The notes below the pieces were generated by a model, which ran no database searches, was not told where the DNA came from, and saw nothing but the letters and a program-made list of their open reading frames with translations. A DNA stretch of 64,000 nt from Crenothrix sp. D3 (GTDB lineage: Bacteria > Pseudomonadota > Gammaproteobacteria > Methylococcales > Methylomonadaceae): the NCBI GenBank assembly GCA_002134785.1, contig MBQZ01000084.1, positions 1-64,000 of the forward strand, given 5' to 3'. This document shows positions 1 through 64,000 of the stretch, piece after piece (the stretch's first letter is position 1; the number at the start of each line of letters is the position of its first letter). The translations under genes and the position numbers were made by a program.

Positions 1-102
1 TCTCCTGACTTAAATCCTATTGAACACAAATGGGCGCAAGCTAAAGCTCTTAGAAGAAAGAAAAACTGTTCCACTGATACGCTGTTTTCTCAGCTTTTTT
101 AA
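1..102 (+). CDS. IS630-family transposase, C-terminal end (partial)
   Basis: This is the last 33 codons of a transposase that enters from the left edge. The frame begins SPDLNPIEHKWAQAK and stops at a TAA at 100-102. PDLNPIE with the third acidic residue of the DDE triad is the signature of the IS630/Tc1-like DDE superfamily. Only about three bases separate the stop from sequence that reads as SulP STAS domain, so the right end of the element must lie within roughly 100-125. An internal ATG at 20 opens a longer frame through this region, but that joins transposase DNA to the anion transporter tail and is not a natural gene start. The 5' part, including the other catalytic residues, is outside the window. 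Confidence 0.8.
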   Translation, partial: SPDLNPIEHKWAQAKALRRKKNCSTDTLFSQLF

Positions 103-105
103 ATC

Positions 106-970
106 ATTTTATTTTGCTTTGGCTATATCAGAACACGTCTCGTTTTTGAACAAAGCCAATATTAAACGCACACTGGATAACGTCCCTATTAATAGCGATG
201 TGGTGATTGATGCTACGCGTTCAAAATATATGGACTACGATGTCTATGAAATTATTGAAGATTTTAAAAATGAAGCCCAATTCAAGAACATCAAACTGAC
301 GTTAGAAAATATGCGTGGCTTTGGTACGCTGAAACCAATTGAAAACGCGCGTAGCCACACTTACGCCAGTCAACAAGCATTAACGCCCGTTGACGTATTA
401 GCAATTTTACAAGACGGCAATGAGAATTTTATTAACAATCTCGAAGCCAATCGTAATTTGCTGGAGCAAGTCAACGACACCCAACAAGGGCAATTTCCGC
501 TTGCTATTATTTTGAGTTGTATGGATTCACGCACCTCGGTGGAATTGATTTTTGACTTAGGCTTAGGCGATGTATTCAGCGCGCGGGTAGCAGGGAATAT
601 TATTAATGATGATATGTTAGGGAGCATGGAATATGCTTGTAAAGTCGCAGGGTCTAAATTAATTGTCGTCTTAGGGCATTCGCATTGTGGCGCGATAAAA
701 GGCGCGTGTGCTGACGTAAAATTGGATCATCTCACGGGTTTGCTGGATAAAATTCAACCTGCGGTAATGGCGGTGACAGCACAAGGTGTATCTTCGACAG
801 AAGAACTAGTACAAAAAGTCGCCGAAAAAAATGTGTTACTGACAGTTGAACAAATCAGACTGCAAAGTATGGCACTGGAAACCCTGATTCAAAGTGGCGA
901 AATCGGCATTATTGGTGGAATGTACGATGTAGAAACAGGACGTGTGACTTTTTTTAATTCCAGTTGGTAG
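106..970 (+). pseudogene. SulP-type anion transporter / beta-carbonic anhydrase fusion, 5'-truncated
   Basis: The fragment starts inside a STAS domain (SEHVSFLNKANIK, then VVIDATRSKYMDYDVYEIIEDF), the cytoplasmic tail of SulP transporters. It continues into a complete beta-class carbonic anhydrase. Zinc and catalytic residues are visible: CMDSR (Cys codon at 518, with the Asp-Arg dyad) and HSHCG (His 683-685 region, Cys 686). Fusions of SulP permeases to carbonic anhydrase are a known family, thought to couple bicarbonate uptake to CO2 hydration. All membrane helices are missing because an IS630-type element ends just upstream. The carbonic anhydrase half is intact and could still be made if an internal start or the upstream ATG at 20 is used, so loss of function is inferred only for transport. 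Confidence 0.75.
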
Positions 971-985
971 GTCTTTATGACGGAG

Positions 986-1011
986 GTGGGCGCGAATAAA
1001 TTCGCGCCCAC
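986..1011 (+). terminator. Hairpin after the carbonic anhydrase gene
   Basis: A perfect 11-bp stem (GTGGGCGCGAA / TTCGCGCCCAC) with a TAAA loop lies 15 bases after the stop codon. There is no run of T after it, so it is either a weak terminator or an mRNA-end stabilising hairpin between this gene and argG. Confidence 0.45.
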
Positions 1012-1030
1012 ATATCCCCTTGGTTTCGCG

Positions 1031-1036
1031 TATAAT
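1031..1036 (+). promoter_or_regulatory. Probable -10 box of argG
   Basis: A consensus TATAAT lies 33 bases before the argG ATG. No convincing -35 hexamer is present at the usual spacing. The assignment rests on the exact hexamer and its position between the upstream hairpin and the gene. Confidence 0.4.
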
Positions 1037-1068
1037 TCTCCACATTTTTAACTCAAGGTAAAAACACT

Positions 1069-2283
1069 ATGTCAGACATTAACAAAGTCGTATTAGCGTA
1101 TTCAGGTGGTTTGGATACGTCGATTATTCTCAAATGGTTACAAGATGTTTATCAATGTGAAGTGGTCACATTCACTGCCGATTTAGGGCAACGGGAAGAA
1201 ATTGAACCTGCCCGCGCTAAAGCCATTGCAATGGGCATTAAAGAAATTTTTATCGAAGATTTACGCGAAGAATTTGCCCGTGATTATGTGTTTCCGATGT
1301 TTCGCGCCAATACGATTTATGAAGGCGAATATTTATTAGGTACGTCAATTGCGCGTCCATTAATCGCTAAACGTTTAATTGATATTGCCAATGAAACAGG
1401 TGCGACTGCCATTTCACATGGCGCGACAGGTAAAGGTAACGACCAAGTACGGTTTGAATTAGGCGCGTATGCGTTGCGTCCTGATATTCATGTTATCGCA
1501 CCGTGGCGCGAATGGGATTTAACGTCACGCCAATCGTTATTAGATTATGCGGAAAAACACGGCATTCCTGTAGAAATGAAACACGGTAAAACCTCGCCGT
1601 ATTCTATGGATGCGAATTTATTGCATATTTCGTATGAAGGTCGCGTCTTAGAAGACCCGTGGGCAGAACCAGAAGAAGCCATGTGGCGTTGGTCAGTTTC
1701 ACCTGAAAACGCGCCAGATCAAGCAACGTATATTGAATTAACTTATCAACAAGGCGACATCGTAGCCATTAATGATGAACCGTGTTCACCTGCAACCGTG
1801 ATGGAACAGTTAAACAAAGTCGGTGGTGCGAATGGTATCGGACGCTTGGACATCGTGGAAAACCGTTATGTCGGTATGAAATCACGCGGTTGTTACGAAA
1901 CCCCCGCAGGAACAATTATGCTCAAAGCGCATCGTGCGATTGAATCACTGACGCTAGATAGAGAAGTAGCACATTTAAAAGATGAACTAATGCCGCGTTA
2001 TGCGTCATTGATTTATAATGGTTACTGGTGGAGTCCAGAACGCGAAATGTTGCAAACCATGATTAACGCTTCACAAACTAACGTTAATGGTAAAGTGCGC
2101 CTTAAATTGTATAAAGGTAATGTGATTGTGGTTGGCCGTGAATCGACGACTGACAGTTTATTTGATGAAAGTATTGCGACGTTTGAAGACGATGCAGGAG
2201 CTTACAATCAAAAAGATGCGGCAGGCTTTATTAAATTAAATGCGTTAAGATTGCGTATTGCTGCTGCTAAGCGTTTGAAATAA
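1069..2283 (+). CDS. argG: Argininosuccinate synthase
   Basis: The enzyme joins citrulline and aspartate with ATP to give argininosuccinate, the penultimate step of arginine synthesis, in the cytoplasm. The 404-residue protein has the N-type ATP pyrophosphatase P-loop AYSGGLDTS at residues 10-18 and the family motif [14 protein letters not shown] around 118. Its length matches the roughly 400-residue ArgG family. The ATG at 1069 is preceded by AAGGTAAAAACACT, an acceptable ribosome site, and the protein begins directly with the conserved strand before the P-loop. It appears to be transcribed alone: hairpins lie on both sides. Identification is secure. Confidence 0.97.
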
Positions 2284-2299
2284 CAACTTAAAAACCACA

Positions 2300-2329
2300 G
2301 GACACACTGCGTAAACGTGTAGTGTGTCC
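2300..2329 (+). repeat. Inverted repeat after argG
   Basis: Perfect 9-bp arms GGACACACT / AGTGTGTCC flank a 12-base loop, 17 bases after the argG stop. It lacks a T-tract, so it is a possible weak terminator or mRNA 3' stabiliser. Confidence 0.5.
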
Positions 2330-2401
2330 GCTGGTAAGACCTACATAATAATAACTATTTGTTCAACTGGGCTTTTTGCACAGTTTATGAGGAAGGCAGT
2401 A

Positions 2402-2986
2402 ATGAGCGATACACCCGAAAAAAAGTCCAATATAGTTGCCCTGAACACCATACCACCCCATCAGAATTTGGTAAAAGCCAATCGATGGTTGTTAGCAACG
2501 GTTTTTTTCTTGATGTCGGTCATTGTTGTCGGCGGCTGGTTATTATTTCCGCGTGAAGATTTAACGGCGTATAAACAAACGACGAATACTCAACTGTATA
2601 GCGATCACATAAATCCTGTATTGTCTGCTGAAGTCAATACGCTAAAAGGGCAGTTTGTTGGCTTAGTCAGTGGTTCAATTGAAAGTAAACTCAGAACCTT
2701 GGAAGACAGTGTTCGTTTAGGTTCTGCGCCTGATTCATTGATGACGATTGAAGAGTTGCGTAATGATATTAAATCCTTACGCGCTTATTCAGCACCATCT
2801 AATAACGGCAAAGTGACACTGCCTAATGAACAAATAATGGCAGAAATGTCGGAGTTAAAAAAGCTGGTGTATTTGAGTTTGGCTTCGTGTGGTTTGATGT
2901 TTGCGGCGTTTGCAGGTATTTGGTTTAAAAATAAACACCGTTTACCTTATAAAGAAATGATTACCCGTTATCTGCATAAAGATTAA
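2402..2986 (+). CDS. Two-helix membrane protein of unknown function
   Basis: This 194-residue protein is not one I recognise. It has a hydrophilic N-terminus, a membrane helix around residues 28-48 (LLATVFFLMSVIVVGGWLL), a periplasmic-looking middle section of about 100 residues that reads as partly helical, and a second helix near 160-178 (LVYLSLASCGLMFAAFAGIWF) before a basic tail. The start at 2402 is chosen over an in-frame codon at 2324 because GAGGAAGG lies at the right distance and the upstream stretch overlaps the argG hairpin. It ends just before a strong bidirectional terminator. No neighbour suggests a role. Confidence 0.7.
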   Translation: MSDTPEKKSNIVALNTIPPHQNLVKANRWLLATVFFLMSVIVVGGWLLFPREDLTAYKQTTNTQLYSDHINPVLSAEVNTLKGQFVGLVSGSIESKLRTLEDSVRLGSAPDSLMTIEELRNDIKSLRAYSAPSNNGKVTLPNEQIMAEMSELKKLVYLSLASCGLMFAAFAGIWFKNKHRLPYKEMITRYLHKD

Positions 2987-2993
2987 TTTTTTT

Positions 2994-3041
2994 GCACAAA
3001 AAAAGCCGCTCGACTATTCAGTCTGAGCGGCTTTTTTGTGC
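2994..3041. terminator. Bidirectional Rho-independent terminator
   Basis: The arms GCACAAAAAAAGCCGCTC and GAGCGGCTTTTTTGTGC form a long stem with A and T tracts on both sides. It sits between two convergent genes and would stop transcription from both strands. Confidence 0.9.
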
Positions 3042-3055
3042 GTGAATGAATCTAA

Positions 3056-3394
3056 TTATTTAGATTTCAAATAAGCGTATATCGCGTCAACGGCTTGATC
3101 TTCGCCGTAGCCCGCTTTGACAACAGCAGGTACTTTCATTATTTCTTCGACAGCTTTAGGCATACCGCCTTTACCTGCTTTTAATGTGTTTTCAAACGAT
3201 GCTCTGTCCAATTTGCCGTCTTTGATTAATGCAGACAACTGAGGATTTGAAGCAATGTCATGGCAAGAGCCACAACCACGACCAAAAGCGCGTTCATAGA
3301 TTTTTTTACCAACGTCTTCAGATTCGTCAGCGAATGCTGCGCCGCTTAAAGTAATTAACATAACGCCAGCTAATGTAGCTAATGATTTTTTCAT
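3056..3394 (-). CDS. Small periplasmic monohaem cytochrome c
   Basis: This 112-residue precursor has a signal peptide (cleavage likely after AFA at residue 22). It has one haem site CGSCH at 41-45 and a probable distal ligand Met78 in GGMPKA. The C-terminal helix VDAIYAYLKSK is typical of class I cytochromes c. Such proteins shuttle electrons in the periplasm. In a methanotroph the donor could be methanol dehydrogenase or the bc1 complex, but nothing nearby fixes this. A good ribosome site (AGAGAGGTC) precedes the ATG. A near-perfect palindrome lies in its leader at 3417-3436, which suggests regulation. Confidence 0.88.
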   Translation of the reverse strand: MKKSLATLAGVMLITLSGAAFADESEDVGKKIYERAFGRGCGSCHDIASNPQLSALIKDGKLDRASFENTLKAGKGGMPKAVEEIMKVPAVVKAGYGEDQAVDAIYAYLKSK

Positions 3395-3416
3395 ATTGAC
3401 CTCTCTTGATGATTGA

Positions 3417-3436
3417 AAAAGAACAGATGTTCTTTT
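3417..3436. promoter_or_regulatory. Operator-like palindrome upstream of the cytochrome c gene
   Basis: AAAAGAACA-ga-TGTTCTTTT is a perfect 9-bp dyad with a 2-base centre, 23 bases before the cytochrome start codon. It resembles a dimeric-repressor site, but the cognate regulator is unknown. It could also act as an RNA hairpin in the leader. Confidence 0.4.
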
Positions 3437-3550
3437 ATGTGGAAATAACGTTTAAGCCAGCAAAGAATAGGGAATTTACGGATAAAATTCAATTGTTTTA
3501 TTCACTTCTTTGCATTCATATTGTTCATGGAGCTAACACACAATAAAATG

Positions 3551-3640
3551 ATACCGTTCGTGGTGAGTCCTTCGCTAAACTCAGGAGAGCCTTGTCGAAT
3601 CACATTCACACTTCGAAGAGCTTCGGTGCGAACGGTTTTG
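3551..3640. repeat. Degenerate copy of the GTTCG/GTCGAA dispersed repeat
   Basis: The stretch between the cytochrome promoter region and cysG contains ACCGTTCGTGGTGAGTCCTT, CTTGTCGAAT and GTGCGAACGGTT. These are scattered pieces of the palindromic repeat seen intact at 6.7, 37.8, 40.6 and 42.7 kb. The arms no longer pair perfectly. Confidence 0.5.
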
Positions 3641-3656
3641 TAATCGTTTTAAGCGG

Positions 3657-5039
3657 TCAACCATCAAACCACCGCAGCCGTTCATGGAGTGTCACCACAG
3701 TACCGATAATAATCAGCGTTGGCGGTTTAATATCCAGTTGAGCAACTTGTGCGGGTAAGGTCGATAAAGTACCGATAATGACACGTTGATTATGCGTCGT
3801 GCCTTGCTGCACTAAGGCAATCGGTAAATTTTCATCGCTCCCATGCGCAATTAATGACTGACAAATTTTTTCTAACCCGACTAACCCCATGTAAATAACG
3901 ATAGTTTGATTAGGTACGGCTAGTTGTGTCCAGTTTAAATTGACGGAATCGTCTTTTAAATGCCCTGTGACAAAGGTGCAGGATTGGGCATGATCCCTGT
4001 GAGTAAGTGGAATACCTGCATAAGTCGCGCAACCTGAGGCAGCAGTAATACCTGGAACAACTTGAAAATGAATGCCTTGCTGCATGAGGGTTTCAATTTC
4101 TTCACCACCACGACCAAAAATAAAAGGATCGCCACCTTTTAAGCGGGCGACGCGTTTGCCTGCTTTGGCTAAATCTGCCAGTAGGGTATTGATAGATTCT
4201 TGCGGTAAGGCATGATTTTGACGTTGTTTGCCGACATAAATTTTTTCGCTGTCGCGGCGAGCTAAATCAAGAATGTCAGGCGAAACCAAGCGATCATAAA
4301 CTACAACATCAGCTTGTTGTAGCAAACGTAACGCACGAAAGGTTAATAAATCAGCCGCACCAGGCCCTGCGCCTATTAAATAAACTTCACCCACAGGCGG
4401 GATGTTTTCGGTGGTATTCAAGGTTTGTTGTAACTGTTGTTTGGCTTGTTCGTCTTTACCCGCAAAAACCAGTTCAGCAATATTACTTTGAAAAACGTGC
4501 TCCCAAAAAATCCGTCGTTGTTGAAATGTTTTAAAGTGTTGTTGCACGGGGCTTCTAAATTTAGCCGCTAATTGTGCTAGTCGTCCATAACTCGGTGGAA
4601 TCAGGGTTTCTATTTTGGCGCGAAGTAAGCGAGCTAATACGGGTGCAGCACCACTGGAAGACACCGCAATAATCAGCGGCGAACGATCAACAATAGCAGG
4701 AAATATAAAGCTACACAGTGCTGGATTATCGACCACATTCACCAAAATTTTCTGTTGTTCTGCGGTAGTTGCCACTAGACGATTGGTTTCATCGTCATTG
4801 GTAGCCGATACTACTAGTCTAAAACCGCGCAGGTCTTCAGGTAAAAAGGCTTTTTGTTGCAAGGTAAGCGAGTGACTGACTGCCATTTCGGCGACGTTGG
4901 TGCTTATTTCTTTAGCAATGACGGTGATTTTCGCACCTGCGCGGGCTAAACAATCAATTTTTCGCGCGGCTATTTCGCCACCACCGACAACGAGGCAATC
5001 TTGGTCTTTCAGTTTTACAAAAATAGGAAAATAATCCAT
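3657..5039 (-). CDS. cysG: Siroheme synthase (trifunctional)
   Basis: The 460-residue protein makes sirohaem, the cofactor of sulphite and nitrite reductases, from uroporphyrinogen III. The N-terminal half is the NAD-dependent precorrin-2 dehydrogenase and ferrochelatase (Rossmann loop VVGGGEIAARK near residue 20). The C-terminal half is uroporphyrinogen methyltransferase (GAGPGAADLLT near 220, VVYDRLV, GGDPFIFGRGGEE). Length matches E. coli CysG (457). The start at 5039 is chosen because MDYFPIFVKLKDQDCLVVGGG aligns with the family's N-terminus; a longer frame begins at 5087. It diverges from the tusA-like gene, with about 80 bases between them for both promoters. Confidence 0.93.
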   Translation of the reverse strand: MDYFPIFVKLKDQDCLVVGGGEIAARKIDCLARAGAKITVIAKEISTNVAEMAVSHSLTLQQKAFLPEDLRGFRLVVSATNDDETNRLVATTAEQQKILVNVVDNPALCSFIFPAIVDRSPLIIAVSSSGAAPVLARLLRAKIETLIPPSYGRLAQLAAKFRSPVQQHFKTFQQRRIFWEHVFQSNIAELVFAGKDEQAKQQLQQTLNTTENIPPVGEVYLIGAGPGAADLLTFRALRLLQQADVVVYDRLVSPDILDLARRDSEKIYVGKQRQNHALPQESINTLLADLAKAGKRVARLKGGDPFIFGRGGEEIETLMQQGIHFQVVPGITAASGCATYAGIPLTHRDHAQSCTFVTGHLKDDSVNLNWTQLAVPNQTIVIYMGLVGLEKICQSLIAHGSDENLPIALVQQGTTHNQRVIIGTLSTLPAQVAQLDIKPPTLIIIGTVVTLHERLRWFDG

Positions 5040-5121
5040 TCTATGGTGATGATGCGTCGATTTAATAGAGAATGGTATTATAAGCACTCTACATTTGAAT
5101 TGAGAGTGTTAAAACTAAATT

Positions 5122-5352
5122 ATGATTGAATTTAATCTGGAAGTAGATGCCAGCGGTTTGCAATGTCCTCTGCCTTTATTGCGACTTAAAAAAGCCTTGA
5201 TGGCAATGACTAGCGGCGAAATCGTGAAAGTGATTGCCACTGACCCCGCAGCACATTTAGACTTTGGTGTCTATACTGACCAAGCAGGTCATCAAATCGT
5301 TGAATTTATAAAGCAATCACACACACAGATTTTTTATATCAAAAAGAGATAA
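5122..5352 (+). CDS. TusA-family sulfurtransferase
   Basis: This 76-residue protein has the two-layer TusA/SirA/YedF fold signature. The strand VDASGLQCPLPLLRLKKAL carries the persulphide-forming Cys15 in a CPxP motif. Family members pass sulphur to tRNA thiolation, molybdenum cofactor or other sulphur pathways. Which branch this one serves cannot be told from sequence. It lies divergent to cysG, a sulphur assimilation gene, and 34 bases before the HD-GYP gene, with which it may be co-transcribed. Confidence 0.85.
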   Translation: MIEFNLEVDASGLQCPLPLLRLKKALMAMTSGEIVKVIATDPAAHLDFGVYTDQAGHQIVEFIKQSHTQIFYIKKR

Positions 5353-5386
5353 TAGCAGACACAAAAAGTCACCACTGGAATTCACA

Positions 5387-6616
5387 ATGATAAAACTTAG
5401 CACTTCAGATCTGTGTTGTGGTATGTATGTTTCTGCCTTGGACAGATCGTGGATAGGAACGCCTTTTTTGTTTCAAAGTTTCCTTATTAAAACGGAAAAA
5501 CAGATTCAGCAACTGCAAAAATATTGTCGCACTGTTGAAATTGATGAGGACAAAAGCGATCCATCAATTGCCGATAAGATTTTCTTGTACAAGTGTAAAG
5601 CTGCCAATGCCCCCGATGAAGCCATCGTAGATATAAAACAATTTGAAGCAAAGATGGCTGTTGCCCGTCAAGTCTATGAAAATACAGAAACCTCGCTACA
5701 TAACGTATTAAATGATTTTCGGCTCAATAAAAAAAACAGTCCAGTTGAACTAAAAGCCTGTGTTCATGGTGTTATTGATGGCGTGATGCACAATCCTAAT
5801 GCACTGGCATTACTTAGCAATCTAAAATCAAAACAACAAGATACCGCTCGCCATAGTCTAAATGTATGTATTCTTAGTTTACTTTTTGGTCGCCATTTGG
5901 GGCTTAATGAACAGCAATTATCTGATTTGGGTTACGCTGCATTACTGCATGACATGGGGGAAATTAAAGTGTCTCAAGCCATTCTTGACAAACACAATAG
6001 AAAGCTAACGCCCGAAGAAAAAAAAGAAATGGAAATGCACACTCAATATGGTGAAGAAATATTATTGAATACCCCTGATATTCCAAGTATCGCCATAAAA
6101 GTCGCCCGCTCACATCATGAGCGAGTGAATGGCAAAGGTTATCCTGATGGTTTAATAGGTAATGAAATTGACTCTTTCTCCAGATTAATTTCCATCGTTG
6201 ATGTTTATGAGATAGTCACTAATCATCCAGGAGCTAAAGTACAGATTTCCTGTTCTGACGCATTGAAATCTATTTACATGATGCGTGGTAGTTTCTTTGA
6301 TGCGGAACTGGTCGAGGAATTTATTAAATGCTTAGGGATTTATCCAATTGGTAGTGTAGTTGAGCTAAATAGCGGCGAAATAGCCATTGTGATTGGTACT
6401 AAACAAGAGAAAAGTTCATTACCAACTCTTATGGTTGTTAAGAATAAAAAGGGGATGTTTTGTGATCCGCAAGTTGTTAATTTAGAACAATTCAAATTTA
6501 GCATAAGTACACGTTCGTTAAAACTGAGTATTACTAAAGTCGTTGATCCTGATTCTGTGGGTATAGATTTGAGTGATTATATAATTAGAGAAGCGGGTAT
6601 GAGTATGGGACGATAA
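5387..6616 (+). CDS. HD-GYP cyclic di-GMP phosphodiesterase
   Basis: This 409-residue cytoplasmic protein has a DUF3391-type N-terminal region (residues 1 to about 120, opening with the typical ...LCCGMYVSALDRSW...). An HD-GYP domain follows (about 125-320) with the metal HD pair at 188-189 (LLHDMGEIKV) and the diagnostic HHERVNGKGYPDGL at 243-256. All family catalytic residues I can see are present, so active hydrolysis of c-di-GMP is expected. The type IV pilus ATPase genes at 8.7-10.9 kb are an obvious kind of output but are not in the same operon. A C-terminal extension of about 90 residues has no motif I recognise. Confidence 0.9.
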   Translation: MIKLSTSDLCCGMYVSALDRSWIGTPFLFQSFLIKTEKQIQQLQKYCRTVEIDEDKSDPSIADKIFLYKCKAANAPDEAIVDIKQFEAKMAVARQVYENTETSLHNVLNDFRLNKKNSPVELKACVHGVIDGVMHNPNALALLSNLKSKQQDTARHSLNVCILSLLFGRHLGLNEQQLSDLGYAALLHDMGEIKVSQAILDKHNRKLTPEEKKEMEMHTQYGEEILLNTPDIPSIAIKVARSHHERVNGKGYPDGLIGNEIDSFSRLISIVDVYEIVTNHPGAKVQISCSDALKSIYMMRGSFFDAELVEEFIKCLGIYPIGSVVELNSGEIAIVIGTKQEKSSLPTLMVVKNKKGMFCDPQVVNLEQFKFSISTRSLKLSITKVVDPDSVGIDLSDYIIREAGMSMGR

Positions 6617-6701
6617 ATCACCGTAAGAGCATACCTATCAGTTTCATAGCCAGTGTGGAGCTAAGTAGTCGCTCAAAAGTCTTTTAACAAAATAGAAAAC
6701 A

Positions 6702-6843
6702 GGCTTAACCGTTCGTCCTGAGCCTGTCGAAGGAAGCCTGTCGAAGGAAGCCTGTCGAAGGAAGCCTGTCGAAGGATGGACGGTTAAGCCCGCTCATGGT
6801 TCGACTGTTCGACAAGCTCACAGCTCACCATGAACGGCTTAAC
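6702..6843. repeat. Dispersed GTTCG/GTCGAA palindromic repeat, expanded copy
   Basis: The 314-base gap between the HD-GYP gene and purC is largely filled by this element. It has GGCTTAACCGTTCG at the left, a tandem array in the middle, GGACGGTTAAGCC, and a second hairpin ending CCATGAACGGCTTAAC. Sister copies are at 37771, 40608 and 42707. The element looks like two adjoining hairpins of a REP-type family. Confidence 0.8.
6721..6776 (+). repeat. Four exact tandem copies of a 14-bp unit
   Basis: AGCCTGTCGAAGGA is repeated four times without a mismatch inside the dispersed repeat. Other copies of the repeat in this window have the unit once or not at all, so this is a local expansion, probably by slippage. 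Confidence 0.95.
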
Positions 6844-6930
6844 AATCCTGCCAGCCAAAATGTTAAAAGATATATGGTCAGCTACTTAATGCTACGCTCC
6901 ACACGCGCTATGTTTTGAAATGGTAATGAA

Positions 6931-7824
6931 TTATGCTCGTGTTAACCGCAATTCAGCTTCGCGGTATTTTGCCGCGCAATATTCAGCAACTTCAGCAGGT
7001 AATGTAGGGGCGGGGGCTTTTTTATCCCAATCTAAGGTTTCTAAATAATCACGCACATATTGCTTATCAAAACTGGGTGGGCTAATGCCAACTTGGTATT
7101 GATCCACGGGCCAGAAACGTGACGAATCTGGCGTTAAAGCTTCATCAATTAAATAGAGTGTGCCTGCTTTATCCACACCAAATTCAAATTTAGTGTCGGC
7201 AATAATAATGCCGCGTTCTTTGGCATAACTGGCGGCTTCTTTGTAGAGCTTCAAACTGGCATCACGCACTTGCTCGGCTAAGTCTTGTCCGATTAATGCG
7301 ACGGTATGTTCAAATGAGACATTTTCATCGTGTTGATCAACAGCGGCTTTAGTTGATGGGGTGTAAATGGGTTCAGGCAGTTGCTGAGCTTGTTGTAAGC
7401 CTTCGGGTAGTTGAATGCCGCATATCGCACCTGTTTGTTGGTAATCTTTCCAGCCTGAGCCAATTAAATAACCGCGTACTATGGCTTCAACAGGCAGTGG
7501 ATTTAAGCGTTTAACGACAACCGCGCGACCTTCAATCGGTGCGCGTTCTTCGGCGTTGGGGATGACCTGTTCTAGGGGTATGTTGGTGATGTGGTTGGGC
7601 ATGACGTGCTGCATTTTTTTAAACCAGAAATTAGAAATACTGGTTAATACCTGTCCTTTGTTGGGTATGGGGTCTGGTAGAATCACGTCAAATGCGGACA
7701 ATCTGTCGGTGGCAACAATCAGCATAGTGTCATCATCAATGGCGTAAATATCACGGACTTTGCCACGCGCAAGAAGTGTTAAAGAAGGCAGTTCTGATTG
7801 ATAAAGTGCGTCTGAAATGGTCAT
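6931..7824 (-). CDS. purC: Phosphoribosylaminoimidazole-succinocarboxamide synthase (SAICAR synthetase)
   Basis: The enzyme condenses CAIR with aspartate in purine biosynthesis. The 297-residue protein is of the longer, yeast Ade1-like type. It shows [12 protein letters not shown] near residue 21, [17 protein letters not shown] near 113, DTKFEFGVD near 210 and the signature [13 protein letters not shown] near 227. The start ATG at 7824 is supported by a GAGGACTT sequence just upstream. It diverges from the djlA-like gene with 70 bases between. purB, another purine gene, is at 41 kb and not linked. Identification is secure. Confidence 0.96.
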
Positions 7825-7894
7825 AAGTCCTCGATGGGCTGCAAGATGGTTAATGTTATAATTTTAGCATTATTAACAGGGTAGGGTTGTTTGA

Positions 7895-8674
7895 ATGAGT
7901 TTGTTAAGGTCGGTGATTGGCGGTGCGTTTGGCTTTGTGGTCGGCGGGCCGTTAGGTGCTATTCTGGGTGCGTCTATTGCTCATCAATTGGGTAATAGGG
8001 AAGAGACGAAATCTATTGAGTCATCACAGGCGCAAATGGCGTTTTTTGCAGCGACTTTTTCAGTGATGGGTCATGTTGCTAAGGTAAATGGTCGGGTTTA
8101 CCCAGAAGCAATCAGTTTCGCTAAACGGACGATGAGTGAAATGCAGTTAGATACCGAGCTGCAAGACACGGCAATTAATCTTTTTCAACAAGGTAAACAA
8201 ATCAATTTTCCGCTGGATCATGTGCTGGCTCAGTTTTATCAAGAATGTCACCAGCATTCGAATTTAATCCAGCGTTTTTTAGACATTCAACTGCAAACAG
8301 CGATTGTAAATGGCACGTTAACCAGTCACGAAGACGCGGTGTTATGGCATTTGTGCCGTCAATTGAAAATCTCTCAATTTAATTATCAACGTATAAAAAT
8401 ACGGCGACTTTCACAGCAGTATTTTTACCAGCAAACAGCACAGATTTCTAATACACACACATCAAACAAAGCTGAGGCCTATAAAGTATTAGGTTTAACA
8501 CCCGCCGCTAATCAGGCGGACGTTAAACAGGCTTACCGCCGTCTTATGAGTCAACATCACCCTGATAAATTAGCCTCCAAAGGGCTATCTGAAGCAACCA
8601 TGCTGCGGGCTAAAGAAAAAACCCAGCAGATTAGCAAGGCTTACGAAACTATTCAAAAGTTGAGTGGTGCATAA
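7895..8674 (+). CDS. djlA: DjlA-like membrane-anchored J-domain co-chaperone
   Basis: This 259-residue protein (E. coli DjlA is 271) has a glycine-zipper membrane segment at the N-terminus (GGAFGFVVGGPLGAILGASI). A TerB-like helical domain spans about 45-150 (FFAATFSVMGHVAKVNGRV). A C-terminal J domain carries HPD at 222-224 and KVLGLTPAANQADVKQAYRR before it. The J domain is expected to stimulate the ATPase of DnaK. The order TM, TerB, J is diagnostic of DjlA. The start codon follows a GGGTTGTTTG leader with a weak ribosome site. Confidence 0.88.
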   Translation: MSLLRSVIGGAFGFVVGGPLGAILGASIAHQLGNREETKSIESSQAQMAFFAATFSVMGHVAKVNGRVYPEAISFAKRTMSEMQLDTELQDTAINLFQQGKQINFPLDHVLAQFYQECHQHSNLIQRFLDIQLQTAIVNGTLTSHEDAVLWHLCRQLKISQFNYQRIKIRRLSQQYFYQQTAQISNTHTSNKAEAYKVLGLTPAANQADVKQAYRRLMSQHHPDKLASKGLSEATMLRAKEKTQQISKAYETIQKLSGA

Positions 8675-8707
8675 CTGGCGCACTTTTTGAATTTGCCCGC
8701 AGAAAAA

Positions 8708-9868
8708 TTATATTTTATTTGTTAATGTAGGGCGGTGTAACTGTAACACCCCTTCCTCTTCATCGGTATTTTTCAATAAAATATCACTCGAATCATAAGT
8801 GGCATTTTCATCCCCTAGCTTAATCATTAGCCGTACTTCATTTTTAGAATCGGCTGAATTGAGCGCGTCCTCATAACTAATTTTTTGCTCTTTATATAAA
8901 TCGAAAAGTGCTTGATCGAAGGTTTGCATTCCCTGCTCTTTAGACTCTTTCATTAACTCTTTGAGCTTGTGCAGTTCACCTTTGCGAATGTAATCCTTAG
9001 CTAAAGGTGTATTAAGAAAAATTTCAACGACAGGATAACGACCTTTGCCATCGGCGCGTTTAATGAGTTGTTGTGCGACAATACCTTTTAGATTTAGCGA
9101 TAAATCCATTAATAATTGATCGTGCATTTCATCGGGGAAAAAATGCAGAATACGATCTATCGCTTGGTTAGCATTATTAGCGTGTAGCGTTGATAAACAT
9201 AAATGCCCTGTTTCTGCAAAGGTGATAGCATTTTGCATGGTTTCACGGGTTCTAATTTCACCAATTAAAATCACATCAGGTGCTTGGCGCAGGGTATTTT
9301 TTAGTGCAACTTCATACGATTCGGTATCTAACCCTACTTCACGTTGACTGATAATACAACCTAAATGGGGGTGCTGAAATTCTATTGGATCTTCAATGGT
9401 AATAATATGACCACGGCTATTTTGATTACGATACTTAATTAACGACGCTAAGCTGGTGGATTTACCCGTGCCTGTCGCACCAACAAAAATTACCAATCCC
9501 CGCTTTTCCATAATAATGTCTTTTAAAATCAGCGGTAAATTTAGCTCTTCAACATTGGGTATTTCATGTTCAATACGGCGTAATACCATTGCAGCAGCGT
9601 CGCGCTGTGTATAGGCACTGACGCGAAAACGACCTAACTCTGGATAATTAATTGCAAATTGACACTCTTTGGTGTTTTCAAATTCGGTTTGCTGAGCTGG
9701 AGTCATAATACTCAGTACCGTTTTTAGTGCCTGATCTTCAGTCAACTGAGTTTTAGACACATCGAGCAATACCCCGTCAATCTTCATACAAGGTGGTCTT
9801 CCTGCGGTTATAAATAAATCCGATGCTTTTTTCTGGCACATCAATAATAATAATTTTTCAAAATCCAT
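8708..9868 (-). CDS. pilU: Type IV pilus retraction ATPase PilU
   Basis: This cytoplasmic hexameric ATPase assists PilT in pilus retraction and twitching. The 386-residue protein begins MDFEKLLLLMCQKKASDLFITAG, matching PilU N-termini. It has Walker A GATGTGKST, the Asp box ITIEDPIEF, Walker B RQAPDVILIGEIR and the His box HANNANQ. Two ATG codons are adjacent; the second (9868) is preferred because AAGGAG then sits 6 bases upstream. It lies 10 bases after pilT and is almost certainly co-transcribed with it. The C-terminus is longer and more acidic than PilT, as is usual in PilU. Confidence 0.93.
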   Translation of the reverse strand: MDFEKLLLLMCQKKASDLFITAGRPPCMKIDGVLLDVSKTQLTEDQALKTVLSIMTPAQQTEFENTKECQFAINYPELGRFRVSAYTQRDAAAMVLRRIEHEIPNVEELNLPLILKDIIMEKRGLVIFVGATGTGKSTSLASLIKYRNQNSRGHIITIEDPIEFQHPHLGCIISQREVGLDTESYEVALKNTLRQAPDVILIGEIRTRETMQNAITFAETGHLCLSTLHANNANQAIDRILHFFPDEMHDQLLMDLSLNLKGIVAQQLIKRADGKGRYPVVEIFLNTPLAKDYIRKGELHKLKELMKESKEQGMQTFDQALFDLYKEQKISYEDALNSADSKNEVRLMIKLGDENATYDSSDILLKNTDEEEGVLQLHRPTLTNKI

Positions 9869-9878
9869 CATCGTCTCC

Positions 9879-10916
9879 TTAACGAAACATATCTTTATTT
9901 ACTGCTTTCGACATTGCCATTGCTGCCGTCACTAAACCTTTATCAACCATTTCTTTCATGTTCTGATCTAAGGTCTGCATTCCGTCTCTGCGTCCTGTTT
10001 GAATGGCCGAATACATTTGTGCGACTTTGGCTTCACGAATTAAGTTTCTAATCGCAGGCGTACCCACCATGATTTCATGTGCAGCAATACGCCCACCACC
10101 GATTTTCTTCATCAATGTTTGAGAAATAACTGCTTGTAATGACTCCGATAACATGGAGCGTATCATTTCTTTTTCAGCCGCTGGAAATACGTCGATAATA
10201 CGGTCGATGGTTTTGGCAGCGGAGGTGGTATGTAGTGTACCAAACACTAAATGCCCTGTTTCTGCGGCCGTCATAGCCAGTCGAATAGTTTCTAAATCCC
10301 GCATTTCACCCACCAGAATAATATCAGGGTCTTCCCGCAGTGCTGAACGCAAGGCTTCATTAAAACCGTGGGTATCACGATGCACTTCGCGTTGATTGAT
10401 GAGTGATTTTTGGCTTTCGTGGACAAATTCGATAGGGTCTTCAACAGTCAAAATATGCGCATAATCATTGTAATTAATATGATTAATCATCGCTGCCAAT
10501 GTAGTGGATTTTCCCGAACCTGTTGGGCCTGTCACTAACACCATGCCGCGTGGTTTTTTACACAATTCTTCAAAAAACTTCGGGGCTTTTAAATCTTCTA
10601 AACTCAACACCACAGACGGAATGGTTCTAAAAACTGCCGCTGCCCCGCGCTCTTGATTAAAAGCGTTGACTCGAAATCGCGCCACACCTGGTAGCTCAAA
10701 AGAAAAGTCGGTTTCTAAAAACTCCTCATAATCCCGCCGTTGTTTATCATTCATAATGTCATAAATCAACCCATGAACGCCTTTGTGATCTAATGAGGGA
10801 ATGTTAATACGCCGAATATCACCATCTACTCGAATCATTGGCGGCAATCCCGCTGATAAATGTAAATCTGATGCCTTATTTTTAACAGAAAAAGCCAATA
10901 ACTCAGTAATATCCAT
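9879..10916 (-). CDS. pilT: Type IV pilus retraction ATPase PilT
   Basis: This is the main motor that depolymerises type IV pili. The 345-residue protein is the length of Pseudomonas PilT. It has Walker A GPTGSGKSTT, Asp box LTVEDPIEFVH, Walker B LREDPDIILVGEMRD and the AIRNLIREAK helix involved in retraction. The start at 10916 gives the family N-terminus MDITELLAFSVKNKASDLHL and follows CGAGGAG; a frame five codons longer starts at 10931. It is first in the pilT-pilU operon and diverges from the yggS-like gene. Confidence 0.95.
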   Translation of the reverse strand: MDITELLAFSVKNKASDLHLSAGLPPMIRVDGDIRRINIPSLDHKGVHGLIYDIMNDKQRRDYEEFLETDFSFELPGVARFRVNAFNQERGAAAVFRTIPSVVLSLEDLKAPKFFEELCKKPRGMVLVTGPTGSGKSTTLAAMINHINYNDYAHILTVEDPIEFVHESQKSLINQREVHRDTHGFNEALRSALREDPDIILVGEMRDLETIRLAMTAAETGHLVFGTLHTTSAAKTIDRIIDVFPAAEKEMIRSMLSESLQAVISQTLMKKIGGGRIAAHEIMVGTPAIRNLIREAKVAQMYSAIQTGRRDGMQTLDQNMKEMVDKGLVTAAMAMSKAVNKDMFR

Positions 10917-11025
10917 AACACTCCTCGGCACATAGAAATAAAAAATAACTTATACCATAACCTAACTGATTACTTTTTTGAAGCTATGATATGGTTGACC
11001 ATTCACAATAATTTAGTTAGTCACC

Positions 11026-11709
11026 ATGACCACACTTATTCATCGATTAAAAACCATTCACACACAAATTCGGCAAGCTGAAATAAACTACCAACGTCAC
11101 ACGGGTTCAGTATTGTTATTAGCCGTTAGCAAAACCAAACCCGCCTCGCTGATTGCCACTACCTATCAAGCAGGGCAACGCCATTTTGGTGAAAACTATC
11201 TACAGGAAGCTCTGAGTAAACAACAAGCCTTGGGTGCATTTGATATAACATGGCATTTCATAGGGCCTATTCAATCCAACAAAACCAAAGCCATTGCCAG
11301 TCATTTTGACTGGGTACACAGTGTGGATAACTTAAAAATTGCTAGGCGACTTAGCGAACAGCGTCCAAGTTATTTAGCTCCATTGAATATTTGCTTACAA
11401 GTGAATATCAGTGATGAAGCCAGCAAATCTGGCATTAGTTTGAGTGAATTAGCGGAGCTGTGTGAGCAAGTTACTACACTACCCAACATAAAACTGCGAG
11501 GTATCATGGCAATTCCTGCCCCTAGTGATAATTTTGAACAGCAATGTCAGCCGTATAAAACACTTTACCAAGCAGTCAAAAATCTCAACAAACCAGAACT
11601 AGATACTTTTTCGTTTGGCATGAGCGATGACTTAAACGCCGCGATTGCCGAAGGTTCAACTATTGTCAGAATTGGCACCGCATTATTTGGCTCACGCCAC
11701 TATGGCTAG
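11026..11709 (+). CDS. YggS-family pyridoxal phosphate homeostasis protein
   Basis: This 227-residue protein is a single-domain alanine racemase-like TIM barrel. The PLP lysine is Lys36 in LLAVSKTKPA. Further family motifs are HFGENYLQEA near 55, WHFIGPIQSNK near 80, VNISDEASKSG near 126 and the phosphate-binding SFGMSDDLNAAI near 195. Members bind PLP and buffer its level rather than catalyse a known reaction. Being divergent to pilT is the standard arrangement in many gammaproteobacteria, where yggS is followed by proC; here proC is absent and the LRR gene follows on the other strand. Confidence 0.93.
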   Translation: MTTLIHRLKTIHTQIRQAEINYQRHTGSVLLLAVSKTKPASLIATTYQAGQRHFGENYLQEALSKQQALGAFDITWHFIGPIQSNKTKAIASHFDWVHSVDNLKIARRLSEQRPSYLAPLNICLQVNISDEASKSGISLSELAELCEQVTTLPNIKLRGIMAIPAPSDNFEQQCQPYKTLYQAVKNLNKPELDTFSFGMSDDLNAAIAEGSTIVRIGTALFGSRHYG

Positions 11710-11722
11710 CTGTGTCATGCCA

Positions 11723-12418
11723 TTACCACCCAGTCAAATAACGGTCAATCATCCCGCTAGATTCATTGAGCATTTCATCGGGTAGATAACAGTTTTGTGG
11801 AATATAAACACCCGCACCTTGTTTTTTTAAGTCACCGATGGTTTCGGGTAACTGGCAGGGATTATGACGCAAATCTAACACGCGCAAATCACTTAATAAC
11901 CCCAGTTCTTGTGCTACACAGCTTAGATGATTACGACTTACATCCAACACGGCTAAATTTAATTGCCCAAGTTCAGGCGGTAAACTGTGTAGTTGAGTGT
12001 TGTCGAGATACAGTTCTCGTAAATTGCTAAGTTGGGCAATTTCAGGCAGTAGATAAGTAAGTGGATTATTAGACAAACTCAAAGAATGTAGCGCGTTCAG
12101 TTGTGAAATTTCGGGCGGAAAGCGGCAGAGTTGATTATCAGAAGCGTATAGTCCGCGTAATACGGTGAGCTGGGCAATTTCAGATGGCAACCAACGCAGT
12201 TGATTAGTGCCGATAACTAACTCTTGCAAGGCTGAGAGTTGTCCTATTTCAGGCGGTAAGTAGCGCAATTGATTATTGTACAGATACAACGTGCGCAAGG
12301 TGTGAAGTTGCCCCAGTTCGGGTGGTAATTCGGTTAATCCTTGCTGTGATAAATCCAGCTCTTGCCATTGTTGCTGTTTGGCTAGCTGAATTTTGACTAA
12401 CAGTTGTTGTTTGGTCAT
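11723..12418 (-). CDS. Leucine-rich repeat protein
   Basis: The 231-residue protein consists almost entirely of leucine-rich repeats with a 23-residue period and the consensus PPEIxQLxxLxxLxLxxNQL. About seven units are visible. The N-terminus MTKQQLLVKIQLAKQQQWQELDLS resembles the cap in front of the LRRs of cyanobacterial and proteobacterial Roco-type proteins, but no Roc/COR GTPase part follows. No signal peptide is present, so it is probably cytoplasmic and acts through protein binding. The start at 12418 is chosen from the family N-terminus; a frame from 12451 adds 11 unlikely residues. It borders the IS-rich island and may be part of it. Confidence 0.8.
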   Translation of the reverse strand: MTKQQLLVKIQLAKQQQWQELDLSQQGLTELPPELGQLHTLRTLYLYNNQLRYLPPEIGQLSALQELVIGTNQLRWLPSEIAQLTVLRGLYASDNQLCRFPPEISQLNALHSLSLSNNPLTYLLPEIAQLSNLRELYLDNTQLHSLPPELGQLNLAVLDVSRNHLSCVAQELGLLSDLRVLDLRHNPCQLPETIGDLKKQGAGVYIPQNCYLPDEMLNESSGMIDRYLTGW

Positions 12419-12465
12419 GCTTGCACCGTTTTTATAAAACAAGTAGCCCATTGGGTCATTGTGGG

Positions 12466-12628
12466 CTTGTATCTCTCCAAGCCAATGACATATTGCTTAG
12501 CTAGCAGTATATCACGGTGCATGATTAGAGTTTGAACACGGACTGAGACAAAAAGTCTGTCGAGTAGATAAAACCCATGCCCCGCTTTTTCTTAAGACTG
12601 AATGGTATTCAAGTGCTTCCTGATGAGG
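12466..12628 (+). mobile_element. Left end of an IS110-type element, copy A (solo)
   Basis: The stretch from CTTGTATCTCTCCAA to TTCCTGATGAGG is a close copy of the non-coding region in front of the IS110 recombinase remnant at 14.8 kb. Here no recombinase follows; the copy breaks off and an IS4-type relic comes next. Shared blocks include ATATTGCTTAGCTAG, GTGCATGATTAGAGTTTG, TAGATAAAACCCATGC and CTGAATGGTAT. The block between them differs, except for a conserved AGAC/GTCT hairpin at 12546-12558. See the bridge RNA finding. Confidence 0.7.
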
Positions 12629-12710
12629 AAAAACACAAAAGACAATTAAATCAGTGAGTATTACTACAGACGATTTTAAACAACAAAGCAACGGAGTTAG
12701 CAAAAAGCTA

Positions 12711-13138
12711 TTGAGTTAAACACAGTGCAGTTGCAGTGTAATTTGCAACAAGGCAAGCTATTCGATAATCGCAGTCCGTTAGCAAACGCGGTTTATGAGT
12801 GAGGCAGTTTACGCATACAAGGCTTGGGTTATTTCAATTTGGCACGCCTGAAAGCACAGGCGGAATGGAACGAGTATTGGATTTTGCGTTATCAAATTAA
12901 TACCGCGCTGTTTGATGAACAGGGGCTAGCGATTGACCTGCACGGTCTTAAACGGGCAGGAGTCCATCAACAGGAATGCCGCGTGGAACTGGGAGTTGAC
13001 ACCCATCTCAAAGCGAGGCTACTCCTGATCGCATTATCCGAAGAAGCGTCAGCACGGGGGAAAGAAAATGCCAGCAATAACGGTAAAACCGCCATCCAAG
13101 CGAGTTTAGCCTTGTGCGCCTGTTATGAGTTTTCTTAA
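12711..13138 (+). pseudogene. IS4-family transposase relic
   Basis: One frame reads ELNTVQLQCNLQQGKLFDN, then ANAVYE, a stop at about 12800, then LGYFNLARLKAQAEWNEYWI and LRYQINTALFDEQG. The YFNLARL...YWILRYQINTALFD pattern is that of the DDE core of IS4-type transposases around the second and third acidic residues. The copy has an in-frame stop, lacks N- and C-terminal parts and has no visible terminal repeats, so it is dead. It lies between a solo IS110 left end and the TerD/nuclease gene. Confidence 0.7.
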
Positions 13139-13193
13139 GTTGATGTGTATGAGGCAGAAAAGCGTTGCCCACCCTAATATTATAAGAGCTTGT

Positions 13194-14486
13194 TTAACTC
13201 AACCATCCTAATTTATTACGTTCCATAACATTGCGTACTTCATTATGCGTAATTTTATGCTCTTGATTATTATTGATGATACTGGCTATTTTTTCTATTA
13301 TTTCATCTAATAAAAGCGCATTATCAATTGTAGATAAAGCATTTATTTTTGATTTCATTACCTCAAAACTGTTTTCTCCTATAATGCCAAATCGAGAAAT
13401 TGAAAATAATTTTTCTGCGGCGTTATCATTAAAATCTAGTAAGTTAATTGAAAAAACATGACGATACTCGTATTTTTTTAATTTTTTAGGTATTACATAA
13501 TACAGTTGCCAATCAACACCATTAGTTAATAAAGCAAAATCAATTTTAAGAAAATACGCATAGGATACGGCTTGAGAAATATGGACTGCCTCCAAAGTTT
13601 GATTAATTCGTTTAGCCTCCACAATCATTGTATTTTTACCATTCAATGAAATAAGATAATCTACTCTCAAATTCTGCTTAGGAATGGGATATTCTAATTT
13701 AATATGTTTAATTTGATAGCCCAGTATATTTTGTAAAATACCGTCAATAATTATTTCGCGGGTTTTATCTTCCTTAAGATTATCACGTTTAGCATTTTTT
13801 GCTTTTTCCTTGAATCTTTCTATATTAAGTTTAATAGCTTCGGTATATCTAATAACTACAGGTATTCTTGGTAAATCTGGCTTACTTTCAGTTTCAACTT
13901 CAGTTTGAACGTGATTCGTTTCAGAGTCAGAATCTATATCGACACCATAATTTCTAGCTAAAATATCTAATCCTTCTATATAACCTTGCCCTATAGCTTT
14001 AAATTTCCATTCACCATTATAACGATATAACTCACCCAAAATAAGCGCGGTTTCAATTTCAGAATCCTGTAAAACATAAGAAGCCAATGCTGTTTTATGA
14101 GAGTTTAATATTTCAACAGTTATTTTATCCAACATACCAAAGTTTTGTTGGCGTTCTTTTGCTTCATTTAGCGTCAAAACAATTGAAACTTTATCAATAT
14201 TAGCTGGAATGCAGTTAAATGCTATTTCAAAAAATTGGCTGTTGCTTTCTTGAAGACTAATTAATTCAACAGCATTGTCTGGCGATTTAGGTTGATTATA
14301 AAAAATAAAGTCATCGTCAGTTCTAATTTTATTATTATCAGCCAACATAAATGCACTGGCATCAATATCAAAATCCGTTTCGTCATTCGCTTCTTTAACC
14401 CATTTAACAGCGATTGTTATCTTATCGCAGTTCGGAGCAATTTTTGTTAAAGATATATTTGTGCCTTTTTGTAGAACTTGAACCAT
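13194..14486 (-). CDS. TerD domain fused to HsdR_N-like PD-(D/E)XK nuclease
   Basis: The 430-residue protein has two parts. Residues 1 to about 185 are a TerD domain: the start MVQVLQKGTNISLTKIAP, the acidic calcium-type motif DFDIDASAFML at 38-48, and GELYRYNGEWKFKAIGQGY at 151-169. After an acidic linker comes a module (about 210-355) like the N-terminal nuclease of type I restriction R subunits. It has TREIIIDGILQNILGY, the catalytic-type D276 in VDYLI, E290-A-K292 in MIVEAK, a QxxxY-like QAVSYA at 305, and LLTNGVDWQLYY. TerD proteins belong to tellurite/stress modules linked to defence. The nuclease residues look intact. It stands alone between IS110 and IS4 relics, which suggests horizontal acquisition. 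Function as a stress- or phage-responsive nuclease is inference. Confidence 0.8.
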   Translation of the reverse strand: MVQVLQKGTNISLTKIAPNCDKITIAVKWVKEANDETDFDIDASAFMLADNNKIRTDDDFIFYNQPKSPDNAVELISLQESNSQFFEIAFNCIPANIDKVSIVLTLNEAKERQQNFGMLDKITVEILNSHKTALASYVLQDSEIETALILGELYRYNGEWKFKAIGQGYIEGLDILARNYGVDIDSDSETNHVQTEVETESKPDLPRIPVVIRYTEAIKLNIERFKEKAKNAKRDNLKEDKTREIIIDGILQNILGYQIKHIKLEYPIPKQNLRVDYLISLNGKNTMIVEAKRINQTLEAVHISQAVSYAYFLKIDFALLTNGVDWQLYYVIPKKLKKYEYRHVFSINLLDFNDNAAEKLFSISRFGIIGENSFEVMKSKINALSTIDNALLLDEIIEKIASIINNNQEHKITHNEVRNVMERNKLGWLS

Positions 14487-14595
14487 ATAAACCTCTTTTT
14501 ATTAAAATCAGTTTTTTATTCCCTAGTGCTGCGTGGGAATAACCTTGCACCGCGCTACGGTGTGAGATGCAGCTTGGTAGGATGGATAGAAAAAC

Positions 14596-14634
14596 GCGAA
14601 ACCCATCACATCACAAATTAATGATGGGTTTCGC
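14596..14634. repeat. Inverted repeat beside the TerD/nuclease gene
   Basis: GCGAAACCCATCA and TGATGGGTTTCGC form a perfect 13-bp dyad with a 13-base loop in the leader region of the TerD/nuclease gene, just left of the IS110 element. It resembles a REP-type hairpin. Confidence 0.7.
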
Positions 14635-14647
14635 CTATCGCCTCTAC

Positions 14648-14838
14648 CTTGTATCTCTCCAAACCAAAGGAGAAAAGCGATATATTGCTTAGCTAGTAGT
14701 ATATCAGAGTGCATGATTAGAGTTTGTACCCATCCTTAGACGCAAGTCTGTGACGTAGATAAAACCCATGCACTGATTTCTTAATACTGAATGGTATCCG
14801 AGTCCTTCCTGAGGGAAAGAGGCTGAATGAACAAGGGG
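14648..14838 (+). ncRNA. Candidate IS110 bridge RNA region, copy B
   Basis: IS110 recombinases use a structured RNA from the element's left end whose two internal loops pair with donor and target DNA. This region lies in the expected place and orientation. Compared with copy A, the backbone is conserved while the segment around a small hairpin (AGAC-gcaa-GTCT, 14738-14749) differs on both sides. That is how an internal loop with variable guides would look. The RNA fold was not computed and the exact RNA ends are unknown. Confidence 0.4.
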
Positions 14839-14848
14839 AGTGAAAGAA

Positions 14849-15435
14849 ATGAACATAATAGGTATAGATGTCAGCAAAGAAAAGCTGGACTGTGCGTGGC
14901 TAAGAGAGCAGGACAAGCTGAAAACCAAAGCGGTTGTTAATAAATTGCTGGGTTGGCAAGACTTGCTGGATTGGTCATTAAAAAATAAAGGTTTAGCGAT
15001 AGCCGAGCTGCATTTTGTCATGGAAGCAACGGGTATTTATCACGAACAACTGGCGACTTTTCTGTATGAAGCAGGCGCGAACGTGTCGGTGGTTAATCCA
15101 GCGCAGGTGAAGTTTTACGCGCAAGGCTTAGGGGTAAGAAGTAAAAACGACAAAAAAGACAGCGTGGTCTTAGCACCTGTACAACACGAATCAGGCAACA
15201 GCGTTAAAGGACGCGCTCACCTGTCCAAAGCGGGCAATCCCATCATTCGTGCCAAGCTCTACATGGCGGCAGTCGTAGCCATCCGCTACAACCCTGACAT
15301 TAAAGCCCAATACGAACGCCTAACCAGCAAAGGCAAAAGCAAAATGCCGCACTCGGCGCGGCTATGCGTAAACTGGTACAGATTTGCTTCGGTGTCTTAA
15401 AACACCAGTAACCCTATCAACCACAAACGGGATGA
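14849..15435 (+). pseudogene. IS110 recombinase remnant
   Basis: The N-terminal DEDD RuvC-like half is present: IIGIDVSKEKLD with the first Asp, VMEATGIYHEQL with the Glu, and SKNDKKD with the last Asps. It then jumps directly to the C-terminal serine domain (QHESGNSVKGRAHLSKAGNP), so about 100 residues are deleted in frame. A frameshift after GKSKM near 15345 moves the end (MRKLVQICFGVLKHQ) into another frame. The start is the ATG at 14849, behind GGGGAG. It cannot be active. Confidence 0.8.
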
Positions 15436-15531
15436 TTTTTTCGCTTGTGATTGATTTGGAGAGATGGTATCTACTTGCTAAGACTTGAAAAAGAGAATTT
15501 TCATCACTGACTGATGAGCATCCCTATGGTA

Positions 15532-15843
15532 TTACTGAATACCTAGTTTATGACTCGCATCAACAACTTTATCGCTTTGGTTTATACCGCAATGCTCACC
15601 TAACGAACCTGCAAAAGTGCCGAATTGATTGCTATCAAATTTAGTATCATTTGTAACACCAGACAAGTAACCATCTAGCCACATTAATATGACACCCATA
15701 TCATCGGCTTCCATTTCAAGTAGTTCTTTACAGGTTAAGTCCTTCATATCGAATTTTATTGCTTGTTCTTTTTTGGCGAAAACGCTAGAAGAGAATGCCA
15801 ATGCAGATACTAAAGTAGCTACGATTACTATCGATTTTTTCAT
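15532..15843 (-). CDS. HdeA/HdeB-family acid-stress chaperone-like protein
   Basis: This 103-residue secreted protein has a signal peptide of about 23 residues (cleaved after VFA). The mature part has two cysteines, C38 in LTCKELL and C85 in EHCGINQSDKVVDA. The spacing and surrounding motifs (TCxELL..D.....WLDGYLSG) match the HdeA/HdeB fold with its single disulphide. Those proteins unfold at low pH and protect periplasmic clients. Assignment is by motif; acid response in this organism is not shown. The ATG follows a CGAGGG site. It is a single gene flanked by IS and repeats. Confidence 0.72.
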   Translation of the reverse strand: MKKSIVIVATLVSALAFSSSVFAKKEQAIKFDMKDLTCKELLEMEADDMGVILMWLDGYLSGVTNDTKFDSNQFGTFAGSLGEHCGINQSDKVVDASHKLGIQ

Positions 15844-15975
15844 AAAAGCCCTCGTTATAATTGGAATAAAAAATATTGCCCTGTTTTTTTGTAGCGAAAC
15901 AACACGGAACGCTTTATATCACACAGCTTGGTAGATTGGGCTGGCGATAGCCAACCCAACAAAACCTGCGAATAC

Positions 15976-16004
15976 GTTGGGTTGCCAAAAAGCGGCAACT
16001 CAAC
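15976..16004. repeat. GGTTGCC/GGCAACTC hairpin repeat
   Basis: GTTGGGTTGCC and GGCAACTCAACC face each other around AAAAAGC. The same hairpin, in better form, is at 61722-61749. The CTAC that follows it is used as the stop codon (TAG) of the glucan synthase gene on the minus strand. Confidence 0.7.
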
Positions 16005-18635
16005 CTACAGGTCGTCTAGCTCCTCAGCATTCAATTTGCCTTTTTTGGTATAGCTAGGAGCGACACTAATAAGCAAAGTGAGTAAGGTAGCAAGGTATGG
16101 CACAAGTTGTACGGACAAAATTGCTATCCACAATTTACCACTCAGATTATCAAAGTGTTGGACATTGCTCATTTGCCAAATGGCAATACTTAATAGAATC
16201 AACATCAGCAATTCTTGCTGTATGATTCGTAAACCAGAGATTAACGCGCCTTGTTTTTCATACTTGGGGGTACGCATAAAGGGTTTACCTGAGGTAAATA
16301 ATCCTTGTATTGTGCCTAGTGCAACGGTATGAGTTAATGCTAACCCTGTCAATGATGCCCCTAAGGATTCCCATATTGAACACGGAACACGCGCTTGATA
16401 GAGCCACAACCCGCGCAAAATTTTAAAGCTGAATAAGCCAATGGTGGGCATTAAAAATACATTAGAAGGCAGTTCGCTACTAATGGGTTCATAGAGAATC
16501 ACCGCTGTTAAAATCAAACTCGACGTGGTAAACACTAACGCTAAGGCATCAGAAAACCACGGTAGCCAGCCTGCAATAAAGTAATAGCGTTGCGCAGGTG
16601 TAAGTGGTGATTTTTTGGTGGGGATAAAACTGCGCCAATGCCCTTTGATGATTTGCATCGCACCATACACCCAACGGAAACGTTGTGTCATAAAGCCAGA
16701 GAAGGTATCGGGCATAACCCCTTTACCAAATGAGTCTTTCACATACACAGAGTCATAACCCGCTTCATACAGACGCAAGCCTAATTCACTGTCTTCACAA
16801 ATACACCATTCTGCCCAGTTGCCAACTTCCAGCAAGGCAGATTTGCGTATCATAGTCATCGTACCATGTTGAATAATGGCGTTGTATTCGTTGCGCTGTA
16901 CCATGCCGATATTAAAGAAACCCGCATATTCCCAATAACAGAAATTTTTAAAGGTACTTTGATGACGATCACGATAATCTTGTGGCGATTGAATAAAGCC
17001 GACATTTTCATTATCAAAATACGGCACCATGCACTTTAACCAGTCTGGCGAGAGAACGTAATCGCTGTCGATGACAGCAATAATTTCCGCATCACTGTCA
17101 GTTTGTTCAAGTGCGTGATTAATCGCACCTGCTTTAAATCCTGGCCAGTTTTCTAAATGGAAAAAGCGAAACATCGGCCCTAAGCGTTCGCAATCGGCTT
17201 TAACAGGCTCCCACACCGCAGGGTCTTTGGTGTTGTTATCCATGACCAAGACTTCTAGGTTGGGATAATCAACTTTTGCCAGTGCTTCTAAGGTTTTACG
17301 CACCATCATCGGCGGTTCATTATGAATCGGTAGATGCAGCGAGACTTTTGGATATTTGAAACTTGCGGTAGGTGTGAGTGGTTGAAAAGTACGCGCTGTT
17401 TTTCTATGCCAGATGACTTCGGCAATTTCCAAACTTTCAATCAGTAAAATAACCACCGCCATTGCCTGCATTAATAGCATCAATGCCCAGAAGAAAACAC
17501 TCAAGTTGGTTTGATATTGGTGCGCACCGATGGAGGCAGACCAGAAAATAACTGAAATCGCGAGGTTAGCAATTAACCCAAAAAACAATACACCTGGTAA
17601 TTTTAGTGTGCTACGCGTAAATAAAAATAAACACATCAGTAATAAACTGAAAACGGCTGCGCCTATTGCCCAATTTTCCCAGTCAGGCATGGCAACTACA
17701 TCACCATCCATTGGATATTTAGGCTGGCGGTCAGCATTAAAGATACCCCAATAGGCACCGACTGATCCTTCTATCGATTTTTTCCACGGTTGGTCGAAGG
17801 CTTCAACAATATAATAATTGAGTTTGTCTTTGTCTTTTAAATCTTGATTGTATTTATCGACGCGATTAAAAAACTCACGCAAAAATGTGGCTTGATTAGT
17901 TCTGGAGGCTGTGGAATGTTGAAAGGGTTGACCATCGGACGGCCAACCTGCTTCTGTGATGATGACAGGTTTACCTTTGGCAAGTTTTTTAATTTCTTCA
18001 TAGCGTTCAAAGACATAATCAACCGCTTCATGAATACGTTTGCCTTCCCAATAGGGCAGAATATGAACACCAATAAAATCAACTTCATCAATTAACTTAG
18101 GGTGTGCTAACCACATATCCCATGTTTCCGATGTGCCGACAGGGTGCCATTGCTGCTTTTTTACGTCACGAATATAGTCTATGAGTTCATCTTCAGTGAC
18201 ATCTTTTCGTAGCAAGGTTTCGTTACCCACCGTGACTCTTAGGATATTTTTATAATCTTGACGACTAATCTCGATTAATTTAGCAATTTCTTCTTTGTTT
18301 ATATCCAACTCTTTGCCTATCCACGCACCTAGCGTGACATTCAAATTATGTTTGGCGGCTAAGGCAGGAATAGCATCCTGACCTCTGAGCATACTGTAAG
18401 TACGAATAGCGTGAACTTTGTCAGCCAGCAGGGCGAAATCAGAGTCGATATTATCGGGATTGAAGGATTGAGTAGTAGGTTGTGTGTCTTCTTTACGCAT
18501 AGGGTCATAAGTCACACCCAGCGTGGTTTTAGTCCACGGTTGTAAATGTAGTGGGTTGTTAATGCGATTCCATATACTGTAATTAATGACGACCAATAAT
18601 ACGAGTACAACGAAAATAGCTAGCTTTCTTATCAT
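16005..18635 (-). CDS. GH17-GT2 membrane beta-glucan synthase (NdvB-like)
   Basis: The 876-residue protein joins a glycoside hydrolase 17-like domain to a family 2 glycosyltransferase. After an N-terminal membrane helix (residues 4-22) the GH17 part spans about 35-300. Its catalytic pair is visible: Glu139 in VTVGNETLL and Glu228 in VIITEAGWPSDG. Several helices lead to the GT2 core, with DNNTKDP, the DSD metal motif in AVIDSDYVL and QRFRWVYG (the QxxRW motif). More helices follow at the end. The same architecture occurs in NdvB-type enzymes that make cyclic or osmoregulated beta-glucans, where the GH17 part remodels the chain. The start at 18635 is chosen over 18692 because it gives a clean N-terminal anchor; the upstream extension overlaps repeats. 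Confidence 0.85.
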   Translation of the reverse strand: MIRKLAIFVVLVLLVVINYSIWNRINNPLHLQPWTKTTLGVTYDPMRKEDTQPTTQSFNPDNIDSDFALLADKVHAIRTYSMLRGQDAIPALAAKHNLNVTLGAWIGKELDINKEEIAKLIEISRQDYKNILRVTVGNETLLRKDVTEDELIDYIRDVKKQQWHPVGTSETWDMWLAHPKLIDEVDFIGVHILPYWEGKRIHEAVDYVFERYEEIKKLAKGKPVIITEAGWPSDGQPFQHSTASRTNQATFLREFFNRVDKYNQDLKDKDKLNYYIVEAFDQPWKKSIEGSVGAYWGIFNADRQPKYPMDGDVVAMPDWENWAIGAAVFSLLLMCLFLFTRSTLKLPGVLFFGLIANLAISVIFWSASIGAHQYQTNLSVFFWALMLLMQAMAVVILLIESLEIAEVIWHRKTARTFQPLTPTASFKYPKVSLHLPIHNEPPMMVRKTLEALAKVDYPNLEVLVMDNNTKDPAVWEPVKADCERLGPMFRFFHLENWPGFKAGAINHALEQTDSDAEIIAVIDSDYVLSPDWLKCMVPYFDNENVGFIQSPQDYRDRHQSTFKNFCYWEYAGFFNIGMVQRNEYNAIIQHGTMTMIRKSALLEVGNWAEWCICEDSELGLRLYEAGYDSVYVKDSFGKGVMPDTFSGFMTQRFRWVYGAMQIIKGHWRSFIPTKKSPLTPAQRYYFIAGWLPWFSDALALVFTTSSLILTAVILYEPISSELPSNVFLMPTIGLFSFKILRGLWLYQARVPCSIWESLGASLTGLALTHTVALGTIQGLFTSGKPFMRTPKYEKQGALISGLRIIQQELLMLILLSIAIWQMSNVQHFDNLSGKLWIAILSVQLVPYLATLLTLLISVAPSYTKKGKLNAEELDDL

Positions 18636-18662
18636 ATAAGTAATTGAAAAAAGTGTGAGTAT

Positions 18663-18738
18663 AAGGTGCAAGGTGCAAGGTGCGAGGTTCAAGGTGCATA
18701 ATTTTCACCTTGCACCTTTTACCTTGCGCCTTTTACCT
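18663..18738. repeat. AAGGTGC repeat cluster with 13-bp inverted arms
   Basis: The gap between lpd and the glucan synthase gene holds short direct repeats of AAGGTGC and then their inverse. AAGGTGCAAGGTG (18663-18675) pairs perfectly with CACCTTGCACCTT (18706-18718), and further CCTTGCGCCTTTTACC copies follow. It may end transcription of the pyruvate dehydrogenase operon. Confidence 0.75.
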
Positions 18739-18741
18739 TAA

Positions 18742-20157
18742 TTATTTTTTGATATAAAGATCGGTAATAGTGCCTGTAATCATTTCAGCGGCAAATGCCA
18801 CCGTTTCTGATAGGGTAGGATGTGCGTGTATGGTTAATGCAATATCTTCTACATCGGCACCCATTTCTAATGCCAGCACAGTTTCTGCAATGAGTTCACC
18901 TGCATTGGTGCCGACCATGCCCGCGCCAAGAATTCTGCCTGTTTCTTTATCAGTCAGTATTTTTGTTAAGCCTTCTTTGCGTCCTGTGCTCAATGAACGA
19001 CCACTTGCCGCCCAAGGGAATGAGCCTTTTTCATACTCTATACCTTGTTGTTTGGCTTGATTTTCAGTGAGTCCCATCCACGCAATTTCAGGATCAGTAT
19101 AAGCGACTGAGGGAATCGTTAGGGCATCAAAACCTGCTTTATGTCCCGCAATAACTTCAGCGGCAATTTTAGCTTCGTAAACAGCTTTGTGCGCTAGCAT
19201 CGGATTGCCAACAATGTCACCCACAGCGAAAATATGCGCTACGTTAGTGCGTTGTTGTTTATCAACAGGAATAAAACCTTGTTCATTGACTTCAATACCA
19301 GCGAGTTCTGCACCGATTTTTTTGCCATTGGGTCTACGTCCGACAGAGACTAATACCGCATCGAATAACTCATGTTCGGGTGCGCCTTTGCCTTCAAAAA
19401 AGACTTTCAAACCGTCATCGTGCGATTCAATTGAGGTCACGCGGGTTTCTAACCAGATATTCTCGTACTGTTTTTTAATACGACGGAATAGTGGATTCAC
19501 TAAATCTTTATCACAACCAGGTATGACTTGATCCATGAGTTCTACTACGCTAATTTCTGAACCCAGCGCGTGATACACCGTTGCCATTTCTAAACCGATA
19601 ATGCCACCGCCGACTATCAGCAATTTTTTAGGAATTTCTGTTAATTCGAGAGCATCAGTAGAATCCCATAAACGGGCATCATCATGTGGGAAAATCGGTA
19701 TTTTTGTGGGTTGTGAACCTGCGGCAATAATGGCTTGCTCAAAGCGCACAGTGACAACCCCGTCAGCAGTTTCTATTGCCACTGTTTCGGCGGAAGTAAA
19801 TTGCCCAACACCTTGAATAATTGTGACTTTGCGTTGTTTAGCTAAACCTGCTAAACCATCATTTAACGATTTAGTCACACTGGCTTTCCAGTCACGCACT
19901 TTGTCAAGATCAACTGACGGTTTACCAAAACTTACGCCATGTGCTTCTACTTCAGCGGCTTCGTGAATGGTATGGGCGACGTGTAACAAGGCTTTTGATG
20001 GAATACAGCCCACATTCAAACACACGCCACCAATGACAGGGTAACGTTCAACCAAGGTGACTTGCTTACCTAAATCAGCGGCGCGAAAGGCAGCACTGTA
20101 ACCCCCCGGCCCACCGCCTAATACTAAAACTTCTGTATGTACTACTGTATCGTTCAT
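18742..20157 (-). CDS. lpdA: Dihydrolipoamide dehydrogenase (E3)
   Basis: This FAD flavoprotein reoxidises the lipoyl groups of the pyruvate dehydrogenase complex with NAD+. The 471-residue protein has the FAD loop LGGGPGGYSAAFRAADLG at 13-30 and the redox disulphide C46-x4-C51 in GGVCLNVGCIPSK. A second Rossmann loop GGGIIGLEMA is near 178, and the His-Glu pair is in HAHPTLSE near the end. It is the last gene of aceE-aceF-lpd, 16 bases after aceF. Confidence 0.97.
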   Translation of the reverse strand: MNDTVVHTEVLVLGGGPGGYSAAFRAADLGKQVTLVERYPVIGGVCLNVGCIPSKALLHVAHTIHEAAEVEAHGVSFGKPSVDLDKVRDWKASVTKSLNDGLAGLAKQRKVTIIQGVGQFTSAETVAIETADGVVTVRFEQAIIAAGSQPTKIPIFPHDDARLWDSTDALELTEIPKKLLIVGGGIIGLEMATVYHALGSEISVVELMDQVIPGCDKDLVNPLFRRIKKQYENIWLETRVTSIESHDDGLKVFFEGKGAPEHELFDAVLVSVGRRPNGKKIGAELAGIEVNEQGFIPVDKQQRTNVAHIFAVGDIVGNPMLAHKAVYEAKIAAEVIAGHKAGFDALTIPSVAYTDPEIAWMGLTENQAKQQGIEYEKGSFPWAASGRSLSTGRKEGLTKILTDKETGRILGAGMVGTNAGELIAETVLALEMGADVEDIALTIHAHPTLSETVAFAAEMITGTITDLYIKK

Positions 20158-20173
20158 TGTGTGTTGCCTTTAA

Positions 20174-21454
20174 TTAAAGTAACAAGCGGCGAATATCGCC
20201 TAAATAATATTGAATAGCTGCCATAAATTTCGCACCTTCTGCACCATCAATCACGCGATGATCATAGGTTAAATCTAAGGGTAACATTAAGCGGGGTTTA
20301 AATTCCTTACCATCCCAAACAGGCTGCATTTTAGCGCGAGTGACACCAAGAATGGCGACTTCAGGTGCATTGACTATCGGTGTAAACGCCATGCCACCAA
20401 TACCGCCTAAGCTGGAAATAGTCATACAACCACCCTGCATATCCGCAGGTAGCAATTTACCTTGTCGTGCTTTTTCACTTTTTTCCGCGATTTCGGCCGC
20501 TAATTCGTTGACGGTTTTGTTATTTACATCGCGTAACACAGGCACGACTAAACCTTTAGGCGTATCAACAGCAACCCCGATATTAAAATATTTTTTCAAT
20601 ATCAGTTGCTCACCATCGGCAGACAGCGACGCATTAAAGTTAGGAAACTGCTGCATTGCGGCGACTAAGGCTTTTATGATAAACATTAAGCCCGTGATTT
20701 TTAATTCACCCTTGGCTTTGTTGGTATTTAGTGCGTTACGAAATGCCTCCATTTCAGTAATGTCGGCTTCTTCATGATAAGTAACCATCGGCAAATTCAG
20801 CCACACGCGGCTTAGATTCTGCCCCGTTAAGCGTTTAATTTTGCTCAGTTTTTGAATTTCTGTGTCACCAAATACTGAAAAATCCACCGCTGGAATGCTA
20901 GGAATACCAGCACCTGTAGCAACAATACCTTCCGCCATGACTTTTTTAACGAAGTTTTTCACATCGTCTTTCAGTATGCGTCCCTTACGACCACTCCCTG
21001 TTTTTATTCTGCTTACATCAACGCCTAGTTCACGCGCAAATAGCCGCACAGAGGGCGACGCATGAGCTGTTTTGCTTGAGTCGGTTTGTGTAACGGCGAC
21101 CGCTGGTGCAGAGATTTTTACCACCGCAGGAACTGGCGTGGGTGCTTTTTCTTCTACAACAACAGGCGCGGCGACGGCTTGTTCAACAGGGGCAGCAATC
21201 ACAGCAGCATCTACGTTGGCTAACACGGTGGCAATTAATGAGCCTTCGGAGACTTTATCGCCTTGTTTAATATAGACCTGCTGCACTGTGCCTGAGGCAC
21301 TGGACGGTAGCTCCATGCTGGCTTTGTCAGTTTCTAACACGGCAACGGTTTGTTCCAATGCCACTACGTCGCCCGCCTGAATCAATACTTCAACAACATC
21401 AATTTCTGCGACATTGCCAACATCGGGGACTTTTATTTCGATTAATACAGTCAT
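20174..21454 (-). CDS. aceF: Dihydrolipoamide acetyltransferase (E2 of pyruvate dehydrogenase)
   Basis: E2 forms the core of the complex and transfers acetyl groups from lipoate to CoA. The 426-residue protein has one lipoyl domain (Lys44 in ETDKASMEL) and an Ala/Pro/Val-rich linker. A peripheral-subunit-binding domain (SPSVRLFARELGVDVSRIK, about 130-150) and a catalytic domain ending in DHRVIDGAEGAKF follow. Enterobacterial AceF has three lipoyl domains and about 630 residues, so this is the short form. It lies 9 bases after aceE, clearly in the same operon. Confidence 0.96.
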   Translation of the reverse strand: MTVLIEIKVPDVGNVAEIDVVEVLIQAGDVVALEQTVAVLETDKASMELPSSASGTVQQVYIKQGDKVSEGSLIATVLANVDAAVIAAPVEQAVAAPVVVEEKAPTPVPAVVKISAPAVAVTQTDSSKTAHASPSVRLFARELGVDVSRIKTGSGRKGRILKDDVKNFVKKVMAEGIVATGAGIPSIPAVDFSVFGDTEIQKLSKIKRLTGQNLSRVWLNLPMVTYHEEADITEMEAFRNALNTNKAKGELKITGLMFIIKALVAAMQQFPNFNASLSADGEQLILKKYFNIGVAVDTPKGLVVPVLRDVNNKTVNELAAEIAEKSEKARQGKLLPADMQGGCMTISSLGGIGGMAFTPIVNAPEVAILGVTRAKMQPVWDGKEFKPRLMLPLDLTYDHRVIDGAEGAKFMAAIQYYLGDIRRLLL

Positions 21455-21463
21455 CTGTGCTTC

Positions 21464-24136
21464 CTATCTCAGCCAAGGCGCGGTTATATCAGTAGCTATA
21501 CCATATTTAGCAAGGGCAACCTCAATTTTAGTGGCTTCAAACTGCCCTGCATCTGCCAAACTTTTCAGCGCGGCAATGGTGACGTGATAACGATCTACTT
21601 CAAAAAAGCTGCGTAGATTTTCGCGGGTATCCGAACGTCCAAAACCATCTGTGCCTAACACGGTATAAGATGCTTTGATATAAGGGCGAATTTGTTCAGC
21701 AAAGGCACGCGTGTAATCTGTCGCGGCAATGACAGGGCCTACCGCATTCGCTAAGCAGTTACTCACATGAGCGTGTTTAGCTGCTTCGGTAGGATGCAGG
21801 CGATTCCAACGTTCACACTGTTGACCATCACGCGCTAATTCGGTAAAGCTAGGGCAGCTCCATAAATCGGCTTCTACACCCCAATCATTACGCAATAATT
21901 CAGCGGCAAACTCAACTTCACGGAAAATAGTACCAGAGCCTAATAATTGTACGCGCGGGGCTTTATTGTCTGCACCTTGAGCAAAAGAATACATCCCTTT
22001 CAATATATCCAGCTCAATACCTTTCGGCATAGCAGGATGGGCATAATTTTCGTTCATCACGGTAATGTAATAGAACACATCTTCTTGTTCAACATACATA
22101 CGGTGTAGACCATCTTGAATAATGACGGCAATTTCATACGCATACGTCGGATCATAAGATACACAGTTTGGCACAGTCGCCGACATGATATGACTATGCC
22201 CGTCTTCATGTTGTAAGCCTTCACCGTTGAGTGTGGTTCTGCCCGCCGTACCGCCCATTAAAAAGCCGCGTGTACGTTGATCTGCCGCTGCCCAAATTAG
22301 ATCGCCAACGCGTTGGAAACCGAACATGGAGTAATAAATGAAAAATGGAATCATTGGTACGTTATGCGTGGAATACGCTGTACCTGCGGCTATCCAATCA
22401 CACAAACCACCTGCTTCGTTAATACCTTCTTGTAATACTTGACCGTGTTTATCTTCTTTGTAGAACATCAATTGGTCAGCATCTTGCGGGGTGTATAACT
22501 GTCCGACTTGTGACCAAATACCCAATTGACGGAACATCCCTTCCATACCAAACGTACGCGATTCATCGGGAACTATCGGCACAACACGTTTACCGATATT
22601 TTTGTCCTTGACCAGAATATTCAGCAAACGCACAAATGCCATCGTAGTGGATGATTCTTTGTCGTTGGCTTCCAATAAGGTTTTGAAGTCACTAAGGACA
22701 GGCACATCCAGCGCGTAAGATTTAGCACGTCTGGACGGTAAATGACCGCCTAGTTCAGCGCGACGTTCCTGCATATAGTTGAGTTCTTTTGAGCCTTCGG
22801 GGAAGGTCAAATAAGGCAATTTTTTCATTTGCTCATCATCAACGGGTAACTCATAACGATCACGGAAATTTTCCAGTGAAATTTGATCCATTTTTTTCTG
22901 TTGATGCGAGGTATTTTGCGCTTCGCCCGATGTTCCCATGCCATAACCTTTAATGGTTTTAGCAAGAATAACGGTCGGCTGTCCTTTGTGATTAACAGCG
23001 GCATGGAACGCTGCAAATACTTTAGCGGGATCATGACCGCCACGATTCAGACTCCAAATGTCACGGTCAGACCAATCGGCAACCATCTTTTTCAATTCAG
23101 GGGTATTAAAGAAATGTTCACGGACATACGCGCCATCTTTCGCTTTAAAGGTTTGATAATCACCATCAACGCATTCCATCATCCGCGCCGCTAATAAACC
23201 GTCTTTATCACGCGCCAGTAAAGTATCCCAATGTTGTCCCCAGACCAGCTTAATCACATTCCAACCTGCACCGCGAAATTCACTTTCCAGCTCTTGAATG
23301 ATTTTACCGTTGCCGCGTACTGGGCCATCTAAACGTTGCAAATTGCAATTGACCACAAAAATAAGATTATCCAGCCGCTCACGCCCTGCCATACCAATCG
23401 CGCCTAAGGATTCAGGCTCATCGGTTTCACCGTCACCGAGAAAACTCCAGACTTTACGTCCATCGGTATCAGCCAACCCACGATCACGCAAATAACGCAT
23501 AAACCGCGCTTGATAAATCGCCATAATTGGACCCAAGCCCATCGACACAGTTGGAAACTGCCAAAAATCAGGCATTAACCACGGATGCGGATAAGACGAT
23601 AAACCGCCACCATGCACTTCTTGACGGAAATTATCCATTTGCTCAGGCGTTAAACGCCCTATTAAAAATGCGCGAGCATAATCACCTGGAGTTAAATGCC
23701 CTTGGGTATAAATTAAATCACCACCATGATGTTCATTTGCTGCGTGCCAAAAATGGTTGTAACCGACATCATATAAGGTGGCAGCAGAGGCAAAGCTGGC
23801 AATATGTCCACCGACATTGGTATGTTTATTCGCACGCAATACCATCATCATGGCGTTCCAGCGTACATAAGAACGTATTTTTTGTTCGATGGTGGCATCA
23901 CCATGAAACTGCGCTTGTTGAGAAACAGGAATCGTATTGAGATATGCAGTATTGGCACTAAAGGGAATGTCAAAGCCTGAGTGTCGCGTAACAGCGACTA
24001 GCTGTTCAATCAAAAAATGTGCGCGTTCACTGCCATCTTGTTCTAAGACAGATTGCAGTGCTTCAATCCATTCCTTGGTTTCCGCTGGGTCAATATCGAG
24101 CTGTCCAGTAATTTCTGAAAGAAAAGTGTTATTCAT
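21464..24136 (-). CDS. aceE: Pyruvate dehydrogenase E1 component (homodimeric)
   Basis: This thiamine diphosphate enzyme decarboxylates pyruvate and acetylates E2. At 890 residues it is the single-chain AceE type (E. coli 887). The ThDP motif runs from GDGETDEPESLG to VVNCNLQRLDGP, and QEGINEAGGLCDWIAAG lies in the second half. It is first of the three-gene operon. The ATG at 24136 follows a CAGGATCACATA leader. In a methanotroph the complex links C3 assimilation products to acetyl-CoA. Confidence 0.97.
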   Translation of the reverse strand: MNNTFLSEITGQLDIDPAETKEWIEALQSVLEQDGSERAHFLIEQLVAVTRHSGFDIPFSANTAYLNTIPVSQQAQFHGDATIEQKIRSYVRWNAMMMVLRANKHTNVGGHIASFASAATLYDVGYNHFWHAANEHHGGDLIYTQGHLTPGDYARAFLIGRLTPEQMDNFRQEVHGGGLSSYPHPWLMPDFWQFPTVSMGLGPIMAIYQARFMRYLRDRGLADTDGRKVWSFLGDGETDEPESLGAIGMAGRERLDNLIFVVNCNLQRLDGPVRGNGKIIQELESEFRGAGWNVIKLVWGQHWDTLLARDKDGLLAARMMECVDGDYQTFKAKDGAYVREHFFNTPELKKMVADWSDRDIWSLNRGGHDPAKVFAAFHAAVNHKGQPTVILAKTIKGYGMGTSGEAQNTSHQQKKMDQISLENFRDRYELPVDDEQMKKLPYLTFPEGSKELNYMQERRAELGGHLPSRRAKSYALDVPVLSDFKTLLEANDKESSTTMAFVRLLNILVKDKNIGKRVVPIVPDESRTFGMEGMFRQLGIWSQVGQLYTPQDADQLMFYKEDKHGQVLQEGINEAGGLCDWIAAGTAYSTHNVPMIPFFIYYSMFGFQRVGDLIWAAADQRTRGFLMGGTAGRTTLNGEGLQHEDGHSHIMSATVPNCVSYDPTYAYEIAVIIQDGLHRMYVEQEDVFYYITVMNENYAHPAMPKGIELDILKGMYSFAQGADNKAPRVQLLGSGTIFREVEFAAELLRNDWGVEADLWSCPSFTELARDGQQCERWNRLHPTEAAKHAHVSNCLANAVGPVIAATDYTRAFAEQIRPYIKASYTVLGTDGFGRSDTRENLRSFFEVDRYHVTIAALKSLADAGQFEATKIEVALAKYGIATDITAPWLR

Positions 24137-24466
24137 TATGTGATCCTGTTGGGACGGGGTTGTGCATGGATTGATAACATGACTGTGAAGTGCAGTTCCG
24201 TAATGTGAGCTGAGTGTTTGTTTAGTTTACCTAAGAACTACCCTGATTGAAAAGCGTAGAACGCTCTTAACAGTGGCACATAGTATATACAAATGAGGGA
24301 ATGCAATGAATCGTTTTAATGACGGTGAAATATTTTTATCTTAAAACGGAGAAATAACGAATGACTTAAAAATGCGTGATGTTGGAATGGCTTTACTGTG
24401 GCGTGTTTAAATTTCAGCTTGCATACGACTTAAAATAGTCATAATTTTTTTGGCTATAGTGAGGAA
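24137..24466. other. Gap between aceE and rnpB
   Basis: This 330-base stretch presumably contains the aceE operon promoter. I see no open frame of note, no clear PdhR-type operator, no repeat of the families found elsewhere and no riboswitch that I recognise. Confidence 0.5.
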
Positions 24467-24823
24467 GAAAGAGTCAGCCTATAAGCCGGGTTCTGTCGAG
24501 AGCAGCCATTCATCTAGGCGTTCAGTCACCCGAACGCTCAAGCAATCTACCCAGAAGCCGCGCGGGCCACGCGTCTGCTTCTCTATTTGATCTTGCTTCG
24601 AGTGGAGTTTACCCTGCCACACCTGTTACCAGCTGCGCGGTGCGCTCTTACCGCACCATTTCACCCTTACCATTGCCGTTTGTGACTATGGCGGTATATT
24701 TTCTGTGGCACTTGTCGTAGGCTCACGCCTCCTAGGTATTACCTAGCACCCTGCCCAATGAAGCCCGGACTTTCCTCCCTTTTATCATTACAATAAAACG
24801 GCGACTGCTCAGCTGACTCTTTC
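24467..24823 (-). ncRNA. rnpB: RNase P RNA, class A
   Basis: This is the catalytic RNA that trims tRNA 5' ends. Read on the minus strand, about 357 bases show the invariant blocks in order: GAGGAAAGTCCGGGCTTCAT near the 5' end, GGGCAGGGTGC, CTGGTAACAG, GGTAAACTCCAC, and GACAGAACCCGGCTTAT near the 3' end. The ends are set by the complementary terminal stem (GAAAGAGTCAGC at 5' and GGCTGACTCTTTC at 3', allowing a few bases of error). The layout matches the E. coli type A RNA. Confidence 0.95.
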
Positions 24824-24831
24824 AACCGAAC

Positions 24832-24860
24832 AGTATACGGTAACTAGTGATGATATAAAA
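24832..24860 (-). promoter_or_regulatory. Probable rnpB promoter
   Basis: On the minus strand TATACT lies 9 bases before the RNA's 5' end. TTTATA about 16 bases further upstream is a poor -35 candidate. The -10 match and spacing to the mature RNA support a sigma70-type promoter. Confidence 0.45.
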
Positions 24861-24917
24861 CTATAATTATTAGCACATAGGCTTGTGCTTACTTGTCAAT
24901 CTAACTTGTTGTCAATA

Positions 24918-26060
24918 TTAGAATTGATGGCAATCACGCCATTCAACAGCATTACCCACTTCATTAAATAACAGCGGTAACGCCGCTTTAGCCTTGGGGT
25001 GGACATCGTGAAATAACAGCACGCCATGTCGTTTAATGAGCATTAAAGTCAGTATGCGATTCAGTATGTCATCGCTGTTCACTTGATTATTCCAGTCTTG
25101 GGAATCTAAATTCCATAATGCTACTTGTAAGTGCTGTTGTTGAAAAAACGCCACACTATCAGCTTTGCGTTGTCCATAAGGCGGGCGAAATAGCTGTGAA
25201 AAATTGCCTGTTGTTACGTTTTTCTTGGGTAAGGTGTTGGTTATTAATATTTGTGTGCGTTTAATTGAGTCTTGCCAGTTTGCCCATTTAGCGTGTGATT
25301 GATGTTCCCAGCCGTGGTTGGCAACGCATTGATTTTTATACAGTGTCGCCACGGTGTTGGTATCAGTTTTTGTTATACGCGCGTGTAAATTTTCCCCTAG
25401 CACAAAAAATACCGCATTTTTTTGATTAGCCACCAGCATCGCTAAGGTGTCATCGGTACTACTTTGGGGGTTAGTTGGTCCGTCGTCAAACGTCAGTAAA
25501 AATTGACGGTCTGTAAAACTATCACCGTTCCATTCGTTTGCGTTAAAGGTGTCTATTTCACTGCTGATATTAGGAAATAATGCGGCTAAGCGTAGTTGTT
25601 CATCTGTATAAGCGCGGGTGAATTGTTGTAGATTATCACGCCACGCGGACAGGGTAGGGGGGATTTTTGTTTGCCACACTTCGGCTTGTTTGAGTAAATC
25701 GGTGGTTGAATTGAGTGTGCTAACACACGTCCAATCATCACCCGCACAGTTTTTTGCCGCGTTTTGGTAATTGAACAATGATAGCGCAAGTTCTTTGTTA
25801 AGCCATTTAGTGACTGAAACTCGATTAACGGTTTTGATTTTAAACGCAGCTTTCGTATCAGTGTCAGACAGCGTTTGTTTATCGTGCAGAGCCAATGCGT
25901 ATATTAGTATGGCGGCGCGGGAGGCTTTATCAAAAGTGTCAGTTGTATTAATAGGGGCTTGCCATAATTGCCTGTCTACTTTAGCGACTACCTTAGGCCC
26001 TGCGGCATGAGCCGAGAGCGATAATAAACAGCTTATTACTACTAGGGATAAACGATTCAT
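24918..26060 (-). CDS. Exported polysaccharide deacetylase (NodB fold)
   Basis: The 380-residue protein has a signal peptide (cleavage after AHA near residue 19). An N-terminal region of about 170 residues without a motif I know is followed by a carbohydrate esterase 4 domain. The CE4 motifs are present: LLTFDDGP with the catalytic and metal Asp, NHGWEHQSH for the metal histidines, RPPYGQ, and VLLFHDVH for the last His. Such enzymes remove acetyl groups from peptidoglycan, chitin-like chains or exopolysaccharide. The substrate cannot be inferred from the neighbours. The ATG follows a weak AGGTGTTAAATA leader. Confidence 0.85.
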   Translation of the reverse strand: MNRLSLVVISCLLSLSAHAAGPKVVAKVDRQLWQAPINTTDTFDKASRAAILIYALALHDKQTLSDTDTKAAFKIKTVNRVSVTKWLNKELALSLFNYQNAAKNCAGDDWTCVSTLNSTTDLLKQAEVWQTKIPPTLSAWRDNLQQFTRAYTDEQLRLAALFPNISSEIDTFNANEWNGDSFTDRQFLLTFDDGPTNPQSSTDDTLAMLVANQKNAVFFVLGENLHARITKTDTNTVATLYKNQCVANHGWEHQSHAKWANWQDSIKRTQILITNTLPKKNVTTGNFSQLFRPPYGQRKADSVAFFQQQHLQVALWNLDSQDWNNQVNSDDILNRILTLMLIKRHGVLLFHDVHPKAKAALPLLFNEVGNAVEWRDCHQF

Positions 26061-26220
26061 TATTTAACACCTTTTAAAATTTTATATTGCGATAATTAAG
26101 CCTAGTGTAGGCGGATAACAAGCAGGAAAAGCCACGATTAACACCTCAGTTGTAATACAATAGCGCATTTTGTATTCATAACAAATACGACTAATAATAA
26201 TTACAAGAGGAGAGGATTAT

Positions 26221-26973
26221 ATGTGTTGGAGTGGAGAAGCATCTGGGGTATTAGCTGTTGTTGGCTTGAGTACCGCTGCTTATGTGGCTTTAAAAGGGGA
26301 ATCTAAGGAGCTGTGGATTCCGTTGACTTATTTTGCCTTAATGGAATTATTACAGGCATTTACTTACGTTTATATTGATTTATGTGACAATCCGAATAAT
26401 CAGGTGCTAACGCTTTTTGGTTATTTGCACGTTGCGTTTCAGCCGTTTTTTGTCAATATGGTGGCGATGTATTTTATTCCTGAAAGCGTTAAATTAAAAA
26501 TTCGTACTTACGTTTATACGATATGTGCGATTGGTACAGTCGCTATGTTAGTCAAGATGTATCCGTTTGCGTGGGCTGGCGAGTGTATCGTTGGCACAGA
26601 AGGCTTTTGCGGCCCGCATATTTGTTCAACCTCTGGTGCTTGGCATATCGCGTGGCAAATGCCGTTGAACGGTTTGATGTCTAATCCTGTCGAATGGCTG
26701 TTCGGTTTTAATTGGGGCTTGCACGCATTCAGCTATATTCTGGTCGCATTCTATATGCCGCTGATGTATGGTTCTTGGCGTTTTGTCGCGTTTCACTATT
26801 TAATTGGTCCGTGGATTTCTGATGTAACTACCGATGATCCCAATGAATACGCCGCTGTATGGTGTTTATTTTCTATCGCCTTGTGCGTGTCGGTCATTAA
26901 AACACCGATTAGAAAATACCTGCACGTTAAAAAATGGCCGTTTTATGAAACGACGGTGAGTGATTCTTTATAA
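26221..26973 (+). CDS. DUF5765-type multi-pass membrane protein
   Basis: The 250-residue protein begins MCWSGEASGVLAVVGLSTAAY, the characteristic start of the DUF5765 family. It has about six or seven hydrophobic segments, with short cysteine-containing loops (GECIVGTEGFCGPHICSTSG). No function is established for the family. A strong ribosome site, AGAGGAGAGG, precedes the ATG. It stands 113 bases upstream of the mtdB pair on the same strand, but I see no proof of co-transcription. Confidence 0.75.
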   Translation: MCWSGEASGVLAVVGLSTAAYVALKGESKELWIPLTYFALMELLQAFTYVYIDLCDNPNNQVLTLFGYLHVAFQPFFVNMVAMYFIPESVKLKIRTYVYTICAIGTVAMLVKMYPFAWAGECIVGTEGFCGPHICSTSGAWHIAWQMPLNGLMSNPVEWLFGFNWGLHAFSYILVAFYMPLMYGSWRFVAFHYLIGPWISDVTTDDPNEYAAVWCLFSIALCVSVIKTPIRKYLHVKKWPFYETTVSDSL

Positions 26974-27086
26974 TCGCTCGTTCGACTGATACTGGGTGGG
27001 TGCGACAATTCGCACCTACTGTAGTGATGACATATCGGTATCGGTCTTTTATACTTGCCAACATTATATTATTTACAGGAACTGAC

Positions 27087-27995
27087 ATGGAAAAACCATT
27101 TATTTTACACATGCTAACCACTGCCAAAAATTTAAGTCCTTTTGATGTCAATATGGCATTGGATGCAGGTTGGGTTTCGGCATTACCTTATACAAATGTT
27201 GAACCCAGCGAAGTGCAAGGCTTGGTACAAGATGCGATTTTTTCGCGCAGTGCGAAAAACTTAAAACGCACCGCTATTTTTATTGGTGGTCGTGACACTA
27301 AACAAGCAATGGATATGCTAAAAATCGCTAAACGTTCAATGGTCCCGCCGTTTGAAGTATCAGTATTTGCTGATCCTAGTGGCGCGTTTACGACAGCAGC
27401 AGGTATGGTTGCCGCCGTAGAGCATGAATTAATGACTAAATTTAACACCACGCTGGTAGGTAAAAATATTCTTGCCTTAGGTGGCACAGGGCCTGTTGGT
27501 CAAGCGGCGGCGGTGATTGCCGCTCAAGCAGGGGCTAACGTTAGAATTATTGGTCGTCAATTGGATAGAGCGCAAAATATTGCTGATTTGTGCAATAACG
27601 AATTCGGCGAAGGCAAAATCACCATTACTGCGGGTGCGGATGCCGATAAAGCAGAGTACATTAAAACTGCCGATGTGGTTTTTGCTACAGGCGCGGCAGG
27701 GATTGAATTATTAAGCGCAGAATTAATTGCTTCCGCTCCACAATTGAAAGTAGCGGCAGATGTGAATGCTGTACCACCTGCGGGTATTGCAGGTGTTGAT
27801 GCGTTTCATAACGGCACACCGATTGCAGGTTCTAACAGCGGCGCGGTTGGTATGGGTGCATTGGCAATTGGTAATGTTAAATATCAAGCGCAAAGTCGGT
27901 TATTAAAACAAATGCTCACTACGGATAAGCCCGTGTATTTGCATTTTGAACACGCATTTGCCGTTGCCAGAGACTATATTAAAGAAAAATTTTGA
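27087..27995 (+). CDS. mtdB: Methylene-tetrahydromethanopterin dehydrogenase, paralogue 1
   Basis: The enzyme oxidises methylene-H4MPT to methenyl-H4MPT in the formaldehyde oxidation pathway of methylotrophs. The 302-residue protein has the family start MEKPFILHMLTTAKNLSPFD and the substrate-side motif VPPFEVSVFADPSGAFTTAA at 86-105. The Rossmann loop GGTGPVG is at 132-138, and VAADVNAVPPAGI lies near 229. At the end of the second Rossmann strand it has Gly156-Arg157 (RIIGRQLDR), a pattern that usually favours NADP. The start at 27087 follows TTACAGGAACTGAC; a longer frame from 27000 is spurious. Paralogue 2 begins 54 bases downstream, so they likely form one unit. Confidence 0.92.
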   Translation: MEKPFILHMLTTAKNLSPFDVNMALDAGWVSALPYTNVEPSEVQGLVQDAIFSRSAKNLKRTAIFIGGRDTKQAMDMLKIAKRSMVPPFEVSVFADPSGAFTTAAGMVAAVEHELMTKFNTTLVGKNILALGGTGPVGQAAAVIAAQAGANVRIIGRQLDRAQNIADLCNNEFGEGKITITAGADADKAEYIKTADVVFATGAAGIELLSAELIASAPQLKVAADVNAVPPAGIAGVDAFHNGTPIAGSNSGAVGMGALAIGNVKYQAQSRLLKQMLTTDKPVYLHFEHAFAVARDYIKEKF

Positions 27996-28049
27996 GGCTT
28001 TCCGCACCGCTAAAGCACTCTCTCCCGTATTTAACACCGAGGAACTTTC

Positions 28050-28955
28050 ATGGAAAAACGTAGTATTCTTCACATGCTTGACCCGATGCCTAACAACAGT
28101 CCTTTTGACATTAATATGGCAATGGACGCAGGCTTTGATGTACTCATGCCTTACAGCAATGTCAAGCTGGACAGTGTGTATCGTTTGACGCAGGATGCCA
28201 TTTTTTCACGCGGCCCTTCAGGTGTTAAACGCACGGGGATTTTTATTGGTGGGCGTGATTTAGCCTTAGCAATGGATATGCTAACAACCTGTCAACAAGC
28301 GATGGTACCCCCGTTTGAAGTATCCGTCTTTGCTGATCCTAGCGGCGCATTTACTACCGCCGCTGCCTTAGTGGCATGTGTGGAAAAGGAACTAAAAACC
28401 AAGCATGGCAAAGTATTGAAAGACTGTAATGCTTTGGTATTTGGTGGCACAGGTCCTGTCGGAATTGCCACGGGTATTATCGCCTCCTTGGCAGGTGCAG
28501 AAACCAGCTTAGTAGACCATTTATCGATGGCTAACGCGCAAGATGTAGCGGATGCTTACAATCGCCGTTTTTCTTGCACACTCAAAGCAGCTGTTGCCAG
28601 CAATGAAGCTGAAAAAGCGGCGTTAATCGCCAATGCCGATATTATTTTTTGTGCCGCTAAAGCAGGGATTCAAGTGTTAAGTGCGGCGGTATTAAAAGAA
28701 GCCACGCAATTAAAAGTCGCAGGCGATGTTAATGCTGTGCCACCCTTAGGTATAGAAGGCATTAAGCGTGGTGATTTAGGCGTGCCGTTGCTTCATGCTG
28801 TTAATGCAACAGGCGCAGTTGGTGTCGGCGCGTTAGCCGTAGGTAATGTGAAATATCAGCTACAACATGAAATGTTAAAGCTCATGCTGGAAACCGATAA
28901 ACCATTATATCTGGATTTTAGACAGGCTTTTGACAAAGCCCGCGAGTTGGTATAA
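28050..28955 (+). CDS. mtdB: Methylene-tetrahydromethanopterin dehydrogenase, paralogue 2
   Basis: The 301-residue protein is closely related to the gene just upstream and identical to it over VPPFEVSVFADPSGAFTTAA. It begins MEKRSILHMLDPMPNNSPFD. The dinucleotide loop is again GGTGPVG, but the second strand ends in Asp156 (SLVDHLSM) where paralogue 1 has Gly-Arg. An acidic residue there usually selects NAD. The pair may thus split NAD and NADP use; this is inference. The gene follows CGAGGAACTTTC, a good ribosome site. It is the closer of the two to the SILHML-type N-terminus of alphaproteobacterial MtdB. Confidence 0.92.
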   Translation: MEKRSILHMLDPMPNNSPFDINMAMDAGFDVLMPYSNVKLDSVYRLTQDAIFSRGPSGVKRTGIFIGGRDLALAMDMLTTCQQAMVPPFEVSVFADPSGAFTTAAALVACVEKELKTKHGKVLKDCNALVFGGTGPVGIATGIIASLAGAETSLVDHLSMANAQDVADAYNRRFSCTLKAAVASNEAEKAALIANADIIFCAAKAGIQVLSAAVLKEATQLKVAGDVNAVPPLGIEGIKRGDLGVPLLHAVNATGAVGVGALAVGNVKYQLQHEMLKLMLETDKPLYLDFRQAFDKARELV

Positions 28956-29064
28956 CTAGTTATGTAGAGCAAGCAACGCTTTTTGCCTACCCTACATTTT
29001 TTCAGACAAAAGCCTCATTAATCTATATCATTCTGGCTTTTTTAATAACTAAGAGATTTTTATC

Positions 29065-29544
29065 ATGCAAATAGCTGACAACACGGCAGTATCGATTCAC
29101 TACACCTTGACCAATGATGACGGCGAAGTGCTGGACAGTTCAATTGATGACGACGCGTTAGTGTATCTACATGGCGAAGGCAATATCATTTCTGGGCTAG
29201 AACAAGCCTTGAACGGCAAAGTCGTTGGTGACAAATTTAAAGTGCGTCTTGATGCTGAAGATGCGTATGGCGAACTTATTGAAGATCGCGTACAAGTGAT
29301 TCCACGCAGTATGTTTGAAGGTATTGATGAACTGGAAGTCGGTATGCAGTTTCAAGCCGATGTCAGTGAAGGTCCTGGCGCAGTGACTATCATTAAGATT
29401 GAAGGGGATGATGTAACTATTGATGGTAATCATCCATTAGCAGGTTTCGCATTAACATTTGATGTCGAAGTGGTTGATGTGAGAGCTGCCACAGAAGAAG
29501 AATTAGATCACGGTCATGTTCACGGTGCAGGTTGCCACCACTAA
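29065..29544 (+). CDS. slyD: FKBP-type peptidyl-prolyl isomerase SlyD
   Basis: The 159-residue protein has an FKBP domain (SIHYTLTNDDGEVLDSS, LVYLHGEGNIISGLEQALNG) with the chaperone insert in the flap (IPRSMF...VSEGPGAVTIIKIEGDDVTID...NHPLAG). It ends in a short metal-binding tail rich in His with one Cys (HGHVHGAGCHH). The tail binds nickel and other metals in relatives, where SlyD helps hydrogenase maturation as well as folding. It is monocistronic, with a strong terminator behind it. Confidence 0.95.
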   Translation: MQIADNTAVSIHYTLTNDDGEVLDSSIDDDALVYLHGEGNIISGLEQALNGKVVGDKFKVRLDAEDAYGELIEDRVQVIPRSMFEGIDELEVGMQFQADVSEGPGAVTIIKIEGDDVTIDGNHPLAGFALTFDVEVVDVRAATEEELDHGHVHGAGCHH

Positions 29545-29559
29545 TCCTGTTTTAAAGAT

Positions 29560-29587
29560 AAAAAGCACAATTTGTATTGTGCTTTTT
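29560..29587 (+). terminator. Rho-independent terminator after slyD
   Basis: AAAAAGCACAA and TTGTGCTTTTT form an 11-bp stem with a 6-base loop ending in a T run, 16 bases after the slyD stop. Confidence 0.9.
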
Positions 29588-29659
29588 GTTTATTAATCAA
29601 AAGCCCAGCGATAAAAGGCTTATAATGCGTGAATTCTTAGTTTTCCCCTATAAAGATTC

Positions 29660-31012
29660 ATGCCCTCTACTCCAGATTCCTCCCCGCTATTATTTACTAG
29701 CTTTGTACTTGCCGAACCACTGCTTCAAGCCGTTAAAAAAATAGGCTTTGAACACCCAACACCAGTACAAGAGCAAGCCATTCCATTGGCGTTAGCCTAT
29801 AAAGACTTATTAGTCAGTGCCAAAACGGGTAGCGGAAAAACGGTCGCTTTCCTATTACCACTATTACAACGCTTGCTTAACTCGCGCTCAACCCTGTTCG
29901 GCACGCGTGCGTTGATATTGTCACCCACCCGCGAATTAGCCAGACAGACCTTTGAACAATGTCAGCAACTCATCGAGTTCACTGAATTAAAAGTCGGTTT
30001 AATCACGGGTGGCGAAGATTTTAAGCAACACCAAAGTCTATTACGCCGCAATTTTGAAATCATTGTTGCCACGCCAGGCCGATTGGTAGAGTTGATGAAT
30101 CAAGAAAGTGGTGATTTTACCCATCTTGAAGTGCTGGTACTTGATGAAGCCGACCGTATGTTGGACATGGGTTTCAGCGAAGACGTATTAAACATCGTCA
30201 GTCACTGTAACGCCGCGCGGCAAACGCTATTATTTTCTGCGACACTGACCCATTTTGGTGTTATCAGAATCGCAGATAAAATTTTAACCAATCATAAAGT
30301 AGTTGCCTTAAACACTCTGCAAGACGGACACACCAATATCACCCAGCAAATCATTCTCGCGGATGATAACGACCATAAACAAAAATTACTCGCGTGGTTA
30401 TTGCTCAATGATACTTATGATAAAGCGTTAATTTTTACCAATAGCCGCTTACAAGCCGATGCGTTGCAAGGCCCATTACGCGGTAAAAAACTGCGGGTCG
30501 GTGTGTTACACGGTGAAATGGAACAAAAAGATCGTAATCGAACCATGATTTTATTTCGTGAAGGCGTGATTAATATCATCGTTGCGACTGATCTCGCGGC
30601 GCGTGGTTTAGATGTTAGTGGTATTAATCTGGTGGTTAATTTTGATGTGCCGAGAAATGGCATTGATTATATTCATCGCATTGGACGTACAGGTCGTGCC
30701 GATGAACTAGGCACAACCATTGCCTTAGTGAAGCACACTGAATGGAATTTAATGTCCAGTATCGAACGCTTTTTAAAGCAACACTTTATACGCCGCACCA
30801 TTAAAGAATTAGCCGCTAAGTATCAAGGCCCGAAAAAACTCAAAGCCTCTGGTAAAGCAGTGGGTAGTAAAAGCACCGTAGAACCGAAAAAAGCAGAAGT
30901 TGTCAAAGTAAAGGTTCGCCTTCGCGACAAGAAAAACGTGGGTAAACGCAGAGTGCCAACTACTGCGCCAATTTCAAAACAGCCAGCAACACCAATCGCT
31001 ACTGACGAATAA
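29660..31012 (+). CDS. srmB: SrmB-like DEAD-box RNA helicase
   Basis: The 450-residue protein has all DEAD-box motifs: Q motif (GFEHPTPVQEQAIP), I (SAKTGSGKT), Ia (PTRELARQ), II (DEAD), III (SAT), V (ATDLAARGLD) and VI (HRIGRTGR). The basic C-terminal tail ends RLRDKKNVGKRRVP, like the RDTKNIGKRRKP tail of E. coli SrmB, which assists early assembly of the 50S ribosomal subunit. The core also aligns with SrmB (DEADRMLDMGF). The exact subfamily is a judgement from the tail; RhlE is the alternative. It is a single gene with a dispersed repeat behind it. Confidence 0.85.
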   Translation: MPSTPDSSPLLFTSFVLAEPLLQAVKKIGFEHPTPVQEQAIPLALAYKDLLVSAKTGSGKTVAFLLPLLQRLLNSRSTLFGTRALILSPTRELARQTFEQCQQLIEFTELKVGLITGGEDFKQHQSLLRRNFEIIVATPGRLVELMNQESGDFTHLEVLVLDEADRMLDMGFSEDVLNIVSHCNAARQTLLFSATLTHFGVIRIADKILTNHKVVALNTLQDGHTNITQQIILADDNDHKQKLLAWLLLNDTYDKALIFTNSRLQADALQGPLRGKKLRVGVLHGEMEQKDRNRTMILFREGVINIIVATDLAARGLDVSGINLVVNFDVPRNGIDYIHRIGRTGRADELGTTIALVKHTEWNLMSSIERFLKQHFIRRTIKELAAKYQGPKKLKASGKAVGSKSTVEPKKAEVVKVKVRLRDKKNVGKRRVPTTAPISKQPATPIATDE

Positions 31013-31013
31013 A

Positions 31014-31095
31014 GTAGAGGGCAATCTTTTGTGGTTGCCCTAACAACTGATAACGATTTGTTATTAAAGACTGGTACAAGGTACAGCTCCTACTT
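31014..31095. repeat. GGGCAATC/GGTTGCCC dispersed repeat, degenerate copy
   Basis: AGTAGAGGGCAATCTTTTG, GTGGTTGCCCT and a distal CTCCTACT follow the helicase gene directly. The cleaner version at 45163-45232 has perfect outer arms. A half copy is at 60912. Confidence 0.65.
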
Positions 31096-31163
31096 TACGC
31101 AGTAACCTCCCTAGACCGTGCATCACCACAAAGACGCTCCTCGTTACTTAGTGCATCCGTATT

Positions 31164-34100
31164 TTAGGTGTTAATTTTTAAAACTGTACTGGCTTCGTTC
31201 ATAATGGTTTTATCGCTAGACCATTCATGCGGCGTTGAACGAATATGAATATCTCGTTGTGGAAACGGAATTTCAATATTATGTTCACTTAGAGTTTTTG
31301 CTAGTCGAAGATGTAAATCATGCGTGACGGGCATACGATTTGCAGTTTCACTGACAAATACGCGTACCGAAAAAATTAAAGCACTGTCGCCAAATTCAAC
31401 TAACATCACGCTAGGTTCAGGGTCTTGTAAAACTAGCGGCGTGGCACACACTGTTTCCTTCATTACTTTGTGCGCCAACTCAATATCAGAACCATAGGCA
31501 ATGCCAATCGGAATGACCACGCGGGTAATTGCATCATTGAGTGTCCAATTGACTAACTGCGTGGTGATAAAGGCTTTATTCGGCACGATAAGTTCTTTTT
31601 GATCGAAGTCTACTAAGGTGGTGGCTCTCATGCGAATAGAGCGGACTGTGCCACTGACATTACCAATTGTCACGATGTCACCGACACGAATCGGGCGTTC
31701 AAATAATAGAATAATACCTGAAACAAAATTGGCAAAAATTTCTTGTAAGCCAAAGCCTAAACCGACACTGAGCGCGGCAACTAGCCATTGTACTTGCGAC
31801 CAATTAAAACCTAGTATATTGGCAACCGAGAAAAAGCCGATGGTCGTTATGGTGTAGTTTGTTATCTTGTTAACCGCATAGCGACTCCCTGAGGTTATCG
31901 TTATACGGCGAAATATTAATAATTCATTAACTCCCGAAAAATTCTGCACCGCCACCACGGTGATAAAAGCATAAACCCCTGCTAATAATAAATGAATAAG
32001 GGTAATTGCTTGATAAACCTCCTTGTTATTGACGATTACTTTATTCTGCCAAAGTTCAATATCATTCAAAAATGAAAAAGCAGGTAGTATATTTTTCCAA
32101 ATTGCCCAGAAAACTGCCGCTAACAAAACACAGAAAAAAACATTCAATAGGGTGACGGTTTGTGCATTTATTTTGGGAATGTCAATAAGTTCCTCTTCAA
32201 TCAGAATCGGTTTTTCTGACCCCTCAATAACCGCTGGTTTTTTTTGCTCACCCGTGTACTTAAGTTTTTCCTGTAAATTTTTCATCGCTAATTGCCTATT
32301 TTCTAAGGTCAACCAGCGTAGGGCTAGCTCATAAAAAATCACCATTGAAAAAACAAACCACAGAGTAACAATTGTTTTTTGCTGTAATTCCAACGCACTT
32401 AGATAATAACCACTTACCGAAAAACCAATAACCATTAATGGTATATAAGTTGCCAAATAATAAACATAACGTAATTTAGCAATCCAACCATCGGGATAAT
32501 TAATGATGAGGTCTCGCGTTAAACCGTGACGCGGATTTAGCAATTTAGCTAAAAATATTACCAAGGTAAACACGCTCACATTAAGTGCTAAACGCCCTAA
32601 ACTATCGCTATACGCAGGCATTCCAGAGTTGAGCGTCACTCTGATGATAAACGTGCAAGGTATGAGAATAAAGCGTACCCACACTACCTGTTTGTGAAAT
32701 AAGGCAGCGGACTGTTCTTGCCATTGAAAATGTTGTCGCATAATGCCTGTCGGTGTAAACAGACGGAGATAGAATTGAAAGAGCAACCACGGCAGTGCGA
32801 TTCGATTTAAGCCCGTGCCAATAGCGAAGGTAAAACCACCATTGACGACATGACTTAAAGACCAGCCAAGATACGCAATAATAAGCGGCACAGGGGCAAC
32901 CAATATCAGCGTGTAGACTAACGCCTCTAGGCTGTAATAAAAATGGTCGCTATAAATTTTGCCAACCCTAGTAGTAATCAGTGTTAAGCGTCGCTTTGCC
33001 CAACGGTTAGCGAGTAGTAACACTGTCATGTTGAGTAAGGCGAGTGGGGCTAAAAATGGATATTGTGTTGGCAGTTTGGTGACATTATTAAGCAAACTGC
33101 GCCAGTTACGCGGTGATAATAACCAGCGAGTTGCACGTTTTAGTTCAATAATGGTTTGACTCCCCACCACTTCAGAACTTCTGACCCACAATAAACGCTC
33201 ATCTAAATAGAGGGCGAACTTTTCAATTTTTTCGTGCTTTTGTTGTCTAGCAAAATCAAAATCACCCAGTGTTCGCAAATAAGCAGTGTAAGCCACCGAT
33301 AATTGATTGAGTGACTCAAACTGATTATTCAATGCCACGCGCAATTCAGCCTGAATCATCATACGCTCTTGCTTAGGTAGCTGCATATCAACGCTAGCAT
33401 CCATTATTTGCTTTAATTGCGTGTCAACATCAACGAATTGCTTGAGTTTGTCTTCAACGACGAGTTGTTCCAAATTAGTGCTGGCTGTTTCTGTTTGAAT
33501 CGCCTCTGACTGGGTAATAAACTTATCTTCGTTTAATAAACTACGTCGTTGTTCATGCAGTATTTTACCCAACGGTGGACTTAAAATGGCTAAATCAATT
33601 TTCTTTGCCGCGCTACTAAAATTAGCATCAATTTCATTAATCTGTTTATCAGTGCTAATTTTTTCTTCATTGTATTGACTGATTTTGCCATTAATCGCTT
33701 GTAACTGCTGGCTGAGTTTAATGTTTTCTCGGATAATACCTTGAATAGCAATGTGTTTATCAGATAAGTCTTTTTCAGCTTGATCGAGCGTATCCTGTCT
33801 GTCTTTATCAGCTTCTTGCTGTAAATTAGTCAACACATCGGTGATGGTATCAATCACAGGGGCAAACGCATTTTTTTGAAGTCCCAGCAACTGCACTCGT
33901 GTTTTAAGTAAGCTCAACCGCGCGGTATAGCTGACTATTTCAGCATCTAACATTGTTAATTTAGCCGTGTTAGCGTCAATCTTCGTTTTTAAATAGCCCT
34001 GTTGTGCATCGGCTAGTAATTGTGACTCCGAGACCGCAGAGCTACTGTCTTGCATTGTTTTATTGGCATTCTCAAGTGCTTGCTTCGCATTGAGCATTTC

Positions 34101-34676
34101 TTGGCGAATAAGAGTGGGACGGATGTTTTGTTCGCTAGCCAACTCAATTTCTAGTTTTTTAATCTGTTCTTCTAAGTGTTTTACTTTGTATTGTTCAATC
34201 GCTAGCCGTTGTGTTAGCTCATCAACAGGTATTTTTACAAACTCTTGCTTATCAGGTGTCTGTGGCTTTTCCGATGCTTGCTCAATGTCTCTTTGTAATT
34301 TTTTAGTTGCGTCAGGGGCTTTTTGAATAGCGTCCTTAAAGGCAGTAGTTCGTTCATTAAAGGCAGTAATATTAGTCAACTCGTCTTGCGTTGAATGATA
34401 AATAGTCAGCACGGTTGATTTTAGTGCCTCCTCTAAATCCTTTCGATTAGTTAGCGAGTCAATTTTAGCCAGCACGCTGGCTTGGGTGGTGTCCAAGGTT
34501 GTGCTGGGTGTGGCAACAGTGACTATTGAATCAGTGGCGTTTTCGGCAAAAACATTGACCGAATAACACTGAGTTACTAACAGTAATAACAGCAGAGCAG
34601 GGTGGGCAAACTTTTTTGCCCACACGAATAAACTAGACACAATAGAAAGAAAGGTGATTTTCATGAAGGTAGACAT
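31164..34676 (-). CDS. mscK: MscK/KefA-type mechanosensitive channel
   Basis: The 1170-residue protein (E. coli MscK is 1120) protects against osmotic downshock. It has a signal peptide (cleavage near NVFA, residue 45) and a long periplasmic, coiled-coil-rich region to about 520. A block of about eight membrane helices follows. A C-terminal MscS domain comes last: the pore helix ...VAALSVGLGFGLQEIFANFVSG, then FERPIRVGDIVTIGNVSGTVRSI and IPFPQRDIHI at the end. It appears monocistronic. An ATG four codons downstream (34664) is an equally plausible start. Confidence 0.9.
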   Translation of the reverse strand: MSTFMKITFLSIVSSLFVWAKKFAHPALLLLLLVTQCYSVNVFAENATDSIVTVATPSTTLDTTQASVLAKIDSLTNRKDLEEALKSTVLTIYHSTQDELTNITAFNERTTAFKDAIQKAPDATKKLQRDIEQASEKPQTPDKQEFVKIPVDELTQRLAIEQYKVKHLEEQIKKLEIELASEQNIRPTLIRQEMLNAKQALENANKTMQDSSSAVSESQLLADAQQGYLKTKIDANTAKLTMLDAEIVSYTARLSLLKTRVQLLGLQKNAFAPVIDTITDVLTNLQQEADKDRQDTLDQAEKDLSDKHIAIQGIIRENIKLSQQLQAINGKISQYNEEKISTDKQINEIDANFSSAAKKIDLAILSPPLGKILHEQRRSLLNEDKFITQSEAIQTETASTNLEQLVVEDKLKQFVDVDTQLKQIMDASVDMQLPKQERMMIQAELRVALNNQFESLNQLSVAYTAYLRTLGDFDFARQQKHEKIEKFALYLDERLLWVRSSEVVGSQTIIELKRATRWLLSPRNWRSLLNNVTKLPTQYPFLAPLALLNMTVLLLANRWAKRRLTLITTRVGKIYSDHFYYSLEALVYTLILVAPVPLIIAYLGWSLSHVVNGGFTFAIGTGLNRIALPWLLFQFYLRLFTPTGIMRQHFQWQEQSAALFHKQVVWVRFILIPCTFIIRVTLNSGMPAYSDSLGRLALNVSVFTLVIFLAKLLNPRHGLTRDLIINYPDGWIAKLRYVYYLATYIPLMVIGFSVSGYYLSALELQQKTIVTLWFVFSMVIFYELALRWLTLENRQLAMKNLQEKLKYTGEQKKPAVIEGSEKPILIEEELIDIPKINAQTVTLLNVFFCVLLAAVFWAIWKNILPAFSFLNDIELWQNKVIVNNKEVYQAITLIHLLLAGVYAFITVVAVQNFSGVNELLIFRRITITSGSRYAVNKITNYTITTIGFFSVANILGFNWSQVQWLVAALSVGLGFGLQEIFANFVSGIILLFERPIRVGDIVTIGNVSGTVRSIRMRATTLVDFDQKELIVPNKAFITTQLVNWTLNDAITRVVIPIGIAYGSDIELAHKVMKETVCATPLVLQDPEPSVMLVEFGDSALIFSVRVFVSETANRMPVTHDLHLRLAKTLSEHNIEIPFPQRDIHIRSTPHEWSSDKTIMNEASTVLKINT

Positions 34677-34825
34677 AACTAAAACTGGACGTTAAGTATA
34701 ACGTTATTCACTTAAATTCAGTTTAAGCATATAAAGAAATGAGGAATATCACAGCATTTTATAAGTGTCTGCTTTAAAATATAAAACTTTGAACGATTAA
34801 CAACGCTTCACTTTTAACAACCCTA

Positions 34826-35542
34826 ATGAAAAAATTATTAAATAAGAGCTTTACCACCAATGCCACCGCCGTTGCTATTATTATCCTCGGCTATATTTCC
34901 GAAGTTGATTTCATCAAGTCCATTGGCTTTTTTGCCCTGTCGGGTGCGATAACTAACTGGTTAGCGATTTATATGTTATTTGAAAAAGTGCCTTATTTAT
35001 ACGGCTCAGGTGTCATACCCGACCGTTTTGAGGAGTTCAAATACTCGATTAAACAATTGATGATGAATCAGTTTTTCACCACGCAAAACATTGAGCAATT
35101 CATAGAAATCGAAGAGCAACAAGGTGGCAAGCTATTAAATTTACAGCCCTTATTGGATGCTGTTGACTACGACAAAATCTACGAAGGCTTGGTGTCTTCC
35201 ATTATGGAATCCTCATTTGGTGGAATGTTAATGATGATGGGCGGCACAGAAGCCTTAGTGCCATTAAAAGAACCGTTCACCGAAAAAATGCGCGTCACCT
35301 TGCAGGACATGACCGAATCCGACACATTTAAAGATGCCCTGCAACACGGTTTGAATGCCCATAAAATCGGCGAAGACATTGTCGGCAAAATCGAAACTGT
35401 GATTGATAAACGCCTGAGTGAATTAACCCCGCAACTGGTGAAAGAAATGGTACAACTCATTATTAGTGAGCATCTTGGCTGGTTGGTGGTTTGGGGTGGA
35501 TTTTTTGGCGGTTTACTGGGCGCGATCTTCGCGTTTGCTTAA
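34826..35542 (+). CDS. DUF445-family membrane protein
   Basis: The 238-residue protein has a membrane helix near each end (ATAVAIIILGYISEVDF and LGWLVVWGGFFGGLLGAIFAF) and a helical middle. The block GAITNWLAIYMLFEKVPYLYGSGVIPDRFEEFK is the hallmark of DUF445, a widespread family without settled function. It diverges from mscK with 149 bases between. Family members in other bacteria can be longer; this looks like a complete short form. Confidence 0.82.
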   Translation: MKKLLNKSFTTNATAVAIIILGYISEVDFIKSIGFFALSGAITNWLAIYMLFEKVPYLYGSGVIPDRFEEFKYSIKQLMMNQFFTTQNIEQFIEIEEQQGGKLLNLQPLLDAVDYDKIYEGLVSSIMESSFGGMLMMMGGTEALVPLKEPFTEKMRVTLQDMTESDTFKDALQHGLNAHKIGEDIVGKIETVIDKRLSELTPQLVKEMVQLIISEHLGWLVVWGGFFGGLLGAIFAFA

Positions 35543-35549
35543 TTTATGC

Positions 35550-35607
35550 AGGAGTCCAAAACAAGTTTTGGACGTTTTTAAACGCCCAAGTCTTGCCTTG
35601 GACTCCT
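35550..35607. repeat. AGTCCAA palindromic repeat after the DUF445 gene
   Basis: Outer arms AGGAGTCCAA / TTGGACTCCT are perfect. Inside, TCCAAAAC-aa-GTTTTGGA forms a second perfect hairpin. The sequence is related to the palindromes at 41161 and 46279 (core CCAAACCTAGGTTTGG). It could also end transcription. Confidence 0.8.
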
Positions 35608-35664
35608 AACACTATTAATACTTTTCAGACAAACCTTAGCAGGTCTCCAAATTGAACCGTTATC

Positions 35665-36432
35665 ATGAACATCTCCTTTGAAGAATTCGGCAACCCAGAA
35701 CACCCACCGCTAATTATTCTGCATGGATTTTTTGCCTCCGCGCGTAATTGGCGCACGGTGGCAGAAAAATTAGCCCCGCAGTTTCACGTTTATGTCCTTG
35801 ACCAACGCAATCACGGCGCGTCTTTTCATGATGCTGTCATGGATTATCCGACAATGGCAGCGGATTTATTCGCGTTTATTGAGCAGCAAGGTTTAACAAA
35901 AGTTAGCCTGTTAGGTCACAGTATGGGGGGTAAAGTGGCGATGTGGTTTGCACTCAATCACCCTCGTTTTGTTGATAAGCTGATTGTTGCTGATATTGCC
36001 CCCGTCAGTTATACCCATTGCTTTGATACCACCATTGGCGCGTTAAAATCGCTGCCATTAGCGCACATTAGCAACCGTAAACAAGCCGATGAATTTTTAG
36101 CAACCGCTATTCCTGAACTAAGTTATCGGCAGTTTTTATTGCAAAATCTGGTGTTAGTCGATGGGGCGTATCAATGGCGGGTTGATTTGGCTATTTTTCA
36201 GCGTACCGCGCCCGCTATTATTGCTTTTCCTGATACGGCTAAAGTCACGCCATTTATAGGTAAGGCGTTATTTATTGCGGGTGAACAATCCAACTATGTG
36301 CAGGTCGAAGATATAAACCCGCTTTTCCCCAGTGCCACTTTAAGTATCGTGGCAAATGCAGGGCATTGGTTACACGTCCAACAACCTGCGGTTTTTATAA
36401 GCCGTGTAGCAGATTTTTTAATGCAGGCATAA
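35665..36432 (+). CDS. Alpha/beta hydrolase, YbfF-like esterase
   Basis: The 255-residue protein has the alpha/beta hydrolase fold: oxyanion region ILHGFFASARNW near 18-29, the nucleophile elbow GHSMGGK near 90 and the catalytic His in NAGHWLHVQQP near 231. DQRNHGAS near 48 and the overall length match the YbfF group of short acyl-ester hydrolases. Substrate is unknown. It ends 8 bases before the O-antigen ligase gene, so the two are likely co-transcribed. Confidence 0.88.
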   Translation: MNISFEEFGNPEHPPLIILHGFFASARNWRTVAEKLAPQFHVYVLDQRNHGASFHDAVMDYPTMAADLFAFIEQQGLTKVSLLGHSMGGKVAMWFALNHPRFVDKLIVADIAPVSYTHCFDTTIGALKSLPLAHISNRKQADEFLATAIPELSYRQFLLQNLVLVDGAYQWRVDLAIFQRTAPAIIAFPDTAKVTPFIGKALFIAGEQSNYVQVEDINPLFPSATLSIVANAGHWLHVQQPAVFISRVADFLMQA

Positions 36433-36440
36433 CAGACAAA

Positions 36441-37649
36441 ATGAAAATAAATGAACTGGCAAAAACACACTTCACCCTAAGCGAAGTCAGTGGCTATTGT
36501 GTGGCGTTATTCATGGTGAGTATTTATTTTTCCACCGCCTTAGCCATTGCTTTATCAGCGGTATTAGCGTTGTTATGGGCTGCGTCTGGGCAATATAAAC
36601 ACTTAGCCAACACGCTAAAAAACTGCCCTGTCGCGCTGTGGTCATTGTTGCTATTTGCGTGTTTTCTAGTGGGTTCATATCATGGCGATGCCCCGCGCAG
36701 TGATGCGGTTGCCATGTTAAAAAAATACCGTGAATTACTGTTCATTCCGATGTTACTGCCGTTTTTAACCACTGAACACAATCGTCAGTGGGCGTGGAAC
36801 GCGTTTATTATTGCGTCGGTTGTCACTTTAGTAGGCTCACAATTGATGAATATGGGCTTATTTTGCGTCAATCTACAATGTTTGCCGTATTTTAAAAGCT
36901 ATATCACCCACGGCATTGTGATGGCTTTTTTTGCGTTTTTCGTCACTCATAAAGCCTTTGATAGTAGAGGGCTGGTGCAGATGCTCTACAGTGCAATACT
37001 GTTACTGTGTATGTACAACTTGTTCTTCGTATCGCAAGGACGCACTGGGCAATTAATTTTTATTGCGTTGATGCCATTATTTGCCATGCAACGGTTTAGT
37101 AAAAAAGGCTTGTTGCTGTCTGTATTAGTGATGGCAATTTTTTTAGGCGGGTTTATCGGTTTTTCAGATAAAGCGGTACGCATTAAAGAAGGGGTTGCCA
37201 GCGCGAAAGCACACTTACACTCGGACTCTGCACAAGGCGAATATTCGATGGGGGAACGTTTTACCTTCTGGGCAGTTTCAGCAAAATTAATTGCTAAAAA
37301 GCCAATATTCGGTCATGGCACGGGTAATTTTGCTAAAGCCTTTCAGGATATGTCTGGTAGAGCCGCTAATAACCCACACAATGAATTTTTTCTGATAGGT
37401 GTGCAGTTAGGCGCGGTCGGATTGTTATTTTATGTGGGATTTTTAGGCAGTCAACTTGTCTACGCAAAAACGTTGCCTGAACACGATAAATGGTTAGCGC
37501 AAGGCGTGTTAGTCACGTTAATCATGACCAGTTTATTTAATTCACCTTTGTTGGATCATACGGAAGGGCATTGGTTTACGATGATGATAGCCTTGTGTTT
37601 TGCGGCGCGTACTCAGGGTGGGCGCGTTGATTCGCTATTGGTTGCCTAA
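36441..37649 (+). CDS. O-antigen ligase / Wzy-type membrane polymerase
   Basis: The 402-residue protein has about ten to twelve membrane helices and, near residue 290, the large periplasmic loop of the Wzy_C family (GERFTFWAVSAKLIAKKPIFGHGTGNF). NNPHNEFFLIGVQLGAVGL follows, the usual H-N-E region of WaaL/RfaL ligases. These attach O-antigen or other glycans to the lipid A core. The start at 36441 avoids an overlap with the hydrolase that a longer frame (36366) would need. The heptosyltransferase gene waaC lies 8 kb away and is not linked. Confidence 0.85.
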   Translation: MKINELAKTHFTLSEVSGYCVALFMVSIYFSTALAIALSAVLALLWAASGQYKHLANTLKNCPVALWSLLLFACFLVGSYHGDAPRSDAVAMLKKYRELLFIPMLLPFLTTEHNRQWAWNAFIIASVVTLVGSQLMNMGLFCVNLQCLPYFKSYITHGIVMAFFAFFVTHKAFDSRGLVQMLYSAILLLCMYNLFFVSQGRTGQLIFIALMPLFAMQRFSKKGLLLSVLVMAIFLGGFIGFSDKAVRIKEGVASAKAHLHSDSAQGEYSMGERFTFWAVSAKLIAKKPIFGHGTGNFAKAFQDMSGRAANNPHNEFFLIGVQLGAVGLLFYVGFLGSQLVYAKTLPEHDKWLAQGVLVTLIMTSLFNSPLLDHTEGHWFTMMIALCFAARTQGGRVDSLLVA

Positions 37650-37710
37650 TGTACAAGTCATTAGCCCCGATGAACTACGCCATAGTTTATTACAAGGCTT
37701 GCGCGAGCGG
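37627..37710 (+). pseudogene. C-terminal remnant of a WYL-domain regulator
   Basis: A short frame overlapping the ligase stop reads LIRYWLPNVQVISPDELRHS, followed by LLQGLRER. This matches the typical last 25-30 residues of WYL-domain transcription factors (WLPxVxVLxPxxLRxxL). Nothing of the HTH or WYL body is present. I read it as a deletion scar that now abuts the ligase gene. Confidence 0.5.
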
Positions 37711-37770
37711 TGTAGGGTACGCTGTGCGTATCTTTCCATGATTAACGGTACGCACAGCGTCACTGCCATT

Positions 37771-37885
37771 AAGTTAAGGATTTTTCCGTTCGCCCTGAGC
37801 TTGTCGAAGGGTGAATGGAAAAATTCCAGCCCCGAAGTTAAGACGTTTATGCTTCGACAAGCTCAGCACGAACGGCTTAACTTAA
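37771..37885. repeat. Dispersed GTTCG/GTCGAA palindromic repeat
   Basis: CCGTTCGCCCTGAGCTTGTC and its partner GACAAGCTCAGCACGAACGG frame a GAATGGAAAAATTCC centre, with AAGTTAAG and CTTAACTT further out. It is the best-formed long copy in the window. Most of the gap from 37711 to 38016 is this element and the next one. Confidence 0.85.
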
Positions 37886-37946
37886 TGTCATTGAAGCGGA
37901 GCTTGGGAACGAGATATTCTGCGGTGTTCATTTCATAAATCCCCTT

Positions 37947-38038
37947 AAGTAGCCCGTGTGGAGCGTAGCGGAACACGGGGAACAGTGACATCATCAACGA
38001 AAAGCCCCGCATTCCGTTACACTCCATGCGGGCTACTT
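37947..38038. repeat. AAGTAGCCCG/CGGGCTACTT inverted repeat
   Basis: Ten-base perfect arms at 37947-37956 and 38029-38038 enclose GTGTGGAGCGTAGCGGAACA and its imperfect complement, making a long cruciform. It overlaps the last codons of the XRE regulator gene, so the protein's final residues are repeat-encoded. Confidence 0.8.
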
Positions 38039-38430
38039 GCTAATTTTTCCTTTAGCAACACATTCATTTCTTTTAACTGATTAATTTGTTCATTCAACAA
38101 TTCAATTTCCTTCTCTTTCGCCTCAAGTTTTACGCCCATTTTTTCCAATTCTTGAACGCATTGGCTTTCAGTTAAAAGAATTCCATTTTGTGAATTGTAA
38201 TTACAGTGTTCAGCTATATAAAAAACATTCCCTTCGTTTAAACCTATCAATTTTTGTAAATCAATACCCAAGGTTTGTGCTATTTTTTCGAGCTTACCAA
38301 TTGTCACATCCGTTTCTCCACGCTCAATTTTAGTGTAGCCATTTAACGAATAACCCAACTTTTCAGCCATTTCTTCCTGAGTCCAATCTTTAAATAAACG
38401 CATAATTTTCAGTTTCTCATAGACTTGCAT
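38017..38430 (-). CDS. XRE-family transcriptional regulator with coiled-coil tail
   Basis: The 137-residue protein has an N-terminal HTH_3 domain (LKIMRLFKDWTQEEMAEKLG, YSLNGYTKIERGETDVTIGK). A C-terminal leucine-rich coiled coil (about 90-130, ELEKMGVKLEAKEKEIELL) probably dimerises. It is transcribed away from the small secreted protein gene with 153 bases between, so it is the natural candidate to control the protease module. The last seven or so residues lie in a dispersed repeat, which suggests that repeat insertion changed the C-terminus. Confidence 0.8.
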   Translation of the reverse strand: MQVYEKLKIMRLFKDWTQEEMAEKLGYSLNGYTKIERGETDVTIGKLEKIAQTLGIDLQKLIGLNEGNVFYIAEHCNYNSQNGILLTESQCVQELEKMGVKLEAKEKEIELLNEQINQLKEMNVLLKEKLASSPHGV

Positions 38431-38495
38431 TGATATTCCTTGTTAGTGGTCATAATAGCTACAGTGGGTTGGTGTTATCTAAACAGGGGATTCTT

Positions 38496-38501
38496 TATAA
38501 T
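38496..38501 (+). promoter_or_regulatory. Probable -10 box of the secreted-peptide gene
   Basis: A consensus TATAAT lies 83 bases before the ATG at 38584, in the divergent intergenic region with the XRE gene. No strong -35 is seen, as might be expected of a regulated promoter. GCATT-aa-AATGC at 38540-38552 is a small dyad downstream. Confidence 0.35.
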
Positions 38502-38583
38502 CGAAACATCTGAAAAACACCAGTCAATCAGAGAATGAGCATTAAAAATGCTTGGGTATTCTAACAATGTTAAGGAATTTACG

Positions 38584-38922
38584 ATGAAGAATTTATTGAT
38601 TAAAGTTGTTTGTGTAACGGTTTTTTTAGGCGTGTCCGTAGCATTTGCTGATGTTAAAGCGGCTGATTCACCAAATACCCCGCAATTTCAACATTTTGCA
38701 GGTGAGGAGAAAATGGAGCGTTTAACCGAACAACAGATAAAAGAGGCAAAAGGCGCGGGAAAATACACTTTTATCGCAAAATACGGGAAAAAAGCTTGGG
38801 AAGGCATTTCTGGCTATTTTACAGCAAAGGAAGTTTATGACATGAGCAAAGGCAGTGGATCAAGTGGTTCATACAGTAATCCTAACCTAACTGGTGCTGG
38901 CTCAACCAGTACAGGTCATTAA
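38584..38922 (+). CDS. Small exported protein with double-glycine-type leader motif
   Basis: The 112-residue precursor starts with a Sec signal peptide (MKNLLIKVVCVTVFLGVSVA, cleavage near AFA at 22). It then carries RLTEQQIKEAKGAG at 46-59. Counting Ala58 as -1, it has Leu -12, Thr -11, Ile -7, Ala -4, Gly -2 and Ala -1. That fits the consensus of bacteriocin leader peptides cut by C39 proteases. The remainder (59-112) is basic and aromatic, then Gly/Ser/Thr-rich. The start at 38584 is picked over 38548 because it gives a proper signal peptide. The next gene encodes an exported C39 protease. I do not recognise the family. Confidence 0.75.
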   Translation: MKNLLIKVVCVTVFLGVSVAFADVKAADSPNTPQFQHFAGEEKMERLTEQQIKEAKGAGKYTFIAKYGKKAWEGISGYFTAKEVYDMSKGSGSSGSYSNPNLTGAGSTSTGH

Positions 38923-38944
38923 GCCATAACACTACTATCCTCTT

Positions 38945-38982
38945 AAAAAACCAACCCGTATCCAATTTTGGTTGGTTTTTTT
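38945..38982 (+). terminator. Rho-independent terminator between peptide and protease genes
   Basis: AAAAAACCAACC and GGTTGGTTTTTTT form a 12-bp stem, 22 bases after the stop of the secreted-peptide gene and 33 before the protease ATG. Leaky read-through would make much more peptide than protease. Confidence 0.85.
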
Positions 38983-39015
38983 ATAGTTCACAAACTCACG
39001 TCATTAAATATTTTC

Positions 39016-40359
39016 ATGAAAGCCAATTCGCTTCCTTTCTTACTCCTCCTTGCTTTAATTTCTTTTAATGGAAATGCTGAAAATCAACAATCACACAGCA
39101 ACTCCTGTGGCTCAATGGCACTTAGTCAATTATTGACTGGTATTAGCGATAAAAGCATATCCGAACAAGATATTTTTAATGTGATTAGACCACTTTCAGG
39201 CGATGAAGACGATTATGATATTGGAGAGTTAATAGATGCGGCTGGAAAACTTGGATTCACAGCAGATAATGGTAAATTAGCGAGTGATGTTCTGCCCAAT
39301 TTAAGAGAGCCAGTGCTACTATTAATTGATATAACTACAAAGCTAAGCCATTTTGTCGTATTAAAAGGTATTAGATCAGGAAAGGATGCCAATGAAACAG
39401 CTTATTTGTTTGACCCAGCGACAGGTTATGACATTCAAGTTCCCTATAAAACGCTTATTGAGAGAAGTATTGATAGCGAACATCCTAAATTTCAATTTAT
39501 AAGAGTAGCTTATTTCCCTGAAAAACTTAAAAAATCGCTTTATCTCCCTGAATCAGAAAGCGATATACAGGATAAATACTATACCGAAGCAGAAGCGAAT
39601 TCTCTTGCAATGGGGAACTCATCAAAAAAAGGTCAATTAACCGTTGGCTATGGCTTTGTGGCTTCGCTTGGAAATAACAAAATAAACGGTCTTACTCGAA
39701 ATTTAAACAACTTTAACCATAAAATACACGCCGAATATGGGCTTGATAAAAATAGCGAAATAGGTGGAAGTATTGAGTACGTTGATAATACTGAAATTAT
39801 TAGTTTCGGCAACGAATATAAAGAAAATTTTAATTACACTAATAGACTGTATGAAGCCTACCTTTCCCAAAATTTTAAATTAGATAAAATCGATGATACG
39901 GGCAAAACAAATCTTAATGTCTCAATCGCAGGTTCGTATGCTGAAAAGAACAATATATTTGGCGCATATCTTTCTGTTACAGGCATTAAAAATACAGAGT
40001 ATGCCCAATTTAGTTTAGGCGGTACAATCGGTAGAGAATTTACTTACGACAGATTAACCCGTTCATTATTACCAGAATATCTTTCTTATTCTGGATTCAT
40101 TGGTGCATCGAAACAATTAACTAACGATTATTTTCCTGTCCTAAATGATTTTGAGGGGGCAGTAAATTTCAAGGTATCGCAAGGTCAAAATGAAAATAAA
40201 AACACAGTTGGTACTTTTCAGCGGACTTATTCAACATCTACGAGCTTAAAATACGTTTTAACCAGAACAATCCAAATAGAACCATCATTTACTTATTCAT
40301 TTGGTGCAACAGAAACATTTTCATTTGGAATGGATATATCTTATGTCGGCGGTTGGTAA
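39016..40359 (+). CDS. Exported C39-family cysteine protease fused to an outer-membrane beta-barrel
   Basis: The 447-residue protein has a signal peptide (cleavage after GNA, residue 21). A C39-like protease domain spans about 22-170: Cys31 in SNSCGSMALSQLL, His112 in LSHFVVLKGI and Asp133 in LFDPATG form the expected triad. From about 205 to the end it shows alternating hydrophobic/aromatic strands (QLTVGYGFVASLG, IHAEYGL, EIGGSIEYV, ...TFSFGMDISYVGGW) and a terminal Trp, as in outer-membrane barrels. The start at 39016 is chosen for the signal peptide; a longer frame from 38968 lies in the terminator. C39 domains usually mature double-glycine peptides inside ABC exporters. An exported, barrel-linked version is unusual. 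The neighbouring small protein is a plausible substrate. Confidence 0.78.
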   Translation: MKANSLPFLLLLALISFNGNAENQQSHSNSCGSMALSQLLTGISDKSISEQDIFNVIRPLSGDEDDYDIGELIDAAGKLGFTADNGKLASDVLPNLREPVLLLIDITTKLSHFVVLKGIRSGKDANETAYLFDPATGYDIQVPYKTLIERSIDSEHPKFQFIRVAYFPEKLKKSLYLPESESDIQDKYYTEAEANSLAMGNSSKKGQLTVGYGFVASLGNNKINGLTRNLNNFNHKIHAEYGLDKNSEIGGSIEYVDNTEIISFGNEYKENFNYTNRLYEAYLSQNFKLDKIDDTGKTNLNVSIAGSYAEKNNIFGAYLSVTGIKNTEYAQFSLGGTIGREFTYDRLTRSLLPEYLSYSGFIGASKQLTNDYFPVLNDFEGAVNFKVSQGQNENKNTVGTFQRTYSTSTSLKYVLTRTIQIEPSFTYSFGATETFSFGMDISYVGGW

Positions 40360-40408
40360 GCTATGTAGCCAGCCGCTGTGCGTACCGTTAAAATTGTTGA
40401 TTATTAAT

Positions 40409-40455
40409 CGTTCCAACGCTCTGCGTTGGAATGCCTCGGTTGACGCTCCAGCGTC
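40409..40455. repeat. Two adjacent short hairpins
   Basis: TTCCAACGC-tct-GCGTTGGAA (40411-40431) and GACGCT-cc-AGCGTC (40442-40455) are both perfect. They open the 374-base non-coding gap after the protease gene, which holds nothing else but repeats. Confidence 0.8.
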
Positions 40456-40607
40456 TTCATTGTCAAATAGCATCGTACCGCGTACGTTGGGTTAAATTAT
40501 GTAGGTTGTGGGTGAGCTTGCGAACCCCAACAAAAACAAACGACTATGTATTACCGAGCTTTGTCGGAAACACTCACTCTACGCTACCGTTTGGGTCATT
40601 GCCCACA

Positions 40608-40659
40608 GTTAAGAATTTTTCCGTTCGCCCTTCGACAAGCTCAGGGCGAACGGCTTAAC
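40608..40659. repeat. Dispersed GTTCG/GTCGAA palindromic repeat, short copy
   Basis: CCGTTCGCCC and GGGCGAACGG flank TTCGACAAGCTCA, with AGTTAAG and CTTAACT outside. This is the minimal form of the family. Confidence 0.85.
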
Positions 40660-40672
40660 TTAATGGCAGCAC

Positions 40673-40706
40673 GATAGGATGGGCTAAGGTACGAAGCCCA
40701 TCAATC
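40673..40706. repeat. GATGGGCT/AGCCCATC hairpin repeat
   Basis: GATAGGATGGGCT-aaggtacga-AGCCCATC forms a hairpin just upstream of the antitoxin gene. A related, partly decayed copy is at 60740. Confidence 0.7.
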
Positions 40707-40733
40707 GCGACTAATTAATCAAGGGACAACAAA

Positions 40734-41021
40734 ATGAAAACTGATAATGAAATTTACACCGCCGAAGAATTGGAAATCATCACGCAGATAGAAAATGATA
40801 ACTATATGCCGTTGCCACAAAATGAATTTGAACAAGAAAAAAAGCGTTTTCAACTCATGGCAATCAATACTCTGAAAAGAAAGTCTATACCGATTGACAT
40901 AATCGAGCAGGATATAGCCAAAATAGAAGCAATGGCTTTAAATGAAGGAATGCCTTATCAATTATTTATTGCCTCAATTTTGCATAAAATCGCTAATGGA
41001 GAATTAAAATACAGTGCATAA
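40734..41021 (+). CDS. CopG-type antitoxin, apparently orphan
   Basis: The 95-residue protein matches the CopG_antitoxin pattern. It has an acidic N-terminal part (YTAEELEIITQIENDNY), a linker with EKKRFQLMAINTLKRKSIPI, and a ribbon-helix-helix-like end (IEQDIAKIEAMALNEGMPYQLFIASILHKIANG). Such proteins neutralise small toxins and repress their own operon. No toxin gene is evident: upstream there are only repeats, and the short frame downstream (GTG at 41014) has no toxin motif. The ATG follows AAGGGACAACAAA. Confidence 0.75.
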   Translation: MKTDNEIYTAEELEIITQIENDNYMPLPQNEFEQEKKRFQLMAINTLKRKSIPIDIIEQDIAKIEAMALNEGMPYQLFIASILHKIANGELKYSA

Positions 41022-41160
41022 CGCGGATAACGAAGCGGTTAAAAAAATTCACAAAGAACACGCTGATTGGCAGATTATCGTGTTGCAAACCACCCTGCAC
41101 GCAGGCTATAAAAGCCATATACATAGGACTTTCGCTGATTCCGCATTTTCAGTGAGTCTG

Positions 41161-41188
41161 CGGAGTACAAACCTAGGTTTATACTCCG
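41161..41188. repeat. CCTAGG-centred palindrome beside purB
   Basis: The arms CGGAGTACAAACCT / AGGTTTATACTCCG form a 28-base palindrome with one mismatched pair, 9 bases past the purB stop. It belongs to the family also seen at 46279 and, in altered form, at 35550. Confidence 0.8.
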
Positions 41189-41197
41189 TTGTTATCG

Positions 41198-42565
<1,368 letters not shown>

Positions 42566-42706
42566 TTATCCTGTTGAATGACTAAATGTGTTCAGTTTAA
42601 TTCTCACGCCGCCATTTGGAAACTAAAATGCGTTTCACGATTGATTTAGTCGTTAATTTTTGAATGACAGCCTAGTAATTCTGACGGCTTTAGAGTTTAC
42701 TGGCTA

Positions 42707-42814
42707 GGCTTAACCGTTCGCCACGAAGCTCCTCGAAGCCTGTCATGAGCTTGTCGAATGGGGTGGACGGTTAAGCCGTTCATGGTTCGACAGACTCACC
42801 ACGAACGGCTTAAC
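42707..42814. repeat. Dispersed GTTCG/GTCGAA palindromic repeat
   Basis: GGCTTAACCGTTCG opens and ACGAACGGCTTAAC closes the element, with GAGCTTGTCGAA and GGACGGTTAAGCC inside. It resembles the 6702 copy without the tandem expansion. The rest of the 400-base gap between purB and the transferase gene shows no gene. Confidence 0.8.
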
Positions 42815-42964
42815 CTTAATCAGAAACTCGCCATAACTAAATGGACTGACTACTAGTGTTCATCAGCACAAAAAATTATTTGCGTTGTCATTTAAGGTGT
42901 TCATAATGTTTGGCTTGTGTGTTAAAACCTTGATAAACCTACCCACCCACGACGGAGAATGACC

Positions 42965-43612
42965 ATGATAAATTTATGCGGTTTTGCGGTTAGCAATTAT
43001 TACAATAAAACAAAATTGGTGTTGCTGGAAAAAGGCATCGCTTTCACCGAAGAACAAGTGTTTCCTTCACAAGATGAGGCGTTACTAAAACGTTCACCGC
43101 TAGGAAAAATCCCGTTTATTGAAACCGAACAAGGCTGTTTGTCAGAGTCGCAAGTGATTTTGGAATACTTAGAAGAAGCCTATCCTGAAATTCCACTGTA
43201 CCCTGCGGATAGTTTTCAACGGGCAAAGTGTCGGGAATTAATTCAACATTTAGAACTTAACATCGAATTACACGCCCGCCGCTTATATAAAGAAGCCTTT
43301 TTTGGCGGCACGGCATCGGATGACACTAAAAATGAAGTGAAAGAATTATTAGAAAAAGGTTTAAAAGGCTTAGCGCGACTAGCAAAATTTTCGCCTTATA
43401 TTGCAGGCGACAATTACACAGCAGCCGATATTGTCGCGTGGTTACATTTTTTTATGGTGAGCGCGACTTGCCAAAAAATCTACGGCACTGACCTCGTGGC
43501 GGCGCATATTCCTAATCTTGCCGATTATATGCAGTTCATAGAAACCCGTCCTGCGGCGCAAAAAGTCGCCACGGATAGAGCGGCGGCGATGGCAGCATTT
43601 CTCAAAAAATAA
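42965..43612 (+). CDS. Glutathione S-transferase family protein
   Basis: The 215-residue protein has a thioredoxin-fold N-terminal domain (INLCGFAVSNYYNKTKLVLLEKG, SPLGKIPFIETEQGCLSESQVILEYL with the cis-Pro and the ES glutathione contact) and a helical C-terminal domain with AGDNYTAADIVAWL. Substrate and partner are unknown. Two in-frame ATGs exist; the second (42965) is preferred because GGAG is then 7 bases away rather than one. It lies upstream of ogt with a hairpin between. Confidence 0.88.
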   Translation: MINLCGFAVSNYYNKTKLVLLEKGIAFTEEQVFPSQDEALLKRSPLGKIPFIETEQGCLSESQVILEYLEEAYPEIPLYPADSFQRAKCRELIQHLELNIELHARRLYKEAFFGGTASDDTKNEVKELLEKGLKGLARLAKFSPYIAGDNYTAADIVAWLHFFMVSATCQKIYGTDLVAAHIPNLADYMQFIETRPAAQKVATDRAAAMAAFLKK

Positions 43613-43620
43613 AGCCCAAA

Positions 43621-43652
43621 GAGTGGCAGAGTATTAACACACTCTGCCACTC
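43621..43652 (+). terminator. Hairpin between the transferase gene and ogt
   Basis: GAGTGGCAGAGT and ACTCTGCCACTC form a perfect 12-bp stem with an 8-base loop, 8 bases after the stop. The ogt ATG starts 12 bases after it. The hairpin has no T-tract and may attenuate rather than stop transcription. Confidence 0.6.
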
Positions 43653-43664
43653 AAATAAATTGAT

Positions 43665-44138
43665 ATGACGCTTTATTTTCAACACACCGCACTGGGTAAA
43701 TTAGGCATAGCCGAACAAGACGGCAATATCACCGCTGTTTATTTTGCTAATGAAATCATCCCGCAAGACCTTGAAATCGCTAAAACCGCGCTACTCAGCG
43801 AAGCGTTTTCACAACTGAATGCCTATTTTGCAGGTGAACTCACAGAATTTTCTCTACCACTTGCCCCGCGTGGGTCGGTTTTCAGGCAGGCTGTGTGGCA
43901 AGCTCTGTGCGCCGTGCCTTACGCAACCACTGCCAGCTACAAAGACATTGCCATCGCTATAAATAATCCTAAAGCCGCGCAAGCTGTCGGGCAAGCCAAT
44001 GGTAAAAATCCCATTCCCATTTTTATTCCCTGTCACCGCATCATCGGTAGCAACGGCAAATTAGTCGGCTATAGCGGTGGCTTGGAAATTAAAGTATTTT
44101 TGTTAGCATTGGAAAAGCGAAATAGACAGTTTTTATAA
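43665..44138 (+). CDS. ogt: Methylated-DNA--protein-cysteine methyltransferase
   Basis: This suicide repair enzyme removes methyl groups from O6-methylguanine onto its own cysteine. The 157-residue protein has the active-site PCHRII near 125 and the helix-turn-helix-like FRQAVWQALCAVPYATTASY. The C-terminal YSGGLEIKVFLLALEK completes the family pattern. It has no Ada-type N-terminal domain. The ribosome site is weak, which suggests low expression. Confidence 0.93.
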   Translation: MTLYFQHTALGKLGIAEQDGNITAVYFANEIIPQDLEIAKTALLSEAFSQLNAYFAGELTEFSLPLAPRGSVFRQAVWQALCAVPYATTASYKDIAIAINNPKAAQAVGQANGKNPIPIFIPCHRIIGSNGKLVGYSGGLEIKVFLLALEKRNRQFL

Positions 44139-44230
44139 ACTGCCATACGACTCAAAATCAACATAAATAGAGTACAATTTCATGTAAACCAATTCCTTTG
44201 CAAAATACTTACTGTTGGAGAGAACCAAGA

Positions 44231-45157
44231 ATGAAAACGATGGACGATAGAGATGGCGTTATTTGGATGGATGGTCAATGGGTTGAATGGCGGGAAGCCA
44301 AAGTTCATGTCCTCACGCATACGTTACACTACGGCATGGGGGTTTTTGAAGGGATTCGCGCCTATAAAACTGAACAAGGCACCGCTATTTTCAGACTTCA
44401 AGACCATACCGACCGCCTGTTTCGCTCCGCGCAAATTATGAACATTACAATTCCTTTTACCAAAGAAGAATTGAATACCGCGCATAAAGGGGCAATTGCA
44501 GAAAATGGTCTGGACAGTGCTTATATTCGCAGTATGTGTTTTTATGGTTCAGAAGGCATGGGCTTACGCGCTGACAATCTAAAAGTTCATGCTATGGTTG
44601 CTGCGTGGTCATGGGGCGCGTATTTAGGGCAAGAAAGTATCGAAAAAGGTATTCGTATTCGTACCTCATCGTATACCCGCAGTGCCGTCAACAGCACCAT
44701 GTGCAAAGCCAAAGCCAACGGTAACTACATTAATTCGATGCTGGCGTTACAAGAAGCCCTTGCTAATGGCTACGATGAAGCCTTAATGCTGGATCAACAA
44801 GGTTTTGTTGCTGAAGGCAGTGCGGAAAATTTCTTTATCGTCCGTAATGGCAAGATTTACACCCCAGAAACCACCTCGGCGTTAGAAGGCATTACCCGCG
44901 ACACCGTCATCACCATTGCCAGAGAACAAGGCTTTGAAGTCATTGAAAAACGCATTACGCGTGATGATGTGTATGTTGCCGATGAAGCATTCTTCACAGG
45001 TTCAGCGGCAGAAGTAACGCCTATCAGAGAATTAGATGGTCGCGTGATTGGCTGTGGTAGTCGTGGCGTGATTACTGAAAAATTACAATCTTTGTATTTT
45101 GATTATGTTTATGGTCGTAGAGACGATCATGCTGAATGGTTGACTTACGTTAGTTAA
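44231..45157 (+). CDS. ilvE: Branched-chain amino acid aminotransferase
   Basis: This PLP enzyme of fold type IV makes valine, leucine and isoleucine from their keto acids. The 308-residue protein shows VHVLTHTLHYGMGVFEGIRAY near 28, the PLP-lysine region KAKANGNYINSMLAL near 155 and the signature EGSAENFFIVRNGKIYTPETTSALEGITRDTV. The start at 44231 follows GGAGAGAACCAAGA; a frame 11 codons longer is not supported. It is followed by a dispersed repeat. Confidence 0.95.
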   Translation: MKTMDDRDGVIWMDGQWVEWREAKVHVLTHTLHYGMGVFEGIRAYKTEQGTAIFRLQDHTDRLFRSAQIMNITIPFTKEELNTAHKGAIAENGLDSAYIRSMCFYGSEGMGLRADNLKVHAMVAAWSWGAYLGQESIEKGIRIRTSSYTRSAVNSTMCKAKANGNYINSMLALQEALANGYDEALMLDQQGFVAEGSAENFFIVRNGKIYTPETTSALEGITRDTVITIAREQGFEVIEKRITRDDVYVADEAFFTGSAAEVTPIRELDGRVIGCGSRGVITEKLQSLYFDYVYGRRDDHAEWLTYVS

Positions 45158-45162
45158 AGCTC

Positions 45163-45232
45163 GTAGGGGCAATCCCTTGTGGTTGCCCTGATAACAACCT
45201 GTTCACAGGGCAGGTACAAGACCTGCCCCTAC
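45163..45232. repeat. GTAGGGGCA/TGCCCCTAC dispersed repeat
   Basis: Outer 9-bp arms are perfect. Inside are CAATCCCTTGTGGTTGCC and ACAGGGCAGGTACAAGACCTG. Parts of the same repeat lie at 31014 and, reversed, at 60912. It fills the space between ilvE and waaC. Confidence 0.8.
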
Positions 45233-45287
45233 AGAAAATCCCTTGACTTAATGGCAGTGACGCAGCGCGTGGGAACGAGGAAATATC

Positions 45288-46292
45288 ATGAAAATCGCCA
45301 TCGTTAAACTCTCTGCCTTAGGTGACATCGTTCATGCGATGGTTGCCTTGCAATTCATCAAAGCTCAGTATCCAGACGCACAAATTGATTGGTTAGTTGA
45401 ACAAGGTTTTGCCGAGGTGTTACGGCATAATCCTGATATAACAAATTTACTCACGGTTAATTTAAAAGTTATAAAAAATAACAAAGCGGCAATTTTCCAG
45501 CAAATAAAACAAGTCAGAGAATACGCAAAAAATAAATACGATTTAGTGATTGATGCGCAAGGGCTGATTAAATCGGCGATGACTGCCAAGTTATTGGGCA
45601 AAAAAACCGCTGGATTTGATAAAAACTCAGTACGCGAAACAGCCGCAGCAACGTTTTATGATGTCAAAGTTGCTTGTGCTTACGAGACCAATACCATAGA
45701 TAGAAATGCCTTCGTGCTGTCGAATCCATTGGGTTTTGCGATTACGCCTGAGCAAATCCTCAACAAACAGGCGTTTTTATTTTTCCAAAATGAAGACCCA
45801 ATTATCTACGACTATTTGCGCAACGATAAAGCTAATATTGTGTTCGTTATCAGCTCAACGTGGGAAAGCCGTAATTATCCAGCGGAAAAATTTATCAAAG
45901 TCGCCGAAGCGTTACAGCAAAATTGTTTAGTCATTTGGGGCAATGAAGCAGAAAAACAAAAAGCCGAACACATGGCAGGACAATCAACGTTTATTCAAGT
46001 CATGCCTAAACTGGATTTAAACAGTTTGAAAGCCTTGATTGCCAAAGCAGATTTATTAATCGGTAATGACACGGGGCCAACGCATATTGCGTGGGGTTTA
46101 AATCGCCCGTCGATTACTATTTTCGGGCCTACGCCTGTGAGTCGGGTGTATCAAACTGACATTAATAAGGTGGTGAAATCGGCTTCTATCGTTAATCCGT
46201 ATAAATTGAATAAGCAGGATTTTTCGATTAAAGACATAGATGAGCAGGAGATTATTACGTTGGCTAAGGCTTTATTGGGAATCCAAACCTAG
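45288..46292 (+). CDS. waaC: Lipopolysaccharide heptosyltransferase I
   Basis: The enzyme adds the first heptose to Kdo2-lipid A in the LPS inner core. The 334-residue GT9 protein begins MKIAIVKLSALGDIVHAMVA with the family's glycine-rich acceptor loop. It has DLVIDAQGLIKSA near 85, and ADLLIGNDTGPTHIAWGLNRPSITIFGPT near 250 for the ADP-heptose site. The stop codon TAG lies in the centre of a CCTAGG palindrome which also gives the stop of the opposing gene. The start is preceded by GGAACGAGGAAATATC. Confidence 0.92.
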   Translation: MKIAIVKLSALGDIVHAMVALQFIKAQYPDAQIDWLVEQGFAEVLRHNPDITNLLTVNLKVIKNNKAAIFQQIKQVREYAKNKYDLVIDAQGLIKSAMTAKLLGKKTAGFDKNSVRETAAATFYDVKVACAYETNTIDRNAFVLSNPLGFAITPEQILNKQAFLFFQNEDPIIYDYLRNDKANIVFVISSTWESRNYPAEKFIKVAEALQQNCLVIWGNEAEKQKAEHMAGQSTFIQVMPKLDLNSLKALIAKADLLIGNDTGPTHIAWGLNRPSITIFGPTPVSRVYQTDINKVVKSASIVNPYKLNKQDFSIKDIDEQEIITLAKALLGIQT

Positions 46293-46302
46293 GTTTGAAC
46301 TC
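46279..46302. repeat. CCTAGG-centred palindrome shared by two gene ends
   Basis: The core CAAACCTAGGTTTG (46284-46297) is perfect; the outer bases GAATC/GAACTC pair imperfectly. CTAG at 46289-46292 contains the TAG stop of waaC on the plus strand and the TAG stop of the mfnF-like gene on the minus strand. Both proteins therefore end in ...QT. Confidence 0.9.
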
Positions 46303-47335
46303 TTAACAAACACGCCACTGCCACCGCAGGCGCACAATCTGCTGTTGACAACTCAGATGTAGCCGAAATTTCTGGGCAACACGCGGAAAAATCGACGTAA
46401 TCACGCCCTAATAAACCAGCCAGTTCACGCACTAAAAACCGCCCAATACCCGCGCCAATCAATGGTGCATTTATTGGAAATTCAGGCTGTAAACTAAGCC
46501 GAATCTGACAAGCCCGTAGAATACGCGCTATTTGTTGAGTGCGAAGATGACTAGCAAAATCCTGCCAACGCGCCAACTCTTCCGAATCAAAATCACAACC
46601 TATCATGCGTGACAATCGTCTGCTACTGGCTAACACCGTTTTTTCTGCACCATCAGCGGTATCGGTTTGGTCATGGGCTTCATTCAATTCACCTGTGACA
46701 CGATATACATCTGCCATCGTGGCAAAATATTCTGCCATTAAGCCGATTTCTTGACCGTTATCAACCGACGTTTGCGCGACTGCCATGACCGCTGTACGCA
46801 CCACGCCCGTGTACACCAGCTCTTGTGAGATTAAGCGTTGATAATCGGTATAAGCGTCCGTGACTACGCGCCTGTTATCCAATAATAAAATATCGGTGGT
46901 AGTGCTGCCTATATCAATAAATAATCCACTGCCCAGACGTTGCGCCGCCAGTGTGGCACTGGCTAACCAATTCGCGGAGGCAATCGCCGCATAATGTTTT
47001 TGTTCAATCTGTGACACGGGCAAAAATCCACTGTTACCCGCAAAAATAAACACCTCACTCGCGGCTAATAACGCGCTCATGGTCGCGATAATTTGTGCAA
47101 CGCCATCATCCCGATTGGCAAAAAAATCCACCAATTCACCCGTCATGGTCACTGCATGACGATAGTCTCTAGCAGGTAATTTCTGCATTATTTGGGTAAC
47201 GGCTAAACGCAACTGATCCAAGCCTTTCCATAACGGGCAAGGCTGTTGATAAACGCTAATAACTTGTCCCCGTGTGTCTAATAACGCGGCTTTAACGTGC
47301 GCCCCGCCTATATCCCAACCAATAATCGTTTGCAT
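46289..47335 (-). CDS. MfnF-like protein of methanofuran-type cofactor synthesis (H4MPT-linked C1 transfer pathway protein)
   Basis: The 348-residue protein belongs to the hydantoinase/oxoprolinase-like ASKHA family found in H4MPT-dependent methylotrophs and methanogens. It begins IIGWDIGGAHVKAALLDTRG, a phosphate-binding loop. A second nucleotide motif, GLFIDIGSTTTDILLLDNR, is near 137, and PLIGAGIGRFLVRELAGLLG is near 300. In methanogens the homologue MfnF joins the aminomethylfuran and tyramine-glutamate parts of methanofuran. It lies 6 bases after the ATP-grasp gene, and the two are expected to act in one pathway. Transfer of the methanogen function to this protein is inference. Confidence 0.82.
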   Translation of the reverse strand: MQTIIGWDIGGAHVKAALLDTRGQVISVYQQPCPLWKGLDQLRLAVTQIMQKLPARDYRHAVTMTGELVDFFANRDDGVAQIIATMSALLAASEVFIFAGNSGFLPVSQIEQKHYAAIASANWLASATLAAQRLGSGLFIDIGSTTTDILLLDNRRVVTDAYTDYQRLISQELVYTGVVRTAVMAVAQTSVDNGQEIGLMAEYFATMADVYRVTGELNEAHDQTDTADGAEKTVLASSRRLSRMIGCDFDSEELARWQDFASHLRTQQIARILRACQIRLSLQPEFPINAPLIGAGIGRFLVRELAGLLGRDYVDFSACCPEISATSELSTADCAPAVAVACLLRVQT

Positions 47336-47341
47336 AAAATT

Positions 47342-48328
47342 TTATGTAAGTTGAATGTGAATAGTTTGATTTTTTGTCGGCACTGGCGTTGCATCACCAT
47401 CAAGTAACTGCAATACCAACGCCATGACATTAAGCCCTAATGCCTGATTAATGCCTGTATATGAACTGGTCAAACGTGGATTAATTTCTACCACAACTAA
47501 CTGCTCTCCGTGTTTAATTAAATCAATACCCGCATAACCCCACAAATCAGGAAGTGCTAGTGCTATTTGATTAACAATTAGTTGAAAAGGCGTTTTGTCC
47601 ATAGAATAATTTACCTCGCAGCCTGTTAATTTAAGCCGATGATTGTCGTGAATACTAATCAGTTGACGATTGACCGATAAAATAGTTCCGACACCTTCTT
47701 TGAATAATGCCGAGATACTCAGGGCGACACCTGTGATAAACGGTTGAATAAGATAATGCTCTGGATTATCTAAGCTGTTTAACAGGCGTTCAAACTCATC
47801 GTTGTTATGACAGATAAAGCACTGTTCACAACCTGCGTCATCACGCGCTTTAATAACCGTCCCTTGCGCATAAAAATACGGATACTTATCCAAACGGTGA
47901 CTCGGTACGGTTGGAATATTATGCGTTGATAAAATGTTAAAAGTTTCCAGTTTATCGGCAGTTTTAGCCACCGCGTTTGCCGCTGAAGACAATAAACGCT
48001 TACCCAATTGTTCAACGCGAGTACACAGCGTCCATAAAATCTGCTCAGTTTCAGGGGCAATCGGCAGCACTGCATCACACGCTTGTAACGCCTCAGTAAA
48101 AATAGCCAACACATCATCGTGTGGTTTAACAGTAATCATGCGAATACCCTGCGGCACAGTATTCACACGCCGCCAATCCAACAACACCGACAACTCATGC
48201 TCACCACTTGCCATTAAATCATTCAACACCGCTGTCAGCATCAACCAACCTTCACGCGCTAAACTAGGCGGTAATTCTGTTTTGGCACAACCGCCACCGT
48301 TAATGTATTCAAAAATCAGGATTTTCAT
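47342..48328 (-). CDS. ATP-grasp ligase, MfnD-like (tyramine-glutamate ligase family)
   Basis: The 328-residue protein begins MKILIFEYINGGGCAKTELP. The N-terminal Rossmann-like part is followed by an ATP-grasp fold: KTADKLETFNILSTHNIPTVPS near 122, GTVIKARDDAGCEQCF near 154, and the metal-binding end DLWGYAGIDLIKHGEQLVVVEINPRLTSSYTGI near 262. Relatives in methylotrophs are co-encoded with H4MPT pathway genes; in methanogens MfnD ligates glutamate to tyramine for methanofuran. Pairing with the MfnF-like gene directly downstream supports a role in methylofuran synthesis. The ATG follows a weak leader. Confidence 0.8.
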   Translation of the reverse strand: MKILIFEYINGGGCAKTELPPSLAREGWLMLTAVLNDLMASGEHELSVLLDWRRVNTVPQGIRMITVKPHDDVLAIFTEALQACDAVLPIAPETEQILWTLCTRVEQLGKRLLSSAANAVAKTADKLETFNILSTHNIPTVPSHRLDKYPYFYAQGTVIKARDDAGCEQCFICHNNDEFERLLNSLDNPEHYLIQPFITGVALSISALFKEGVGTILSVNRQLISIHDNHRLKLTGCEVNYSMDKTPFQLIVNQIALALPDLWGYAGIDLIKHGEQLVVVEINPRLTSSYTGINQALGLNVMALVLQLLDGDATPVPTKNQTIHIQLT

Positions 48329-48404
48329 GGGTTATTTTTTACGCAGTAGATACCTATACTGCGCCGCGTGGAAATGAAGTTACGGTGCAAATATTAGTAT
48401 TATT

Positions 48405-49046
48405 TTACAACGAGGAGCGAGGGGTATTTTCTAAGAGGCTAATTTTTAACGCGCTGGGTAATGTTAAACTATTAACGACACCGACTTGAATATTACCAAA
48501 ACAACTCAACTTTTGTTCAATTGCTAATTGTAAATGTGACGCTAAGGGCTTAAAGTTTTCTTCTTTATTTAATTCTGCATTGCGCTCTAAAAATAATAAT
48601 ACTAAAATCAGTTGGTTTTTATTGGTAAATATTGATTGTGCATAGGGTGATAATTCTATTTCATCTTTTCGATAACTGGCAAATAATCCTAATAATGTAT
48701 CTCGGATTTTTTTACTGACTTCATCAACTAAATATGGTCTGGATGAGCTAATAATGACAGTTTTTAATTGTTCTGGTGTTAGTAGGATTTTTATTTCTTT
48801 AAGTTTTTCGCTGTCTGCATCAACAGTGAAACGTAGGCTACTATTTTCATCGGATGCTATAACATATTTAACTTCCATTAATAACAATCCATTACTAGAT
48901 AAAGCTATGAAATCGACACCTTTGAAACCTTGATATTTAATTTTAGTATAAAAAGACTGTTCATCATATTTACACACTTTCCATTTATCAGAAAATTCAA
49001 AAGTTAATTCACCTGTTTTTGTTTTTTCAGTGAAGATAGTGGTCAT
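48405..49046 (-). CDS. PD-(D/E)XK nuclease-like partner of the adjacent ATPase
   Basis: The 213-residue protein is not a family I can name. It shows a nuclease-type core: GVDFIALSSNGLLLMEVKYV, with Asp45 and the E58-V-K60 pair separated as in PD-(D/E)XK folds, after an N-terminal strand FTEKTKTGELTFEF. The C-terminal half is helical and may bind the ATPase. It starts 7 bases after the ATPase stop, which is operon spacing. Together they resemble two-gene ATPase/effector defence modules, but this effector type is not one I can match to a named system. Confidence 0.6.
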   Translation of the reverse strand: MTTIFTEKTKTGELTFEFSDKWKVCKYDEQSFYTKIKYQGFKGVDFIALSSNGLLLMEVKYVIASDENSSLRFTVDADSEKLKEIKILLTPEQLKTVIISSSRPYLVDEVSKKIRDTLLGLFASYRKDEIELSPYAQSIFTNKNQLILVLLFLERNAELNKEENFKPLASHLQLAIEQKLSCFGNIQVGVVNSLTLPSALKISLLENTPRSSL

Positions 49047-49053
49047 TATCTGA

Positions 49054-50085
49054 TTACCATTGACTATATATCAATGCTTGTTCTTGGTCATACAAGGCTA
49101 GCTCTTCTTCTAATGCGGCAATGGTGGTTAATTGATTTAATCGTTCACCTTGTTCTACTGAAACACCTTTTTCAGTTTTTACTAAACTAAAAAAGGCGGC
49201 AGGAATAGTATTATTTGATTGCTTAAGTAAATAATCAAAATATTTCATTAGAAATAAATTGTGCGTTGCGATGATTATTTGAATATTATGCTGGCTTAAT
49301 TCAACCAAAAAAGCCGCTAGTTGCTTGATTAAACGGGGGTTTAAATTGGTTTCAGGTTCATCCCAAAATAGAATGCTATTTTCTTTTAATGAATCGTTAG
49401 CGATTAAATACGATAACATTCCGAGTTTACGCCAACCTTCTGCAACCATAAAAATATTCATTTCACCATTTTCTGTTTGTAGATAAAAATGCGTGCCTTT
49501 AAGTGCAATTTCACCACCTATAATATCTTCTAATTTATCAATCAGTTTTTTATTGGGTTCTTTTAGTAATGGATTATCTATAGCTTTGCATAAATCATAA
49601 TAGGTTTCATCAAATGACAAGGCGTATTTTTCATATAAGCTAATGAAATTAGGAAAAATAGACAATACTTCTTTAGCTGGAAAAAATATTGGCTTATTTA
49701 AAAGTGGTGCATGAGGGGGAGTGCCATTAATAGTAATTTTATCTCGACCACTTAAATCAAAGTTCAATTGTTGACTATCTATTTTTTTATGATTAACAAA
49801 GAAATCTAACGCAATATTATGTTTTTCGGCAGAAATTAATGTATTCCGATTGCATAGTTCAAATAACTCCTCAATGCCAAATACACCGTGAAGTTTTTTA
49901 ATTAATTGCTTGCTCCAGCCTTCTTTGCCGCATTGCTCCCAAACAGTAGCAACGCTATAAGCCATTTTTAATACATGACTTTTCCCGCTGGAATTTTCAC
50001 CAATGATAATATTAATACCTTTGGAAAAATTAAATTCTGCGTGTTGAAAAGTAGTTATATTATCTAAACTCAGTTTTTTTAACAT
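49054..50085 (-). CDS. SMC/ABC-like AAA ATPase (AAA_15/AAA_21 type)
   Basis: The 343-residue protein has Walker A GENSSGKS at 29-36 directly after LSLDNITTFQHAEFNFSKGINIII. It has an ABC-signature-like AEGWRKLGML at 215-224, Walker B ILFWDEPETNLNP with D242 and E243, and the switch His275 in IIIATHN. There is no TOPRIM domain, so it is not an OLD nuclease. The architecture is that of the ATPase subunit in several two-component phage-defence systems (for example PARIS AriA or Septu PtuA). The partner gene follows after 7 bases. A defence role is inference. Confidence 0.8.
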   Translation of the reverse strand: MLKKLSLDNITTFQHAEFNFSKGINIIIGENSSGKSHVLKMAYSVATVWEQCGKEGWSKQLIKKLHGVFGIEELFELCNRNTLISAEKHNIALDFFVNHKKIDSQQLNFDLSGRDKITINGTPPHAPLLNKPIFFPAKEVLSIFPNFISLYEKYALSFDETYYDLCKAIDNPLLKEPNKKLIDKLEDIIGGEIALKGTHFYLQTENGEMNIFMVAEGWRKLGMLSYLIANDSLKENSILFWDEPETNLNPRLIKQLAAFLVELSQHNIQIIIATHNLFLMKYFDYLLKQSNNTIPAAFFSLVKTEKGVSVEQGERLNQLTTIAALEEELALYDQEQALIYSQW

Positions 50086-50107
50086 ATTAATAGTATATAT
50101 TCGTGAG

Positions 50108-50131
50108 TCGGGTTAGCGTGGTGTAACCCGA
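50108..50131. repeat. TCGGGTTA/TAACCCGA hairpin
   Basis: Perfect 8-bp arms enclose GCGTGGTG. It lies in the 59-base gap between the topA stop and the ATPase start codon and could end topA transcription or serve as a REP-type element. Confidence 0.65.
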
Positions 50132-50144
50132 AATCTTGCTGATA

Positions 50145-52454
50145 TTATGAATCAACTTGCCCATCAGTGACATCACCCTCATAAGGCGTGGCGTATTTAC
50201 AGTCTTTTTGCGGACAGACTTTTTCCACGCCGTGGCGTTTAGTTTCTTTGATGGTGAGAATCGGCCATTGGCATTCTGGGCAGCTTTCAACTATAGGCAT
50301 ATTCCATAATGCGTAGTCACATTTTGGATAATTGATGCAGGAATAAAATATTTTTCCTTTGCCCGATTTGCGTTTGAGGATGTTGCCTTTTTTGCATTGT
50401 GGGCATTCAACGCCTGTGTCGGTGGGTTTTTCTAAAGGCTCAATATGTTTACATTTTGGGTAGTTGCTACAGCCGATAAATTTACCGTATTTGCCAGTTT
50501 TAAAGACTAAGGGCGAGGTGCATAACGGGCATTCGCGTCCTTCAACTAGTTCAGGTTCATTGGATTGCGCATCGCCATTTAAATTGCGGGTATAGGAGCA
50601 TTCTGGATAGTGCGTGCAACCAATAAATCGTCCGTTGCGCCCTAAACGAATAGACAGCGGGCTAGAGCATTCAGGACACAACTCATCAATGGCTTCTTGG
50701 GTGACATCTTTACGTTGGACGCTGGTTTCTTTGTCTGTAATCAACGCGGTAAACGGTTTCCAAAAGTCGTGCATGAGTGGAATCCATTCTTTTTCACCGC
50801 GTGATACAGCGTCTAATTCATCTTCCAGATTAGCCGTAAAACTGTAATCAACGTATTTGGTGAAATGTTCAGTTAAGAATTTATTGACGATGCGCCCGAC
50901 ATCGGTCGGGTAAAAGCGTTTGCTGTCTAGGATGACATATTCACGGTTTTGTAGCGTGGAGATAATCGCCGAATAGGTCGATGGTCTGCCAATGCCGTGT
51001 TCTTCTAAGGATTTAACTAAGCTGGCTTCGCCGTAACGGGGCGGTGGCTCAGTGAAATGTTGCGCGGCAATAATGTCAGTCAGCGGTACTAATCGCCCTT
51101 CTTCTAGGTTGGGTAAGAAGTTTTCTTTATCATCGCTTTCTTTGCTGTCGTCTTTACCTTCGAGGTAAACGGTCATAAAGCCTGCGTTGGCAATGCTTGA
51201 ACCTGTGGCTCTAAAAATATGCAGTCCATCGGCACAGCTTAAATCCACTGAGACGCTGTTGAGCGTGGCGTGAATCATTTGGCAGGCAATGGTACGTTTC
51301 CAGATAAGTTCGTAGAGTTTGAATTGTTCCGCGCTCAGGTGGTTTTTAATGTCATTGGGTGTGTAACGCGGCGCAGTCGGACGGATGGCTTCGTGGGCTT
51401 CTTGAGCGTTTTTAGATTTAGTTTTAAAGGTTCTGGCTTCTTTGGGCAGGTTCGCCGCGCCGTAATTTTCGACAATCAGTTCGCGTAGTTCAGCGACTGC
51501 ATCGACCGACAGATTGACCGAATCGGTACGCATATAGGTGATGAGACCTGCGGTTTCACCGCCTAAATCAATGCCTTCATAGAGTTGTTGCGCGACCATC
51601 ATGGTGCGTTTGGTGGTGAAACCCAGTTTACGCGCAGCTTCTTGTTGCAAGGTTGATGTAATAAACGGCGGCGCGGGATGGCGTTTTTGTTGTTTCTTTT
51701 CTTGTTTGCTAACAACTAATTGACCGTTAGCGGCAGCGAGCAAGGTTTGTTTGGTTTGTTCGGCAAGCTCGGCATTGTTAATGCGAAACTGGGTGACTTT
51801 TTCGCCATTGTAGTGCGTTAATTTGGCTTTGAAGACTTGTTCGTCTGTCATTAAGGCTGCATCAATTGTCCAGTATTCGCGGCTTTTAAAGGCTTCAATT
51901 TCTAATTCGCGCTCGACTATCATGCGCAATGCGGGGCTTTGTACGCGTCCTGCGGATAAGCCACGGCGGATTTTTTTCCATAACAATGGCGATAAATTAA
52001 AGCCAACTAAATAATCTAAAGCTCGCCGCGCTTGCTGGGCGTTGATTAAATTAGTGTCTAAAGAGGTGGGATTGGCAATCGCTTCAGTCACGGCTTTTTT
52101 GGTGATTTCATGAAACACGACGCGATGCACGGGCTTGTTTTTGAGCAATTTTTTAGCGTTGAGCAATTCGTATAAATGCCACGCAATGGCTTCACCTTCT
52201 CTATCAGGGTCAGAGGCTAAATATAAACTATCAGCGGTTTTTAGCGCGGCACTGATGGCTTGAACGTGCTTTTGATTGCGATCAATGACTTGGTATTTCA
52301 TAGCAAAGTCATTATTCGGATCAACCGCGCCTTCTTTAGGAATTAGGTCGCGAACGTGTCCATAAGAAGCCAATACTTGAAAGTCTTTGCCGAGATATTT
52401 CTCGATGGTTTTGGCTTTTGCAGGGGATTCTACAATAACAAGATGCTTAGTCAT
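50145..52454 (-). CDS. topA: DNA topoisomerase I
   Basis: This type IA enzyme relaxes negative supercoils. The 769-residue protein has the TOPRIM start LVIVESPAKAKTIEKYLG, acidic cluster DPDREGEAIAWH, and the active-site tyrosine in ITYMRTDSVNLS near 320. Its C-terminus has four Cys4 zinc ribbons (CPECSSPL..C.HYPEC, CPLCTSPL..C.NYPKC, CPQCKKG..C.NYPKC, CPECQWP..CPQKDC). Length is somewhat below E. coli TopA (865). It is followed upstream in the genome by smg and dprA on the same strand, the usual gammaproteobacterial order. Confidence 0.97.
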   Translation of the reverse strand: MTKHLVIVESPAKAKTIEKYLGKDFQVLASYGHVRDLIPKEGAVDPNNDFAMKYQVIDRNQKHVQAISAALKTADSLYLASDPDREGEAIAWHLYELLNAKKLLKNKPVHRVVFHEITKKAVTEAIANPTSLDTNLINAQQARRALDYLVGFNLSPLLWKKIRRGLSAGRVQSPALRMIVERELEIEAFKSREYWTIDAALMTDEQVFKAKLTHYNGEKVTQFRINNAELAEQTKQTLLAAANGQLVVSKQEKKQQKRHPAPPFITSTLQQEAARKLGFTTKRTMMVAQQLYEGIDLGGETAGLITYMRTDSVNLSVDAVAELRELIVENYGAANLPKEARTFKTKSKNAQEAHEAIRPTAPRYTPNDIKNHLSAEQFKLYELIWKRTIACQMIHATLNSVSVDLSCADGLHIFRATGSSIANAGFMTVYLEGKDDSKESDDKENFLPNLEEGRLVPLTDIIAAQHFTEPPPRYGEASLVKSLEEHGIGRPSTYSAIISTLQNREYVILDSKRFYPTDVGRIVNKFLTEHFTKYVDYSFTANLEDELDAVSRGEKEWIPLMHDFWKPFTALITDKETSVQRKDVTQEAIDELCPECSSPLSIRLGRNGRFIGCTHYPECSYTRNLNGDAQSNEPELVEGRECPLCTSPLVFKTGKYGKFIGCSNYPKCKHIEPLEKPTDTGVECPQCKKGNILKRKSGKGKIFYSCINYPKCDYALWNMPIVESCPECQWPILTIKETKRHGVEKVCPQKDCKYATPYEGDVTDGQVDS

Positions 52455-52558
52455 TTAATCAATAATGGGCGTGGGTGAGGGTTTAAGCTGTGTGAATGTT
52501 GAGTTACGTTGTTCGACAAGCTCACAACTAACCCAACCTACAACATGGAAACGATAAA

Positions 52559-53026
52559 TTAATGTAAATAAGTTGGCACAAGATCGTAGACAAAATCTTC
52601 CATTCTTGAGAAGGCGATTTCTTCATCGGGTTGACTGAGTAATACCATCAGCGTAATCCATTTTAGTTTTTCCAACGAGATGTCTTCGTCTTCTAACGCC
52701 ATTGCTCTATCAATAACGATTTCTCGATTGGTTGCATTTAGAATACCGTTTTTTTCCAGAAATAGTATTAAATTGCGACAATCAACGTCCAGTTTTTCTA
52801 TTTCTCGATTGCAAAAAATGCGAAAAGTTGCGGCAATATTGGTTTGTATTAGTCCTTGTAAACTGAGCGATTCTAGCCAATCGAAGGCTTTATTGACTTC
52901 AATTTGTTGAAACCCCATTTCTAGCAATTCTGTTCTAATAACATCGGTATCGGGGAAAATTTCAATTTCCTCTTCCATGTAGTTTTCAAATAAGTACATC
53001 AGAACATCAAAAATATTTTCTTTCAT
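52559..53026 (-). CDS. smg: Smg family protein (DUF494)
   Basis: The 155-residue protein begins MKENIFDVLMYLFENYMEEEIEIFPD, the constant start of the Smg family. It has CNREIEKLDVDCRNLILFLEKNGILNATNREIVIDRAMAL in the middle. Its function is not settled. Position between dprA and topA is conserved in many gammaproteobacteria and supports the identification. It starts 13 bases after the dprA stop. Confidence 0.93.
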   Translation of the reverse strand: MKENIFDVLMYLFENYMEEEIEIFPDTDVIRTELLEMGFQQIEVNKAFDWLESLSLQGLIQTNIAATFRIFCNREIEKLDVDCRNLILFLEKNGILNATNREIVIDRAMALEDEDISLEKLKWITLMVLLSQPDEEIAFSRMEDFVYDLVPTYLH

Positions 53027-53039
53027 GAGTAGTGGCTGG

Positions 53040-54146
53040 TTATTTTATACGGGTATAGCAACCGCCAGCGGTTGCTTCTAGGTAGCCTTGCAGTTCCAAA
53101 ATCAATAACATTGATGACAGTATTTCTACGGATTCGCCGCTTATTACCACCAAATCATCAATGGATGTTGGGCTAAACAGAACACGATTCAATAATGTTT
53201 GTTGCGCTAGGTCAAGCATTGATTGCATTGGCGGGATGGGTAAATTCGTAGGCTGTTGATTATATTGATTAAGTTCTTCGAGAATATCTTGGGTAGTTTC
53301 GACAAGTTTCGCGCCTTCGCGGATGAGTGCGTTACAACCGCGTGCTAGTGGATTATGAATGCTCCCTGGAATAGCAAATACTTCACGGTTTTGTTCTAAC
53401 GCCATACGGGCAGTAATGAGCGAGCCGCTTTGTTTAGCGGCTTCCACGACTAATAAACCCTGACTCAATCCGCTGATAATGCGATTACGGCGCGGAAAAT
53501 GATTGGCTTTCGCGGTTGTTCCTGGGGGAAATTCAGACACCATCGCACCGCTATTCACAATCTCAAGGGCAAGGTCTTTGTGCCGTGCTGGATACACTCT
53601 ATCTAAGCCAGTACCTGCCACCGCGATTGTGAAACCACCAACGCTTAATGCACCTTGATGGCTAGCGGCATCAATACCTAAGGCTAAACCGCTGGTGATA
53701 ACAAAGCCGCAGTGACTGAGACTTTTAGCAAACTCAAACGCGGTATCTTTGCCCATCGTTGATGGATTACGACTACCGACGATGGCAATCTGTGGCAAGG
53801 TTAATAATGCGACGTTACCACGCACAAATAACAACGGCGGTGGGTCACTCAGTTCTTTCAGTAACGGTGGATACAGTGGGTCTTCAATGGTGATTGCCCA
53901 GTTATTGGTCTGCTCTAACCACGCTAAATCGTTGTCAATAATTGCCCAATCTGGATTTTTAAGTGCGGCAATACTTTCACTTTTTAAACCTAAACGCGTC
54001 CAGTTAGTTGCTGATTCGGCAAATAATTGTTCGGGCGTGTGGGTTTGCAGAAGTTTAAGAAAGGTTCGGCAACCAATTGCTGGCGTGCGCAATAGCGCAA
54101 GCCAGTATTTTAGGTCGTTGTCTTGGGGGTTGGTGTTAGTATTCAG
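53040..54146 (-). CDS. dprA: DNA-processing protein DprA
   Basis: DprA loads RecA on incoming single strands in natural transformation. The protein has the Rossmann-like core (VGSRNPSTMGKDTAFEFAKSL, SGLALGIDAASHQGAL, VAGTGLDRVYPARHKDL, RNRIISGLSQGLLVVEA) and a C-terminal winged-helix end. The only ordinary start codon in frame is a TTG at 54092 (350 residues). That would cut off the conserved LKYWLAL immediately upstream. No ATG, GTG or TTG exists between 54092 and the in-frame stop. A CTG at 54144-54146 overlaps the upstream gene's TGA as CTGA, so I propose it as a coupled start (368 residues). If it is not used, the protein starts at 54092. Confidence 0.88.
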   Translation of the reverse strand: MNTNTNPQDNDLKYWLALLRTPAIGCRTFLKLLQTHTPEQLFAESATNWTRLGLKSESIAALKNPDWAIIDNDLAWLEQTNNWAITIEDPLYPPLLKELSDPPPLLFVRGNVALLTLPQIAIVGSRNPSTMGKDTAFEFAKSLSHCGFVITSGLALGIDAASHQGALSVGGFTIAVAGTGLDRVYPARHKDLALEIVNSGAMVSEFPPGTTAKANHFPRRNRIISGLSQGLLVVEAAKQSGSLITARMALEQNREVFAIPGSIHNPLARGCNALIREGAKLVETTQDILEELNQYNQQPTNLPIPPMQSMLDLAQQTLLNRVLFSPTSIDDLVVISGESVEILSSMLLILELQGYLEATAGGCYTRIK

Positions 54147-55252
54147 GGGGTTTGAACTCTATCTAAAACGTGTAATGCGTTTGTTGCTTGCATGACTAAG
54201 GCGTAACTGACACGGTCAAAGGTACGAAATACCATTAGCATTCCTGCGAGTTCATTAGGCAGTTGAACGGTATCATTTTTGACAGCACTGTAAGGGTCTC
54301 TAACTGAGCCACTATTTTGATAAATATCCAGCTCGTGACCCGCTAACAGCCCATCGAGCTTGCCTTTATCAATCACGACCACGTTGTCTATGCCAATTTG
54401 GGAGACACCACCTAGTACACTAATGATGCTACCTCTTATCGGTTGCTCTGGCGGTCTAGCAAAATAATTTAGACTAATTTCATCATCTACCTTTGGCATA
54501 ACACGATCGCCCATACGAATTTCGCTATTTGATTGCGTAACCGTTAAGGTAGCTGGGTCGCCTGCTTGTTGCAGAGTAGCCTGCGCAATATATCTGGCTT
54601 CATACCCTAAAATCTCTTGGGTATCGGCATCAACAAAAGTATCACCTGCGCGGTATACCATGTATTCAGTATTTTGTGGCGCGTCGATTGAGCGGACATA
54701 AATTCTATCACCCGCACCAGCAACAACGTGATCATTCGCTATATCGACCACATAAGAGTTTTGATTAAGTTCGTTTTCGCCGACTATTTTGGGTGAACTT
54801 AAATATTTTGCGATTTCATGATAAGGAATTAATTTAATAGGTTGTTCAATTTCAGATTCTCGAATACACGGTTTTAGTTTACCATTTTTATCCAATGCGA
54901 AATCTTTGCGTCCATTTTTAAAATCTTCTTCTTTAAGAATGCAGTTTGTCGCAATATTGGCTTGCTGTGGATTGCGGCTAAGACTTAACTGCGGCTTGCC
55001 GTTGACCATTGAAAAATAAAGGGTATCACCAGGGTAGATAAGATTCGGGTTTTTAATCTGCGGGTTTGTCTGCCATAGCTTCGGCCATTGTGACGGATGC
55101 TGTAAAAATTTCCCCGATATTTCCCACAAAGTATCATGTCTAACAACGGTGTATTGATCGGGGTGAGTGGGTTTTATTTGTAACTCGTCAGCCCCCACAG
55201 CCATGCTGAAAATGAGTGGAATAATAAATCCAAAACGTATTTGAAAAGCCAT
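54143..55252 (-). CDS. LysM-domain exported protein
   Basis: The 369-residue protein has a signal peptide (cleaved near VGA, residue 20) and one LysM motif (DQYTVVRHDTLWEISGKFL, about 32-85, ending NLIYPGDTLYF). A long C-terminal part of beta-rich sequence follows, without a motif I can name. LysM binds peptidoglycan, so it acts in the periplasm or envelope. The gene upstream of dprA in many gammaproteobacteria is of this type, and its function is unknown. Its last codons (...RVQTP) overlap the proposed dprA start by four bases. Confidence 0.88.
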   Translation of the reverse strand: MAFQIRFGFIIPLIFSMAVGADELQIKPTHPDQYTVVRHDTLWEISGKFLQHPSQWPKLWQTNPQIKNPNLIYPGDTLYFSMVNGKPQLSLSRNPQQANIATNCILKEEDFKNGRKDFALDKNGKLKPCIRESEIEQPIKLIPYHEIAKYLSSPKIVGENELNQNSYVVDIANDHVVAGAGDRIYVRSIDAPQNTEYMVYRAGDTFVDADTQEILGYEARYIAQATLQQAGDPATLTVTQSNSEIRMGDRVMPKVDDEISLNYFARPPEQPIRGSIISVLGGVSQIGIDNVVVIDKGKLDGLLAGHELDIYQNSGSVRDPYSAVKNDTVQLPNELAGMLMVFRTFDRVSYALVMQATNALHVLDRVQTP

Positions 55253-55359
55253 GTTGATTCCTAACGGGTCTTTAAATGAGTGATGCGTACTCGAAGTTTA
55301 AATGAATTTAGGTAGAATTCCAGTATTTGATGAAGATAGTACGAGGGTATCACTGTAAG

Positions 55360-55392
55360 AAAACGCCGATGTTTTAAAAACCTCGGCGTTTT
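55360..55392 (-). terminator. Rho-independent terminator after the coiled-coil gene
   Basis: AAAACGCCGA and TCGGCGTTTT form a 10-bp stem with a 13-base loop, with A and T runs on both sides. It lies directly behind the 88-residue protein gene read on the minus strand. Confidence 0.85.
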
Positions 55393-55397
55393 AATAA

Positions 55398-55664
55398 TTA
55401 TTCAGAAAGCCGTTTAGTCACGCGTTGGTAAGTTTCTTTCAGCTCTTCACCCACTACTTTTGCTTTAGCGATGAATTCTTCTGAGGTTTCTACCGAATCA
55501 TCGGCTATTTCAGCGGCTTTGGCTTTTACTAGCTGCCATTGTTGTTCCGCACCCTCAAATTCTTCTTTGGCTTCCATCGAGGCGAGATGCAGTTTTAAAC
55601 CAATTTCATCTCGTTCTGCTTTTAGTTTATCTAATAAATTGTTGAATTCTTCTTTTATAGCCAT
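55398..55664 (-). CDS. Small coiled-coil protein of unknown function
   Basis: The 88-residue protein (MAIKEEFNNLLDKLKAERDE...) is almost wholly charged amphipathic helix with heptad-like spacing. It has no cysteines, signal peptide or membrane segment. The start at 55664 follows GAGGTG at good spacing; a frame four codons longer is not supported. It is a stand-alone gene with its own terminator, divergent from def. I do not recognise a named family. Confidence 0.75.
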   Translation of the reverse strand: MAIKEEFNNLLDKLKAERDEIGLKLHLASMEAKEEFEGAEQQWQLVKAKAAEIADDSVETSEEFIAKAKVVGEELKETYQRVTKRLSE

Positions 55665-55848
55665 AACGCACCTCATTGTTGAATCAAAAAAACGCTAGTT
55701 ATAGGATAAAAATCCATCCTACTTATCAGTTTATCCTGTTAGGTACGACAAAGCTATTGCTAAAGATTTAGTCTGTTTACATTCAAAGTTACACCAAATT
55801 CAGATAGAATCCTTGCCCTGTTCAATTATTAATAGTGTGGAGAGTTTG

Positions 55849-56352
55849 TTGAGTATGTTAACTATTCTCGAGTTTCCTGACGAGAGGCTGCGTAAAACAG
55901 CTGCGGTTGTGAAATTTGTCGATGATAAAATTCAAAAATTGGTCGATGATATGCTGGAAACCATGTACCACGAACATGGTGTCGGCTTAGCGGCAACGCA
56001 AGTCAATGTGCAGTTACGCGTGATTGTCATTGATGTCAGTGAAAATAAAGACCAGCCTTTGTGCCTGATTAATCCTGAGATTATCGAAACACACGGCATG
56101 AAAGAAAACGAAGAAGGCTGTCTTTCTGTGCCTACTTTTTTTGAAAAAGTAAAACGCAGTGAACGAGTGCGCGTTAAAGCTCTTGACAGAAGAGGTCAAC
56201 CCTTTGAATTTGAAGCCACTGATTTACTGTCGGTGTGTGTGCAGCATGAAATAGATCATTTAAACGGCAAATTGTTTGTCGATTATATTTCGTCATTAAA
56301 ACGCCAGCGTATTAAAAAGAAGTTGGAAAAACTTCATAAAATGGAATCGTAA
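55849..56352 (+). CDS. def: Peptide deformylase
   Basis: This metalloenzyme removes the formyl group from new proteins. The 167-residue protein has the three motifs: GVGLAATQV near 45, EGCLSVP near 90 and QHEIDHLNG near 133, giving the Cys and two His metal ligands. The start is taken as the TTG at 55849 because GGAG is 6 bases upstream and the resulting (M)[15 protein letters not shown] aligns with E. coli MSVLQVLHIPDERLRK. The ATG at 55855 is the alternative. It heads the def-fmt-rsmB operon, 3 bases before fmt. Confidence 0.95.
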
Positions 56353-56355
56353 CGC

Positions 56356-57303
56356 ATGAAAATTATTTTTGCTGGCACGCCAGAATTTGCCGTACCTAGT
56401 TTGCAGATGCTTATTGCTTCAGGGCATGAAATATGTGCGGTTTATACGCAACCTGATCGTCCTTCGGGTAGAGGACGACAGCTGCATCCTACGCCTGTAA
56501 AAGCCGTTGCCTTAGCAGCAGGACTTCCTGTTTTTCAACCACTGACGTTAAAAAATGATGAAGATTTGCAGCAATTGATAGCATTGAATGCTGACTTGAT
56601 GGTGGTAGTGGCTTACGGCATGATATTAACGCAAGCCGTGCTAGATGTGCCGCCGTTAGGGTGTATCAACGTGCATGGCTCATTATTGCCACGCTGGCGC
56701 GGTGCAGCACCTATTCAACGCGCCTTAATGGCAGGTGATGAAAAAACGGGCGTGACCATTATGAAAATCGTCCGTAAATTAGACGCGGGCGATATGCTAC
56801 ACAAAGAAGAGCTGGTCATTGGTGTGCAGGAGTCTTCTAACGATTTATACGTTAAATTAGCCGACTTAGGGGCAATTGGTTTGGCTAAAGTATTGACGCA
56901 ACTAGAAAACGGCACGCTGCACGCTGAACCACAAGATGAAGCCCTCGTCACTTATGCAGAAAAACTATCGAAAGCCGAAGCGGTCATTGATTGGACGGAA
57001 TCGGCTGACGTTATATCCCGAAAAATACGCGGTTTAAATCCGTGGCCTGTGGCAGAAACCACTTATCAAGGGCAAGTATTGCGCATTTGGCAAGCTGAAG
57101 TCGTCCCTGAAACGACTGCCAGTCCTTTAAAGGACTGGCAGTCGTGTTCCTCAGGGGTAGTTAATTGTGTGAATAAACAGTTTGATGTCGCCACAGGGCA
57201 GGGCGTATTACGCTTACTGGAAGTCCAGCTGCCTAATGGTAAACGCATGACTGCACAGGCGTTTTTAAATGCCCATGCGGCGAATGGAGTCCAACTCGGT
57301 TGA
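56356..57303 (+). CDS. fmt: Methionyl-tRNA formyltransferase
   Basis: The enzyme formylates initiator Met-tRNA with 10-formyl-THF. The 315-residue protein begins MKIIFAGTPEFAVPSLQMLI and has the SLLPRWRGAAPIQRAL motif near 110 and the C-terminal domain linked at about 205. Codons 253-264 (TTASPLKDWQSC) come from a perfect 34-base palindrome inserted in frame in the C-terminal domain. Frame, motifs on both sides and the stop remain intact. The stop overlaps the rsmB start as TTGA. Confidence 0.96.
   Translation: MKIIFAGTPEFAVPSLQMLIASGHEICAVYTQPDRPSGRGRQLHPTPVKAVALAAGLPVFQPLTLKNDEDLQQLIALNADLMVVVAYGMILTQAVLDVPPLGCINVHGSLLPRWRGAAPIQRALMAGDEKTGVTIMKIVRKLDAGDMLHKEELVIGVQESSNDLYVKLADLGAIGLAKVLTQLENGTLHAEPQDEALVTYAEKLSKAEAVIDWTESADVISRKIRGLNPWPVAETTYQGQVLRIWQAEVVPETTASPLKDWQSCSSGVVNCVNKQFDVATGQGVLRLLEVQLPNGKRMTAQAFLNAHAANGVQLG
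57112..57145. repeat. Perfect 34-base palindrome inside fmt
   Basis: ACGACTGCCAGTCCTTT and AAAGGACTGGCAGTCGT are exact reverse complements with no loop. Slightly outside, CCCTGA (57105) and TCAGGG (57151) could extend the hairpin after a bulge. The sequence is translated within Fmt. Confidence 0.98.
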
Positions 57304-58589
57304 ATACACGATTAATAGCTGCCCGCGTGTTGGCGCGGGTTTTACAAGACGGACAATCGCTAACAACCGCCTTAGATTGCCCTTCATTCACGTTTGATTC
57401 CCCCAAAGATAAAGCCTTTGTCCAAGCCATCAGTTACGGGGTTTGTCGGCAATATCACCGCTTAGATTTTATTCTTAGCCAATTACTGGATAAGCCGTTA
57501 AAAGACGCGGAAATCAAAGCCTTGGCATTAGTGGGTTTATATCAACTCAGTTTTATGCGGGTAAAATCCCATGCCGCCGTATCAGAAACCGTCTCAGCGA
57601 TACCTAAGAAAAAACAATGGGCGAAAGGCTTACTGAATGCCTTGCTACGGCGTTATTTGCGTGAACAAGAAATCCTAGAAGAACAGGCAAACCAACACCA
57701 TCCAGCGGCTGTCAGTCATCCTGATTGGCTGATTCAGCGTGTCGAACACGATTGGGCTGAACACGCGGCGCAGATTTTTCATGAAAACAATCAACAGCCG
57801 CCGTTGGTGTTGCGCGTTAATCTGGCACGAACCAGCCGCGAAGCGTATTTACAACGCTTATCTGAACAAGACATCACAGGTGTTGCAGTCGATTTTTGCC
57901 CGACAGCGATTGTGTTAGATAAACCTGTCGGCGTTGAATTATTGCCTGAGTTTGCCGCAGGGTGGGTATCCGTACAAGACACAGCAGCGCAATTAGCCGC
58001 GAGCTTATTGAACGTACAAGCAGGGCAACGCGTATTGGATTTATGCGCCGCACCGGGTGGAAAAACCGCGCATATTTTAGAATCCCAACCGCAGTTAAAA
58101 GAAGTCGTTGCTGTTGATATTGAAGCCAACCGAATGCAGCGCGTGGCAGAAAATTGTCTGCGTTTACAACTATCGCCGACGCTCATTGTTGGTGATGCCG
58201 CACACCCTGAATCATGGTGGGATGGTCAACTATTTGACCGCATTTTAGTAGACGCGCCGTGTTCTGCGTTGGGCGTAATTCGCCGTCATCCTGATATAAA
58301 ACTGTTGCGCCGTCCTGAAGACATTGCCGTATTGCAAGTGTTACAACGCGACATACTGAATGCCGCGTGGTCGATGTTAGCGTCAGGCGGCGTTTTAGTG
58401 TATGCCACTTGTTCCGTGTTAAAACAAGAAAATGAACAGCAAATTCACGACTTTTTAGCGACTCATGCCGATGCTATTGAACACCCTATCGTTGCAGATT
58501 GGGGCATAAGCGTCTCTCATGGACGGCAAATTTTGACAGGAACAGCGGCAATGGATGGATTTTATTATGCGCGTCTTGGCAAACAATAA
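57300..58589 (+). CDS. rsmB: 16S rRNA (cytosine-967-C5) methyltransferase
   Basis: The 429-residue protein joins a NusB-like RNA-binding domain (1 to about 140, with FVQAISYGVCRQYHRLDFILS) to a SAM-dependent methylase. The methylase has DLCAAPGGKTAHILE near 240 and two active-site cysteines in VDAPCSALGVIRRHPD and YATCSVLKQENEQQI. It starts with a TTG that overlaps the fmt stop by four bases (TTGA), which implies translational coupling. It is the third gene of def-fmt-rsmB. Confidence 0.96.
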   Translation: MNTRLIAARVLARVLQDGQSLTTALDCPSFTFDSPKDKAFVQAISYGVCRQYHRLDFILSQLLDKPLKDAEIKALALVGLYQLSFMRVKSHAAVSETVSAIPKKKQWAKGLLNALLRRYLREQEILEEQANQHHPAAVSHPDWLIQRVEHDWAEHAAQIFHENNQQPPLVLRVNLARTSREAYLQRLSEQDITGVAVDFCPTAIVLDKPVGVELLPEFAAGWVSVQDTAAQLAASLLNVQAGQRVLDLCAAPGGKTAHILESQPQLKEVVAVDIEANRMQRVAENCLRLQLSPTLIVGDAAHPESWWDGQLFDRILVDAPCSALGVIRRHPDIKLLRRPEDIAVLQVLQRDILNAAWSMLASGGVLVYATCSVLKQENEQQIHDFLATHADAIEHPIVADWGISVSHGRQILTGTAAMDGFYYARLGKQ

Positions 58590-59184
58590 AGCGTTTTTAC
58601 TCATTGGGTTGTGTGTTTGGCTGTTCTCCGCGCCTGTGTTTGCCACGGAAATCACTCAAGCACAAACCAGCTTACGCGGTGATAGCTATGTATTATCAGC
58701 AGACATTGATTATCAACTGAGCGATACTGCAAAAGAGGCATTGCAACACGGCGTGCCTTTATTTTGGTCATTGCACATTAAAGTGATGCAGCAACGTGAC
58801 ATTATCTGGAATAAAACCGTCGTGGAAACCGTGATACGTTATCGCCTGCAATACCACGCGTTGCTGAATATGTATCGCGTGGTCACTATTGATCCTGCCG
58901 CCGATATTTACACGCATCGTGAACAAAACGGCGATAGTTATAATTTTTCTACCCTGTCTGCGGCATTAGATTTAATGGCAACCCTGCACAATGTACCGAT
59001 TATTAAACAAGCTGACATTGCGCCAGAACACCACTATTTCATCCAAATCAAAGCCAACTTTGAACGCGATGCTTTACCGTTGCCACTACGCCCCATCGCC
59101 TACACCAACCCGCAATGGTATTTATCCAGCAATTGGACGACATGGGATTTACTTCCAGCTCTTAGCACACAAAGTAAACCATGA
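58567..59184 (+). CDS. DUF4390 exported protein
   Basis: The 205-residue protein has a signal peptide (MRVLANNKAFLLIGLCVWLFS..., cleaved after VFA). Its mature part matches DUF4390 (ITQAQTSLRGDSYVLSADIDYQLS, GVPLFWSLHIKV, TVVETVIRYRLQYHALLNMYRV). It overlaps the end of rsmB by 23 bases. In related bacteria this gene links rsmB to ntrY-ntrX; here no ntrYX follows. The start at 58567 gives a better signal peptide than 58555. Confidence 0.83.
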   Translation: MRVLANNKAFLLIGLCVWLFSAPVFATEITQAQTSLRGDSYVLSADIDYQLSDTAKEALQHGVPLFWSLHIKVMQQRDIIWNKTVVETVIRYRLQYHALLNMYRVVTIDPAADIYTHREQNGDSYNFSTLSAALDLMATLHNVPIIKQADIAPEHHYFIQIKANFERDALPLPLRPIAYTNPQWYLSSNWTTWDLLPALSTQSKP

Positions 59185-59217
59185 TTTTTAGCTCCCTTTT
59201 TAGTTATGATGCTGAAT
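59166..59217 (+). repeat. Direct repeat, left copy (start of a lost gene)
   Basis: CACACAAAGTAAACCATGAT and what follows up to 59217 match 60647-60698 with about seven differences in 52 bases. Both copies encode the peptide MIFSSLFSxDAE, after which the sequences diverge. They look like two relics of the 5' end of one gene type. Confidence 0.7.
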
Positions 59218-59385
59218 CATTTATCATGTGGTTTTACGGTTCACCTTATAAAGCTTAGTGAAACTCCCAATGACAACACCAATTATTTTTTTCTATGAAT
59301 CTCATAATACGGGGGCGCATTTATTAGATGTTAATCAACCCGTTTTTACGCTTGCTTCAGTAAATTTCAATCAAGGGTTAATAAA

Positions 59386-60531
59386 ATGAGCGAATATCAA
59401 TACTACGAATTTATTGCTATCGACAAGCCGCTAACTACGCAACAAATGGCAGAGTTACGCAGCGTTTCTACCCGCGCAAAGATTACAGCGACCAGTTTTG
59501 TCAATGAATATCAATGGGGGAGTTTTAAAGGTAATCCAAAAAATTGGATAGCGCATTATTTTGATGCTTTTGTTTATACCGCTAACTGGGGTTCTTGCCA
59601 GTTTATGTTGCGTGTGCCATTGGCTTGTTTATCACCCGAAAATCTACAAACCTTTCAGATTGAAATGCTTGGTTTTTTTGAAATTGAACAGACAGCAACC
59701 CATTGGATACTTGATTGGCAATTGAATGAAAGTGAAAACTATGAAAGATTTGATGAGTATCAAGGCTGTAATTGGATGGGGCAGTTAGTCCCTTTACGCG
59801 ATGAATTATTACGCGGCGACTTACGTCCATTATATTTAGGCTGGTTGAGCGGCGTATATGAACTCAATGATGACGCACTAGAACCACCGATTCCCGCAGG
59901 ACTTGGCGAATTGAGTGCCGCGCAAACTGCGTTTGTTGAATTTTTAGAAATTGATGTTGATTTTGTCAGTGCGGCTGCAATAGCAAGCCCACCTTTAACT
60001 GATAATCACAGCAATACAGACCGTCAAATGTGGTTAGATTCTATCTCTACCGACAAAGCCAAACAGGTGCTTATTTTATTGCTAGAAGGGCGCGGACAAG
60101 AAGCTGAAAGGCACATAAAATCAGAATTTTTCGCTTGGCAACGTGAACAAAGCAATCAGCCACAAGGACAGTCGAAACCACGAAAAGTAAGCGAGTTGCG
60201 AAAATTGGCAGAAATAGCGAAGCAAGAGCGTAAAGAACGCGAAACCATTGCTGCTAAAAAAGCCGCTGCTGAAAAACAACGCCAACGCGATGCTCACCTG
60301 CGCACAATGTTTGCAGACGCTGAACTTATGTGGGCAAGCGCGGATACCAAAGCACAAAGAACCACAGCGGCAAGTTATGATGAAGTCACTCGGATAATTA
60401 AAGAGCTAGCCGCCGCTTATAAATTAGCGGGAGATACTAACGGTTTTAAAAACGCGTTCACTGCCTTTATAAATGTTCATGGCAAGCGTAAAGCCTTAGT
60501 TGACCGATTGAAAAAAGAAAAGCTGTTATGA
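59386..60531 (+). CDS. Conserved protein of unknown function (MSEYQYYEF family)
   Basis: The 381-residue protein begins MSEYQYYEFIAIDKPLTTQQMAELRSVSTRAKITATSFVNEYQWG. I know this start from uncharacterised proteins of several phyla, but no function is established. Visible parts are an N-terminal globular region (about 1-200) with FDAFVYTANWG and PLRDELLRGDLRPLYLGWLSGV, a short helical region, and a long charged coiled coil (about 265-305, KQERKERETIAAKKAAAEKQ) ahead of a small helical end. No signal or membrane segment is seen. It interrupts the usual DUF4390-ntrY order and is flanked by direct repeats, so it is probably acquired. Confidence 0.75.
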   Translation: MSEYQYYEFIAIDKPLTTQQMAELRSVSTRAKITATSFVNEYQWGSFKGNPKNWIAHYFDAFVYTANWGSCQFMLRVPLACLSPENLQTFQIEMLGFFEIEQTATHWILDWQLNESENYERFDEYQGCNWMGQLVPLRDELLRGDLRPLYLGWLSGVYELNDDALEPPIPAGLGELSAAQTAFVEFLEIDVDFVSAAAIASPPLTDNHSNTDRQMWLDSISTDKAKQVLILLLEGRGQEAERHIKSEFFAWQREQSNQPQGQSKPRKVSELRKLAEIAKQERKERETIAAKKAAAEKQRQRDAHLRTMFADAELMWASADTKAQRTTAASYDEVTRIIKELAAAYKLAGDTNGFKNAFTAFINVHGKRKALVDRLKKEKLL

Positions 60532-60646
60532 CAAATTAGCTAAAGGTAGGCAATCGTTTTTTGTTTGCCTGCTTTATTTGGACTACTCAACGCGGCGCGT
60601 TGAAACTGCATTCCCACGCGGTGCGGGAACGAGAAAAACAAGAAAA

Positions 60647-60698
60647 CACACAAAGAAAACCATGATTTTTAGTTCCCTTTTCAGTCACGATGCAGAAC
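60647..60698 (+). repeat. Direct repeat, right copy (start of a lost gene)
   Basis: This is the partner of 59166-59217. The frame from ATG at 60662 runs 30 codons (MIFSSLFSHDAEPVQLESQ...) and stops inside the hairpin repeat at 60740. It lies in the 410-base non-coding gap between the unknown gene and the SIMPL gene. Confidence 0.7.
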
Positions 60699-60739
60699 CT
60701 GTTCAACTTGAAAGCCAATGCGTGGACATTGAACAGCCC

Positions 60740-60765
60740 GATAGGATGGGCTGAGGTACGAAGTA
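60740..60765. repeat. GATAGGATGGGCT repeat, decayed copy
   Basis: GATAGGATGGGCTGAGGTACGAAG matches the hairpin at 40673 but the closing arm is lost (GTAGAGAC instead of CCCATC). Confidence 0.65.
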
Positions 60766-60860
60766 GAGACGCTATTTATCGCGACTCTACCGCATAATCA
60801 ATCGCCCTCGCCCTGTACCGCTCTTTTATCATGTTGGTTTGGATTGTATTTTTCATGAAT

Positions 60861-60886
60861 AAAAAACCCGCTGTGTGGCGGGTTTG
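60861..60886. terminator. Rho-independent terminator
   Basis: AAAACCCGC and GCGGGTTT with a TGTGTG loop are flanked by A and T bases. It can serve the plus-strand direction or transcripts of the SIMPL gene from the other side. Confidence 0.75.
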
Positions 60887-60911
60887 GGTTGTGCGTTGAT
60901 TTTTTCACAAT

Positions 60912-60940
60912 AGGGCAACCACGAGGGATTGCCCCTACGG
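60912..60940. repeat. GGGCAACC/ATTGCCCCTAC repeat copy
   Basis: AGGGCAACCACGAGGGATTG with CCCCTACGG is the reverse complement of the left half of the 45163 repeat. It abuts the SIMPL gene's stop. Confidence 0.75.
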
Positions 60941-60941
60941 T

Positions 60942-61694
60942 TTATTGTTCGATTTTATAAACAATGGTTACGACCACTTTAGCGACTTTATTGATGGTGG
61001 TTTTGTCATAAACACCGCCATAATCATCGGTTTCCGCATTTGCACCTACGGCTAGGATATAAAAAGCACCTTGCGAGGCTGAACGCATCATACCCACGCT
61101 AACACCATCGTGTTTAGTGAATTCATTGGCGCGTTTGCGGGCATTTTCAGTAGCCGCACTGATAAGTGACATTTTTATATCTTCTAAATTACTGACTAGA
61201 TATAACGGTGCATCGGCTTCAACAGGGCGACCCTCGGCTTGTAAGGCTAAAAAATCTTTATTGGCAGTGACGACTTTCGCTAAATCTTGTGTACTAATAA
61301 CAATATCTTGATGGGCATCGAATCCGTTTTGTACGGATTTAGTACCGCCTTGAGGCAAGGGAATGTCTTCATAATGCGGTTCGACAAATTCACTGCCTTC
61401 TTGCCAGCCTGCTTTATCGAGGGCGTGGTCGAGCAAGAATTTATCGAGGGCAGGGCGTTCAGCGCGTAATTTGGCGAGTGCTTGAGCAAAATCGGGAGCA
61501 TTCACGGAAATTGATACTGTCCATTCGACTTTATCAGCGGCAATGGCTTTTTCTGCCAAGCCTTTAACGGTGATTGACTGCTGACTGGAAACGGCTTTTT
61601 TAGCTTGTACACCGAGAATAAACGCCGCGCTGGACATACCCAGTGCAAGTGTGATGCCCAATATCGCCATCGCGATTGATGATTGTTTGTCCAT
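60942..61694 (-). CDS. SIMPL-domain (DUF541) membrane-anchored periplasmic protein
   Basis: The 250-residue protein has an N-terminal signal-anchor (ILGITLALGMSSAAFILG, about 10-30) and a SIMPL domain. The family features are SITVKGLAEKAIAADKVEWTVSISV near 40, repeated beta-strands, and AATENARKRANEFTK near 178. SIMPL proteins occur in the envelope of many bacteria and are linked to oxidative stress in some; the biochemical role is unknown. It is preceded by a GTCGAGTTGCC hairpin and lies downstream of galU. Confidence 0.88.
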   Translation of the reverse strand: MDKQSSIAMAILGITLALGMSSAAFILGVQAKKAVSSQQSITVKGLAEKAIAADKVEWTVSISVNAPDFAQALAKLRAERPALDKFLLDHALDKAGWQEGSEFVEPHYEDIPLPQGGTKSVQNGFDAHQDIVISTQDLAKVVTANKDFLALQAEGRPVEADAPLYLVSNLEDIKMSLISAATENARKRANEFTKHDGVSVGMMRSASQGAFYILAVGANAETDDYGGVYDKTTINKVAKVVVTIVYKIEQ

Positions 61695-61721
61695 TGCTTT
61701 AGCCTTGTGTGGGTTGTGTTT

Positions 61722-61749
61722 GTCGAGTTGCCAAAAACGGCAACTCGAC
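61722..61749. repeat. GTCGAGTTGCC/GGCAACTCGAC hairpin
   Basis: A perfect 11-bp stem with loop AAAAAC lies between galU and the SIMPL gene, 8 bases beyond the galU stop on the minus strand. It may act as terminator and belongs with the hairpin at 15976. Confidence 0.85.
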
Positions 61750-61756
61750 CTACCAA

Positions 61757-62647
61757 TTATGATAATTTTTTTGTCAACGCTTTTAAATACGCTAAAAAGT
61801 CATCTTTCAGTTCTTTGTGTAATAAGCCATGCTCAACGTTGGCAATTAAAAAGCCTAATTTTGAGCCACAATCATAACGTGTACCTTCAAATTCAAACGC
61901 CAATACTTGCTCGTCTTTGAGTAAATCAGCAATGGCATCAGTGAGTTGAATTTCACCGCCCGCGCCTCTTTCGGTGGTAGCGAGTTTATCAAAAATAGCA
62001 GGTGTCAAAATATAACGCCCGATAACCGCAAGATTAGACGGTGCAACGTCGGGTTTTGGTTTTTCAACGATGAGTTCAATCGGTGCGTGTGAGCCTGAAC
62101 TTTCGCCTGTTCTGACGATGCCATAACTGCCCGTATCAGCAGGATTAACGCGCTCTACCGCTAAAATTGAGCTGTGTTGTTCGTTGTATAATTTAACCAT
62201 TTGCGCCATACAACCGCGTGTTGCATCTTCAACCAAGTCATCCGCTAAAATAACGGCGAACGGTTCATCACCAATCACAGGTCTGGCACAGGCAACCGCA
62301 TGACCTAAACCTAAGGGTTCGGGTTGACGAATAAACACGAATGAGACATTAGGCGGTACGATGCTGCGTAGTAAGGTTAAAAGCTCGGTTTTGTTTTTAT
62401 TTTCCAGTTCGGTTTCCAGTTCGTAGGCTTTGTCGAAATGGTCGATAATCGCGTTTTTACTGCGTCCTGTAATGAATATCATCGTATCAATGCCAGCGGC
62501 AACCGCTTCTTCAACGGCGTATTGAATCAAGGGTTTATCAACAATCGGTAACAGTTCTTTTGCGACAGATTTTGTTGCTGGTAGAAAGCGTGTGCCTAAG
62601 CCTGCAACTGGGAATACAGCTTTGGTGACTTTAGTTTGGGTATTCAT
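61757..62647 (-). CDS. galU: UTP--glucose-1-phosphate uridylyltransferase
   Basis: The enzyme makes UDP-glucose for glycan, LPS and sucrose synthesis. The 296-residue protein has the nucleotidyl-transferase start AVFPVAGLGTRFLPATKSVAKELLP, KPLIQYAVEEAVAAG near 38, and VEKPKPDVAPSNLAVIGRYILTP near 195. It would feed the glucan synthase at 16-18.6 kb with substrate, though the genes are not linked. The start at 62647 follows AAGGAAACATTA. Confidence 0.96.
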   Translation of the reverse strand: MNTQTKVTKAVFPVAGLGTRFLPATKSVAKELLPIVDKPLIQYAVEEAVAAGIDTMIFITGRSKNAIIDHFDKAYELETELENKNKTELLTLLRSIVPPNVSFVFIRQPEPLGLGHAVACARPVIGDEPFAVILADDLVEDATRGCMAQMVKLYNEQHSSILAVERVNPADTGSYGIVRTGESSGSHAPIELIVEKPKPDVAPSNLAVIGRYILTPAIFDKLATTERGAGGEIQLTDAIADLLKDEQVLAFEFEGTRYDCGSKLGFLIANVEHGLLHKELKDDFLAYLKALTKKLS

Positions 62648-62727
62648 TAATGTTTCCTTTTAAATGATTAATAGCATTGGATTGGGCAGAAAAACGAACG
62701 CTCGGTTTTCTTTATCAAAGTATGTTG

Positions 62728-63351
62728 TTACAAACAATCTTGTTGAGTTTTTATAATGCCGCGTTGTGCGAGTAGCTCTATCACCTGCTGTACACTGGCT
62801 TCTAAAGAAAGGCTCTGTGTATCAACGGTTAAGTCAGGATTTTCAGGGGCTTCGTAGGGCGAATCTATGCCTGTGAAAAAGGGGATTTGTCCTGCTCTGG
62901 CTTTTTTGTACAAGCCTTTTACATCGCGTTGTTCGCAGGTTTCAATGGGGCATTCGCAGTAGATTTCTAAAAAATCACCGTGTGGTACTAGATTTCTCGC
63001 GGTATTACGATCTGATTTGAACGGTGAAATAAAGGCGGTGAGCGTGATAATGCCCGCTTCGGTCATGAGTTTTGCTAACTCACCAATACGGCGAATATTT
63101 TCTACACGATCTTTATCACTGAAACCCAAATCCCTGCACAGCCCATGACGAACATTATCGCCATCGAGGACAAACGTAGAAATACCCAGATGATAGAGAT
63201 AATCTTCTACTGCGTGGGCTAGGGTGGATTTACCTGACCCTGATAAACCTGTAAACCAAAGAATAACACTTTGATGCTGATGCAGGGTTTCACGCGCCGC
63301 GCGAGTGATAGTAGCGTGATGCCAGAGGGTATTTGTGCTTTTTGAGGTCAT
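62728..63351 (-). CDS. cysC: Adenylylsulfate kinase
   Basis: The enzyme phosphorylates APS to PAPS in sulphate activation. The 207-residue protein has the P-loop [14 protein letters not shown] near 33, [18 protein letters not shown] near 62 and [13 protein letters not shown] near 103. The start at 63351 gives a family-length N-terminus ([20 protein letters not shown]); a longer frame (63477) runs into the upstream gene. It starts 7 bases after the DHH gene's stop and is probably co-transcribed with it. cysN/cysD are not in view. Confidence 0.94.
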
Positions 63352-63358
63352 TGTGATT

Positions 63359-64000
63359 TTAGTGATAATGTTGGATAAAGGCGTTAATAAAGACGGGCAA
63401 TTGTGCGCTAGGTAAGCAATTAATACCCGCTGCACTTTTTCGCCCGCCACCTGTAACAAACGTTGAACATAATTCATCTGCGCCTGTGTTATTTGTTAAT
63501 GGGGCGCGAACACTGACTTGATAACCCCCTTGTGGACGGTAATTTAACACGGCATGAGCGCGGTTTGGATACTGATTGGCTAGCTCATTGCTGAATACGC
63601 CGCTTACCCTTCTTGCCCACGCTGCATCAGGCAAAATATAAACCGCTGTGTTAGTCGATTGATAGTCCGCTGTTATGGCTAACGCTTGCGCCATATCATC
63701 AGTATACCCCGTCATTAGTTGTTCATAAATAAAGGGTTTATCTGTCATAAAATCAAATGGTGAGCTATATGAATAGGCTTCACGGTACAAGGCATCGGGT
63801 GCGAAATGTAAATCAGCGGTGCTGCTGCCATAGCCATTATAGTTGATGCAAACACCTAGGTTTTGCAAGGACTTTAGTTGCTTAGTTGTTAATGATAAAC
63901 ACCGCGCAGCTTGTTCAGCGCGGTGAATTAAATTATCACCAAACGCGGCTACAACTGCCCACGCACGGTACTGACCTTTTAAATAATTATCCACTAATAA
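63359..64000 (-). CDS. DHH-family phosphoesterase, C-terminal part (partial)
   Basis: The frame is open to the right edge, so the N-terminus with the DHH motif is outside the window. What is visible begins [20 protein letters not shown], typical of the middle of DHH proteins. It ends in a DHHA1 nucleic-acid/nucleotide-binding domain ([22 protein letters not shown] with the GGGRxxAAG motif). Such enzymes hydrolyse nanoRNAs, cyclic dinucleotides or other phosphodiesters; the substrate is unknown. An internal GTG at 63994 is not thought to be the real start. It lies directly upstream of cysC. Confidence 0.75.

Follow-up and report, generated by a model that had tools for sequence, protein, structure and literature searches.

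What is a C39-type protease doing when it carries its own Sec signal, ends in what looks like an outer-membrane barrel, and is encoded next to a small protein that appears to be exported by Sec as well? The question is raised by three adjacent genes in the DNA analysed here, a stretch of 64,000 nucleotides from Crenothrix sp. D3 (GenBank assembly GCA_002134785.1, contig MBQZ01000084.1, positions 1 to 64,000; "the window"). An earlier reading, made from the sequence alone, had proposed that a regulator, a small secreted protein, and a protease-barrel form one module, in which a C39 protease has been relocated to the periplasm. The answer given here, which we hold to be probable, is that the module represents a minimal cassette for peptide secretion, which arrived by horizontal insertion and is related to Fap.

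All three open reading frames of the proposed module are present. A divergent XRE-family regulator of 137 amino acids, with a helix-turn-helix (Pfam HTH_3, E 2.4e-13) and a coiled coil, lies on the reverse strand at 38017-38430. A control region containing a AGCATTAAAAATGCT palindrome (38431-38583) separates it from the forward-strand gene for a 112-amino acid precursor (38584-38922), the candidate substrate. The forward-strand gene for the 447-amino acid protein follows at 39016-40359. Between the last two, on the forward strand at 38945-38981, stands a hairpin of the Rho-independent type with a 12-bp stem and a U-tract (z -3.5); this is the terminator that the sequence-only reading had expected there. 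A simple terminator scanner did not detect it, on account of the long loop.

By sequence, the 447-amino acid protein belongs to peptidase family C39, and it is predicted to cut at a double-glycine-type site. The Pfam model Peptidase_C39 (PF03412) matches residues 24-137 with E 2.8e-6, scoring 27.6 bits against a cut-off of 22; a paralogue described below scores 46.8 bits. The triad proposed earlier (Cys31, His112, Asp133) holds up in a comparison of 16 C39 proteins (4 fusions and 12 stand-alone), where His112 and Asp133 never vary and conservation is at least 90% for Cys31 and Gln25. Pfam, conservation, and a structural model together place the domain, with these four residues, at 39085-39510 on the forward strand. 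Genome-wide, two C39 domains exceed the Pfam cut-off, and both are in barrel fusions. This search thus revealed no ABC exporter of the C39 type in the whole genome; the earlier reading had seen none nearby. That the fusion might cut itself at an internal motif was also considered and dropped; no strong site was found, the best reaching 6.0 bits.

Which C39 proteins does it resemble? Its weak NCBIfam matches are to members found outside ABC exporters. These are FapD (equivalog NF058616; 17.4 bits, E 0.0021, below the cut-off of 330) and FilB (15.7 bits, E 0.0071, far below the cut-off of 475). On these scores, the window protein is a distant relative of FapD, not FapD itself. Periplasmic relocation of a C39 protease is, of course, already known: FapD is periplasmic, and its Cys38 is needed for the secretion of FapC (PMC5557850), while NCBIfam has a C39 family for FilB too. 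The idea of a relocated system is supported as to its module, its recurrence, and its barrel, and the relocation itself has this precedent.

The C-terminal half had been called barrel-like, ending in Trp, and structure modelling had been suggested as a way to examine this. AlphaFold2, given a 16-sequence alignment, predicts a C39 fold, linker helices at residues 181-200, and exactly 12 long strands at residues 208-445, and the chain terminates in Trp447. The model is of moderate confidence (mean pLDDT 74.9, pTM 0.64). With the same sequences and the paralogue as query, 12 strands are again predicted (pLDDT 79.6, pTM 0.56). The half in question is therefore modelled as an outer-membrane barrel (39637-40350, forward strand) and not as a soluble fold. 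The helical linker between protease and barrel (39556-39615, forward strand), modelled with lower confidence (pLDDT ~60-70), is in a position where it might act as a plug.

Of the 350,542 PDB chains searched with Foldseek, crystal structures of FapF head the matches to the model, 5o67 being the best (E 1.7e-9). A profile-profile comparison (hhalign) with an alignment of the FapF family, made from the separate barrels of relatives, gives a probability of 85 and E 6e-6 over 63 columns. Those separate barrels, which stand beside stand-alone C39 proteins, are themselves FapF family members (5o65 with E 7.1e-63, and a match to NF058560). The fusion protein has no match to the FapF equivalog NF058560 (cut-off 700 bits), and the barrel profile found nothing among PDB sequences; there, the fold search alone gave matches. 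Thus, the fusion barrel appears FapF-like by fold and by profile-profile resemblance only. From the Foldseek and profile results together, the two domains are related to FapD plus FapF, although the protein stays far below both equivalog cut-offs.

A barrel behind an N-terminal enzyme invites, of course, another explanation, which is the main rival here. In autotransporter-like display, the barrel would carry the C39 domain to the cell surface, where it would act either on the peptide, once this had reached the outside along some other path, or on a foreign target. The order of parts (N-terminal domain, helical linker, C-terminal barrel of 12 strands, Trp end) is that of the type Va autotransporters, and NalP, EstA, EspP, and Hbp are among the Foldseek matches. 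All of these, however, rank below FapF, the distant sequence resemblance points to barrels of the FapF family, and no autotransporter Pfam family matches the 447-amino acid protein up to E 1. Further, relatives have their C39 and FapF-like barrel as separate neighbouring proteins, an arrangement that does not need display, and the candidate substrate is encoded next door and would enter the periplasm by Sec. We regard display as unlikely, and return to the reading of the module as a peptide-secretion cassette.

That reading needs the small protein and the protease to belong together. Here, the way proposed to find out was to look for genomes where homologues of both are neighbours. Crenothrix sp. 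D3 itself holds a second module (L001/L059). Its XRE gene is again divergent, its two small Sec proteins contain VSPVELNAVSGDGG and VSPTELNQVSGEG, and its C39-barrel protein, of 458 amino acids, is 37% identical to that of the window. The XRE proteins of the two modules are 38% identical over 127 amino acids, coiled coil included; an operator common to their two control regions was sought and not found. A barrel search across the order (301 genomes) and the family (237 genomes) added two further fusions, each in another genus of the family. At one of these (L061), an 89-amino acid open reading frame with a Sec-like start and VSATDLNLVSGNG lies directly upstream of the C39-barrel gene. At the other (L060), the upstream side is cut by the contig end.

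Only four fusion loci are thus known: the window's own, one paralogous, and two homologous. Small Sec proteins stand upstream in all three of those with visible upstream sequence, and chance pairing was rejected on these three. In each, a hairpin with a U-tract separates the peptide and protease genes (z -3.5, -3.5, and -3.9), at the same position and with a different sequence. Among the four loci, the XRE gene is seen at the two in this genome only. In a tree, the four fusion C39 domains form one group (support 100/99). Its nearest row outside is an unfused C39 protein of Pseudomonas baltica, whose neighbours are a small, apparently exported protein carrying TLDDGQMALIKGTAR and a separate 431-amino acid protein. 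Across the class, a sample of 369 genomes gave, besides Crenothrix sp. D3, stand-alone or ABC-sized C39 matches only, and a search of 72,556 plasmids returned no similar protein.

By inspection, toxin-antitoxin pairs, BrnT/BrnA-like and Phd/VapC-like, adjoin two of the other fusion loci (L059:4053-4537 and L060:1252-1920), as in mobile islands. The L061 locus (genome G227) is flanked by two-partner-secretion-like genes (L061:498-2171 and 6252-8046), which resemble a POTRA-type transporter and haemagglutinin-like repeats.

The neighbours of the window module bear on its history. The O-antigen-ligase gene lies next to purB in three sister species. In the window, ~3.5 kb with the module separates them (37650-41197). 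Because the sister species lack this segment, it is an insertion; the GC content of the module is ~35-37%, against ~42% around it. The segment also holds a 95-amino acid open reading frame (40734-41021) that matches no Pfam family above cut-off and has a sub-threshold CopG-antitoxin match only; it is possibly an immunity or antitoxin gene. Within the segment, similar inverted repeats of the CTTCGACAAGCTCAG type flank the module (37785-37885 and 40620-40665), and may mark how it moved. The host encodes a protein of the particulate methane monooxygenase / ammonia monooxygenase subunit A family (E 1.6e-129), and is therefore taken to be a methanotroph.

The small protein is harder to judge. It matches no Pfam or NCBIfam family above cut-off, and was aligned to both small Sec proteins of the second module. 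Its first ~22 residues (38584-38649, forward strand) are predicted by inspection to be a Sec signal peptide, with a basic N-terminus, a hydrophobic core, and an AFA-type site. Behind this, the sequence-only reading had seen the positions recognised by C39 leader proteases, a double-glycine-like second leader with Ala58 at -1. Residues L47-A58 (LTEQQIKEAKGA; 38722-38757, forward strand; predicted cut after Ala58) are indeed placed as stated. By itself, however, the motif does not stand above chance. With a textbook class II leader matrix, the site ranks 21 of 184 window open reading frames (shuffle p 0.10). With a matrix learned from other C39 neighbours, the best site of the protein is this one, at a score of -0.95 and shuffle p 0.17.

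Two lines of evidence were let go. The textbook matrix did not single the window peptide out, and evidence from the motif alone was dropped; a BLOSUM match of the peptide to the VSPxELNxVSGxG block of its paralogues ranked low. What stands above chance is the recurrence of the gene pair, together with the family-wide motif, not the window motif alone. The leader assignment in the window peptide draws on synteny together with a weaker resemblance (Q-8, I-7, A-4, K-3, G-2, A-1). Equivalent candidate sites in the other fusion loci read VSPTELNQVSGEG, VSPVELNAVSGDG, and VSATDLNLVSGNG, and a leader-like block is common to three of the four fusion-locus peptides.

The family-wide motif comes from small Sec proteins beside stand-alone and fused C39 proteins, with signal peptides called by a simple heuristic and the window peptide excluded. 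In 27 of these 38 neighbours, an unsupervised Gibbs search picked up a second leader of the double-glycine type, with a total score of 533-565 bits as against 313-367 bits in 12 shuffled sets. The learned motif has, roughly, [VL] at -12, S at -11, D at -10, E at -8, [LM] at -7, R/S/E at -3, [GA] at -2, and G, R, K, and others at -1. By its sequence this is the double-glycine leader register, following a Sec signal, and it is the register that had been assigned to the window peptide. The strict rule of GG or GA at the cut site fails, since the -1 residue varies: it is A, E, D, or N in fusion loci and G, R, or K elsewhere. The leader motif was also seen in the periplasmic part of two FapF-like barrels, as ATQAELADVRARG (L022:5282-6607, residue 92) and PTDRELGHLRGKG (L069:2301-3644, residue 83), as if the pore were a further substrate of the protease.

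The motif then leads back to Fap. In FapE-family proteins outside Pseudomonas it is found near the N-terminus in 12 of 12, each with shuffle p <=0.0033; one of these 12 loci was in the training set. In Pseudomonas, all of 20 FapE proteins have it immediately behind the signal peptide (residues 28-37, 17.7-23.0 bits; for example, MKTPFWLIAACLAASLPTQAQSFKPIELKDQELANLRGRYVM). All 20 are above the curated cut-off, and they are close relatives, so that they do not count as 20 independent cases. In the same fap loci, the remaining open reading frames, among them those of FapD and FapF, reach no more than 10.2 bits, and most stay at <4. A second leader of the form xDxELxxLRGR|Y is seen in FapE at loci L089-L108 (Pseudomonas fap) and L067-L078. 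The substrate of FapD was stated to be undetermined in 2018 (PMC6173800). The motif suggests FapE as a candidate, cut at (L/I/V/M)xDxE(L/M)xxLRGR|(Y/F) right after the signal peptide. The predicted site fits the observation that FapE is the sole Fap protein without N-terminal peptides in mass spectra (PMC5557850).

Should the small proteins, then, be seen as part of a fibre? They could be subunits of a surface fibre, or FapE-like initiators, in the assembly of a Fap-like surface structure or adhesin. The protease and pore families are those of Fap, the FapE leader motif matches, and many of the stand-alone relatives are found beside surface proteins rich in repeats. Against this, the FapE family, searched genome-wide, has no match in this genome. 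The predicted mature products of the four fusion-locus proteins are, further, short (21-54 amino acids), cationic (+3 to +6), and dissimilar, without the long repeats seen in relatives. We consider a fibre quite unlikely. A porin-protease for nutrient peptides or envelope upkeep, for which the small gene would be an incidental neighbour and not a substrate, would suit the weak window motif and the terminator between the genes, and is highly improbable given the upstream Sec proteins at all three complete loci, the block in three of the four peptides, and the family-wide motif beside C39 proteins.

How would a peptide-secretion cassette of this kind operate? We infer that the small protein would cross the inner membrane by Sec and retain its second, double-glycine-type leader. 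The C39-barrel protein would also be exported by Sec, its 12-stranded FapF-like barrel entering the outer membrane and its C39 domain being tethered at the periplasmic mouth. There, the protease would recognise [L/V]xxx[E/Q][L/I]xxxxGx and cut after the residue that follows the -2 glycine (in the window, Ala58). The short cationic C-terminal peptide would leave through the barrel or by opening it. The terminator after the peptide gene would keep the peptide more abundant than the pore, and the divergent promoter would be under the control of the XRE protein.

The function of the peptide is the least certain step; antibacterial or signal is a guess. In the window, the predicted mature peptide has 54 amino acids and a net charge of +3 (38758-38919, forward strand), and its segment FIAKYGKKAWEGIS is amphipathic (hydrophobic moment 0.56, shuffle p 0.007); the amphipathicity of the other three fusion-locus peptides is not significant. 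Charge, window amphipathicity, divergence of the mature parts, and a CHAP-domain protein of a relative would support guessing an antibacterial role. That protein, in a relative of the same genus (L004:2105-2623, genome G004), is of the peptidoglycan amidase type and has a Sec signal and LNDHELASVEAKG. It is the apparent substrate there, and it adjoins a stand-alone C39 protein and a FapF-like barrel that starts with an excisionase-type helix-turn-helix. A double-glycine leader, as expected of class II bacteriocins and microcins, is clear in family members and weak in the window peptide. No obvious candidate for an immunity gene was identified, which weakens the bacteriocin reading.

Most subscription journals and preprints lay outside the literature searched, where only Fap papers were found on a C39-barrel fusion or on a precursor with both Sec and double-glycine leaders; a FapD-FapF link is already noted in one (PMC6173800). 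Within it, there appears to be no description of the single-chain protease-pore, of its small-peptide partners, or of the second leader across the family. A larger claim is possible, and we advance it tentatively. This would be an undescribed Gram-negative export route for bacteriocin-like or signal peptides, in which Sec export is followed by a double-glycine leader, and a single protease-pore protein matures and releases the peptide at the outer membrane with no ABC exporter; Fap would be one branch of it. That C39 and pore are fused in nature is an argument for FapD and FapF working as a single machine at the outer membrane. The common second leader gives an exact, testable candidate FapD site in Pseudomonas FapE, and predicts small exported peptides in methane-oxidising bacteria.

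Four known systems can be set beside the module. The type Va autotransporters (NalP, EstA) share with the fusion a single chain of N-terminal domain, linker, and 12-strand barrel; unlike them, the fusion is closer to FapF in the fold search, lacks the autotransporter Pfam match, and has a dedicated neighbouring gene for a candidate substrate. The peptidase-containing ABC transporters (PCATs), where C39 is fused to an ABC transporter and the peptides have double-glycine leaders, share the triad and the leader register (-12, -8, -7, -4, -2). Unlike them, the fusion has a Sec signal and no ABC or membrane domain, is predicted to act outside the cytoplasm, and would tolerate A, E, D, N, R, or K at -1. 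The Fil system of Acinetobacter (NCBIfam FilA-FilC) also has its C39 member, FilB, outside an ABC exporter, and the FilC model matches the FapF-like barrels of relatives; unlike the module, Fil has separate genes and pilus-type cargo. Fap itself, in Pseudomonas, combines a C39 protease (FapD), a trimeric barrel (FapF), and FapE, FapC, and FapB as cargo. It shares with the module a Sec-exported C39, which in Fap acts in the periplasm (PMC5557850), and a 12-stranded barrel, that of FapF being the best structural match of the fusion, and with the family the same kind of second leader, at the FapE N-terminus. Unlike Fap, the module has protease and pore in one chain without the long FapF coiled coil, its cargo would be small and cationic rather than made of amyloid repeats, its locus has no fapABCDEF gene set with amyloid repeat subunits and its genome no FapE homologue, and the whole is a cassette of three to four genes with an XRE regulator. 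We read the module as a single-chain FapD-FapF variant with small cationic cargo.
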